Shown here: one piece after another, positions 1 to 64,000 of the stretch | How positions within the stretch are numbered: position 1 is the first letter of the stretch | How the letters are laid out: each line of letters begins with the position of its first letter | Assembly: GCA_026874595.1 (NCBI GenBank) | Contig: CM049320.1 | Span: forward strand, 9,613,464-9,677,463 | Length of the DNA stretch: 64,000 bases | Direction of reading: 5' to 3' | From: Sipunculus nudus | Lineage: Eukaryota; Annelida; Sipuncula; Golfingiida; Sipunculidae | Program-made: the position numbers and the translations under genes | The notes under the pieces: generated by a model | Databases searched by the model: none | Told to the model about the DNA's origin: nothing | Seen by the model: only the letters and a program-made list of their open reading frames with translations

Positions 1-170
1 GAGTGGTTACGGATATATACCTTGCTTATAAGATTCCAAGCAATAACTGCAAAAGTGCGGCTAGTAAAGTGACGACAAACAGACACAAACAAACAAGATG
101 ATGAGAGGGCACACGCTTGATGGAAAGGGAAATAAAATAGACAGACAAACAGACAGAAAGACGAAAATGA
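1..170. repeat. Dispersed repeat, second copy at 48,163-48,340
   Basis: This stretch matches 48,163-48,340 closely and in the same orientation: both begin with the GAGTGG(T/A)TACGGATATATA core and run into an ACAGACAAACAGACAGAAAG-type tract. In the second location it lies just after the Helentron endonuclease. It is either the true left part of the long duplication, with 2 kb missing here, or an independent copy of a family repeat. No coding potential is seen; reading frames here are made of simple ACAA/ACAG repeats. Confidence 0.7.
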
Positions 171-1300
171 CAAAGTTAGAAAAAAATTCAAATTTCATGA
201 CATTTTCCCCAAAATGCGTACCTATGGTTACAGCAGAAGGAGCCAATTTTGTAGCATCTAGAAAGGCAACAGAATGAGAAATAAAATGAGCTACAGTTTG
301 AGTTGCTGCGATTATTATTGACGAATAGGTTTTTTGGTGATCCTGAACTTGACCTTTGACCGATCATGGCCAAAAACATTAGCCTGGTGTTTATTTAAAA
401 AAATGAAAAAAAAAAACTTCGAGATATTTAGAAATTACATAAAATATATCACTTTCAAAGCCATTCATAAAAAAAATCCAACCTCCAGGTCATATTAAAT
501 GAAATCTCAAAAAATTTCGTTTGACGAGAAATGTCACGAGATTCTACGAGACTTTCTATTGTTTAATAAACACCTTATAGAATACTATCTATGCAAGAAA
601 CCTGACGTCTCTAGCTTTAAAAATGACATTTCCCCCAAAATGCGTACCCATGGTTACAGCAAAATGAGGCAATTTTGTAACATCTAAAAAGGCATCAGAA
701 TGAGAAATAAAATGAGCTACAGTGTGAGTTGCTGCGATTATTATTGACGAAGATATGTAGAAATACCGTTTAAAGGTTTTTTGATGACCCTGAACTTGAC
801 CTTTGACGAATCATGGCCAAAAACAATAGGCTGGGAGGAGAACCGATTTTACACTTTTTTTCTATAACTTTCTATAAGAGCGATTGCTTCATAATTGTGG
901 CCTGTAGAGCATTGACAAACAGACAAACAAACAAACAGACAAACAAACATACGCAACTGACCAACATGCTTGCAGAAATCGAAGAGTTCCGGCAAGCAAC
1001 AAACATACGCGGGTGATCAACATACTTGCCGAATCTTTGACTCCGGCAAGCAACAAACATACTGAACTTATCAACATGCTTGCCGAAATCTTTGATTCGT
1101 AGGTCACAAAATATAGATCACGATGACGTTATTTTGTGTTTCCAAGGAGATTTGCCCAGTACCTTCCAGGATGTACAGTTTCTATGTTTAACGGTTACGA
1201 TTTGTGCCCTGTTAACGGACGGACGGCCGGACAACCGGACGGACGCCGGGCTAGGAGTGATCACTAGCTCAGATGAAATATAGTCAGCTAAGCTAAAAAA
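171..1300. repeat. Block of nested dispersed repeats (copy A)
   Basis: Two imperfect copies of a roughly 450-bp module lie at about 171-620 and 620-810. They share a phrase around the CCCCAAAATGCGTACC core and a phrase around TTGACCTTTGACC. A short three-unit tandem (948-1,099) and a CGGACGGACGG-rich patch (about 1,218-1,250) follow. The patch is followed by a GATCACTAGCTCAGATGAA tail resembling 24,550-24,570, so it belongs to a family repeat. No gene is seen; frames in this block are repeat-derived. Confidence 0.7.
948..1099. repeat. Three-unit short tandem repeat, about 54 bp (copy A)
   Basis: Units begin near 948, 1,003 and 1,057. Each carries an AACATRCTTGCNGAA phrase followed by CCGGCAAGCAACAAACATAC, so each unit contains a small inverted pair (CTTGCCG and CGGCAAG). 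Copy B has the same array at about 51,019-51,170. Confidence 0.75.
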
Positions 1301-3440
1301 GTACATATGGTTTAGTGAAACCGTTAAAAATCCAGTCTTTTAATGCTCATTTGAAATTTGGGAAATATTTATTTCAGGTAAACAAATAAACAAATACCTC
1401 GATGTAATAAAGAAATGATAATGAAACGACACAACAGCAGGTAACACAACCATGTATTCATGTATGTTTTATACGAATATAAGCAGGTTTTATGTTCAAT
1501 ATTCCGCTGCATTTATTTACATTTGTACCTTGGCCACAGGATCCTTTTCTAGAATAATTTCCTTCTATTGTATGAATTACTACTGGTGCCACAGGTAGCT
1601 CGGACAGGAAACGACCAAAAAAACAATTTTTCAATATATTTTTCTATTATTTGCTTTTATTCATAAATAATTAATACAAAAGGTGTCCATTAGGATCAAT
1701 GTTTTATTTGCAACATTTTGGATTTTGTTTCATTTTTTATGTGTAAAATCAACAGAGTTATTTTTATTTATTTAATCACTTTTATGCCCATGTTTTCCCC
1801 TTAACTATCATGGAAACATGACAATAAATGTAGGACCATCTACTTTCAAGAGTTCAACCTTTCTTTGCTGTTAGTGGATGACTTAACAATACAAAAACAA
1901 ATTAATTTGTACAACCTTGTTATGGGTTTCGGTTATACCCCATGAAACCCCTCTCTGTCGCGTCTATTGAACTTTTTTCGCAGCACCAATGTAGAAATGA
2001 GCATGATTCAGCCAGAACACTGAACGCCTATTGTCAAGGGAGACTTTTAAATATGTGTTTGTTTTCATATTTTACTTTCTACTGTGAAGACTTAGGCTGA
2101 GAATACGTATTTTCAAAACTCTCAATGATCTTCGGTGAATATTTTGAGTTGGTGCTGTGATAGACGTTAAAAACGGTAAACGATAGTTGAGTCATATTTA
2201 GTTTAATTTTTTGTGGTTACTTTGACAGTGTAAAACATATCCCTAAAGTCTGCTAAGAGGGTACTTTTTACGATAATCCACGTCATACCACGTGATTAAT
2301 TTATTTTCTGTACGTTACAGATGCAAGTGGTATTCCTTGATGGTCTTGAACCTTTGATTAGGCTTCGTACTGCTACTTTTTGCATTTTCACCGCTTTAAA
2401 TAAGCTATCAGTATAATACATTTTAGCGTTGTTTATCAGTTAAGGGTACGTACAGACTTTACATTATCTTCTGCACTTTAACGTTCATTTTTTTATATTT
2501 TAAACTTATTTTTATCTTTATCCAACAAAGGTTCCTCACGTGCTAGTGCCATTAAGTGGGATTAGAATTTAGTTACCCTACCTTCAGAATGTCTTTACTT
2601 CAGTTTTTTATTTGCATGTAACTTTTACCCATTAAACTCAGTTGATGATTCTTCCGAAAGTAAATCGTCTTTACTACAGATAAAGAAAGGCATGCACACA
2701 CCGCCTGTTGTTCTTTTCGTTTATTTTATACAAATATTATATTATGTAGATATTCTACTTTATGATTGGAAAATGAATTCAAAGCGTCCTCCCAATTAAA
2801 AAAAATAAGTTGTTTCGATACATTTGTGTTTAACAGACCCGGATTCCTGTCAATAAAGCTATGACTTTTGTCTACTGGAAAAAAAAGTCTCATGCTTTGT
2901 GTTTATTCAGATATATCTGAAAATTTTCAAAGCTACAGAGGAAATGAAGCATATATATGACGATATGGTTAACGAATCGATGGATCGTTTTTATAGCGAC
3001 AAAACAGATATGTTACTCATCGCTGTCATGACCATTTCAAGAAAAAAAATGTTTCTTTGATTTACCTGTCATATTCCTTCGACCTCCAGTCAAAGTAAAC
3101 GGTATCTTGACCTTCAAGCAACCATCACACCGCCTTCCCCCGACAAAAAAAGAGCAAATTTCACGAAAAAATGTTCTTATGGTAAAAGCACCTAACATTA
3201 CCATTTCCTATTGAGATTTACGCACATAGAGGAATCCTCATGTGTGTTAATGTTTTATAATATAATATAGTTTTTTTTACGAAATGCCCTTATTATTACC
3301 AATGGAAAAGAGTTCCGGGAAAGGTATTCGGAGAATTTGCCTAAACTCAGTGTTTTTTTTTATCTTTCATCCTCCATTAACACCTAGTGTTCATGACTAG
3401 AAAACATTTTAATAAAGGCTGTCATAAATTATGTTATGGC
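1300..3440. repeat. Module M1: noncoding segment shared with three other places
   Basis: The segment has a copy-B partner (about 51,300-53,450). Parts of it recur at 10,975-11,210 (module M2, missing the part equivalent to 1,770-3,360) and in the 29,870-30,410 region. The repeated ends are the TTTTATTTGCAACATTTTGG area near 1,700 and the CATTAACACC...TTTTAATAAAGG area near 3,380-3,425. Apart from the possible exon at 2,911-3,040, I see no coding signal. The link to the P450-like pseudogene at 31 kb suggests that part of this is old intron sequence. Confidence 0.6.
2911..3040 (+). pseudogene. Possible internal exon of a P450-like gene (copy A)
   Basis: A pyrimidine-rich tract ending TTTATTCAG (an acceptor-like site) precedes a frame that reads roughly IYLKIFKATEEMKHIYDD in one frame. 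The same acceptor and frame occur in copy B (52,941 onward, longer open frame) and, frameshifted, at 30,095. In the third location the matching sequence is followed about 0.9 kb later by a clear P450-like exon, which is why I suggest a P450 origin. The peptide alone is not diagnostic, so this is inference from context. Confidence 0.25.
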
Positions 3441-3639
3441 TACACATGTTGGCTGCCAATATGCCTGCCGAAACCTTTCTTTCTGGCTGGCAACAAGCGA
3501 GACTACCAGAGGTCTTGCTCTTGCTGCAAGTAGGAGTAAGGCGGCCAAAGATACAAACATTGGGCTGATAGACAAACAAAGGAACATCAGGAATTGTTCA
3601 TAGAATAAACTATATTCTTTGTCAAGCAGAAACAATTGA

Positions 3640-4190
3640 ATGTTTATGTAGTCATGCTGACTTTCAAAAGTTATATTTCAAAGAGTATGGGAACCCTAAT
3701 AAAATAAGGTACATATATCTATATTAAATCGATCATTCACATGTTTCCTTTGCATTGTCACATCTTCTATCGCATTAAGATCATCTGCATTGTCGTGGAG
3801 AATATTAAACAAATCCTTGTTTATTTCCCGAAATGTTTCTTCATCTCAGTAAATGAATATTTATTGTCCACAACCTTAGTCTGCACAACACCACCTGGTC
3901 TAATTTTTCTAATCTCCGCGCACAGGTCTCGATCACTACTATTAGAAAGCTATTCTGCTATCCTTGGTTTTCGTAAAATATCCTCATTTTCTTTTTGCAT
4001 CACGGCCCGATGACAGTGGGCTCGAGTTCTACGCCTTGTAGTGGCTAGATGTCGAACAGTTGGACGATCATTTTGGATCCAAAGCCATTGCCAGAAAAAT
4101 GTTTGTTCTTTAAAGGGCTTAACATGCTCCGACCAGGTGTAATATTTGCTTATGTTTACATCTAGGTGTTTTTTTTAAGTTGTGAAATAT
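3640..4190 (-). pseudogene. LINE pre-RT region, inverted relative to the RT (copy A)
   Basis: On the minus strand this encodes the connector between endonuclease and reverse transcriptase of a non-LTR retrotransposon. Visible pieces, in order, are FKEQTFFWQWLWIQNDRP, RRRTRAHCHRAVMQ, then DRDLCAEIRKIRPGG and VVDNKYSFTEMKKHFGK. These match the usual pattern of a W-x-W-I-Q phrase, an RTRAxYHxAVR phrase, a DRDLWxExxKIR phrase and a VVDG phrase. At least two in-frame stops interrupt it. The rest of the element (4,275 onward) is on the opposite strand, as expected for a 5' inversion caused by twin priming. Which LINE clade this is cannot be settled here; CR1/L2-like or a related APE-type clade fits. 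Confidence 0.75.
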
Positions 4191-4274
4191 ATCCTCATTA
4201 CAGTTTGCATTTAAAAAGGGCCACTTAACTAACATGTGCACAGTACTCCTAAGGACACAGTAGGACATTATATA

Positions 4275-5260
4275 TTGAATGGTTCACCAGCGTATTCTTT
4301 TTTTGTTGATGCATCTCGTGCATTTGACAAAGTCAAAATTCCTAAGTTGCTCGGAATGTTATTGGAACGAAATAATCAGCCTTCTATCATGAGGGTCCTA
4401 ATTGATATTTAAAAGACGCCTGTTATCAAAACTTAATGGGATGGAGTTGAATCAAAGGAGTTTGGAGCACGTAATTGGGTGCGGCAAGAGGAGTCTTGTC
4501 TCATATTCTATTTACTATATATAAAGTGGAAATACTTAATCGGCTTAAAAATAAAGGTAGTGGATGTTATGCCGGTAGCCATTATGTTAATAAATCAGGC
4601 CTTGCTGATGATATCACATTGCTAAGACCCAGAAGATCAGGCCCTCAGGAAATGTTGAAAGAATGAAAACGTTTGTCATAGAACCTTTTGCTAAAGAAAA
4701 CAAAATGTGTCCTGTCCGAAAAGGGTTCAGCAGTTAAACCAGAGAACGTATGGTGTTCCTTTAAAATGGGAAGAATCTGTGCATTACCTAAGAAATAAAG
4801 TAAGCTCAGACGTATCAGATAATCATGTTATGAAATGAATAAAAGGAATACATTTATCTCAAGCATTAATCTTCTGATGACTTACATTAGGTATCTGTCG
4901 ACGAGGGTTGTAAATAAGTTATTTCATTCCTTTTGCTGTTCATTCTATGGCTGTTAGTCCTTGATATTACAGCATAAATCAATAGAAAGATTATTTCCAT
5001 CTTAACAAGGCTTTGCGTCATATTTGGCATTTGTCAAATAACTCACACAGGAGTATTGTTCATGGTCTTGCAGGGTCCTTTTCCCTGATTAATATATTCA
5101 TTGCACGCTTTTTCACATGTTTATGCACTGTGTATACTGTTGAAAAAACAGAGCTAAGTATACATCTGAAGGTGTACAATCTAAGATATTTAAAACAATG
5201 AAGAATTTCCCTCACAGATAATAGTAATTTACATAAAATATATTAATTTCGAAATCATAT
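4275..5260 (+). pseudogene. Non-LTR retrotransposon reverse transcriptase and C-terminal part (copy A)
   Basis: The plus strand encodes RT palm motif A (FFVDASRAFDKV, catalytic Asp codon at 4,308-4,310). A degraded GVRQGGVLSPILF-type motif follows near 4,470-4,510, then the catalytic box as LADDITLL (4,601-4,624), where YADD is usual. Further on, LRHIWHLSNNSHRSIVHG (about 5,010-5,065) matches the C-terminal segment that follows the RT in APE-type LINEs. Stops and frameshifts separate the pieces, so it makes no functional RT. The first Tyr of YADD is Leu here (CTT) and His in copy B (CAT). The element would reverse-transcribe its own RNA at nicked target DNA if it were intact. Confidence 0.82.
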
Positions 5261-5269
5261 GTATAAAAT

Positions 5270-6430
5270 TATGACCTGTAGATTGTTATTAAAAAATCTC
5301 AAACGATCTGCTTATACGGGACATATGGGGGATTTTGCGAGACTATGGGTGGAGTCATGAATAAAGATTTAAATGTATTTGATGTAAAACATGTGGACTT
5401 CCCTTGATTTAAAAAATGGCAAAGTTTGAAAAAAAATATTAAATAGATCGCTCCGAAACTCTGGTCTGCAGAGTGAGTACAAACAAACATACGGAAATGA
5501 CCAGTGCAAGCAAAAACTGACATGGGAGCGACCAGGAAAATATAATGCCACAGACTGTTATAACAATAAAACTCATAATATTAATTAAAATAAGTCTAAA
5601 AGATAGGAACATTTATAAATTAGGAAGGGAGGAACTCTTTAAATTTAATTAAGGCAGGACCGTCGTTTATTAACTTTATGATTTTCATAGGGGGGGGGGT
5701 AGGGGTAGTAGCACTCTTAGTTAATTTAATTTGAAATATATTTGTTAAAAGATGAATCCGGTGTTATTATGACTGTTTAGCCAAATCTTAATAAATCAAT
5801 TACCCACACAACACTCGTTCTAAGAGGGAATGTACTAACAGTGGCAGTTTGAAGTTATATCGCAGACCCTGCAGTGACTGTCAGATGTGTAGGCTTAACA
5901 GAGTAGCAAATGAATCGCTAACAGTCGAAGGAGCAGATCGATTTGAACAGGCTTATCTCTTTTACTTGGTCTTGGCCTAACAACATTAATAATTGAGTAC
6001 TCAGACGCAATAATCATGCTATTTACCGGCTGAAATGTCCTGTTTCTATCGTTGAAGGTGTCGTCGTGTCAAAGCGATGAATGTTTGGTGCATGGCGAGA
6101 CTGCCCTTGCCCTGACTTAAATCTATAATAATAGCTACCTGATATTGTCTGTTATTGTTATAATTGCACAAGTGCTTCTAACTATATACACCTGGAAATA
6201 TTAAACTTAAATATCAGCTTCAATTAAAATATTAGAGAAATGTAGTTTACAAACAAGTTAACGTAACATCATCATGAGCCAAAGTCAAGTATCATGGATG
6301 AGGAACGGAGCAAAGCAATAATACGTCAACAGGATTCAAGCGAGGCTTCAGTAGTGATATTTGAACATTTTGGAAAAACAGATTAAAAATCCTGAATGCG
6401 AACTCAGTTTGTATTACGCCGACGAAAAGG
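5270..6430. other. Noncoding, old repeat remnants (copy A)
   Basis: About 5,230-5,450 resembles a diverged unit of the ~150-bp array at 48.4-50.1 kb (a phrase with ATGGCAAAGTTTGAAAAA and repeated GCGAGA). A G run lies at about 5,691-5,700. The phrases at 5,925-6,020 recur in weaker form at 6,600-6,690. No gene is seen. Confidence 0.5.
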
Positions 6431-6437
6431 ATAAATA

Positions 6438-6445
<8 letters not shown>

Positions 6446-6484
<39 letters not shown>

Positions 6485-7000
6485 GCATATATATATATAC
6501 TCATTGCCATTTTATTGAGACAAGAGTGCAAAATGAATGCAGACGACGGCGCTACCTTAAGAGGACGTTGAACATCGCGTATCCGATTATGCATGAATCT
6601 CAAACTCTATTAATTGTTCTTGACCTAACGACACTAATTTATTAGCACAAAAATACGATAATCATGCCAATTATCGACTCCATTTTCAAGTATATATGGT
6701 GGTAATTTTATGCATATTTTGCTCGCCTTGTATTGAGAGAACGAGAGAGAAAGAGAGCGTTATATAGGAAAGATTATAAAGGAATTGTCAATAAAACGAC
6801 TAATTGGCATTTTATTTTCACAAGAGTTGCAAATGAATGCAGACGACGGCGCTATCTTACCAGAATGTTGGACACTGCGTATGCGACAGAGAACAATCTC
6901 AGACTTTAGTCATACCAACTTTGTAAACCTCTCGCTCACCCGAGGAAGTAATGCTATGCTTGCGAGTCAGTTATGGTCATTTAGCTAATTAAAGTAAAAA
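6446..7000. repeat. (TA)n tract and two-fold imperfect repeat (copy A)
   Basis: A (TA)n tract at about 6,446-6,500 is followed by two copies of a segment built around GCAAATGAATGCAGACGACGG (about 6,530 and 6,830, spaced about 300 bp). Open frames here are short, and the frames over (TA)n are artefacts. Copy B has the same arrangement at about 56,503-57,050. Confidence 0.65.
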
Positions 7001-7593
7001 AAAAAAATGATATCGTTTAAATGCTTTCATTACATTTAAAATTTAAACAAATTTTAAAAGTTTTTTATGACTGACCTGATCTGTCCAAAACGACACTGTA
7101 CGCTGCCAATGGGTTTGCGAATTCTGTGAACAATAAATGGATATAAATATATATAAATATATACATATATATATATATATTCAAATAAACATATGTTTAT
7201 ATAAATAAATTTTGTCAGCGTTTTTCACTTCTACGTAGGTTTGTACACAATTTTGTTTATACAATTTCAATTAGACAATCTTACCTAATCAGTACAGCAA
7301 CGAAGTAGTAAAATGTCTGACAAAATTTGATTCCTCTATATTTATATAACTATTAAACTGTGATGATACACCATAGAGCACTCTTGCAGTTGTGTATTGC
7401 AGGATACAAGTAGAATAATCTCTATATTAATATATATTCATATATATTTAAAGTGCAACAAGATATCTTATCAATAATTATAGCTTCCTTCTGACAATAT
7501 CACAAACGAATACCAACCATTTCTGTGCGTTGTGTCTTTATTGGGTAGTACCATTAAATGAGATACGCTTTGTAACTCTGTAAAGGGAAGCTT

Positions 7594-7807
7594 TGTTATC
7601 TCATTTATAAGCATTAAGATATTTGGTCATTTGTACTATTGTATAAGCATATTGATAAGATCTTCGCTATGTTATTTGTGTAGATGTTGCTCAACGATAT
7701 TGTTATCTAATTTATTAGCATTAAGATATTTGGTCATTTGTTGTATTGTATAAGCATATTGATAAGATCTTCGCTATGACAGTTGTGTCGATGTTGCTCA
7801 ATGATAT
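7594..7807. repeat. Two-unit tandem repeat, 107-bp period (copy A)
   Basis: Units start at 7,594 and 7,701 with TGTTATCT. Each contains GCATTAAGATATTTGGTCAT and a GATAAGATCTTCGCTATG phrase. Copy B keeps the same 107-bp period (57,653 and 57,760). A single diverged copy is seen in the related segment near 18,100-18,200. Confidence 0.85.
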
Positions 7808-7809
7808 TG

Positions 7810-9190
7810 TATGGTTACACACATATAGCAAACAGGAAATTCGACGTAATAATTACATCATTGGAAAAAATTGATTTAATAACATGTATTATATACATAG
7901 AATTATAACAATCATTTTTGTTTGAGTAATCATTTTATGCAAACAATGATAGGAACCAAGGTCGCCAGGAAATCACAGAGATCCTCTGCTAGGACGTCGC
8001 ATTGACCCACCTTCCACTTAACAGAAAATCAATAGGCTCGCCAAGCTCCTCATCCCCAGTATAAACACGGCAAAATCAATGCACTAACCTAACCAATAAC
8101 ACCACTTTTTCTAGCGAAACTGCACCGAACCAGATAGTGAATGATATAAGGTATTTCTTGTACAAGAACCCTTTTAAAAATAATTATTCCTTCTTTGACC
8201 CAGCAACCCACCCCCACCCCCCCACACACACACCTAGGATTCAATTTTCAAGGTTCTTTTAAACGGTTTGGTTTACGGGCTTACGCTCACACACACCCTC
8301 ATAATATGAAAAAGCCCTGAGTAACAGTGACGAATGAAAGGGTGATATTTGTTTGATGGTGGATTTTCGAAATTAATTTAAAGAAAACACGAGTACAACT
8401 CGTAAATTCTGTATAGTCTGTTTGAAAGAATTGATAGTTGCAGTTCAAGCGTTAAAATTCTTAACTTGCCGATGCCAGACAGCTTGAAAATAATTGTATA
8501 GTCAAGCAACTGCTGGAGTACATCTATTTATTTATCTATTCATTTATTCTTTTTTTTTAGGGGGGGGGGGGTCACTTTTATATAGCTCGCAAGAACTACC
8601 ATTTTTTATTTCAGTTCTGTAAATATTATGTCTAACCACGCTAACAGAAAATATTATGGAACTTGGACATGGACTTTTTAGTTCATCATGAAGATTTAGT
8701 TACTGCTACGTTCCTTTATGCTTAAAGAAAGCAGCATTTCTTCGAAAAAGAGCTTACCTGTTATCCATACTCAACCCCATATTCAATATGAAACAAAACC
8801 ATTCTAAAGAAAAGCACTTACCTTAAGAAGTTACTGTTTTACATATCTTGTCATTTAATCTATATTGTTTGCCTATTTGTATTCATTTCATGCTCCTGGA
8901 AGGTGCCTCTGATTTTTTCTTCAGCTTTTTACCTCTAGATCATGTGTTTTTTATATGTGGATATTTTACACACTAAAATAAGCTTTGTTTGTTCAAAAGT
9001 GCATATGACATATTTTAACCCTCGTAATTGAGTAATTACAAATGAAAAAAGTGTGGCGCTGGTCAAACAACAACATTAGGAAAGGTTATATGAATCAATA
9101 TGGCGTTGTTGATATGGTATTTTTGACATGGCATAATTCATAGCGTCTACTATGTAGGGTTACAATGTTCTTTACGCTAGAATGGGAGAT
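7810..9190. other. Noncoding stretch (copy A)
   Basis: No coding or RNA gene signal is seen. It holds C and G runs (about 8,211-8,222 and 8,560-8,572) that differ in length from copy B, a property of replication slippage. Part of it (up to about 8,100) is related to the diverged copy at 17.7-18.9 kb. Confidence 0.5.
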
Positions 9191-9196
9191 CTGGTG

Positions 9197-9197
<1 letters not shown>

Positions 9198-9287
<90 letters not shown>

Positions 9288-9462
9288 TATATAGATGGAA
9301 AGGGTTTACACAGAAAAGTGGTTCACTGAGAAATATCCCATTGGCAGTGAACCACTTTTCTGTGTATACCCTTTCCATCTATAAAATAATGAACCAGCAT
9401 GGCTATTCATACATCTATATATATATGGCTTTTCATACATATATATATATATATATATATAA

Positions 9463-9540
<78 letters not shown>
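9198..9540. repeat. (TA)n tracts flanking a perfect-type hairpin (copy A)
   Basis: Two long (TA)n tracts (about 9,198-9,290 and 9,440-9,540) surround an inverted repeat. The left arm is 9,291-9,328 and the right arm 9,345-9,382: 38 nt each, one mismatch, 16-nt loop. The hairpin begins and ends in ATAGATGG/CCATCTAT next to TA dinucleotides. This could be a tiny MITE-like element inserted at TA, or a palindrome formed within the microsatellite. Copy B has it with three arm mismatches. Confidence 0.9.
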
Positions 9541-9541
<1 letters not shown>

Positions 9542-9813
9542 CACAACACAACTGGATGCGAAGCCGACGTATGTCACCTATGGCATACGTTTTGCAGTAT
9601 TCAGTTATTTTTCTCAGTTTGACCGAGGATTGCTGGAATCGTCTGTGTAATGTTTTGCCAATCCAATTTTCACATTTTTACAGCATGGTTTTGCTTTTCA
9701 TTCCTTCAAACGAGGGACACACATATGATCATTATTTTTCTTTGTCAACTACTAGTACAGCTTGTTCGGATGTATTTTGTCACCTCAACAACCCGGATCT
9801 AGATAATCTTTGA
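9541..9813 (+). other. Open frame of about 90 codons kept in both copies; function unknown
   Basis: The frame after the (TA)n tract stays open to a stop at 9,811-9,813 and ends in the peptide [11 protein letters not shown]. Copy B keeps the same frame open to 59,765 despite several amino-acid changes and an indel that preserves the frame. It has no ATG near its start and no recognised domain. It may be an exon remnant or a chance open frame. No splice or promoter signal supports it clearly. Confidence 0.2.
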
Positions 9814-10974
9814 TTAAATTCACATAGAATCGATAAATCAAGAATTTTCAATTTTTTAGGTCACCGTAACTCGACCAGTAATTGGCTAGTGTCCTAATTC
9901 GACTACTATTTGTAGGATAAACTTGGTTGCCTGTCTTCTACCTCCACGCTGACTAACATTCTCACTACGGCTATTTTGAGACAAGAAAGGACACATTTGT
10001 AATTCTGAATTCACTTATCAGTGAAACTCCTCCTTTGAAGTTATATATATATTCTCTACTTTTTTGGCTGAACTCTAATTAAAGACTGAAAAAAAATTCT
10101 TCTCTCTGCAAATCCTACGTTTGTTTATCTGAATGGGTGATTTTATTCACCGCCTTGTAACCAGATTGTATATTACCCCCCCCCCCCCCCTTCGCTTTTC
10201 AGTAATCCCTTCGTGTTCGTCCGAGATTTTTTTCTACACTATTAGGTAAATAGATTGAATCCCGTTCCCAAAGAAAAATATATCCTTTTCCTTTATTTTT
10301 CTTTATTATTTCTTTTTCTTTTTTTTTAAATGTAACCTTTGTGCCTGTGCTTTGATGTAAAGTAAATTCTAATATGCCATTCATCCATTTAATATGAATC
10401 TGATGTGTTCAAATTATTTATTAAAAAATGAAGTAGTGAGTACCTAAAACTTAGATATCCAACAATCACTGATTCTGCTCAGGCCATTTATATACAGTTT
10501 AGTTTATTCCAATTAATTAGAATCATAAGCAATTTTACTTTTTTTGTGCTTCATTGCTTGTATTTATTGTTTATTGTGATTCTTCTCATTATTGAAAATT
10601 AATAAAAAATCACCTGTGCTTGCTACACTATAATGTTAAGTGCAGATTATTGTAAATGAAAAACTTGGTATGTATCTCTATCCTAAGATGTATTGGCATT
10701 TTCATTTAAATGCAGAGCTGAAAACAGTTATAGTGTGCCATATCATTATAAAAAAACAGGGCCATGTAATTATTATTCAATAATATTATTTTCAGCAGCT
10801 ACACCTAAATTATGCATTAAACTAAAGACAAATATAATAAATGTTATAAAAATATTAACGAGCCAAGGCAATTTTTATTTTAAATATACTTTTGCATTTA
10901 ATAATACATATGACATTTGAAACAGCCGGAATAAATTTTAAGCAATTAAAATTAAATTGATTGGAAATGACCAC
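9814..10974. other. Noncoding AT-rich stretch (copy A)
   Basis: A C run lies at about 10,177-10,190; otherwise this is AT-rich DNA with short unsupported frames. No gene or RNA is recognised. Confidence 0.5.
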
Positions 10975-11870
10975 AAATCAAATTTTTCAGAACAATTTTC
11001 TTTTATTTGCTTTAGTTGATAAATAATTAATACAATGTACAAAGGTACCCATTAAGAGCTATATTTTATTTGCCACATTTTGGATTTTGTTTCAATTTTA
11101 TGTGTAAAATCAACATATTTTTTGTTCATCTTTCATCCTTCATTAACACCAGGCGTTCATGACTAGAAAACATTTTAATAAAGGTTGTCATAAATTATGT
11201 TATGGCTACACTTATTGAAACTATACTATTTTTCATCTTACATGAAACAATATTTGTCCTGTCTGCAAAATAAACATATTCTTTTTAAATGACATACTAT
11301 AGTAAAGTCTATGATGATTAAATGAAACAGTTGAAACTCAACAGTCACTTAATTTTTTTTCAATATCAGATGCATCATCCGGTGATAATTATGAAAATAT
11401 AATGATACTATGAATGTTCTTGATGATAAAATTATCTTACTATAAAGCGCTATTAAAACTCTTGGGGATAACGGTACGTTGACCCCCCCCCCCCCCAACC
11501 CCCCACCCCCTTTCCTGAAAAACAAGGTAAAAAAAGGTGAAGGGGACCTCCCCATCTAGTCCCTTTTAAAAAGGCTAAAGTTGGATTCAGTACAAAATAC
11601 AGGAAAAAACGTCCTCAGCTCAATTAGCAATCAAATATTTGTTAATATAATTTCCTAACTGACAATGGTGAACAGGGATGATACATTATCTTTAAATTGA
11701 AACGTGATATTTTGATTTTACAAAACCCTTAAAACCAAGATTGGTTCTGACTTTTTTTTAAGTTTGATATTTGACTGGGACATTGGTAAGCTTGCAAAAA
11801 AATCAACATCCTGAATCTATTTTTTGCTGTCCCAGGTCTTGGCCACCGAGCAGCAAAAGCAACACGGCAA
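10975..11870. repeat. Module M2: shortened relative of M1 plus intron-like tail (copy A)
   Basis: The first 230 bp repeat the two ends of M1 (1,650-1,770 and 3,360-3,440) with the middle missing. The rest (11,205-11,870) aligns with 30,400-31,090, including an acceptor-like tract ending in CAG at about 11,835 and the following CTTGGCCACCGAGC (CTTGGTCACCGAGC at 31 kb). At 31 kb this leads into a P450-like exon; here the similarity stops about 30 bp later. A C-rich patch sits at about 11,484-11,510. I read this as old intron sequence from a duplicated P450-like locus. Confidence 0.6.
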
Positions 11871-13118
11871 ATTAACAGATTTATAATTCAAATATATCTC
11901 GTCCTGTTTAATCGGTATCCTTAAACGTATATTAGCTAATTCGAGTGAATATAGTTTAACCGGATTTTGCAATGCATTAAAATGTATGAGTAAAAAAAAG
12001 GAATATCCAACAAGAACGACTTAATCTCCTTCACTCCTTATTTGTTTCACTGAATAATCACAATGTGGCGATGAGATTGAGGGGCAGTAATACCGTTTTT
12101 GATAAGAAAACTTTACAAGGTATCCCATAATCATTTATCAGATAAATGTGATCTGATAGCATTTGGTTTCGTGTCCCCCCTGAGCATTCTTAGCAAACTA
12201 ACTATAGAACTCCATTCGCAGTTGTATTATGTAATTTCATGCCTCTGATTATAAGTTCAATGGAAGATATCTGTCAAAATTATGCTAATCAGCGCAAAAA
12301 TGCTCCTTCACCGAGATATTCCGTGTCTATGGTAGCGACAGCGGTTTATAAGGAAATAGTGACGTTTCAAAGATAGGTGCCGTATGACGTCACTTTGACT
12401 GACATTATTAGCTCGAATTCCTTTATCTCTATTCCCAAGTAATAAATATACAAAAAAATCATGTGTTTTGCCATTTTTTTTTTATTATTTGTCTTATATC
12501 AGTTGAGTGCAACGTCAAACATTAATATTCTCTCGGTAGTCGGCCGAATAGCTTCTGCAACCTTTAGCCTGGAACTGTTTATACGGTCTCCTGTGTATAA
12601 ATACTATCCGGGAAACTGGATCTGCTCATTATTATTCATTGAATGAATCTACGATAAAGGTCATATCGAGTTTATTTTTAGGTTTTTCATAGACCTGGTG
12701 TATCATCACCGAGTGCGGTCTCCCTCGAACTCGTCTTATAAATTCATAAGAATATTCTAATGAATAAATATATTGAATAACGAAGAATACGCTATCCAAA
12801 CAAGTATATACGTTGCAGGAAGATTAGTGCATGATCCCTCAATGCCTTTGAATACAGTCGTTGAAATAAAGCTCTTGTAAACTTTGAGATAACACATGTT
12901 TTTGTTTGTGTATACGGGGAGCTGCTAAAAACTTCTTTTTACTCTTCAAGTATTATCATTTTTAGACATCCTAAACATTGAAAATCTTGACATAATGATA
13001 TTACATGGTTCTGTTACGCGTGACCAATATGTATGCTTAAGGTTTTCTAGTGTCTCTAGTCAATCGTTCCCCTAATGTAGCTTAATAACGAACGAGACCA
13101 GCTACTGTGGCTTACCAG
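11871..13118. other. Mostly noncoding; CRE-like site and a 61-codon frame (copy A)
   Basis: A full TGACGTCA palindrome, the consensus CREB/ATF site, lies at 12,385-12,392 and is kept in copy B. Downstream, 12,461-12,646 is an ATG-started 61-codon frame with a hydrophobic, signal-peptide-like start (FFLLFVLYQL). Copy B keeps it open, but four of 61 residues differ with little sign of constraint. I cannot assign it a function. Nothing else is visible. Confidence 0.35.
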
Positions 13119-13193
13119 TTTCTGTGGCTCAGGGGTAGATAGAGTACATGGCTTAAAACTGTGAGGTCTTGAGTTCAAACCACACCAGAGGCG
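13119..13193 (+). repeat. tRNA-derived module with Pol III boxes (copy A)
   Basis: A box-A-like TGGCTCAGGGGTAGA and a box-B-like GAGTTCAAACC are spaced as in a tRNA. A D-stem (GCTC/GAGT) and an anticodon stem with a CTTAAAA loop can be drawn, but the acceptor and T stems pair poorly. It is best read as a tRNA-derived SINE head or tRNA pseudogene. Copy B has it at 63,021-63,096 with a few changes that do not restore pairing. Confidence 0.55.
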
Positions 13194-13278
13194 GTATGAT
13201 TGTTCATGGTCGGCCCCACCCAGGGTGACTGTTCAGCAGGCTTAATGGGGGGGGGGGGAGACTGTAACCAACATTCGT

Positions 13279-13686
13279 GTTTTACTCACAAACAAGTGCA
13301 ACTTTCGGGGTTCCTCAGTGTTAAGACCCAGCAATGGGGATATATGACACACACCCAGGACACACAGGAGTGGTATTCCGAACCTGATTGACTCCAGGAT
13401 AATCTAGTGTAAGCCCCTGTCTCGAAACCGGAATAGAACACTGCAGATGTACATTATACATAGTAAAGTAAGCATATAAAAATGACGGCGGTAAACTCCA
13501 CTAAAAAAGATATTAGGAACGAGACAATTTGTTGAAATAAATGGTAAACGGCCTTAGAGAAAAGATTTCAACGTTGCCAGTAATTTTCTTCTGCAATGAC
13601 GTAGCCTACTTAGAGTTCCTTTTGAAGGGTCTAGGTTCAAACATGTTAAACCTACCATCCAGAAATTTTATCCTTGTTATTCAGTC
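13279..13686. other. 408 bp present in copy A, absent from copy B
   Basis: Copy B joins CATTCGT directly to AAGCCAACC (near 63,171), where copy A has 408 bp between the same two phrases. The segment shows no coding signal, no terminal repeats and no clear target-site duplication. A deletion in B is as likely as an insertion in A. Confidence 0.8.
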
Positions 13687-13714
13687 AAGCCAACCTCTCC
13701 CTAGTAACATTTTT

Positions 13715-14532
13715 TTAACTGATGTTTGTATACCATTTGAAGTATTCAATTGGTGCAATGCAGTCTTGATCCCTATTCCACCATTTGTCTAAGTGTTCAT
13801 AGGTTTTATGAAAATGTACCTCTGTGTGTAAAAATTCACAAAGGTAACATATAGCGTGAGTCTTGGTGTCTACTTTGTAATATTGTTTCCATTAAAAGTA
13901 CTGGTTATACAATGTTGTATCCGAATGCAGTTTTCTTAAATATGCTGCTAATTCAGGAGGAGATCTGTAATCCCTGATATCGATGAACGAGTGATCAGGT
14001 AGGTATTTCTTGTGGTCAAGCGCACCTAAAACTATAGGCACCACGTTTAGCTGCAGTACACACCACAATTTCTCTGTAGCATAATCCTTATCAATACTGT
14101 TCTCGAAGGACAGATAAAATTTATATATTTTTTTCTAACAAAGAGTAGCAGGGTTTTCCTGTCTGAACATGTCAAGGGGCTACATCTACCATAGATATCC
14201 ACGTTGATGTACTTCTGAAGTTCGTTTGTGTATTGTCTTCTGCGGCTTTGAGTGTGACAGTGACTTACAAACCATGCAACCAGTCTTGTTTTTCCCTTAG
14301 AGTAATTAAACTTCTTATGCCGCATTTTGTCGGTTCGTTTCTTCACCAAATAACCGTACCGTCCATTAACGTCCGAATCATAACGGTATGTGAGCGTTAG
14401 ATTAAACCCTCTGTTAAAGCTCCCATTCTGATGCTGTGAAATGGTGATTCCTTCAAATGAAATACGAAAATATTGCCATGGAAACCGGCCTTTTAGGAAT
14501 TCTAAATTAAATTGGTAACCAATGTTTCTCAT
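13715..14532 (-). pseudogene. Alpha-1,3-fucosyltransferase (GT10) pseudogene, copy A
   Basis: The minus strand encodes the catalytic C-terminal part of a glycosyltransferase family 10 enzyme. Such Golgi type II membrane enzymes transfer fucose from GDP-fucose to GlcNAc-containing glycans. Seen in order: FNLTLTYRYDSDV; VAWFVSHC; VDIYGRCSPLTC; then, after a one-base frameshift near 14,120, the donor-binding motif YLSFENSIDKDYATEKLW; VVPIVLGA; DHSFIDIRDYRSPPELAAYL; and a Cys-rich tail (CYLCEFLH, then DKWWNRDQDC). A TAA at 13,892-13,894 interrupts the frame right after YNQYF, yet similarity continues for about 59 codons to a stop at 13,715. The N-terminal membrane anchor and stem are not found. 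With one frameshift and one nonsense codon it is very probably dead. It is flanked by repeats and has no visible promoter. Confidence 0.88.
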
Positions 14533-15435
14533 GTGTACATTTACAGCATGGCTTGAATTGAACGATTATTTGTCATTTCAATGTTTAGTGAAGGTGCATT
14601 TGAGATCTAGAAAGGGACGTAGTCCAAATCCAAATCCATAATTAATCTTAGAATAGAAAGGGGTCCAGAACAGAATTTTCTTAAGACGTCTTTCTTCATC
14701 GGATATATTCGTGAGGTCTCTGTAAAAGAAAGTTCAAACCATCCCTGCATTCCTGGTTTATCTATGTGGCATTAAATTCAAGGAGAAATACTGATGAGGT
14801 AGATCTCGTAGAGATAAATAGAAAGTTAACATAACAGAAGAAAGTCCAAGTAAAATAAAAAAAAATGAAAAGTTTTGCGTTTATTTTAGAAGGCATGACA
14901 AGGACTGGTCCCCTCCGATTTGTTGTCTCTTGAAGTGTCTGAAATATAAAAAAGTAATATGTATTTATGAATAATGTTGTATTATTATGAACAAAACAAT
15001 GTTTTATATCCTACCTAATTTTGTTGTAAGGTAATGACATTAATGGTTATTACAATTAGGCAACTAGTAGTGTCATATTATCAGAAATGTATTACAATAT
15101 CTAATATCAGCTTTATATCATAACAAGTAACTGATATGCTTGTACAATTAATTTATATTTGATCTAAGAACAAAAACATTGAAACAAATGAAATGATTAC
15201 ATATTTAAAGATACGCAATGTTGTTCAAGTGTATAAATTAACTATACTGTCAGGCAATAAATATTTACAGTTCATGGACACTGATGTTTTCAGCATCCTG
15301 GGTCTTGTCAAGTTGAATAAATAAAACCCAAAAGTATGAGTGACTTCTCAACATAAATATAACACATATTTTTTTTATATTTATCCTATTTTACTTACAT
15401 CATATTCATACAGGATAATTACCAATATGGTGCCA
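14533..15435. other. No gene seen
   Basis: AT-rich DNA between the fucosyltransferase pseudogene and the minisatellite. An upstream exon of the fucosyltransferase could lie here, but no frame continues the similarity. Confidence 0.5.
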
Positions 15436-15439
15436 TTAC

Positions 15440-16590
15440 TCATTACAATTAAACCCAGAGAATCCGCTAAATTCATTACCCTCACAATACAACCTAGAAA
15501 TTCTGACTAACGCCTCACCATTACAATACAACCGAAAAAGTCTGGTTCATTCCTTACCCTTACACTGCAAACTAGAAGGTCAGGCTGACCCCTCACGGTG
15601 AAAATACAAGCCAGACGTCTGCTTGTCTCCACATCCTTACAATATAACCCGAACAGTCTGGCTGACTCATAAACATTACGATGCAGCCCAGAAAGCCTGG
15701 CTGACTCCACACCATGGAAATAAAACCCAGAGAGATTGACTGACTTCTCACCATTACAATACAAGCCAAAAATCTGGCAGACTCCTCACCATTACGATGC
15801 AACGCAGAAAGTCTGGCTGACCCCTCACTATTACAGTATAACCCACAGCCTGTCTGACTCCTCACCTTAACAATACAACCCATAAAGTCTGGATGAAACC
15901 TCACCATTATCATACAACCTAGATAGTCTGAATAACACCTTACGATAACAATTATTAGTTTATTTATTTTATTTACATAATATTCATAAAGGAAAATAAA
16001 CCACTCGGCTAAAATTAAACTGGTCTACTTTAGTGCCAGATACCAATACGGTACTTTTGACTAAAACATCACCATTACAATACACCGAAGAATGTCTGGC
16101 TGAATCCGCACGATTACAATACAACCCAGAAAGTCTGACTGACTCCTCACCATTATAGTACAATCGAGGAAGTCTGGCTGACACCTCACCATGAAAATAC
16201 AACCCAAAAGGACTGGCTAACTCTCCACCCTAACAATACAACCCAGAAAGTTTGGCCGACTCCTCAGCATTACAATACGGCCCGGAAAGTCTGGTTGACT
16301 CCTCAGGATTACAATACCAACTAGATGGTCTGCCTGAATCCTCACCATAAAAATCAAACCCAGATTTCTCTTTGACTTCTATCCCTTGCAATAAAACCCA
16401 GAAAGTCAGGCTGACTTCTCACCATTACAATACAAAGCGTTTGACTGATTCCTCCTGATTAAAATACAAGCCTCACAGAAGATCTGGGCTGACTCCTTAC
16501 CATTACAATACAGCCCAGAGAGGATGGCTACCCTTACAATACAACCCAGAAAGTCTGGCTGACTCTTTACCAATACAACTCCGGTCTTTG
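15440..16590 (-). repeat. 39-bp minisatellite, open on the minus strand
   Basis: Roughly two dozen diverged units of 39 bp are built on TCACCATTACAATACAACCC followed by AGAAAGTCTGGCTGACTCC. A gap of about 120 bp (about 15,940-16,060) separates two blocks. Because 39 is a multiple of three, the minus strand reads as 13-residue repeats such as ESARLSGLYCNGE over long stretches. Unit-to-unit differences include stops and frame changes, so I treat it as a noncoding minisatellite rather than a repeat protein. Confidence 0.85.
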
Positions 16591-16599
16591 TATCACTGG

Positions 16600-17655
16600 C
16601 AAGAAATGCAGTTTTTTTACAGCTATTCCTAATGCTAATACCAAATCCCAAAAGCGTGCAATATTATTGTTTTTTTTCTGGAACTCCTGCTATTGTGTGA
16701 TGTGTTTACACAATTTTGCATGTGACAAACTAGGTTCATGGAACGCGGGAATATTTACCTAAAGGACCCGCGTGACAATAAGGTGTTTAACCGAAGAGCA
16801 TCCTTTGTTTCCAAGAGACAAAAGGTATAATATAATTCCCATCATCTTGACGAAAAGGAGACCTTTGTACACCATTTTTTTTATCAGCAAAACATTTGAG
16901 AATTGTAATTTAACCTTCATAGCATTATAGTTTAATATCAAATAATATGCATATTTACCTGTACTTGTAACTGCTCAGGATTCATTTGGTTAAATCGGCA
17001 GTACTGATTAATCAAATTTGTTGTACTTTAAAACACTATAATATTCCTCACGTCCAACGAAAATGTAGATATATATTTATTAATTCATGTTTATGTTTTC
17101 ATTCTATGGGACGTCCTTTGAAAAAAGACAAGTGCTTTGGCTATGCAGGACCTCGAGATTATACTAGTGTGTCCAACGAAATATCAGAATACATGCTGAA
17201 TAAGCTATAATTCCTCAAATGTACCTTGTTTGTGAAAGTCTCATCCGGCAGTGGCAGAACGTAAAGGTTCATGTATTGTTCAATACTATATCCTCTACCT
17301 ACGGAATATACAAACGTTATTCCTAATTAATTAAATTAATTAAAACTAATATGTGACTTCTTCTGGTCAATGAGTAATATCATAAATATATATTTATAAT
17401 ATTTGTTCTAATGTGAGACCGACCAGGAATGGTAAGTCAAACAGATTGAGAGAATCTGAAAACTCATTATACTTAATAAAGTAGTTACATTTAAAATAGA
17501 AAAAACATACAAACGAGACAAAACCAATATTAACTCAATAAAGATGATGTTAGGCATTGCATATAACTCAGGATCAACTTTCTTGATATTGCAAACCTCC
17601 CGCATAAGCCATGGAAATGTTTCTTTTGGGTAGAATTAGTTTGGTTCATTTAGCT
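16600..17655. other. No gene seen
   Basis: AT-rich unique-looking sequence. The short frames on either strand lack recognisable domains or splice context. Confidence 0.5.
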
Positions 17656-17877
17656 ACATAAAGACCATAAGTTTATAAAAGACAAAAAGAGGTTGTAATT
17701 TTGTGCCCTTATCATTTGATATAAAATCATCAAGTGTCGATGACTCACCTGATCTGCCGACCCTGCACCCCTTGTCGCGAGAGTTTTGCTACGGCCAAAT
17801 AAATGGTTATATATATACATATGTGTATATATATATATGTATATATATCTATCTATATATATATATATATATATATA

Positions 17878-17923
<46 letters not shown>

Positions 17924-18910
17924 ATAGCATTGAATAGCTTAACAGAATAATAATATTGAAATTCACCGATAAGAGATCTCATCGATGACTATTGCTGCCT
18001 TCTAATGATCAACTGTACGATTGTCGGCCACTTCCTTGCTATGTGTCTTTATTGAGTAGTATCATAAAATGCGATACAATCGGTTAAATTGCGTAGGGAC
18101 GCTTTGATATCAATGTTATGGACATTGTGATCTTTATTGCTCTGCATTATATAAATATCTTGACAAGATCTTCGCCACGACATATTGGTAAAAGGTAATA
18201 TAGTGCTTTGTGCTCAGATAAATGCCATGGCTACACCAACATATTAAAAAAAGAAAAAGCCTTTAACGTCAACGTAATAATTAAATCTTGAATAACAATT
18301 GAAAATATTTTTTTTTCCAAGTTTCACGATGACGAAGTCGCCAAGATTTCAGTGTCTTACCCGCCAACCCTGTATATACGCAAAATTTAATAATTAAAAC
18401 TGAACCTTTTAGTACTTTTATTGTCAACAAAATACATTCTCTATTTATACTGTTTTTAAGTCTATTTTTATTATTTCAACGAATTTTACGGATAAAAGGA
18501 TATCGGTCAGGGTAGGTATGATAAAATGGACCGACAGATCGGTATATTTCAAGATGTGCTGCTTGAATACAACAAAGGAGCAGGCAATAGAACCGGATGT
18601 ACTAAGCTAAAATATATTTTTTTTCGGAATTAATTGGGAGCGTTTGGTTTTGCAGATAATATTAAGATTAGGTGGTTCAAGTCAGACCCTTCTTCAAATC
18701 ATTTAGATTCCAGAGACCATAACAGCTATTAAAGTTAAATGCAAAACATTACCTGATCATTTGTGTATTAGCAATAAATTCTGTAAAGAACTATGTAAAA
18801 CGTGGATGGCAAGGACGCATTGAAATGTGCCGTCAGGGCTTCGCTTCCGTTCCACAGGAAAATATTGAGGCCCATCATGCTCCTCATCCAAACTCACAAA
18901 AAGAATATCA
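17656..18910. repeat. Diverged third copy of the 7.05-8.1 kb segment
   Basis: The order of phrases matches copy A: CACCTGATCTG near 17,748, a (TA)n tract (17,805-17,912), TATGTGTCTTTATTGAGTAGTA near 18,040 and ACAAGATCTTCGCCA near 18,165. Phrases equivalent to 7,955-8,060 also appear (GAAGTCGCCAAGATTTCAG and CATGCTCCTCATCC). Divergence is much higher than between A and B. It keeps sequence that copy B lost (equivalent to 7,500-7,560), so those gaps are deletions in B. Confidence 0.7.
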
Positions 18911-19139
18911 TCCTTACACCAACTCTCACAACCTCCATCACATTTTCTTCCCCCTTCTCAACGGTTTTGTGCGTTCTGTAATCCCCCGTTAATCATGATT
19001 CTCAGTTATATATAAGTGACATAAAATATGATAAGTGACTTCTATTCACACGAAACATTCACAGAAAGATTCCATTTTAACACACAATAATAATACGAAT
19101 GCCTAAAATAATGGGAGAGAGCAAAAACATGGACTCGAA

Positions 19140-19325
19140 TGAACATGGCTGAATGCTGAAATAATAGGGCCTGGGCAGTCGTGGGGAAAAACGCTTGGCT
19201 CTCTCCGCTGGCGACCCGGGTTCGATCCCCGGCGTGCTGAGAGTGGGTTGTATGAGTCCATGGCCAGCGATCTTCTCCGGGTTCCCTGGTTTCCTCCACC
19301 TATACAGGCTACCGAACGCAGAAAT
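19140..19325 (+). repeat. SINE-like module with Pol III A and B boxes
   Basis: A box-A-like TGGGCAGTCGTGG at about 19,172-19,185 is followed by a perfect box B (GGTTCGATCC, 19,219-19,228). A GC-richer tail follows (TCTCCGGGTTCCCTGGTTTC near 19,272), of the kind seen in many aquatic-animal SINEs. No A-rich or simple-repeat 3' end or target-site duplication was identified. Frames on the minus strand across it are not genes. Confidence 0.6.
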
Positions 19326-19790
19326 CTGAACCATGGAGAGTGCCGTGATTAGTTAAAACAACTATTTGTACAATCCATGTAAAATAATTTATGTTAATAT
19401 TTAAAATAGTTAAAGTAGAGGTTATCCTAATGTAATTATCTATTTCGGTTGAAAAGACCATCCTTGATTAAAATATTGAAACTTTTTGCAATATATATAT
19501 ATATGGACCAGCACTTTATAATCTAGGCATTTAAGAATGCTATTATTCGCGATAAAGTACCCTTGTTTACATGCTTGTGGTACCTTCTAGTTACTCACTT
19601 GACACTTCTATCATACAAAAAACCAAAACCACATAATATTAGCCTGCTCATGATAACATTAAAAATTGCCATCCCGGGTGGTACCGGTGACCCCCTCTGC
19701 CTGATTGCCTTAATAGCAGTTATATTGGAAATAAGGCACATATATGTGATTTTTTTTAAAATTAACGAATAGACCTATTTAAAAAAAAAA
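19326..19790. other. No gene seen
   Basis: AT-rich sequence with a short (TA)n near 19,490. Nothing is recognised. Confidence 0.5.
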
Positions 19791-20199
19791 TATTGGGCCT
19801 TCAGGCACCCGGAGACCAATCCATCCATTAATTGGTGCGGAACTTAAAAGATTCCTGAAATCAACATCAGATGAGTCTTCCCTCTCCAGGCCCCAAAAGT
19901 TATATGCAGTCTAATGTTTAATACCAGATAGAGAAGGAAGCATGGGGCTTTTGACCCCTATAAATGTGAGGCCTCAGGAAAAAAAGAGATGTGTGCATAC
20001 TTGAGCTTCATATTCCAGCCCCTACACACAGCTATTGTTATAATCTACAAACTTTACCATTAGACATCTACCCCTGCAGTCCTATTATTATCATTTTTAT
20101 TATTTATAATATGACTTTTATTATTCCTCTCTTATTATAACCATGGGGGCTGAAGTCTCCAGTTTATCATAATTATCATGGTATCAGGACCTTCAGTGA

Positions 20200-20251
<52 letters not shown>

Positions 20252-21455
20252 ATTATTATTAATATAATAATTATTATTTTAAGTGTCCAGGCATAAAACA
20301 ATGCTGCGAGGACTCGGATAGGCTACACTAGACAAAGTTGGCTGCCTAGACTTTTTACATTCTTGCAGCTTATACAATGCCATAAACTGGTACTACAAGC
20401 ACTTGTATCGTCTAGTTATAAACACAGTTTTTTTTATGGAAGGCCTATTGATTACACAAATCTTACTTCTTTCATCGTCTCTACTTGTTAATTTATATTT
20501 TGATATAACAATAACAAATTTATTCATCAAAACGGGTTAAATTCATCTGGAAATGTTGGCCTACATAATATAAATTACACGGCTATTTCAAGTTTAGCAA
20601 ACATTATATCAAAGCAGTTATTAGGCTTTATTTACTAATACTGCATGAAAATTGATTATTGTTCAGTCATAATGCCTGATGTCCCCTCTATCAAGCTTTA
20701 GACCCTGTTAGTCTTCTATCAGTATCATACGTCCTCAGGCCCCCAGCAAAACTAGCATTATCCATGGGCCTCAAATCCCTTAGATACTTATTTTACCATG
20801 AAGTTTCAAGGCCTACTAGCCCATTATTATCCTAGAGCCTAAGGCCCCTCCGGTTCTATTATTGTTATTATGGGATCTTTTCAAGTTCCCTTCAGTCCTA
20901 TTTTGCTAATCGTGGGACCTCAAGCCCCCTATAGGCCTATAGTTATAATTATTGGGTCCCTCCAGTCCTATTATTATTATTAGTATTATTATTGTTATCA
21001 AAATGGGACCTGAACCCCCTACGGTCCTATAAATTATTATGAGGTCTCGATCATGCCCCACCAATCCAATTATTATTACATTATTATTTTTAAAATATGG
21101 GCCTCAGGACACCTAAAAAATTATTATTATTATTATGGTTATCTAGCTCCCTACAGATTTTATTAGTCCTCTCATAATTCTCATGAGGACCAATGAGTCC
21201 ATACCATTGGTTAGTCCACAGATCTAAAGAGGCCCTGGGCCCCGTCCCATATATGTCTCTACTCTTCAGACCCCTTGAGATATATCAGTCCAATATCCCA
21301 ATATTTCTTACTAGATACAGGGATATGTGCATAATCATGTTAAATATTACATGGAGCTCTAAAGATTTGGCGTCAGGCCTCAGACTTATTGTTACAAGCA
21401 AAGGGATTCAGTCCCACTACAAAATTCATAGGAATTCAGACCCCCTCTCCCATAA

Positions 21456-21494
<39 letters not shown>

Positions 21495-21530
21495 TTTATT
21501 TTTATTATCATTATTTTCATTTTATTTATT
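19790..21530. repeat. Decayed repeat field of (ATT)n with GGGACCTCAAGCCCC-like phrases
   Basis: Tracts of ATT (longest about 20,200-20,275 and 21,458-21,500) alternate with a GC-richer phrase of the form GGGNCCTCA(A/G)G(C/A)CCCC and a CAGTCCTATTATTA phrase, at irregular spacing. The field resumes at 22,290-22,640. It looks like an old satellite or minisatellite eroded by mutation. Poly-Tyr and poly-Leu frames over the ATT tracts are artefacts. Confidence 0.65.
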
Positions 21531-22285
21531 ACCGTATTTTGCGTAATAAGCGCCCCTTCACACATCCACACACACGGATTTTGGCGATCACTTTAAAAAT
21601 AAACTAAGGGGAGAGCCATTCTGATCCCATTTTTCTCCCAAGCAAATATAACGTAGCGCGATGTAACGCTTTCATTTCTCCCCGCCAACCTGAAAACTTA
21701 CCGCCAGTTTTTGAACTCCGTCAGGTTTTATCACCTAATATATTGAAAATATTAGTTGTCAGTGAGCCAGTCAGTGACCAAGTGTGTCATAGATAACAAT
21801 GACCTGGTGACCATGCTCATCAGGTGAGATGAATGAGCTGTAGTAAAGCTCGCACTACGTTGATATCAACTTGCTGAATTCAAGAACTATGGCTTTGTTT
21901 AGTTTTTATTTATTTTTTCACAAAATTACACAACCATCTCTTAGGATCGTTGGTTTTTCTGAATTTTCCTTGAATTTCCTGTGAAAGTAAACACGTGTAC
22001 ACAAGCCGCAGTATAAGAGGATCATAACGCACTTTTAAATTTGCCAGATGTGGGGTGGCGGGAGGGGCGCGGTTTTAAGGTATAAATTTTTTGAAAAAAA
22101 AAATAATTTTGAGAGCGCCCGCGGGCATATTAGAATGGTGTCTCAGGTAAGTATAGATTTTAATTACTCCGTCAAAAGGTTGGGTTATTGTAGGGTCTCA
22201 GGCCACGTGGATGCATGCATATGAGTATATAGAGGACGCAAGTGCCTTCACGCCAAACAGACTTACTGTTTTTACCACTTGGCCT
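21531..22285. other. Possible short DNA transposon remnant
   Basis: The segment starts with ACCGTATTTTGCGTAATAAG followed by CGCCCC and contains several GCGCC/GGCGC words near its far end (22,060-22,130). They could be eroded terminal inverted repeats, as in pogo-like MITEs, but the inverted match is poor. Nothing is coded. Confidence 0.3.
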
Positions 22286-22289
22286 TCGA

Positions 22290-22640
22290 CTCAATACAGA
22301 CTTCATCATGAGACCTCGACATGACCTCGATATTATAATAATAATGATTATTATTATGGTACCTCAAGCCCCTATAGTCCGATTTTAATCACTACTATTA
22401 TTATGGAACCTCAGCCAACCTCCAGTCCTATTATTATGTTCAGCCGCAGATGGGTGCCAGAGAGAGATTTAAAAAAATATGTGTTCAATACTAGGTGAAG
22501 TAAACATGACGTAAATACGATCCCTCTCTCACTTACTATCAAGCCCTTTCAGTCATGTTATAGATATGAAGCCTCTAGAGGCCCCAAGAGATATATGCAT
22601 TTTAGTTTTTATTATATATATTATAATCAGTATTATTATT
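22290..22640. repeat. Second part of the (ATT)n repeat field
   Basis: It has the same phrases as 19,790-21,530 (GGTACCTCAAGCCCCTATAG, CTCCAGTCCTATTATTA), interrupted by unrelated sequence. Confidence 0.6.
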
Positions 22641-23880
22641 ATTAGATAATTAATTGATTAATATAGTGGTAGCACTCAACCATTATCACAAATCACCTCT
22701 GTGCAAGAAACAGGATAGCTGGTCTGAAATGACAAGGACAATGCAAAGTGTGTCCTAAAGGGTTATTTTTTTAATGTTTCAATAAATCTTGAGAAATTAG
22801 ACATAATCTGGTGAAAAGGTTTTCATAAAACCAGCTGCCAGTAAATAGGCATATGTATCTGCTCAGCCCATTGTAAACTTATCCAAAAACCTGGTAAAAT
22901 GCAAGAATGCGTCGTATGTTAGATATTTTTTATATTATCGGGCCTGAGGCTCCAACAATTTTTTTACACCAGTACCACCAACACATCTGTAATACTTGGG
23001 TGTTAGTGTTTAATGATAATTAATGAATTGATTAAATAAGAAAAAAATCACCTCAAGTATAAGCATATCTCCATTCTAGTGGAGATCATGTGAACCGTAT
23101 AATTAGAAGTTACTTCCCTATCATGTTGCCTGGTATGAGGTACCTGGTTGGGACATTTGTTCTAATAAGCATTGCTGAATTGTGACTCAACCTGATGATA
23201 TGTGATATACTTTTTTTCTCTGCAGTACGTGTAAATTGTTACATATTAATATATAAACAACATATATATTTTTAGATTGATTTGTTAAACAGAAATTTGT
23301 TAAGCCATTACCCCCCCCCCCAAAATGTTAATAGCGAGGTTTTATTAATAAAAGAATAGTCACATGTTCAAGATGATTTATTTAAGAAAGGTAAATGGGA
23401 AGGCATTACTATTGTAATTGTATTTGGCAGTTTTTTTCTGAAAAAGGTTTTTGTTTAAAAAAAAGCAAAATAATCTGCATACTTTTGTTCTGTATACTTT
23501 TGCACAGTCTTAAACTCACCGGTGGCTAGAAGACTGACACAAACTTTAGTTAAAGTGGCCTTACAATAACAGAAATTCACACCAATCATGGCCAAAATTA
23601 CAATCCGTTTTATTTATTGCACGTTATATATTTTTTTAGAATCCGAAAGTACACCTAAAAAAGGTTATTTACCACAGTGAACCATGTGTTTGTTTATATT
23701 TTGTGCTGGCATTGAAATTTGCTTTACTTAACTGTCAATTATTAGGAGTCTCATCTGGTACTCTTCCTAGAGTAAAACATAGCCACATCTCGTACCTAGT
23801 GTTTGCACTAGGGCCTAGTGCCCAGATTCAGAGTAACAAACTGCCTTCACAATTATGGCATAACAGTTCAGTTTTGTGCC
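22641..23880. other. No gene seen
   Basis: AT-rich sequence with a C run at about 23,311. No coding or RNA signal is recognised. Confidence 0.5.
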
Positions 23881-24620
23881 CTGTCTGACTGTCTGGGTGT
23901 TCAAAACCATGTCTATGTCATGTTATGTGCCCATCTTACGTTCAAAGTGATAAAATCATGTTTTTCTTCTTAGCTCACAGAATATTGGTTACCATAACTT
24001 TGTTTCAGGTTTCAAAGAAGATTTATCAAGAAATTCCTTGGAAGCTGGGTTAGAAGATTATTGGCGTACCACATACTATATGTGCCCATCTGACAATCAC
24101 GGTGCTGAAATCATATTTGTTTGTCTTTTCCCAATAACCCGCAGAATATAGATGACGGTGACATAATTTCAGCTTTCCAAGGACATTTAGAATGTTACTT
24201 TAAAGACTCTAGGGCTAAGATTTGGCCTGTCTGTCTGGAAGTTAAAATCATATTTTTATCCATACCTTTTAAAATATAGGTAGCATCACCTAATTTAAAG
24301 TTTCCAATGACAGGGTTTTTCACTTCCTAATGTCACATTAGAATAATCTAGGCCTAATGGATACATTTTTTACCCTGCCTGAAAAATCAGGTTTGATCTG
24401 TTAATAGCTCGCAAAATATGGGTTATTATGACCAAGGAGATTTGCCTATGACCTCTCCGGATGTACTATTAGAAGCACTAGGTCCAACTGTTACAATTTG
24501 TCCCCTTGTAAAGTCGGCTGGGCAGACGGAAAATGGACAAAGGGTAATCACTATAGCTCAGATGAATAACTCAGTTAACCTAAAACTCAAACAAGGGTTA
24601 TACTGACTAGAAAATGGTTA
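23880..24620. repeat. Diverged tandem repeat, units near 190 bp
   Basis: Three or four degenerate units carry the phrases AAATCATGTTT or AAATCATATTT, then (A/G)CAGAATAT or GCAAAATATGG, then AAGGAGATTTGCC or CAAGGACATTTAGAATG, then GTCTGTCTGG. The last unit (24,430-24,600) resembles the 1,118-1,290 patch in copy A, including the ACTATAGCTCAGATGAA tail. This is a family repeat, not a gene. Confidence 0.55.
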
Positions 24621-25680
24621 TGAATGACATAGTCTTCATCACATAAACCAAACATTCCAGCTACATTTGTAGATACAATATCTTTTCTTATCAGCTAGAT
24701 TTGCTTCTACCATTGTTAAACAGATGGATAACAATGTTACAATGTTATCAACTGCAAAACTATAGGTTGGGAATTTAGGCTCCTGCTCAGACCACTAAAT
24801 ATTGTATTTCAACTGACTTAAGAATTATACTGTAAAGTAACAGAATAAAAGATTAAAAGGTTAATTAGATTTCTCGTTATCTTTAAATGGACCACACTAC
24901 ATTCCATGCTCATGCTTATCACCGGTCCTTATAAAAATGTATTATTTATCTAATCACATAAAATGTTGGGGGGTGAAATTGGACATCACTGATAATCAGA
25001 AGTGAAATATTTCTGATGGTATGACTGAAGATTCTTGATATTTCCAAGAGTGCCCAGCTTGCACATTAAATTTTGTTATTCCTAAATCTTGTAAATCCTG
25101 TATCTAATGAGGGTTTGGCATCAACGGTAAACCGGCAAGTAAGTTTGAAAAACTGGTGGTATAAAAACCAAAAGTGGGATCCCACATGCCCGACTGGACA
25201 AATTGTTACAACAAAAACCTTTACACAAAGGCTTTACTGGATCTTGACTAATCTTAACTTAACCACTTTCTTTTTCAGGAGAAGTAAAGTCTATTATAAT
25301 TCCTCTAGTTTAAATTACCTGCATGTTTTTATATGTGCAAATGCTAAAGAGAAAGATTATTCACAAACAAACATTTGAATATGTATATTGTTGCAAAATA
25401 ATCATGTGAATAATTTTATTTTGTTTTTGTAGTCATGATCACTGATTCTTTTTAGGACAAGTATAAATTCATGAAGGGCAAATAAAAGCTAGTAGTTACT
25501 TGCCCTGCTTGGCAAGTACTTTCAAAAGTAAACGTCAAGTCTTGCTGGTACTATTTTTTTGTAAATATTGGCAACACAGTTGTCACTGTTTAAAAGAAAC
25601 CGTTAGTTTGATGCCAAGACGTTAGGAATAAGCAGCTACTGCTTCTAGATTATCCAAATCTATTGAGGGAGGGGTCCTAA
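24621..25680. other. No gene recognised
   Basis: An ATG-less 101-codon frame at 25,073-25,378 is the longest. It matches nothing I know and has no support from context. Confidence 0.5.
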
Positions 25681-25684
25681 AATC

Positions 25685-25820
25685 CCCTCTATCCATCTAT
25701 CTATCTATTCAATATTGTCCAATCCCATCAATCCCCCAAATATCTATCTATCTCTCTATCGGTCTCTCTGTCATTCTGTCTGTCTGTCTGTCTATCTATT
25801 TATCTATCTATCTATCTAAA
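25685..25820. repeat. (TCTA)n/(TCTG)n microsatellite
   Basis: Interrupted tetranucleotide tracts of TCTA and TCTG, with a short unique insert between them. Confidence 0.9.
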
Positions 25821-26039
25821 AGGTAGAGTTACCCTCCGGTGTAAATTGCTCTAAAGCTTTCAAACAAGGCCAGAGCGATATAACACTGAAGAAAAACAAC
25901 ACTGTAAATTCACTACAGACCGTTTCACGGGATGCGACCCGATCATCAGGTGAATGTTGTTGGAATGAGGCTTACGGCGTGGTTTGAAAAGCCGAGACTT
26001 TACGACTTTACGAGATTATGCTTTGTGCGTCGCAGGGAG

Positions 26040-26935
26040 AGTAAGAGAATGACTGACACTGATCCTATTGTCATCGGAGACAAAATAGAGAGCTTGTAAA
26101 TGATATATTTGTCTTTTAGGGTCCAGATGTGTTTAGACAGCTAAGTGTTTTAAGCATCGATCCGTCACGAAAGGATTGTTTATGGTTGTTGTATCTGGTC
26201 TTAAAATCACCTTCGGTACACCATATGTAGTATTTCTCCTCATTGTCTGTGCTAACTGTTGCCTTATAGACAATCCATCTCAGCTGACATTGACCATTCA
26301 TAGGACATTCATCTTATTATGGCAGTTACATTGTTTTACAGGTACATTTACAGCTTTCTTGGTATTTAGGACCTTCATATTATGTTTGCAAATTATGTTA
26401 GTCATGTTGGGTAAACAGCTATAGCTAATTTTCATATTGTTCCTGTTGAATGGCTCATGGTACCTGTGATGTTTTGGGAAGTGTTTTTCAACTAGTTTCA
26501 TGAATTGTCAGCCAATGTTGGTTTTTACGTGATGGCTGTAGGGGGGATTGAACCAATATCATTTTCTTTTTCCTGTTTCTTTTGCTTTACACTGCGGGTT
26601 CAACATGTTTAAAGCTTTCTGAGGACCCGCTTTTCGCTAAAGCGTTGTCATACATGGGTTTGGTTTTCATGAATAGCTCTTCATTGCAACAGGTGTCAGA
26701 TACACGCTTGCTGATCATCATAGGTATCTGCCTGATAATTGTTGAAGGGTGAATGAATTGTGCGTGGATATATGGCGGATCCTTTTTTGGTTTCTGTAAG
26801 GGCAGAAAATGTCATTTTGGAGGTCAATGTTACGTCTAAGAAATCAGTGCAGGTCAGGTCAATTTTAATGGTTATTTTTAACCAAACATGGGAAAAGAGT
26901 TTGATCATTTTCTTACGGGTGCTGTCCGCTTTAGG
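26040..26935 (-). pseudogene. Penelope-like element: RT end, Cys-rich linker and GIY-YIG endonuclease
   Basis: Reading 26,935 down to 26,040 on the minus strand, the pieces appear in Penelope-like order. First come SGPKADSTRKKMIKLF and DFLDVTLTS (end of the reverse transcriptase). Next are the WFNPPYSHHVKTNIG and KLVEKHFPKHHRYHEPFN linker phrases, then MKISYSCLPNM and the CNCHNK cluster. Last is a GIY-YIG-type nuclease (IVYKATV...KYYIWCTEGDFKTRYNNH). In the nuclease the usual Gly of YIG is Trp, and several frameshifts break the protein. The catalytic RT core (YADD) is absent, because the element is cut at about 26,935 where LINE sequence begins. An intact element would cleave target DNA with the GIY-YIG domain and prime reverse transcription there. 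Family (Neptune/Poseidon-like) is a guess. Confidence 0.85.
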
Positions 26936-27313
26936 TCCAGACATGTTGGGGAAACATGTATGTTGGCGATACTTGTATTTATAACCTTTCTTTGCAATAA
27001 CCATTTCGATCATCTCATATTGATTAAACATCGCACAAAAACCATCCACGTGGCATAAATCTGCCTTGTTTCTGTATGAGAACACCATGTATTGATACAA
27101 CAATATAATATGATTGATCAGACTACTCCGCGGCCCAATATGTATAATCCCTGTGAGTATATTTAATTTTGTACAACTTGGCAGGTCGACCTTTAATGTT
27201 CCTAATTTATTTTTAATTGGTAGATATAATGAAAACGGTACTTTGCATTCACAAAAAAAGGTGGGCAATACTTTCGTTGTATAGAAAACAATAACTACAT
27301 CTACTCGAGTCAA
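26696..27313 (-). other. 205-codon chimeric open frame across the LINE/Penelope junction
   Basis: One uninterrupted frame starts in LINE C-terminal sequence (VPFSLYLPIKNKLGTLKVD) and continues past about 26,940 into Penelope-like RT sequence (SGPKADSTRKKMIKLF, TDFLDVTL). The fusion is a by-product of one element sitting next to the other. I see no evidence of expression, and the frame starts with a non-ATG codon region in a decayed LINE. Confidence 0.75.
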
Positions 27314-28610
27314 AGATTTTCCATCTTTTCAGTACGACATTAACAGGCAATTTATTGTGTAAAAACTATATTGAAAAGCCTGTAACCTCGTATCAATAGT
27401 TGTACCGAAAACAGTTTTGTATACATTTTCCCAGTTAACGTCGGCGTTAACACACTTCTCTATATGACACCTCCCAGTTGGAATTTCCAAATATTTTCAA
27501 TATTATTCTACTACATATGCCTTTGGTGCTAATCTTATCTATAATCACCTTACTATCTTACTTACTACCTTACAAGTGGTATAAATGTATGTTCCGAAGC
27601 TGTAAGTATATCCGACGACTATCTATGTATTTGTAGCCACGCTTTTCTAATTGTATGTTTAAATTTAAGCCAATTGAACACCTTTGACTTGGGTACTTTT
27701 AGATCACTCAACACTTTAAATTTGCCCGGTTATATCAACTAAACCTTTTATATCGTTCAATCCTTTTTCTAAAAAAATCCTCAAAATATATCGATTCCCT
27801 GTTAATTTTTATATACCTGTTATTCCACAAGGATTTTTCTAGAACAATGACCTTATCGAACGGGTCACTCTCGTACAGATCACACCATTCAGATAAACAA
27901 AGTTTATAAAATAAAGGCACCGCTCATTTAATTCTTGCTTTATCCAGTTTGTACCTGGCACATTGAACCCATTTTTTTGTAGGATAGAAACGGGGTATCA
28001 ACTTCCATAATTGTTCTTCCTTTTCAAAGTATTTTTTTTATCCAGAGTATCCGACGTGCCTTCACCATACTGGCCAAAGTCGATAACCCCAATCCCCCAT
28101 TCTCTTTTTTTATTGAATAAGAACCTTGTATTTAATTTTTGGGACGCCGCCATCCCATATAAAATCGGCCACATTATCCTTCACTTTACTGATAAAATTC
28201 TTTGGTGGAATTAACACATTACACACGTGCATAGCTTTTGGTAATATGAGAGATTTCAAAATGGATGTCTTTCCGTATAATGTTAAGTTGCGAATCTTCC
28301 ACATTCTTAGGCTTGACCTGATAGTATCAATTATCTTATCAACATTTCTTATATTACTTTGTTCTTTGTTTTAAGATATATCTTTTCCAAAAATCCTTAT
28401 GTATTCTACGTTGAGATCCTCACATTTATAAGCTAGATCTAGCTTCGGTTGATTCCTAGATTCTCCTATCCACGCTATCTCAGATTTCTAACGATTTAGT
28501 TTAAGCGAAGAATTCTTTCCAAATAGATATAATGCCTTCTCTAATTGTTTTTGAGACCATGGTTTTGACACAAATGTGTGGGATTTCATAAGTAGATCGT
28601 CTGTGATCGA
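26936..28610 (-). pseudogene. L1/Tx1-like LINE: end of RT and C-terminal zinc-knuckle region
   Basis: On the minus strand from about 28,610 downward: LEKALYLFGKNSSLKLNR and KSEIAWIGESRNQPKLD (end of the RT palm). Then RMWKIRNLTLYGKTSILKSL, LPKAMHVCNVLIPPKNF and NVADFIWDGGVPKIK (thumb and connector). Then WIKKYFEKEEQLWKLIP in pieces. Last is a C-terminal zinc-binding phrase (CSYCFLYNESIAHLFCEC, near 27,250). At least six stops or frameshifts break it. The endonuclease and catalytic RT core are missing, as expected for a 5'-truncated copy. Its 3' end runs straight into the Penelope-like sequence in the same frame. Confidence 0.85.
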
Positions 28611-29868
28611 GGGGTAAAAAATCAACGATATTAAACTTTATGAACTTTGATTTCTGTTTCAGCTATAATGATTTTTCAATCCGCAAAGAGTTTTGCTCTA
28701 GCAATGGCTTCACCATGATGTCAGATGTGGATTCACAATAAACTTACATTGTATTGTGTAATTATTTGTTGAGAAAGGGGATGAGCATCCGTATGTCAGG
28801 CAGAAGTAATTAACACAAGTCATATGAAGAGCTGTTGATTCACTTTCTCTAGTTGAGAAATGCATGTATACTTTACAAACAAAGAAGCCACATATCAGAT
28901 TTCATAACACATATGTATTTTATAATCCAGTAGAATACAGAAATGACAGAAAAACAAATCACTTGTGTATAATTTGTATTGATTCTTTTGCAAGAATTTT
29001 CTCTTTTACTGAAAGAATACTTCTTTATATTTAAATTTATTTGTCACTAATGATTTCTCATCATCAATCACAGTCAATTCGGATCATGTGAGAGACACTG
29101 CTTGTCAAACTCCTATCATAGAATCCCAATTGAACTTCATGCAACTTACAAGTAAGCCTCGTTTTCTAAGTTCATTGAGTATAATATTTACATAATGTAT
29201 TATGATATAATGATATAATAAATAAAAAAAAAAATATTTTATACCAGGCTGAATAAACTGTAATTTAAGCACCTCTAAATCCTAAATTACTAGATATATG
29301 TACATTCATCAAAATACTATTGTGCATTCATATTCAATTGAGTGGCCACTATTAGTAACTCAGTATCAACATATAATAATAATTTTATATGGTACACTGT
29401 GCAATGTAAAGAATATGTTTGTAAATATCAAAGTGCACAAATAGTAAACATTAATAGTACTGCATTCCTAATTCCCCACTCCAAAAAAATGCTTAAATTG
29501 AATTAACATATTTGTGTGTATTCAAATCGAGTGGCCCCTATGAAGGAACCAAAATATCTGCCAGTATCCCTAGACATGCAAAGGGTGAATCTGCTACGTT
29601 TCAGAAACAAGTGATTCATGGGTAATGGTGCTCAGCTGAATTTGACAATGATAGTCATTTTGTAAAGTTTCAACAAATGGAAAAGGGCTTAGTTCTGAAG
29701 TTAAATAGTCTGCATGTTAGCATTTGAAAAAGCTCAGAGAAAACTTTGAAACTTTGTCCACAGCCAAATACAAAATATAGATTGCTTAACTGAAATTGTG
29801 ACATGACTCTCAAAACAATAATTAAACCAGCATAAAGAGAAGCAGATTTCTAATTCAACACCTTGATG
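28611..29868. other. No gene seen
   Basis: AT-rich sequence. I looked on the minus strand for the missing 5' part of the Penelope-like RT beyond the LINE and did not find it. Confidence 0.5.
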
Positions 29869-31055
29869 AGGGGTTACTGATGAGTTGAGTATAATCCAGT
29901 TTTATTTAAAGTTGTTACTGTGAGTGTGTAAAATATATCCAAAAAGTCTGCCAAAACGGCAGTTCCTTCAATACAAAAATGTATATTTAAGTTATTCGGA
30001 TGCTTTTGTGTTAAATACTTGCAGTTTCCTGTCAAAAAAGCTCTGACTTTTATGTTCTGGAAAAGAGACACCTCATGCATTGATGTTTATTCAGATATAT
30101 CTGAATATTTACAAAGCTACATAGAGGAATGAAGTATCTATGTGACGATATGGCGAACGAATAGATGCATTGTTTTATACGGCAAAACAGAGGTGTTACT
30201 GACTCATCGCTATCATGAACATACCTAGACAGAAAAATGTTTTTTTTTAAATACCTACCTGTGAAGAAGAATACAGGTTTAGGCATTCAGAGAAGTTGCC
30301 TGAGTTCAGTGATGATTTTTTTTCATATATTATCCTCCATTAACACCAATTTTTCATGACTTGAGACGTTTTAATAAAGGCTGTCATAAATTATTTTATG
30401 GCTACATATGTTTAAACTATACAATTTTTCATCTTATACGAAACAGTATTTGCCCATTTCTCCGAAAGAAACATATTCTTTTTATATTTAAGTTTGAATT
30501 TATTTTCCACAATCAACTAACATCAATTAACATACCATAGAGAAGCCTGAGAAGGTGATTGAATAAAAAAGTTGAAACTCAACAATCACTTAACTTTTCT
30601 TAATATAAGATGGATTATCGAGAGATCATTATGGAAAATATGAAGACACTATGAATTATCATAATGATAAATTATTTCGCCATAGACCGGTATAAAATAT
30701 CATGTGAGGATGAAGGTTACCTTGCTCACTGGCATCATAAAAAAAGTGAAGGTCACCTCCCCATCTAGTCCGTCTGAAAAAAAGGTCCATGTTTGATTCG
30801 ACATCAAAATGCAGGAAAAACGCCCTCGACACAAGCAGTTTTCAAATATTTGTGGATATAATAACATGATTCACAAGTGGTGAACAAGGCTGATACAAAA
30901 CTTTTAAATTGGAACATGAAACGTTGAATTTGAAGAAATTTTAAAACCAAGATTGATTTGGTATTGTTATTTTGATATTTGATATTTGACTGGCACATTG
31001 GTTTTGTAAGTTTAAAAAAAATCAACATCCTGAATCAATTCCTTTTTTTTTTTTA
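29869..31055. repeat. Third, contiguous version of modules M1 and M2
   Basis: 29,870-30,410 matches 2,190-3,440, and 30,410-31,090 matches 11,205-11,870, with no break between them. Copies A and B have about 7.7 kb of other sequence at that joint. It includes a frameshifted version of the candidate exon at 30,095-30,215 and ends in an acceptor-like T tract plus ACAG at about 31,058. This arrangement looks like the ancestral one: two exons of one gene separated by a roughly 0.85-kb intron. Confidence 0.65.
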
Positions 31056-31470
31056 CAGTCCCCGCTCTTGGTCACCGAGCGGCCAGAGCAGTACTGCAGT
31101 TTGGAATTGGAAAAATGCCTTTCCTCATTACATTTCTTTCAGAATGTGTCTACGGCATTCTCTATTTCAAAACACATATTAGGCCTGCTGGGAACGGAAA
31201 TGACTACAACCATCAATACGTACAAAATGCAGGGTGTAATCCAAAGTCTACCACAGTCTGTATTGGCATCTGTTTCATTGGACCACTTCTTGATGCTCTC
31301 AGGGAACACATGGCCCGAGCGGAAATATTTGTTTTTACCTTCTTTTTGCGCTGCAATTAAGCTTTTACATAGTTTACAATTTATGGCCAAATCCTTTCCA
31401 CAACTAATAGTTACCGTCTATAAAATGAGGCATTTACTTATGTGGTTAAGAAGAAATGAGCTCATCTAAG
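31056..31470 (+). pseudogene. Cytochrome P450-like pseudogene exon
   Basis: After an acceptor-like ...TTTTTTTTTTACAG the frame reads PALGHRAARAVLQFGIGK, then MPFLITFLSEC, where P450s carry the K-helix E-x-x-R; here the Arg is Tyr. PKSTTVCI follows, where P450s have a PKGT-type phrase. Then FIGPLLDALREHMARAEIF lines up with the haem-binding loop and L helix (F-x-x-G-x-R-x-C-x-G-E-x-M-A-R). The haem-ligand Cys is Ala and both loop glycines are lost. The usual 50-60 residues between the PKGT phrase and the haem loop are missing. The downstream part (HSLQFMAKSFPQL) is in another frame. P450s are membrane-bound monooxygenases. This copy lacks the residues needed for haem binding, so it is dead if the assignment is right. 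Confidence 0.5.
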
Positions 31471-35920
<4,450 letters not shown>

Positions 35921-36804
35921 ACGGAAAACAATATAATCATAAACATGGACATTTTCAAGATCAGTAGATTCAGGATTAATCTGTTCATATGTATAAAGTG
36001 ATTGTGATAACTTTAAAATGAGGAGAAACTGTACATCATCAATTCTCATTTAGAATTGTCGGGTACAAAAAGTCAAACCGGTCATGAGCAGCACGATGAG
36101 GGGTGGTCAGTATTTCACTGTAAGGGGAACAACAGAATATCACGTACGGTGCCATTAGAAACGACGAGCTATTTCCGATTGTATTCCCCAGTTGTATTCA
36201 TCGGATGGACGTTCATGGTTTATGGCTGCTCTTCCGGTACTCCTTTGGCGGTGCCGCAAAGGATCATCTTACTGCTGGTGCGGTTAAATAAGAAACGTAA
36301 AATAAATAAAACCGATCCATCATTGGAACCCCACCTCGCATGTGGCGCCTCCTGGTGGCCGATGTTCTCAGTTTGGACTGTTTCGTGATACGTACGTGTC
36401 GCAGTTGCCATACTGTCGGAAAGAGATTATAGTATAATTAGCAGAGTGGTTGCGTAAGAAAGCCCTTTCCTTTTGTGTGCACGATCACGTGACAATTTGC
36501 AACTGTTCTGTACCTCAGGGAGTGGAGGGCGGGAAATGATGGTTCCAAGTACCTTATCTGAGCTAATCCGTCCTCACCCTTCTCGAGAAATCAAACTAAC
36601 ATAAAGATATCTTATTGGGGTAAAAATTGCAATACAGAAAAATAGCTGTCCAGGAAGAGTGTGAACGATACAGTATGACGGTAATCTCACCAAGAATACC
36701 TCTGAAACTATAGCCTTTATTGGATGGCTGCTCTGTGAGCTTGGAGGGTTCAAACTAACGCCAAATAGATGTGCTTTATTACTAGGCTTTAAACCATAAA
36801 CTAA
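35921..36804. repeat. 0.88-kb repeated unit, copy 1 of 3
   Basis: It opens with GGAAAACAATATAATCATAA and contains AGTCAAACCGGTCATGAG. A GTGCCATTAGAAACGACGAG phrase and a TCGAGAAATCAAACTAACAT phrase follow, and it ends near AGCTTGGAGGGTTCAAA. On the plus strand all three copies read roughly PLETTSYF followed by YSPDG. On the minus strand the last 260 bp form a shared open frame (36,574-36,834) containing HPIKAIVSEV. The function is unknown; it could be a transposon fragment or an eroded gene cluster. Confidence 0.8.
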
Positions 36805-37680
36805 TGAAAACCATATAATCATAAACATGAACATTTTTAAGACTAGCAGATTAAGAATTCAGCCATTCATAAGTATAAAGGAATTGTAGTTAATTCAAAT
36901 GAGGAGAAACTATACACTTTTAGTTCTCTGTCAGAATTGTCGAGTACAAAAAGACAAACCTGTCTAGATAGCCCCTGGTGGGAAGGTGGCCAGTATATGT
37001 CACTATTAGGGGAAAAATAGAACGTACACGTACAATGCCATTAGAAACGACGAGCTACTTCCTGTTGTATTCCCCGGATGGACGCTCATGGTTTATTGTT
37101 GCTTTTCCTGTATCCTATTGGCGTTGCGGCAAAGGATCACCCGACTGCAGGTGCGATTATATGTGACTGCAAGAGAAATAAAGCAATCCACCATCAAAAT
37201 CCCACCTCTCATGTGGCGCCTCCTGGTGGACGATGATCTCAGGATCGACAATTTCGTGATACGTAGCGCAGGTGCACGACTGTCGGAAGGAGATTATAAT
37301 ATAACAAGAAAGTGGTTGCGCAAGAAAACCCATTCCTTTTTGTGCTTGGTTACGTCACAATTTGCAACTGTTCTGTACCTCAGGGAATGTAGGGCGGTAA
37401 ACTTTATGGTCCAAAGTACCTCAACTGAGCCAATCCATCCTCACTCTGCCCGAGAAATCATAACTAACAGAAAGATATCTGATTGGTAAAACATTGAAAT
37501 ACAGAAAAATAGCTAACCAGAAACAGTGTAAAATGGTGATATGGTGTGACCTCAAGATTACCTCTGAAACAATAGCCTTTATTGGGAGGCTGCAAAGTGG
37601 GTTTGGAGGGTTCAAAGGAAAGTCCAATCTATGTGATTCATAGCTAAGTTTTCCATCATTAACTATAGCCTGTTCCACTA
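36805..37680. repeat. 0.88-kb repeated unit, copy 2 of 3
   Basis: It directly abuts copy 1 (884-bp spacing) with the same internal phrases in the same order. The plus strand carries MPLETTSYFLLYSPDGRSWF. The minus strand carries LPIKAIVSEV (37,421-37,678). Sequence divergence from copy 1 is substantial, and indels break both frames relative to copy 1. Confidence 0.8.
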
Positions 37681-38268
37681 CCCCTGTCCATCTGAATTAT
37701 AGCGATTATCCCTACATAAGACAAACTTGCCAAACAAAATTTAGACCAATTGCATAAAGAGGCAAATGCGTAATATTTGGTACCTTATATTGTTTACTTT
37801 ACAGCCCGGAAGACATGCCTCATATATTTCTGTGGTTCACGGCATCCCTGATAAGTGACCTTTGTTTACCCTCCTTGGATATGGATATAATGTAATGTGA
37901 CGTAACAGTGAAGCGCGTGCACACGGAAAGTCTCACTGTAAACAGAAGTCGGCAGGTCTTGATAATTGGTCCCATGAATGTTGGTGCCTCTTTAGAAGGT
38001 CATGTGTATTATGACGTAATCATCATTCCCTAATATGCCCATTTCACCGATCAGTGGCAAGATGTCGCAAAAGAATAGACTAGTTACACATCCAATGGTT
38101 TTAAATTATCTACAGTGAAATGACATAATGTAGTCTATTATTTCCATAATTGTTAATTACGCATTTACCTCTTACCTGCCCCTAGGACAAACAGTTTTGC
38201 CGTCCATAAACTAGCAAAATATATAATTGCGAATAAGCAGGTGGACAGGGTCGCTGGAACGGACTGAA
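37681..38268. other. Spacer between repeat copies 2 and 3
   Basis: About 590 bp not present between copies 1 and 2. No gene or terminal repeat is seen. Confidence 0.5.
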
Positions 38269-39075
38269 ATGGAAGCCATATAATCATACAAATGTAGATT
38301 TTCAAAATCAGTAATATTAAGCCATTCATAAGTATAATGGAATTGTAATAACTTTAGAATGAAGAAAAACTGTACTTCTTCAGTTCTCTTTCATAATTTT
38401 CGAGTACAATAAGTCAAACCGGTCAAGAGAAGCCCCTGATGGGAAGGTAGTCTGTATGTCATTGTTAGGGGACCAACTAAACGTACACGTACGGTGCCAT
38501 TAGAGACGACCAGCTACTTCCAAATGGATTATCCAGATGGACATTTAGGGTTTATGGTTGCTCTTTCGGTATTCTCTTGGCGATGCGGCAAAGGATCATT
38601 GGACTGGCTGGTGCGATGAAATGCGAAAGTAAGATAAATAAATCCACCCGCCTTCGAAATCCCACCTCGCATGTGTTGCCTCCTAGTGGCCAATGATCTC
38701 AGCATCGACTTTTCCAGATATGTGACTTAGATGCCAGACTGTCGTAGAGGTATTATAATATAACCAGCAGAGTTGATGCACAATAAACTCCATTCCTTTG
38801 TGTGTATGATGACGTGACAATTTGCAACTGTAGGGTGGGAAACTTGATGGTTCCAAGTGCATCGTCTGAGCAAATCCATCCTCACTCTACTCGAGAAATC
38901 AAAACTAATAGAAAGATATTTTATTGGGAAAACATACAGAAAAAATAACTGATCAGGAACAGGGTGAAAAGGTGATACAGTGAGACAGCAATCCCACAAG
39001 AAATATCTACGAAACAATAGCCTATATTAGGAAAGTGCATAGTGAGTTTGGAGAGTTTGAAAGAACTGTGATTCA
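38269..39075. repeat. 0.88-kb repeated unit, copy 3 of 3
   Basis: It shares the same landmarks (AAGTCAAACCGGTCAAGAG; GGTGCCATTAGAGACGAC; GAGAAATCAAAACTAATAG; GAGTTTGGAGAGTTTGAAAG). The minus-strand frame at 38,727-39,017 is shifted but keeps some shared residues. It is somewhat shorter than copies 1 and 2 because of internal deletions. Confidence 0.75.
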
Positions 39076-39079
39076 TAAC

Positions 39080-39731
39080 TAAACAGCCCGTTCAGATACA
39101 CTAAAATATTCTTAAAAGCAAACATTTTTTTTTTCTTTTTAACTGTTTATCGATATATTGGGCTATTGTATACTTTTATTATAATTCTTCCGCCACAAGC
39201 TTCCAATCATTAATCATGAATCAATATCGTATATAATTTCATATAAGTATATTAACAATTTTTGGTATATGGCCATCAGGGGGCGCTGCACTTTAAACAC
39301 TACAATATTTCATTATTGAGCCATACCTCCAAAGCTATAAATGATATTGTAATTTTTATTACTGCATCTAAACCTAAAAGCAATTGTGAAATTCCCATGA
39401 AGATTTGGTCATGTTCTGATAAAATCAAGTTGACCTAATTAAGGTCAAAACTTGTTGGAGTATGAAATATTCAGATATTTCTATACCTGACACTGGCCAT
39501 AGTTTCTTGCAATCCCTTCGAAACATATCCTGCTGGCAAATATCTATTATTGCATCTGACCTATTTGACTTTGTCAAGATGGGTCGAAGGTCAAATGTCA
39601 AGGTGCCTCAGGACTATGCCTCAACTTTGTATGGATTTGGTCTAGGTGAATGTGAATTTGTTAGAGTCAATTTTCTACAACTTATTTAAAGAGGTAAATT
39701 TTTTTTTACGCCCGTCTATGACGGAGATATT
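39080..39731. other. No gene; end of a family repeat
   Basis: The phrase CGCCCGTCTATGACGGAGAT near 39,710 looks like the boundary of a dispersed invertebrate repeat. A GGGGGCGCTGC word lies near 39,280. No frame is supported. Confidence 0.4.
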
Positions 39732-40166
39732 ATGGTATGGGCAGCTGATACTATAGTTTTTTGTTATAATAAATATAACCAGTCTAAAAATGATCATGCA
39801 TTATATCAGTATAATAATATGACTACTCCCTCTTGGGGGGCTATGGGCAACAGGGTCATTGGTGTATTGCTGGTATCTTGTTTCATTGTAATAATGTGCA
39901 CCCAGGTGTCTTGTGTACTCCCTGAATTCTCCCTTCTATCGTTTTCACTGCCTGGGTTTGCATCAGTTACAAGGGCTATCTGCAAGTATAATCCTGCCAT
40001 TAACAAAACATACTCTGCTTGTAAGTACTGCATGACCCAGCCTGCTACTCCAAAGACTCTGGCAGAAGTCACTTCATTCGCCTTTGAATTTGTGTTCTCA
40101 GGATATCTCTGCTTTCTGTTCATATCACTGCCTTCAGTTCATTATGTTATTCCTTCATCTACCTGA
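39732..40166 (+). CDS. Membrane-like open frame of 144 codons, unknown function
   Basis: An ATG-started frame with a hydrophobic helix around residues 40-60 (VIGVLLVSCFIVIMC) and a second hydrophobic stretch near the C-terminus (FVFSGYLCFLFISLP). Between them is a Cys-containing segment (AICKYNPAINKTYSACKYC) with a potential N-glycosylation site (NKT). I do not recognise a family. It sits just upstream of the coiled-coil frame and may be a chance frame, an exon, or cargo of a mobile element. The start is the first ATG and is not otherwise supported. Confidence 0.3.
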   Translation: MVWAADTIVFCYNKYNQSKNDHALYQYNNMTTPSWGAMGNRVIGVLLVSCFIVIMCTQVSCVLPEFSLLSFSLPGFASVTRAICKYNPAINKTYSACKYCMTQPATPKTLAEVTSFAFEFVFSGYLCFLFISLPSVHYVIPSST

Positions 40167-40299
40167 CATATGTCCTATTTATGCAATACATTACACATTT
40201 TGTTTTACCAAAAGTTTACACAAAGGGAGAACACAAAATCAAAGACGTTTCTTATACAATACTTTACACACAAGACTAAAGCAATGTATTATTTCAGAA

Positions 40300-40866
40300 A
40301 TGAATATGGAGGCAATCAAAGAAAGAATTGACAATATTAGGAAGGCTGGACTATAGTTTACAGAACTAATAACCATAACAACATGTTCATCCAATATTAA
40401 TACCAATAAGATGATGTCCACAATCAACACTGATATTGAAACCAATGCAGAGAGAATTTTATGTGAAGTTAAAAAACTTAACAGTAAAAAAGATGCACAG
40501 ATTAGATCACTGAGACAGGAACTTGCATCTACCAAGGGACAACATTTTTTGGCAACTAATGAATTAAATAATTGTCAGCAAGAGGTCAAAAAAGTTAAAC
40601 TAGATCTGGAACAATGCAGGCATGATCTCAGTTCCTCTACAGATGAATCCATGTTCGATACATGCGCACCTGTTAAATCATCCAGTAATAATGACCCACA
40701 GAAAGAAGGAAATGATGAACATGCTCAAAGTCAAGATGTTACTATTGAAGTAACAAACAATGAAAAACCAACCCTGAGCCTTAAAATTGAATCACAGTGC
40801 AGTCAAGAATCTCTGGATGAAACAGAGCCACCAAAAAAACTAGAGGAAATCTCCACAAGGACGTGA
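40300..40866 (+). CDS. Coiled-coil protein fragment, unknown; one in-frame stop
   Basis: The frame opens at ATG 40,300 right after a TATTATTTCAG tract that resembles a splice acceptor. It has a TAG at 40,354-40,356 and reopens at 40,411 for 151 codons. Residues resemble a parallel coiled coil: IETNAERILCEVKKLNSKKD, then AQIRSLRQELAS, then NNCQQEVKKVKLDLEQCRHD. An acidic, Ser/Gln-rich tail follows and ends at a TGA (40,864-40,866). Its composition looks more protein-like than most frames in the window. No family is recognised. It may be a captured exon or an N-terminal protein of the Helentron that starts about 1.3 kb downstream. Confidence 0.4.
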
Positions 40867-42151
40867 AATGACCACCTGTCGCAACATTTAATTCACTATC
40901 CAACTGATAGATCTATTAAATAACCACCATACACATTTTATTTATATATGGATAAATGAATGTGACCTCATAGGCTAATGACATTTTTAACCTCACAGTT
41001 TAATTTCTATCTTATTTTTTTCAGATAAACTCAATTCAGTCATTCACATAGATCTACTATGTAGTTTCAATTTACATCTACTATGTAGTTTGCTTTTATG
41101 CATTATTCACTCAGCCGAGTGAATCCCAATTTTGTGCTAAGTAATATGAACAGGTAAATAGATAGTGCACAGTCCATTTTTATTTTGTATTCCCTATGGT
41201 AAGTGGAATTGTATTAATATATTTTCTGTAGAATTATGTGCATCATTCATGTTGACACACATGTATGTAAGATTGTTTCCCTTACCTATTGTGCATGTAC
41301 TTACAAAGATATGGATACATGTACTTCCTTTTTTTAATGAGTGATGTCATCTGATTTAGCTATCCACATGCTCAGAGTGTAGAGTTTTTGAATATGATTT
41401 TTAAACTTGAGTTTGTATATTAAAAGAGTTAGAGAAATAATAAATAATTTGTGGGGCTTTATAATTTGTTGTTTTAATAAAGATGTTCTCCTGGCCCCCT
41501 CGCCCATGCCCTGCCACCAGCCCTTAATTAGTGTGATGATGAGGGGGCGGGTGACAGTGAGTGGCAGGATGAGTGCGAGTGGAAGGGTGGGAGTGGAAGG
41601 GTGTGGGTGAGAGTGGAAATGCATCATGTCAGAGAAAGAATATGTGCAAGATGGCGTACATACTTGTTTACAATTGCAAAGTTATCAAGTTTTGCTTGGA
41701 TCATCGACTAGCTATGCAATTAGTAGAGATGTGTAGTGTTAAAAGCTTGAACAAAATGAGCAAAAGTGCAGAATCTTAGCCCATTATGAAAAAGATTATG
41801 CTGCACTGCACATTATAATGGATGAGGCAGTTGTAAGTATAGGGGGAAAGAAATTTGTTTTTGTACTGATTTATATATGGTCATATATGGCCTGACGTAT
41901 TATACTGTACCCAATGAGCATCCATCCGTTTAGTTTTGTGTTGATGCGATGACTTTGCAGTGGTTTTGTTGTATTGTCATTTTTTTATGTACTCGCAGAT
42001 GAGGATGCAGGCATTTTTGGAGCAAGCCGAGGATGCGCAGCTCTTTAAAGAATGGAATGAGGAGAAGCTCATTAAAACATGGAGCGAGGAAAAGAACCTC
42101 TGTAAAAATGCACAGTATAAATTGCAGGATGGAAGAGGACGTCATTAATAA
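40867..42151. other. Mostly noncoding; short G-rich patch; upstream part of the Helentron
   Basis: A GC- and G-rich patch of short GTGAGTG/GGAAGGGTG repeats lies at 41,530-41,620. From about 41,999, after a TACTCGCAG acceptor-like tract, a short frame reads MRMQAFLEQAEDAQLFKEW and ends before 42,150. It may be an upstream piece of the Helentron protein. No terminus of the Helentron could be fixed here. Confidence 0.4.
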
Positions 42152-42658
42152 ATGCAGCGGGCAAGAGCATCGCATAAAAGAGGGATGCTCATCAATAAAT
42201 GGCAGAAGGGACTTGGAGAAGTATCGATGAAAACTATCAAATCAGTGTATACTGATGATTATCACTTGGAATTGTACATGGAGTGTAGAAAGATAGTGCA
42301 GGAATACTGTAGTTACTTGGAATATTGCCGAAATCTATGTATGTTCAGTTTCTTTGCTGGATTGTATATGATTATTATTGTTTTGAGAAGTGGTGACATT
42401 GAAGTTAATCCTGGACCTCGAACAAAAAAGCAAAGTGTTGAAATGAGAATTAAAAGAGAGCGTGAAAGAAAACGGAAGGAAAGAGAAAATGAAACGGAAC
42501 ATAAAAAGAAATGTAGGTTGGAAACTGTTGCAATAAAAATGAAAGAAAAGAGAAAATCTGAAATGGCAGAGGAACGATCACGCAGGTTACAGTCTGATCG
42601 AAAAACAAAAAAGAAAAGCAGGCAATGTGAGGCTTCAGAAAAAAGGCAGAGAGATTAG
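42152..42658 (+). pseudogene. Helentron N-terminal segment with a 2A-like ribosome-skipping motif
   Basis: A 168-codon frame from ATG 42,152. Residues 62-79 are hydrophobic (LCMFSFFAGLYMIIIVL) and lead directly into RSGDIEVNPGP. GDIEVNPGP, at residues 81-89 (42,392-42,418), fits the 2A consensus D-(V/I)-E-x-N-P-G-P. In known 2A peptides translation skips the Gly-Pro bond and resumes at the final Pro. That would release the N-terminal piece and start the downstream protein at Pro. After the motif the sequence is highly basic (KRERERKRKERENE). The frame ends at a TAG (42,656-42,658). The rest of the element lies downstream in several frames. Start choice is uncertain, because an overlapping frame begins at 42,033. 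Confidence 0.75.
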
Positions 42659-42732
42659 AGACTAAAACACGAAAAATGTGAGAAAACAGAAAATGTGAAA
42701 TACCAGAAAAGAGCCATGGAGATTAGAAATTG

Positions 42733-43056
42733 TAAAAGAAAATAGAAGCGAATAGAGCAGCTGAAACACCAGAAAAAAGATCAGAGAAGTTACAGACTGT
42801 TAAAATTAAAATGGAAGGGAATAGAGCAGCTGAAACACCAAAGAGAAGATCAGAGAGGTTACAGACTGTTAGAATTAAAATGGAAGCTAATAGAGCAGCT
42901 GAAACACCAGAGAAAAGATCACCGAGGTTACATTCTGATAGACAGAAGAGGAAAGAGAAAAGGGATATTTCAGACATGGATAGTCAGTGTCGGTGTTTAA
43001 AAAATGTGCGATCTGGACCAATTTATGTTTGCACGTGTTGCCATAGATTTATGTAG
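42733..43056 (+). pseudogene. Helentron charged-repeat region and Cys motif
   Basis: The frame carries the 23-residue repeats and ends with SGPIYVCTCCHRFM, a conserved Cys-x-x-Cys-His phrase that opens the DUF6570-like region. A TAG at 43,054-43,056 replaces the residue after RFM, where a Tyr codon would be expected. Confidence 0.8.
42751..42945 (+). repeat. 69-bp in-frame tandem repeat, 2.8 units
   Basis: Units begin at 42,751, 42,820 and 42,889 with AATAGAGCAG and encode 23 residues each around NRAAETPEKRSERLQTVR. Such ETPExRxxRL repeats are usual in the N-terminal part of Helitron/Helentron proteins and may help bind nucleic acid. The 69-bp spacing keeps the frame. Confidence 0.9.
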
Positions 43057-43694
43057 AGGCAAACGTAAATTTATATAAAGAAAGTAGATACAGTAAATTT
43101 TCTGAAGCTGAGATTAATGAAACCTTGCTGGCGTTCATTTATAAAACAACTGATAATAATATATATATGTGTGTAACATGTGATAGATCCCTGAAAAGGG
43201 GAATGGTACCAGGACAAGCAAAAGCAAATAATTTGCAACTGGATAAATTGTGCAGAGAGATGTCAGATTTGTGTAATATAAAAGTAAGGCTGCTGTCAAA
43301 GAGAATCCCATTCATGAAAATGGTTGCCTTGCCTAGAGGAAATCAAACAGCCATACATGGTCCTGCTGTGAATTGTCCGACGAAACTGAACACTATATGC
43401 CATATTTTGCCAAGATTACCAAAAGATGCACAGATCATTCCTATGAAACTCAAAAGAAGGCTGGTGTATAAAGGTAATTATATGTTTGACAGTGTGAGAC
43501 CAGAAAGAATGTTAGCTGCTTTGTCCTGGCTGAAAGATAACAACATGTTGTACAGTGACATATCTATTAATTATGACTGGATACAAGGCTGGCAGCAGGA
43601 AGATCCTGAACTGTGGCATGCTATGAGTGGCGTTTTAGTACCGTTAAAAGACGAAGGAAAAATAAAGGAAAATGAAGGGAACCAAATGCGTTGA
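43057..43694 (+). pseudogene. Helentron DUF6570-like region
   Basis: Continues the previous piece after the stop. DNNIYMCVTCDRSLKRG supplies a second Cys pair. The conserved order then follows: PGQAKANNLQLDKLCREM, RIPFMKMVALPRGNQ, IHGPAVNCPTKLNT, ILPRLPKDAQIIPMKLKRRL and SWLKDNNMLYSDISIN. This domain is a fixed companion of Helentron/Helitron Rep-helicase proteins; its biochemical role is not established. The frame is open from about 43,125 to a TGA at 43,692-43,694. Confidence 0.85.
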
Positions 43695-43785
43695 ATGAAA
43701 ATGTAAACATGATTAAGATGAATGATGAAACTAGCAACATTAAAGAGTTCTTGACAGGCTCGAAAAAAAAAGATTTATAAGGATG

Positions 43786-44330
43786 CAACCATTATGCACA
43801 TACATTAGAGAATTTAGAACAGCTTTGTCACAGTGAAGGTTTTGAAATTGGTGATGTCGAAGGTGATGGAAATTGTTTGTTTAGATCTGTAGAAATGCAA
43901 TTACTAAATCGAGGTGTAAGAATAAGTAATGTGGAACTTCGACAGCAGCTGGTGGAATACCTGGAAAAAAAATCTAAATGGTCCGACAGGAGATATCCCT
44001 TACAAAAATTGTTTTGCTAACAGAATACCTGAACATGGTGATACTGAGGTGAAATGTGATTTAGATAAGTATGTTGAAGAGGTAGATAATTTAGAAGACA
44101 GACTTGAGCTACAGTGGCAAAGATATTTACAAGACCTGGAAAAAGGTTCCTGGGGTGACCATATTGCTGTACAAGGAATGGCTGACATGCTACAGGTGTC
44201 TATGAGAATAGTAGGGACAGTGAACCCTGAAACTGTATTGAACCAAGTGATAGGAATAACACAATGACTTTAAATTTAGGTTTGATTGGTCAGACGCATT
44301 ATGTGTCTTTAAGAGTGAAGGCAGTGCCAG
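43786..44330 (+). pseudogene. Helentron OTU-type cysteine protease
   Basis: The catalytic loop GDVEGDGNCLFRSVEMQLLN is intact, with the nucleophile Cys at 43,874-43,876. The frame then shifts in an A run near 43,965 and continues through GDIPYKNCFANRI and SWGDHIAVQGMADMLQVSM. It shifts again near 44,260 into LGLIGQTHYVSLRV, with the general-base His at 44,297-44,299. OTU enzymes are deubiquitinase-like proteases, and in Helentrons this domain is embedded in the Rep-helicase polyprotein. The catalytic Cys and His survive, but the two frameshifts prevent a functional product. Confidence 0.88.
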
Positions 44331-44766
44331 TAAACTATACTCTAGCAAGTCCTACAAAGATAACTGCAGAGATGGGGAGCAGGATGAAAAGTAACACAAA
44401 TAGTTCTGTAGAAGTAAACGTATCTGATGACGTGAATGTTAAAGCAGCTGAAGATGATCCTGAATTTGAACAAGAGAGTAAAGCTTTTGAACAGTCAGCA
44501 AAGTTGAGAGGTTTGCCATTTGATATTGCCTTCAGCATGATATACCAGAAGCTAATTTACAACTGTCTGTTGCTCCAGCAGAAGGTCAGGAAACATTGAA
44601 TATACTTTTAGATGAAAGGTTTGAAGAAATGGCTTTTCCACAATTGTTTCCATATGGCACAGGTGGTTTTTCGGAAAAACGGAATGATAAGCTGACTTTG
44701 AGAAAGTATTTTAATCAGAGGTTGTTAGACGTAGATGGTAGATTTGCACGATTGAGTACTTGCTGA
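44331..44766 (+). pseudogene. Linker from OTU to Rep
   Basis: It carries the conserved LRGLPFD phrase, then after a frameshift near 44,540 LQLSVAPAEGQETLNILLD and EEMAFPQLFPYGTGGFSEK. Then KYFNQRLLDVDGRFA, just before the Rep domain. A TGA at 44,764-44,766 and a frameshift in a T run near 44,780 follow. This is the region that usually joins DUF6570/OTU to the Rep (Helitron-like N) domain. Confidence 0.82.
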
Positions 44767-44779
44767 CTGCACAGTTTTT

Positions 44780-45950
44780 TTTTTTCAGTCGAGGTTGAAC
44801 AAATAAGCAAGTTAACTTTGGTGGTCATAGGGCGAGTAGCTGGAAAACAATATAGAGGCCGAATAATTACAGCGGGGCATTTGAAAGATCCCGAAAGATT
44901 GACTCAAATGATACAAAAGGACAAGGCTTACAAGTTTATGACAGAAGTGAGAGGAAGCACGGCATATTGGCAAAAAGTGCATTATGATATTCTTGCAATG
45001 ATCAGGCAGTTGGGCATACCGACATGGTTTCTTACTTTGTCAGCTGCTGAGATGAGATGGCCAGTAATTATCCAAATTTTTGCTAGACAGTACGGTGAAA
45101 TATACTTTGATGATGATGTAGCCAATATGACGTGGGAACGGAAAACATGCTGGCTTAAAAGAAATCCCGTCACAGCCGCCAGACATTTCCAGTATAGAAT
45201 TGACAAGTTCTGGAAGACAGTTGTCCCGGACAAGGCTGAACCTATTGGTCAAATAGCAGATTATATGATTAGAATAGAATTTCAGGCAAGAGGTTCACCT
45301 CATGCTCATACAGTGCTATTGGTAAAAAATGCACCAAATTTGGAATAGATTCCAATGGAAAAGTTATCGAATTTATCGACAGATACAAAACATGTGCAAA
45401 TGATGTCCATGGTGAAGATTTGCAAGCTGTCATTAATCTTCAAAAACACTCCCACTCTTCAAGTCGTTTGAAATATGGAACATGCCGTTTTCATTTTCCT
45501 AAACCACTAAGCCAACAAACGTTAATTGCATCAGAACCTGCAGATCTAGACAGCAGAAAAGAACTTGTGCCTGAAGCAAGAATGTGCTGATGAAGGTGCA
45601 ACGTACGATAAGCGATTTGGAAAGTCTTGAAGATGTTATGTTAGATAAAGTTCTTGATGTAAGTCAAATTTCAATAGAATCTTACATACAGGCCCTTGAG
45701 ACATGCAAAAAGGGACATTCGGTCGTTTTGCGACGAGCCGTTTGTGAAATGAACATAAACAGTTATAATCCTTCAATTCTTAAAGCATGGAAAGCTAACA
45801 TGGACATCCAGTATATTTTAGATCCGTATGCCTGAGTTATGTTTGTGACATCATACTTGATGAGAAGTGAAAGAAATATGGGTGAGTTGTTGAAACAGGT
45901 TATCAAAGAGACAACAGCCGGAAACAGTTGAGAAAACTCGGCACAACATT
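44780..45950 (+). pseudogene. Helentron Rep (HUH endonuclease)
   Basis: Clear Rep motifs: GRIITAGHLKDPERLTQM; VRGSTAYWQKVHYDILAMIR; GIPTWFLTLSAAEMRWP; and the metal-binding HUH motif as ARGSPHAHTVLLVKN (His codons at 45,301-45,303 and 45,307-45,309). After a frameshift near 45,335 the frame reads NLQKHSHSSSRLKYG and CRFHFPKPLS. After another near 45,585 it reads SVVLRRAVCEMNINSYNPSI and QYILDPYA. A TGA (45,833-45,835) sits where a Cys codon is usual, then FVTSYLMRSERNMGELL. The catalytic tyrosine of the second motif is kept (TAC, 45,854-45,856). The residue four before it is Phe. The enzyme would nick single-stranded transposon DNA and stay covalently joined to its 5' end. Confidence 0.92.
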
Positions 45951-47340
45951 TTTAAATCAAAGAGAAGTTAGTGAAAGAAAGGAAGCGGTTATAAGGTTTC
46001 ACAAATACAATGTTGAGTAAGAGAGGGAAAAATTCTATCTGGCAAATTAATGCTGTATATACCTTGGCAGAATGAAGAAAGAGATATTATTTGCGATAGC
46101 AGTACATATTATGAACAATATAAAGATGTACATACCTTGGCGGATTGAAGAAAGAGATATTATTGGCGATAGCAGTACATATTATGAACAATATAAAGTA
46201 TTCTCCGGAGATTATTAAACAACAGCAACATTTTAGTCATAATGCACAGACTCTAGAAGCGGCACAACATGAGTTGGACAGATATGGGCCACCAGAGCAC
46301 GTATTGGGTGATGTTGCATCAAATGTAGAACACGACAGAATGCAAGATGAGGAAGAAGGAAATGAAGACTAGACTTATATGGCTCAAGGTGATATACATG
46401 AAAATTCTGAAGTTTTGGATGATGAGACACGTGGATTTTGTATTTTAGGATGCAAATGATGATTACACGAAATTATGTGAACCACTGTGGTATCGATTTC
46501 AGTTCGCAGAGCTTGCAGAAATTATGAGACAACAAAATGACAAAATGTTTGCGGAGTTACTGTACGCACTGGTACACAGACTGAAGAAGACGAAGCATTG
46601 CTTGAAACAAGAAATATTATGGAGCAAAGTACAGAATACCCATATCACTGCCTTCATCTTATACAGCCTCGAAATATGTTAATAAATACAATTCAGAGAT
46701 GATGGCTCAGGTAAACAGTCGAGTTCTTAAGATAAAGTCAATTGACAGGAAAAGAGACAAAAACTCTGGCGTAGCAATTGAATTCTGCCACAGAGCTTCA
46801 GATACTGGGGGCTTGCTTGAAGAGATTTAAATTGCAGTTGGTTGTAAAGTCATGCTTACGCACAATATTTATGTTTCTGATGGTTTGGTAAATGGAGCAA
46901 CTTCGCAAGTAGAACATGTTATACTGATAGGTGATGTAGTTACCACGATTTTAGTCAAGTTTAACAATGAAAAGGTCGGTGAGAAGGCGATCCAACAGAG
47001 CCAATACAGACAGATTACCCAGTATCAGTGCCAATTTCAAGAGTGGAAGCACAATTTAAAGTTGGAAGAAAAAGTCCTGTTTTGGCATCAAGAAGACAGT
47101 TTCCATTAATCTTGGCTTGGGCCTCAACAATTCACAAAATACAGGGAATGACTACAGACGAAATAGTCGCATCTTTTAATGGAAGATTCAGTGGAGGGCA
47201 AGCCTATGTTGCGCTGAGCAGAGTGAGATCATTGGGGGGGGCTTACATTTGCTGAATTTCAAACCTTGTAAAATTAAGGTAAATGAAGAAGTGAACACAG
47301 AAATGGAGCGATTGAGAGAAAATTGTATTGAGAGGCCATT
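45951..47340 (+). pseudogene. Helentron PIF1-like helicase with deleted ATPase core
   Basis: N-terminal helicase-linked phrases are present: LRKLGTTFLNQREVS, LPWQNEERDII, HNAQTLEAAQHELDRYGPPE and NVEHDRMQDEEEG. The similarity then jumps to FQFAELAEIMRQQNDKMFAE, so the region that should hold Walker A (GxxGxGKS), Walker B and the GDxxQL motif is missing. The C-terminal part follows in pieces: [38 protein letters not shown] and [18 protein letters not shown]. These are motifs V and VI of superfamily 1B helicases. Without ATP binding it cannot unwind DNA. A 73-bp-period tandem duplication (46,059-46,198) and several frameshifts add to the damage. Confidence 0.9.
46059..46198 (+). repeat. Direct tandem duplication, 73-bp period, inside the helicase pseudogene
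   Basis: Two 67-bp units, starting with ATACCTTGGC at 46,059 and 46,132, differ at a few bases and encode the same LPWxxEERDII...YYEQYK phrase. The 73-bp spacing is not a multiple of three, so the duplication itself shifts the frame. Confidence 0.9.
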
Positions 47341-47354
47341 TCAAGAGAGCCAGA

Positions 47355-48003
47355 TAGTTATGAGCTTTGTATTTCACATTTGAACGTGCGTGGTATCAAA
47401 TCTAAGCTGCAACATTTAAAAGCTGATCCGATTGTAAAAGTATGTGACGTTTTGTGTTTGTGGGAAACGTTTCTTTATGAAACTGATGAATTTTCTGCAG
47501 ATTCGGTTGCATAGATATGGAAGTGTTCGGATGGACGGACGTGTGCTAAAGGGTAGTGGGCTGATTATAGCTGCAAGTAAATTACTACGCCCATCAGTCA
47601 TTAGCAGAACAGTATCAAGAAACTTTGAACAAATGACAATTGAAATGAAATGAGAAGTGAATAATATGTTCATTACTTGTATATACCGACCTCCGTCAGG
47701 TAGTATCACAGAGTGTTTGAAGGACATAGCAGAACTAGTTGACGAGTTGAGGTAAGTGTGCAGTACCTATGAGTCTGTAATCCTCGGAGATTTCAATGAG
47801 AATGCTTTACTGGAGCCGATGCATGCAGTACACTTTTTACAATCAATGGGTTTCACACAGAACACATAGCAGCCAACAAGGGATAGTGGAACTACACTGG
47901 ATCATACTTACGTTATGTCAAGAAAGTTTTCGGTCTCATGCTATGTAACAGATACTAATTATTCTGATCATGATTTTGTGACGGCATACTTTACATACTA
48001 AAG
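47355..48003 (+). pseudogene. Helentron C-terminal APE-like endonuclease (EEP fold)
   Basis: Pieces match endonuclease/exonuclease/phosphatase domains in order: ISHLNVRGIKSKLQHLKADP; VCDVLCLWETF (metal-binding Glu); KGSGLIIAA; FITCIYRPPSG; ESVILGDFNEN (catalytic Asp and Asn, about 47,786-47,797); TRDSGTTLDHTYV; and the terminal YSDHDFVTAYF (Asp-His dyad, about 47,963-47,968). At least three stops or frameshifts break it. Its place directly after the helicase is diagnostic for Helentrons. A separate LINE endonuclease is less likely, since no RT follows. Confidence 0.88.
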
Positions 48004-48440
48004 TGTATAATGCAAGCCCTTATTATATTGTGAAAAGAGTGACGAAAAAATGAATTATAATTTATAAGAGTATGCTTAATTTTGACAAAGATATAAGAAC
48101 AATTTTAAGGTTTTTCGGTGACCTTGACCTTTCACCAAGTTTGTTCAAACACAATAACGACCGAGTGGATACGGATATATAGCATGCTTATAAGTTTCCA
48201 AGCAATAGCTGCAAAAGTGCGGCTTGTAAAGTGACGACAAACAGACACAAACAAACAAGATGATGAGAGGGCATACGCTTGACGAAAAGGGAAACAAAAT
48301 AGGCAAACAGACAGAAAGACAGGAAGATAGACAAAAAGGGAATGTGGAAACAGTAGTATGAATGAGCAATGTTGTCGGGAAGCAGAAACCAATTATGTGT
48401 GTATGTAGGTATGCTGACATTTTTGTGAGAACTTGTCTAT
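48004..48440. repeat. Helentron downstream flank and dispersed repeat
   Basis: After the last endonuclease codon the sequence becomes AT-rich. It then enters a repeat (CTTGACCTTTCACC phrase near 48,125) and from 48,163 matches window positions 1-170. The 3' end of the Helentron must lie between 48,003 and about 48,160, but I could not see a terminal hairpin with confidence. Confidence 0.6.
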
Positions 48441-50100
48441 TTGCCGAGATAGAAAATCGAAACGGAATATCAAAAATAAGACCTGTGTAGCTGTTATATA
48501 TGGCGAATTATAAACATTCCCGTGTAAACTCGTTTTTCTCCTTTGACGAGATATGGTGCAGCATTTGGCAAAACGTTCAGTTTCATTTTGTCAGACATGC
48601 TATAAGCTACGCAATGACGAAAACTAGACCTGTGTAGCTGTTAAAGGTGGCGAGTTATAAGCATTTCAATGAAATCTCGTTTTTTTTCTCGTTGGACGAG
48701 TTATGGTGCGACATTTGGCAAAACTTTTCTTTCATGTTGTCAGGCAGGTCATAAGCTGCGCAATGACAAAAACAAGACCTGTGCAGCTGTTAAAGGCGCC
48801 CAGTTATAAGAATTTCCATGAAATTTTGTTTTTTTTTATCTCGTTTGACGAGATATAGTGCAAGATTTGGCAAAACTTTTAGTTTTATTTTATCAAGCTG
48901 CCCATAAGCTATGCAATGATAAAAACTAGACATGTATTACTATTAAAGGCACTGAGATATAAGCATTTCCATGAAATTTCGTTTTTTCTCGTTTGACGAT
49001 ATGTTTTATGTCATTATATATGTATATATATATATATATATATATAATATAAACGTATATATATACACACACATATATATATATATTTGATGTATAATTT
49101 ATATTTAACCCCTACCCCCGAACTGCAAACCGGATATCCGTCCGTGATTTGCCAAATCCACAACTGCCAAATCTGGGATCCGTCCCTGGTATAAAAGCTG
49201 TGTCTGTGTTTGCCATCAACACAATAACTGCATTTAGAAACATTTCTTTTTTTTTGTTTCAAAGCGATTACCCTTTAGAACAGGTCATTAAGCTGTCAAT
49301 GCAGGGAAATCTTCAAAGTGCGTCCATACAAAGCATGAAAAGATGCCACGACCAAAAACACAGGTGAGATCACTCCCAGTTGTTTCGCTTCAAGGTCCAT
49401 CGCACACCAATGGAACATTGCTCTAACTGTCAAGTTTAATGCCCCTACCGACATTTACTATCACATACTGCCGCCACTTATGGTCACGGCAATGGGATGT
49501 ACTTTTTTATTTGAAGAAAAAGTGATGCGAGATTTGACGAAACTTACAATATAATCAGATAATGTGACCGAGAGTGTTAGACGCTATCAAATGCTGAAAA
49601 CTATAGCTCTTCTGCATAAAAATAAGAGAATTATAGGCGTTTCTTTGAATATTCCCATGTTCTCGTTTGACAAGAAATGGTGCGAGATATGACGAGATAT
49701 TCACTTTTGTCACTTCAAACTAGTCAAGTGATTTTTTAAACAATAGAAAAAGAAAATCTGTAGCATTAAAATGACAGAGATAGAGACATTTTGATCGAAA
49801 TCGCGAATATTCTCGTTTGCCGGGAGATGATACGAGATGTGGCGAGATGTGCGTTTTTATCATGTTAAGCTTCCAAAACGCAACAAAATGCTGAAAACTG
49901 CTCCTCTTTAGCCGAAAAGGTGACCAAGTTATAAGCTTTTTTGTGAAATCTTGTAATTTCTCGTTTGGTGATGAACCGTGCGAGATTTGAAAAGACTTGC
50001 AATTGAATGACTTAGTACCAAGGGAATGCTGCCTTATGCAGAAATCGAGTCCTTTGTAGCGCAAATATTAACAGAAATAGTAGAAGAAAACTCCATATTT
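48440..50100. repeat. Tandem array of about 150-bp units
   Basis: Units with the phrase ACCTGTGTAGCTGTTA start near 48,481, 48,628, 48,777 and 48,930 (spacing 147-153 bp). Each contains a CTCGTTTGACGAGATATGGTG-like stretch (first 20 bases compared) and ATAAGCTACGCAATGA. After a (TA)n tract (49,010-49,085) and unrelated sequence, more diverged units continue at 49,480-50,050. Related single units occur in copy A (about 480-640 and 5,230-5,450). This is a satellite-like family; nothing is coded. Confidence 0.8.
49010..49480. other. (TA)n tract and unique sequence interrupting the array
   Basis: The (TA)n tract spans about 49,010-49,085. The sequence to 49,480 has no recognised gene or repeat; a short frame at 49,149-49,367 is unsupported. 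Confidence 0.5.
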
Positions 50101-50329
50101 TCAGATCGCCAAGTTTTACCCCAAAATTTGGTAACCATGGTAACAACAGCACTAAGCTACATGTGCAGAGGAATAAGACGATTATCTTAGTTTTAGATAC
50201 GACAGTAAAAATTGTGACATGTTTAATATTTTTTTGAGATATTGCAGAAAAATGATATCTTACAGTGTTTCAGGTTCACGCCCCCAGGTGGCTATTTAAA
50301 AAAACAGAATTTTGAGATATTTAGAAATT

Positions 50330-52940
50330 AGAAATTTTGTAGCATCTAGAAAGGCAACAGAATGAGAAATAAAATGAGCTACAATTTGAGTTGCTGCGAT
50401 TATTATTGACGAAGATATGCAGAAAAACCGTTTAAAGGTTTTTTGGTGAGCCTGAATTTGACCTTTGACCGATCATGGCCAAAAACATTAGCCTGGTGTT
50501 TATTTTTAAAAAATGAAAAAAAAACAATTTCGAGATATTTAGAAATTACAGAAAATATATCACTTTCAAAGCCATTAATTAAAAAAAATGCAACCTCCAG
50601 GTCATATTAAATGAAATCTAAAAAAATTTCGTTTAAAGAGAAATGTCACGAGATTCTACGAGACTTTCTATTGTATAATAAACACCTCATAGAATACTAT
50701 CTAATGCAAGAAACCTGACGTCTCTAGCTTTAAAAATGACAAAGTTAGGAAAAAATTCAAATTTCATGACATTTCCCCCAAAATGCGTATCCATGGTTAC
50801 AGCAGAATGAGGCAATTTTGTAGCATCTAGAAAGGTAGAAATACCGTTTAAAGGTTTTTTGGTGACCCTGAACTTGACCTTTGACCGATCATGGCCAAAA
50901 ACAATAGGCTGCGAGGAGAACCGATTTTACACTTTTTCTATAAGTTTCTGTAAGAGCGATTGCTTCATAATTGTGGCCTGTAGAGCATTGACAAACAGAC
51001 AGACAAACAAACAGACAAACATACGCAACTGACCAACATGCTTGCAGAAATCTAAGAGTTCCGGCAAGCAACAAACATACGCGGGTGATCAACATGCTTG
51101 CCGAATCTTTGACTCCGGCAAGCAACAAACATACGGAACTGATCAACATGCTTGCCGAAATCTTTGATTCGTAGGTCACAAAATATAGGTTACGATGACG
51201 TTATTTTGTGTTTTGTGCCCTGTTAACGGACGGACGGCCGGACAACCGGACGGACGCCGGGCTAGGAGTGATCACTAGCTCAGATGAAATAAAGTCAGCT
51301 AAGCTAAAAAAATACATATGGTTTAGTGAAACCATTAAAAATCCAGTCTTTTAAGGCTCATTTGAATTTTGGGAAATATTTATTTCAGGTAAACAAATAA
51401 ATAAATACCTCGATGTAATAAAGAAATGCTATGATAATGAAACGACACAACAGCAGGTAACACAACCATGTAATCATATATGTATTATACGAATATAAGC
51501 AGGTTATATGTTCAATGTTCCGCTGCATTTATTTACATTTGTACCTTGGCCACAGGATCCTTTTCTAGAATAATTTCCTTCTATTGTATGAATTACTACT
51601 GGTCTTTGGTGCCACAGGTAGTTGGGACAGGAAACGACCAAAAAAATACAATTTTTCAAATATATTTTTCTATTATTTGCTTTTATTCATAAATAATTAA
51701 TACAAAAGGGACCCATTAGGATCAATGTTTTATTTGCAACATTTTGGATTTTGTTTCATTTTTTATGTGTAAAATCAACAGAGTTATTTTTATTTATTTA
51801 AACACTTTTATGCCCATGTTTTCCCCTTAACTATCATGGAAACATGACAATAAATGTAGGACCATCTACTTTCAAGAGACTTCAACATTTTTTGCTGTTA
51901 GTGGATGACTTAAAAATACAAAAACAAATTAATTTGTACAACCTTGTTATGGGTTTCGGTTATTCCCCATGAAACCCCTCTCTTTCGCGTCTATTGAACT
52001 TTTTTCGCAGCACCAATAGAGAAATAAGCATGATTCAGCCAGAACACTGAACACCTATTGTCAAGGGAGACTTTTAAATATGTGTTTGTTTTCATATTTT
52101 ACTTTCTACTTTGAAGACTTAGGCTGAGAATACGTATTTTTAAAACTCTCAATGATCTTCCGTGAATATTTTGAGTTGGTGCTGTGATAGACGTTAAAAA
52201 CGGTAAACGATAGTTGAGTCATATTTAGTTAAATTTTCAGTTGTTACATTGACTGTGTAAAATATATCCCTAAAGTCTGCTAAGAGGGTGCTTTTACGAT
52301 AATCCATGTCATACCACGTGATTAATTTATTTTCTGTAAGTTACAGATGCAAGTGGTATCCCTTGATGGTCTTGAACCTTTGATTAGGCTACAAACTGGT
52401 ACTTTTTGCATTTTGACCGCTTTAAATACGCTATCAGTATAATAACTTTTAGCGTTGTTTATCAGTTAAGGGTACGTACAGACTTTACATTATCTTCTGC
52501 ATTTTAACGTTCATTTTTTTTATATTTTAAACTTATTTTTATCTTTATCCAACATAGGTTCCTCACGTGCTAGTGCCATTAAGTGGGATTAGAATTTAGT
52601 TACCCTATCTTCAGAATGTCTTTACTTCAGTTTTTTATTTGCATGTAACTTTTCCCCGTTAAACTCAGTTGATGATTCTTCCGAAAGTAAATCGTCTTTA
52701 CTACAGATAAAGAAAGGCATACACACACTGCCTGTTGTTCTTTTCGTTTATTTTATACAAATATTATATATTATATAGATATTCCTCTTTATGATGGGAA
52801 AATAAATTCATAGCGTCCTACTAATAAAAAAAAATAAGTTGTTTCGATACTTTTGTGTTTAACAGACCCGGATTCCTGTCAATAAAGCTATGACCTTTGT
52901 CTACTGGAAAAGAAACGTCTCATGCTTTGTGTTTATTCAG
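50330..52940. repeat. Copy-B dispersed-repeat block and module M1
   Basis: Equivalent to 171-2,910, including the three-unit tandem (51,019-51,170) and the CGGACGG patch (about 51,230). No gene is seen. Confidence 0.7.
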
Positions 52941-53190
52941 ATATATCTGAAAATTTTCAAAGCTGCAGAGGAAATGAAGCATATATATGACGATATGGTG
53001 AAAGAATCGATTAATCGTTTTGATAGCGACAAAACAGATATGTTACTCATCGCTGTCATTTCAAGATATTATATTCATATTCCTTCGACCTCCAGTCAAA
53101 GTAAACGGTATCTTGACCTTCAAGCAACCATCACACCGCCTTCCCCCGACAAAAAAAGAGCAAATTTCACGAAAAAAATGTTCTTATGGT
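52941..53190 (+). pseudogene. Possible P450-like exon, copy B (longer open frame)
   Basis: The acceptor-like TTTATTCAG is followed by an open frame reading KIFKAAEEMKHIYDDMVKES and DSDKTDMLLIAVISRYY. It stays open to a TAA at 53,190-53,192, so it is better preserved than in copy A. The link to a P450 gene rests on the position of the matching sequence upstream of the 31-kb pseudogene, not on a diagnostic motif. Confidence 0.25.
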
Positions 53191-53639
53191 AAAAGCACCT
53201 AACATTACCATTTCCTATTGAGATTTACGGACACAGAGGAATCCTCATGTGTGTTAATGTTTTATAATATAATATAGTTTTTTTTACGAAATGCCCTTAT
53301 TATTACCAGTGGAAAAGAGTTCAGGTAAAGACATTCGGAGAATTTGCCTGAACTCAGTGATTTTTTTTTATCTTTCATCCTCCATTAACACCAAGTGTTC
53401 ATGACTAGAAAACATTTTAATAAAGGCTGTCATAAATTATGTTATGGCTTCACATGTTGGCTGCCAATATGCCTGCCGAAACCTTTCTTTCTGGCTGGCA
53501 ACAAGCGAGACTACCAGAGGTCTTGCGCTTGCTACATGTAGGAGTAAGGCGGCCAAAGATACAAACATTGGGCTGATAGACAAACAAAGGAACATCAGGA
53601 ATTGTTCATAGAAATAACCTATATTCTTTGTCAAGCAGA

Positions 53640-54190
53640 AACAAATGAATGTTTATGTAGTCATGTCGACTTTCAAAAGTTATATTTCAAAGAGTATGGA
53701 AACCCTAATAAAATAAGGTACATATATCTATGTAAAATCTATCATTCACATGTTTCCTTTGCATTGTCACATCTTCCATCGCATTAAGATCATCTGCATT
53801 GCCGTGGAGAATATTAAACAACATTGTTTATTTCCCGAAATGTTTCTTCATCTCAGTAAATGAATATTTATTGTCCACAACCTTAGTCCGAACAGCACCA
53901 CCTGGTCTATTTTTTCTAATCTCCGCCCACAGGTCTCGATCACAACTGTTACAAAGCTATTCTGCTATCCTTGGTTTTCGTAAAATATCCTCATTTTCGT
54001 TTTGCATCACGGCCCGATGACAGTGGGCTCGAGTTCTACGCCTTGTAGTGGCTAGATGTCGAACAGTTGGACGATCATTTTGGATCCAAAGCCATTGCCA
54101 GAAAAATGTTTGTTCTTTAAAAGGCTTAACATGCTCCGACCAGGTATAATATTTGCTTATGTTTACACCTAGGTGTTTTTTAAGTTGTGA
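53640..54190 (-). pseudogene. LINE pre-RT region, inverted (copy B)
   Basis: Same content as 3,640-4,190 on the minus strand (FWQWLWIQNDRP; RTRAHCHRAVMQ; CDRDLWAEIRKIRPGG; VVDNKYSFTEMKKHF). Here the Trp of DRDLW is kept, where copy A has Cys. Stops are shared in part with copy A, so the LINE was already damaged before the duplication. Confidence 0.75.
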
Positions 54191-54282
54191 AATATATCCT
54201 CATTACAGTTTGCATTTAAAAAGGGCCACTTAACTAACATGTGCACAGTATTCCTAAGGACACAGTGGGACATTATATATTG

Positions 54283-55290
54283 AATGGTTCACCAGCGTAT
54301 TCTTTTTTTGTTGATGCATCTCGTGCATTTGACAAAGTTAAAATTCCTAAGTTGCTCGGAATGTTATTGCAACGAAATATTCAGCCTTCTATCATGAGGG
54401 TCCTAATTGATATTTAAAAGACGCCTGTTATCAAAACTGAATAGGGTGGAGTTGAATCAAGGAGTTTGGAGCCAGTAATGGTGTCCGGCAAGAGGAGTCT
54501 TGTCTCATATTCTATTTACTATATATAAAGTGAAAATACTTGATCGGCTTAAAAATAAAGGTAGTGGATGTTATGCCGGTAGCCATTATGTTAATACATC
54601 AGGCCATGCTGATGATATCACATTGCTAAGCCCCAGAAGATCAGGCCCTCAGGAAATGTTGAAAGAATGGAAACGTTTTGTCATAGAACCTTTTGCTAAA
54701 GAAAACAAAATGTGTCCTGTCGGAAAAGGGTTCAGCAGTTTAACCAGAGAACGTATGGTGTACCTATAAAATGGGAAGAATCTGTGCTTTACCTAAGAAA
54801 TAAAGTAAGCTTAGACTTATTAGATCACCATGTTATGAAATGAATAAAAGGAATACATTTATCTCAAGCATTTATCTTCTGATGACTTACATTAGGTATC
54901 TGTCGACGAGGGTTGTAAATAAGTTATTTCATTCCTTTCACTGTTCATTCTATGGCTGTTAGTCCTTGATATTACAGCATAAATCAATCGAAAAATTATT
55001 TCCATCTTAACAGAGCTTTGCGTCATATTTGGCATTTGTCAAATAACTCACACAGGAGTATTGTTCATGGTCTTGCAGGGTCCTTTTCCCTGATTAATAT
55101 ATTCATTGCAAGGTTTTTCACATGTTTATGCACTGTGTATACTGTTGAAAAAAATAACGGTTCTAAGCTTAAAGAGCTAAGTATACATCTGAAGGTGTAC
55201 AATCTAAGATATTTAATAAATGAAGAATTTCCCTCACAGATAAAAGTAATTTACATAAAATATATTAATTTCTAAATCATATGTATAAAA
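54283..55290 (+). pseudogene. LINE reverse transcriptase and C-terminal part (copy B)
   Basis: Motif A is FFVDASRAFDKV (Asp codon 54,313-54,315) and the catalytic box is HADDITLL (54,605-54,628). A longer open stretch follows (KEWKRFVIEPFAKENKM). The C-terminal phrase LRHIWHLSNNSHRSIVHG continues open to about 55,275. Copy B has fewer disruptions than copy A in the last third. It also holds a short segment (NNGSKLKE) that copy A lacks. Confidence 0.82.
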
Positions 55291-56505
55291 TAATGACCTG
55301 TAGATTGTTATTTAAAAAATCTCGAACGATCTGGTTTTACGGGACATATGGGGGATTATGCGAGACTATTTGTGGAGTCATCAATAAAGATTAAAATGTA
55401 TTTGATGTAAAGCATGTGGACTTCCTTTGATTTAAAAAATGGCAAAGTTTGAAAAAAAAAAAGATTAAATAGATCGCTCCGAAACTCTGGTCTGCAGAGT
55501 GAGTACAAACAAACATACGGAAATGACCAGTGAAGCAAAAACTAACATGGGAGCGACCATGAAAATATAATGCCTCAGACTGTTATAACAATAAAACTCA
55601 TAATATTAATTAGAATAAGTCTACAAGATAGGAACATTTATAGATTAGGAAGGGAGGAACCCTTTTAATTTAATTAAGGCAGGACCGTCGTTTATTAACT
55701 TTATGATTTTCATAGGGGGAGGGGGGTAGGGGTATTAGCACTCTTAGTTAATTTAATTTGAAATATATTTGTTAAAAGATGAATCCGGTGTTATTATGAC
55801 TGTTTGACCAAATCTTAATAAATCAATCACCCAGACAACACTCGTTCTAAGAGGGAATGTACTAACAGTGGCAGTTTGAAGTTATATCGCAGACCCTGCA
55901 GTGACTGTCAGATGTGTAGGCTTAACAGAGTAGCAAATGAATCGCTAACAGTCGAAGGAGCCGATCGATTTGAACAGGCTTATCTCTTTTACTTGGTCTT
56001 GGCCTAACGACATTAATAAGTGAGTACTCAGACACAATAATCATGCTATTTACCGGCTGAAGTGTCCTGTTTCTATCGTTGAAGGTGTCTTCGTGTCAAT
56101 GCGATGCATGTTTGGTGCATGGCGAGACTGCCCTTGGCCTGAGCTAAATCTATAATAATAGCTACCTGATATTGTCTGTTATTGTAATAATTGCACATGT
56201 GCTTCTAACTATATACACCTGGAAATATTAAACTTTAATATCAGCTTTAATTAAAATATTAGAGAAATGTAGTTTACAAACAAGTTAACGTAACATCATC
56301 ATGGTATCATGGATGAGGAACGGAGCAACAAAATACTTAAAAACAAATAATACGTCAACAGGATTCACACGAGGCTACCGTATTGATATTTGAACATTTT
56401 GGAGAAACAGATTAATAATCCTGAATGCGAACTCAGTTTGTATTACGCCGACGAACTCTGTTTGTCGATTCATTGATGTTTTGTTCGCTTTGCGTTGACA
56501 GAGAA

Positions 56506-56567
<62 letters not shown>

Positions 56568-57227
56568 TCATGGCATTTTATTGAGACAAGAGTGCAAAAT
56601 GAATGCAGACGACGGCACTACATTAAGAGGACGTTGTACATCGCGTATCCGATCATTCATAAATCTCAAACTCCATTAATTGTTCTTGACCTAACAACAC
56701 TAATTAATGAGCACAGAAATACGATAATCATGCCAATTATCGACTCCAGTTTCAAATATATATGGTGGTAATTTTATGCATATTTTGCTCGCCTTGTATT
56801 GAGAGAACGAGAGAGAAGGAAAGCGTTATATAGGAAAAATTATAAAGGAATTGTCAATAAAACGACTTATTGGCATTTTAATTTTCACAAGAGCTGCAAA
56901 TGAATGCAGACGACGGCGCTATCTTACCAGAATGTTGGACACTGCGTATGCGACAGTGAACAATCTCAAACTTTAGTCATACCAACTTTGCAAACCTCTC
57001 GCTTAGCCGAGGAAGTTATGTTATGCCTGCGAGTCAGTTATGGTCATTTAGCTAATTAAAGTCCAAAAGAAAAAAAATGATAACGTTTAAATGCTCTTAT
57101 TACATTTAAAATTTTAAAAAATTTTAAAAGTTTTTTTATGACTGACCTGATCTGTCCAAAACGACACTGTACGCTGCCAATGAGTTTGCGAATTCTGTGA
57201 ACAATAAATGGATATAAATATATATAA

Positions 57228-57269
<42 letters not shown>

Positions 57270-59220
57270 AAATATACATAAGTTTATATAAATATTGAGG
57301 AGTCAAATTTTGTCAGCGATTTTCACTACTACGTAGTTTTGTACACAATTTTGTTTATACCATTTCAATTAGATAATCTTACCTAATCAGTGCAGCTACG
57401 AAGTGGTAAAATGTCTGACAAAATTTGATTCCTCTATATTTATATAACTATTAAACTGTGATGATATACCATAGAGCACTCTTGCAGTTGTGTATTGCAG
57501 GATACAAGTAGAATAATCTCTATATTTATATATATTCATATATATTTAAAGCGCAACAAGAGATCTTATCAATAATTATAGCTTCCTTCCTAACCATTTC
57601 TGTGCGTTGTGTCTTTATTGGATACGCTTTGTAACTCTGTAAAGGGAAGCTTTGTTATCTTATTTATTAGCATTAAGGTATTTGGTCCATTGTACTATTG
57701 TATAAGCATATTGCTAAGATCTTCGCTATGAGATTTGTATAGATGTTGCTCGATGATATTGTTATCTAATTTATTAGCATTAAGATATTTGGTCATTTGT
57801 ACTATTGTATAAGCATATTGAAAAGATCTTCGGTATGACAGTTGTGTCGATGTTGCTCAATGATATTGTATGGTTACACACATATAGCAAACAGGAAATT
57901 CGACGTAATAATTACATCATTGGAAATAAATTGATTTAATAACATGTATAATATACATAGAATTATAACAATCATTTTTGTTTGAGTAATCATTTTATGC
58001 AAACAATGATAGGAACCAAGGTCGCCCGGAAATCACAGAGATCCTCTGCTAGGACGTCGCATTAAACCAGCTTCCGCTAAACAGAAAATCAATAGGCTCG
58101 CCAAGTTCCTCATCCCCAGTATAAACACGGCAAAATCAATGCACTAACCTCACCAATAACACTACTTTTTCTAGCGAAACTGCACCGAACCCGATAGTGA
58201 ATGATATAAGGTAGTTCTTGTACAAGAAACCCTTTTTAAACATAATTATTCTTTCTTTGACCCAGTCACCCCCCCCCCCCCCCCTACACACACACACCTA
58301 GGATTGAATTTGCAAGGCTCTTTTAAACGGTTTGGTTAACGGGCTTACGTTCACACACACACTCATAAGATGAGAAAGCCCTGAGTAACAGTGACGAGAG
58401 AAAGGGTGTTTGATGTGTAGTTTCGAAATTAATTTAAAGAAAACACGAGTACAACTTGTAAATTCTGTATAGTCTGGTTGAAAGAAATGACAGTTTCAGT
58501 TCAAGCGTTAAATGTCTTAACTTGCCTGCCAGACAGCTTCAAAATAATTGTAAAGTCAAGCAAGCGCTGGAGTACATCTATTTATTTATTTTCTTTTTTG
58601 GGGGGGGGGGGGTCACTGGTATATAGCTCGCAAGAACTACCATTTTTTATTTCAGTTCTGTAAATATTAAGTCCAACCACGCTAACAGGAAATATCATGG
58701 AACTTGGACATGGACTTTTTAGTTCATCATGAAGATTTAGTTACTGCTACGTTTCATTATGCTTAAAGAAAGCAGCATTTCTTTGAAAAAGAGCTCACCT
58801 GTTATCCATACTCAACCCCATATGCAATATGAAACAAAACCATTCTAAAGAACAGCACTTACCTTAATAAGTTATTGTTTTACATATCTTGTCATTTGAT
58901 CTACATTGTTAGCCTATTTGTATTCATTTCATGCTCTGATTTTTTCTTCAGCTTTTTACCTCTAGATCATGTTTTTTTTATATGTGGATATTTTACACAC
59001 TAAAAAAAATCTTTGTTTGTTCAAAAGTGCATATGACATATTTAAACCCTCGTAATTGAGTAATTACAAATGAAAAAGTGTGGCGCTGGTCAAACAATAG
59101 AATTAGGAAAGGTTATATGAATCAATATGGCGTTAATGATATGGTATCTTTGACATGGCATAATTCATAGCGTCTACTATGTAGGGTTACAATGTTCTTT
59201 ACGCTAGAATTGGAGATCTG
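55291..59220. other. Copy-B noncoding region
   Basis: Equivalent to 5,270-9,190. It has (TA)n tracts at about 56,503-56,566 and 57,235-57,265, the GCAAATGAATGCAGACGACGG two-fold repeat (56,595 and 56,895) and the 107-bp tandem (57,653-57,866). Long C and G runs lie at about 58,268 and 58,600. No gene is seen. Confidence 0.6.
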
Positions 59221-59223
59221 GTG

Positions 59224-59224
<1 letters not shown>

Positions 59225-59297
<73 letters not shown>

Positions 59298-59438
59298 AGA
59301 TGGAAAGGGTATACACAGAAAAGTGATTCACTGAAAAATATCCAACTGGCAGTGAACCACTTTTCTGTGTATACCTTTTCTATCTATGAAATAATGAACC
59401 AGTATGGCTATTCATACATCTATATATATATGGCTACT

Positions 59439-59485
<47 letters not shown>

Positions 59486-59487
59486 AT
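59225..59487. repeat. (TA)n tracts flanking the hairpin (copy B)
   Basis: The left arm is 59,296-59,333 and the right arm 59,350-59,387 (38 nt, three mismatches, 16-nt loop). Most differences from copy A fall in the arms and are not compensated, so there is no sign that pairing is selected. Confidence 0.9.
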
Positions 59488-59765
59488 TGTCACAACACAA
59501 CTGGATGCGAAGCCGACGTATGTCACACGTTTTGGTGTACGTTTTGCAGTATTCAGTTATTTTTCTCAATTTGACCGAGGATTGCTGGAATCGTCTGTGT
59601 AATGTTTTGCAAATCCCATTTTCACATTTTTACGGCAGTTTTTTGCCTTTTATTCCTTCAAACGTGAGACACACATCTGATCATTATTTTTCTTTGTCAA
59701 CTTCTAGTACAGCTTGTTCGGATGTATTTTGTCATCTCAACAACCCGGATCTAGATAATCTTTGA
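59488..59765 (+). other. Open frame kept from copy A; function unknown
   Basis: Equivalent to 9,541-9,813 and ends in the same [11 protein letters not shown]. In this copy the frame runs on upstream through the (TA)n tract and hairpin, which is meaningless as protein. Confidence 0.2.
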
Positions 59766-62700
59766 TTAAATTCACATACAATCGATAAATCAAGAATTTT
59801 TAATTTTTTAGGTCACCGTAACTCGACCGGTAATTGGCTACTGTCCTAATTCGACTACGATTTGAAAAAAAACGTGTGTGCCTGTCTTCTACCTCCACGC
59901 TGACTAACATTCTCACTACGGCTATTTTGAGACAAGACAGGACACATTTGTAATTCTTAATGCACTTATCAGTGAAACTCCTCCTTTGAAGTTATATATA
60001 TATTCTCTACTTTTTTGGCTGAACACTAATTAAAGACTGAAAAAAATTCTTCTCTCTGCAAATCCTACGTTTGTTTATCTGAATGGGTGATTTTTTTCAC
60101 CGCCTTGTAACCAGATTGTATATAACCCCCCCCCCCCTTTTTTGCTTTTCAGTAATCCCTTCGTGTTCGTCCGAGATTTTTTTCTGCACTATTAGGTAAA
60201 TAGATTGAATCCCTTTCCCAAAGAAAAATATATACTTTTCCTTTATTATTTCTTTTTCGTTTTTTTTTAAATGTAACCTATGTGCCTGTGTTTTGATGTA
60301 AAGTAAATTTTCATATGCCATTCATCCATTTAATATGACTCTTATGTGTTCAAATTATTTATTAAACAATGAAGTAGTGAGTACCTAAAACTTAGATATC
60401 CAACAATCACTGATTCTGCTCAGGCCATTTATATAGAGTTTATTCCAATTAATTAGAATCATAAGCAATTTTTACTTTTTTTTGCTTCATTGCTTGTAGT
60501 TATTGTTTATTGTGATTCTTCTCATTATTGAAAATTAATAAAAAATCACCTATGCTTGCTACACTATAATGTTAAGTGCAGATTATTGTAAATGAAAAAC
60601 TTCGTATGTACCTCTATCCTAAGATGTATTGGCATTTTCATTTAAATGCAGAGCTGAAAACAGTTATAGTGTGCCATATCATTATAAAAAAACACTGCCA
60701 TGTAATTATTATTCAATAATAGTATTTTCAGCAGCTACACCTAAATTATGCATTAAACTAAACACAAATATAATAAAGGTGATAAAAATATTCATTAGCC
60801 AAGGCAATTTTTATTTTTAATATACTTTTGCATTTAATAAAACATATGACATTTGAAACAACCGGAATAAACTTTAAGCAATTAAATTGATTGGACATGA
60901 CCACAAATCAAATTTTTTAGAAGAATTTTCTTTTATTTGCTTTAGTTGATAATAATTAATACAATGTACAAAGGTACCCATTAAGAGCTATATTTTATTT
61001 GCCACATTTTGGATTTTGTTTCAATTTTTATGTGTAAAATCAACATATTTTTTGTTCATCTTTCATCCTTCATTAACACCAAGCGTTCATGACTAGAAAA
61101 CATTTTAATAAAGGTTGTCATAAATTATTTTATGGCTACACTTATTGAAACTATACTATTTTTCATCTTACATGAAACAATATCTGCCCTGTCTGCAAAA
61201 TAATATTCTTTTTAAATGACATACTATAGTAAAGTCTATGATGATTAAATGAAACAGTTGAAACTCAACAGTCCCTTAATTTTTTTTCAATATGAGATGC
61301 ATCATCCGGTGATAATTATGAAAATATAATGATACTATGAATTTTCTTGATGACAAAATTATCTCACTATAAAGCGCTATTAAAACTCTTGGGGATAACG
61401 GTACGTTGACCCCCCCCCCCCCCTTTCCTAAAAAACAAGGTAAAAAAAGGTAAAGGGGACCTCCCAATCTAGTCCCTTTTAAAAAGGCTAAAGTTGGAAT
61501 TAGTACAAAAGTCCTCAGCTCAATTAGCAATCAAATATTTGTAAAAAAAATTTCTTAACTGACAATAGTGAACAGGGATGATACATTATCTTTAAATTGA
61601 AACGTGATATTCTGATACTACAAAAGCCTTAAAACCAAGATTGGTTCTGACTTTTTTTTAAGTTTGATATTTGACTAGGACATTGGTAAGCTTGCAAAAA
61701 AATCAACATCCTGAATCTATTTTTTGCTGTCCCAGGTCTTGGCCACCGAGCAGCAAAAGCAACGAGGCAAATTAACAGATTTATAATTCAAATAGATCTC
61801 GTCCTGTTTTATCGGTATCCTTAAACGTATATTAGCTAATTCAAGTGAATATAGTTTAACCGGATTTTGCAATGCATTAAAATGTATGAGTAAAAAAAAA
61901 GGAATATCCAACAAGAACGACTTAATCTCCTTCACTCCTTATTTGTTTCACTGAATAATCACAATGTGGCGATGAGATTGAGGGGCAGTAATACCGTTTT
62001 TGATAAGAAAACTTTACAAGGTATCCCATAATCATTTATCAGATAAATGTGATCTGATAGCATTTGGTTTCGTTTTCCCTCTGAGCATTCTTAGCAAACT
62101 AACTATAGAACTCCATTCGCAGTTGTATTATGTAATTTCATGCCTCTGATTATAAGTTCAATTGAAGACATCTCTCAAAATTATGCTAATCAACGCAAAA
62201 ATGCTCCTTCACCAAGATATTCCGTGTCAATGGTAGCGACAGCGGTTTATAAGGAAATAGTGACGTTTCAAAGATGGGTGCCGTATGACGTCACTTTGAC
62301 TGACATTATTAGCTCGAATTCCTTTATCTCTATTCTCATGTAATAAATATACAAAAAAATCATGTGTTTTGCCATATTTTTTTTATTATTTGTCTTATAT
62401 CAGTTGAGTGCAAGGTCAAACATTATTATTCACTCGGTAGTCGGCCGAATAGCTTCTGCAACCTTTAGCCTGGAACTGTTTATACGGTCTCCTGTGTATA
62501 AATACTATCCGGATAACTGGATCTGCTCATTATTATTCATTGAATGAATCTACGATAAAGGTCACATCGAGTTCATGGTTAGGTTTTTCATAGACCTGGT
62601 GTATCCTCACCGAGAGCGGTCTCCCTCATACTTCTCTTATAAATTCATAAGAATATTCTAATGAATAAATATATTGAATACCGAAGAATACGCTATCCAA

Positions 62701-63020
62701 ACAGGTATATACGTTGCATGAAGATAAGTGCATGATCCTTCAGTGCCTTTGAATACAGTCGTCGAAATAAAGCTCTTGTAAACTTAGAGGTAACACATGT
62801 TTGTGTTTGTGTATACGGGGAGCTGCTAAATAATTTTTTTTACTCTTCAAGTATTATCATTTTTAGACATCCTGAACATTGAAAATCTTGACAAAATGAC
62901 ATAACATGGTTCTGTTACGCGGTGACCAATATGTATGCTTAAGGTTTTCTGGTGTCTCTAGTCAATCGTTCCCCTAATGTAGCTTAATAACGAACGATAC
63001 CAGCTACTGTGGCTTACCAG
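59766..63020. other. Copy-B noncoding region, module M2 and CRE-like site
   Basis: Equivalent to 9,814-13,118. Module M2 spans about 60,905-61,760. TGACGTCA is at 62,286-62,293, and the 61-codon frame at 62,362-62,547 is open. Otherwise nothing is recognised. Confidence 0.5.
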
Positions 63021-63096
63021 TTTCTGTGGCTCAGGGGTAGATAGAGTACATGGCTTAAAACTGTTAGGTCTTGAGTTCAAACCACAGCAGAGGCGG
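63021..63096 (+). repeat. tRNA-derived module (copy B)
   Basis: Same A and B boxes as 13,119-13,193. Changes in the anticodon arm (CTGTTAGG) and 3' arm (CACAGCAG) weaken the fold further. Confidence 0.5.
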
Positions 63097-63200
63097 TATG
63101 ATTGTCCACGGTCGGCCCCACCCAGGGTGACTGTTCAGCAGGCTTAATGGGGAGACTGTAACCAACATTCGTAAGCCAACCTCTCCCTTGTAACATTTTT

Positions 63201-64000
63201 TTAACTGATGTTTGTATACCATTTGAAATATTCAATTGGTGCAATGCAGTCTTTATCCCTATTCCACCATTTGTCCATGTGTTCATAGGTTTTATGAAAA
63301 TTTACCTCTGTGTGTAAAAATTCACAAAGGTAACATATAGCGTGAGTCTTTGTGTCTACTTTGTAATATTGTTTCCATTAAAAGTACTGGTTATACAAAG
63401 TTGTATCCGAATGCAGTTTTCTTAAATATGCTGCTAATTCAGGAGGAGATCTGTAATCCATGATACCGATGAACGAGTGATCAGGTAGGTATATCTTGTG
63501 GTCAAGCGCACCTAAAAATATAGGCACCACGTTTAGCTGCAGTACACGCCACAATTTCTCTGTAGCATAATCCTTATCAATACTGTTCTCGAAGGACAGA
63601 TACAATTTATATTTTTGTTTCTAACAAAGAGTAGCAGGGTTTTCCTGTCTGAACATGTCAAGGGGCCACATCTACCATAGATATCCACGTTGATTTACTT
63701 CTGAAGTTCGTTTGTGTATTGTCTTCTGTGGCTTTGAGTGTGACAGTGACTTACAAACCATGCAACCAGTCTTGTTTTTCCCTTAGAGTAATTAAACTTC
63801 TTATGCCGGATTTTGTCGGTTCGTTTCTTCACCAAATAGCCGTACCGCCCATTAACGTCCGAATCATAACGGTACGTGAGCGTTAGATTAAACCCTCTGT
63901 TAAAGCTCCCATTCTGATGCTTTGAATTGGTGATTCCTTCAAATGAAATACGAAATATTGCCATAGAAACCGGCCTTTTAGGAATTCTAAATTGGTAACC
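63201..64000 (-). pseudogene. Alpha-1,3-fucosyltransferase (GT10) pseudogene, copy B, cut by the window edge
   Basis: Same family and layout as copy A: FNLTLTYRYDSDV; VAWFVSHC; frameshifts near 63,610-63,690; YLSFENSIDKDYATEKLW; NVVPIFLGALDHK; and DYRSPPELAAYLRKLHSD. The TAA after YNQYF is at 63,378-63,380, identical to copy A, and a Cys-rich tail ends at 63,201. Copy-specific changes include an additional frame break before the VDIYGRC region. The 5' part lies beyond the window. Confidence 0.88.

Follow-up and report, generated by a model that had tools for sequence, protein, structure and literature searches.

The window, a 64-kb stretch of DNA, carries on its forward strand the 2A-like octapeptide DIEVNPGP within an open reading frame, followed by the remains of a Helentron. 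A 2A core inside an open frame and behind a hydrophobic stretch had been described for this locus in an initial annotation, and the present analysis agrees with that description. The frame (42152-42658, +) translates as ...MFSFFAGLYMIIIVLRSG-DIEVNPGP-RTKKQS... and extends through the 2A on both sides, over 168 aa in the window copy and 226 aa in a local duplicate. DIEVNPGP satisfies the 2A (StopGo) core (D/G/C/N)(V/I)ExNPGP as given in PMC12846837. A six-frame scan of the 64-kb window for D.E.NPGP returned this single occurrence, and the peak 19-residue mean hydropathy ahead of it is 1.99. The features of the locus are as follows.

42152..42658 (+): 168-aa open frame with leader, 2A and start of the basic region; the end coordinate includes the stop
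42335..42391 (+): hydrophobic tract LCMFSFFAGLYMIIIVLRS, mean hydropathy 1.99
42341..42418 (+): leader-2A, 26 residues counted from the Met at 42341, an assumed start codon
42377..42394 (+): upstream hexapeptide IVLRSG, resembling by eye the L-rich 2A class that ends in SG
42395..42418 (+): 2A octapeptide DIEVNPGP, with the predicted skip between the Gly codon (42413-42415) and the Pro codon (42416-42418)
42416..42436 (+): PRTKKQS, which aligns to residues 2-8 of the start M-PRTK(K/R)KS found in related Helentrons
42419..43046 (+): Lys/Arg/Glu-rich region, frameshifted
43047..43691 (+): DUF6570 (PF20209, E=1.2e-16)
43862..43975 (+): OTU-like cysteine protease fragment (PF02338, E=2.5e-6)
44767..45345 (+): Helitron Rep (HUH) domain (PF14214 Helitron_like_N, E=4.5e-29)
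46837..46911 (+): Pif1 helicase 2B fragment in a broken frame (PF21530, E=1.9e-4, below the curated cut-off)
47669..47980 (+): AP-endonuclease-like fragment, a mark of Helentrons (PF14529, E=3.4e-5, below the curated cut-off)

Further in-frame Met codons are located at 42152, 42185, 42227, 42278 and 42368. Downstream of the 2A, the domain order is DUF6570-OTU-Rep-Pif1-APE, spread over several frames. The 2A frame stops at 42658, and no single frame leads from the 2A into the transposase. The window copy is a decayed relic of a Helentron and is now dead. The earlier proposal that the 2A, if active, would split the transposon product into a short leader and the Rep-helicase polyprotein is supported in part: a canonical 2A core stands at the N-terminus of a Helentron ORF, but this copy cannot split a working polyprotein because its frame is broken behind the 2A.

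The only other close copy that was detected is a segmental duplicate on contig C15, which lies 55.7 kb away, has flanking DNA in common with the window copy and is 98.9-99.1% identical to it at the DNA level over the compared stretch. Being a segmental duplicate, it is neither a separate relative nor separate evidence. The duplication pairs 40400-40964 and 41232-44144 of the window with G000:C15:9598414-9601887 (L004), about 55.7 kb apart, and also covers the greater part of the adjacent 169-aa open frame at 40357-40866. Within the frame 42152-42658, the two C15 copies differ by four nonsynonymous changes, one synonymous change and two indels, with one of the changes abutting an indel. This comparison therefore gives no sign of present-day selection on the frame, and a function would be claimable for an ancestor alone.

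2A sites and Helentrons across the genome

The codon pattern for D[VIM]ExNPGP was found at 158 sites in the 1.43-Gb genome (G000), compared to none for the reversed pattern, and the window octapeptide is therefore not a chance occurrence. The protein context was taken for 45 sites, namely the first 30 listed, 12 chosen sites, the window site and the sites on C16 and C17; three loci repeating the window or its duplicate were excluded from this set. Regular expressions assigned an endonuclease-like start directly after the 2A to 12 of the 45 sites and a WRARIG-type leader to 16; the remaining 17 fell into neither class. In 33 of the 45, the 2A Asp is preceded by Gly with Ala, Ser or Cys before it. 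Pfam identified Exo_endo_phos in each of the three scanned frames of the endonuclease type, while four of five other long 2A frames gave a weak Transposase_22 match of the L1 ORF1 type (one above the cut-off; none in L022). Judged by these contexts, 2A commonly occurs in this genome in apparent non-LTR retrotransposons, with Helentrons accounting for a small minority of cases. The whole genome also has 23 2A-like sites whose p12 residue is Gly (pattern KGNRTNGARNNNAAYCCNGGNCC), compared to two in the reversed control, and a by-eye comparison with at least 130 DUF6570 places placed none of them close to a DUF6570.

Several 2A sites are clustered: five at G000:C6:67844381-67920019 (-), five at C17:10462704-10782127 (-) and three at C16:59923235-59988523 (+), with identical octapeptide DNA within each cluster. 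Two copies of the C6 cluster have related leaders, WRASIGSF-like in L076. At G000:C11:23376993 (L080, 494-1093), a WRVRI-type leader and DVERNPGP share one 282-aa open frame that continues into a permuted SF2 helicase domain of GREB1 type (PF20692, E=2.3e-14); here a 2A leader may have been joined to a gene of the host or to a captured one.

To relate the 2A sites to Helentrons, 150 of the 158 were paired with the DUF6570 places of the genome, of which there are at least 130. For three 2A sites, a DUF6570 of the same orientation follows downstream within less than 2 kb, compared to 0.014 expected for 150 sites and 130 places. Two of these pairs are the window copy and its local duplicate (99% identity), and the third is a Helentron on C17 (L088) that is distantly related to them. 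In the latter, YLKRLLLCAG-DIERNPGP is located about 1.44 kb upstream of a DUF6570 (8.6e-14) on the same strand, with a Rep domain (1.4e-6) behind it. The C17 and window DUF6570 domains share 34% identity. The C17 2A frame comprises 79 aa, lacks a Met from the preceding stop up to the 2A and differs from the frame of its DUF6570, and both 2A Helentrons are frameshifted. The observation made in the window is confirmed: a 2A core stands at the N-terminus of a Helentron ORF, and likewise in a second, distantly related Helentron. By-eye comparison of the 2A list with 143 Rep places, the C17 Rep not being among them, gave no further pair. On these sequence comparisons, the number of distantly related Helentron 2A leaders is two.

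A DNA search with the 601-bp C17 2A region matched the region itself alone, which does not prove rarity. A search with the 168-aa window frame matched itself, the duplicate and one basic-repeat sequence. The last of these, L005 on C8, was rejected as a 2A relative: the weak match is basic-repeat similarity only, and the locus starts with MPRTKKKS and has no 2A.

NPGP was absent in all six frames from the 44 other Helentron loci (45 records, two from the same place), with the reservation that the DNA upstream of the domain was short for many loci (1.5 kb in 30) and some N-termini were cut. The 44 loci include seven with an open frame of more than 2,200 aa (L036, L038, L039, L042, L045, L090 and L091). 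Absence of the motif from intact relatives had been named in the initial annotation as a result that would refute its proposal. Such absence does hold in this genome (0 of 44), but it leaves the matter undecided because no intact member of either 2A Helentron lineage was found in this genome. Relatives were found neither in viral contigs (queried with Rep, DUF6570, a 2A+RTK pattern and a DUF6570 alignment) nor in contigs of other genomes (queried with the DUF6570 alignment), so that all comparisons were made within one genome.

The relatives L090-L093 carry another N-terminus in place of the 2A leader and mark a further Helentron lineage. In L091 (1714-2313, -), the only one of these scanned, it is a Herpes_teg_N-like domain (PF04843, E=2.8e-14), which precedes basic repeats and the DUF6570. 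The N-termini of L074, L090, L092 and L093 are similar to that of L091 by eye.

The leader and the transposase start

An ATG-Pro-(Arg/Gly/Ile)-Thr-Lys start is present in 21 of the 31 Helentron loci examined. In the window sequence NPG-PRTKKQS, the Pro that follows the predicted skip corresponds to the second residue of the M-P-R-T-K start of the relatives. Among 162 offsets, the PRTKKQS match ranked first with every one of five protein references (shuffle p 0.00015 to 0.0096). Of the 18 bases that follow the Pro codon, 16 are shared with the best relative. This score is reached at two of 63,970 window positions, namely at this site and at an in-frame position of the basic region. Judged from these scores, the PRTK match is good, though not unique. 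The alignment is suggestive in that the 2A Gly appears to stand where the relatives have Met, and predicted skipping would leave the same N-terminus. The residues after the C17 2A, P-AEQEK, show no match to the PRTK start.

Core and context suggest that the window 2A would skip. IVLRSG is hydrophobic and ends in SG before p12=D, and by eye it is similar to the L-rich 2A class described in PMC12846837, which ends in (A/S/C)G before p12=D. For a sea-urchin leader, PMC4981915 reports that R11A, L13V, L13A and L14G/D substantially lowered activity, but M12V did not. Counted back from the last Pro, in the numbering implied by P3A of the same paper, the window residues are R11, L12, V13 and I14. The V13 may thus lower the skipping efficiency of the window 2A.

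The locus is probably a Helentron relic, with a transposase ORF that once bore an N-terminal leader ending in a predicted 2A (StopGo). In an active ancestor, the ribosome would have started in the leader and formed no Gly-Pro bond at NPG/P. The short hydrophobic leader would have been released and the transposase then made from Pro-Arg-Thr-Lys, with a mature N-terminus equal to that of the relatives' Met-Pro-Arg-Thr-Lys start after a presumed removal of Met. A likely benefit is that an in-frame leader, either captured or derived from a shifted 5' end, would be harmless because it is shed, so that the basic transposase could reach the nucleus. Unskipped molecules would keep the hydrophobic leader.

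Among the other explanations, the one that survives best, although unlikely, is that the 2A belongs to the 5' end of a retrotransposon, a place where 2A is common, which landed by chance before the Helentron relic and was never translated with the transposase. It draws on the many 2A sites that look retrotransposon-derived (endonuclease-like starts in 12 and WRARIG-type leaders in 16 of 45; Exo_endo_phos in 3/3 and weak Transposase_22 in 4/5 frames scanned). However, the searches placed neither of the two Helentron leaders in a family of this kind, with the reservation that for the C17 region a lack of matches is no proof of rarity; in addition, only 0.014 pairs within 2 kb are expected by chance, and the window Pro coincides with the usual Helentron start.

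Slightly less probable still is a leader that served mainly as a signal or membrane sequence, with the 2A giving rise to a skipped free product and an unskipped secretory one, as in sea-urchin NLR proteins. The 26-residue leader-2A, counted from an assumed start at Met 42341, equals the sea-urchin NLR leaders in length and is hydrophobic, and the V at -13 could leave skipping incomplete. The C17 leader argues against this explanation, as it is not hydrophobic (the highest mean over 15 residues is 0.02, within the 19 residues that remain in frame), and L-rich tracts belong to this class of 2A in any case. Furthermore, the nucleus is the expected site of action for a transposase with a basic region. 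Of the routing to the secretory pathway that had been suggested for part of the product, the hydrophobic window leader thus remains as support, but the C17 leader does not share this property; dual targeting is possible for the window lineage only.

That the octapeptide is a look-alike without skipping in the ancestor, a chance product of neutral decay, is very improbable: the lack of an intact copy with 2A among those found and the V at -13 would fit, but the 158 sites versus none in the control, an upstream context resembling an active class and the presence in two distantly related Helentrons speak against it.

With the relic of a 2A-led Helentron as the preferred reading of the locus, a broader proposal can be put forward tentatively, as quite possible if short of probable: rolling-circle DNA transposons may have taken up 2A more than once as shed N-terminal leaders. 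In one lineage, this would have happened exactly at the transposase start codon, yielding a Pro-initiated product and perhaps a minor membrane-directed unskipped form.

Comparison with known 2A systems and Helentrons

Outside RNA viruses, 2A skipping has been described in non-LTR retrotransposons (Odon et al. 2013) and in sea-urchin receptors (PMC4981915). The sea-urchin NLR 2A of PMC4981915 resembles the window sequence in its 26-residue leader-2A (here from Met 42341), its hydrophobic tract, the Arg at -11 and D(V/I)ExNPGP. It differs in belonging to host immune receptors and in having been tested as active, whereas the window 2A is predicted and lies in a decayed DNA transposon. In addition, the window residues at -13 and -14 are V and I, whereas the mutants reported in that paper show Leu at these positions.

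The APE-type non-LTR retrotransposons of Odon et al. 2013 resemble the window element in that a mobile element carries both a 2A and an AP endonuclease (in the window, an AP-endonuclease-like fragment), and 2A-endonuclease fusions are present in the genome of the window as well. In the retrotransposon-like sites (12/45), however, the 2A adjoins the endonuclease-like start, while the Helentron 2A precedes a basic region and DUF6570. Some 5 kb separate the window 2A from the endonuclease-like fragment, and the Helentron transposase is a Rep-helicase. 2A in two distantly related rolling-circle transposons would show one recoding device across mobile elements of different mechanism. Such cases would also offer a clean test of whether a shed leader restores the normal transposase N-terminus. 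The abundance of 2A in the genome (158 strict sites) makes it a good place to study the origin and spread of 2A.

Viral StopGo sequences with LLLLSG-like hexapeptides (PMC12846837) are similar to the window 2A in p12=D and in a hydrophobic hexapeptide ending in SG. They are derived from RNA viruses, and the window hexapeptide differs from them in having one Leu and an Arg.

The Helentrons of PMC4067079 correspond to the window element in Rep and OTU protease and, as fragments matched below the curated cut-off, in helicase and C-terminal AP endonuclease; the text examined of that paper makes no mention of ribosomes, skipping, NPGP, 2A peptide or polyprotein. Relatives in the present genome start with M-P-(R/G/I)-T-K or with a Herpes_teg_N-like domain, unlike the 2A Helentrons. 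In the literature searched, which excluded most subscription papers, no description of a 2A in Helitrons or Helentrons was found, and the initial annotation likewise knew of none in Helentrons. The 2A device is known and so are Helentrons; their combination appears to be new.
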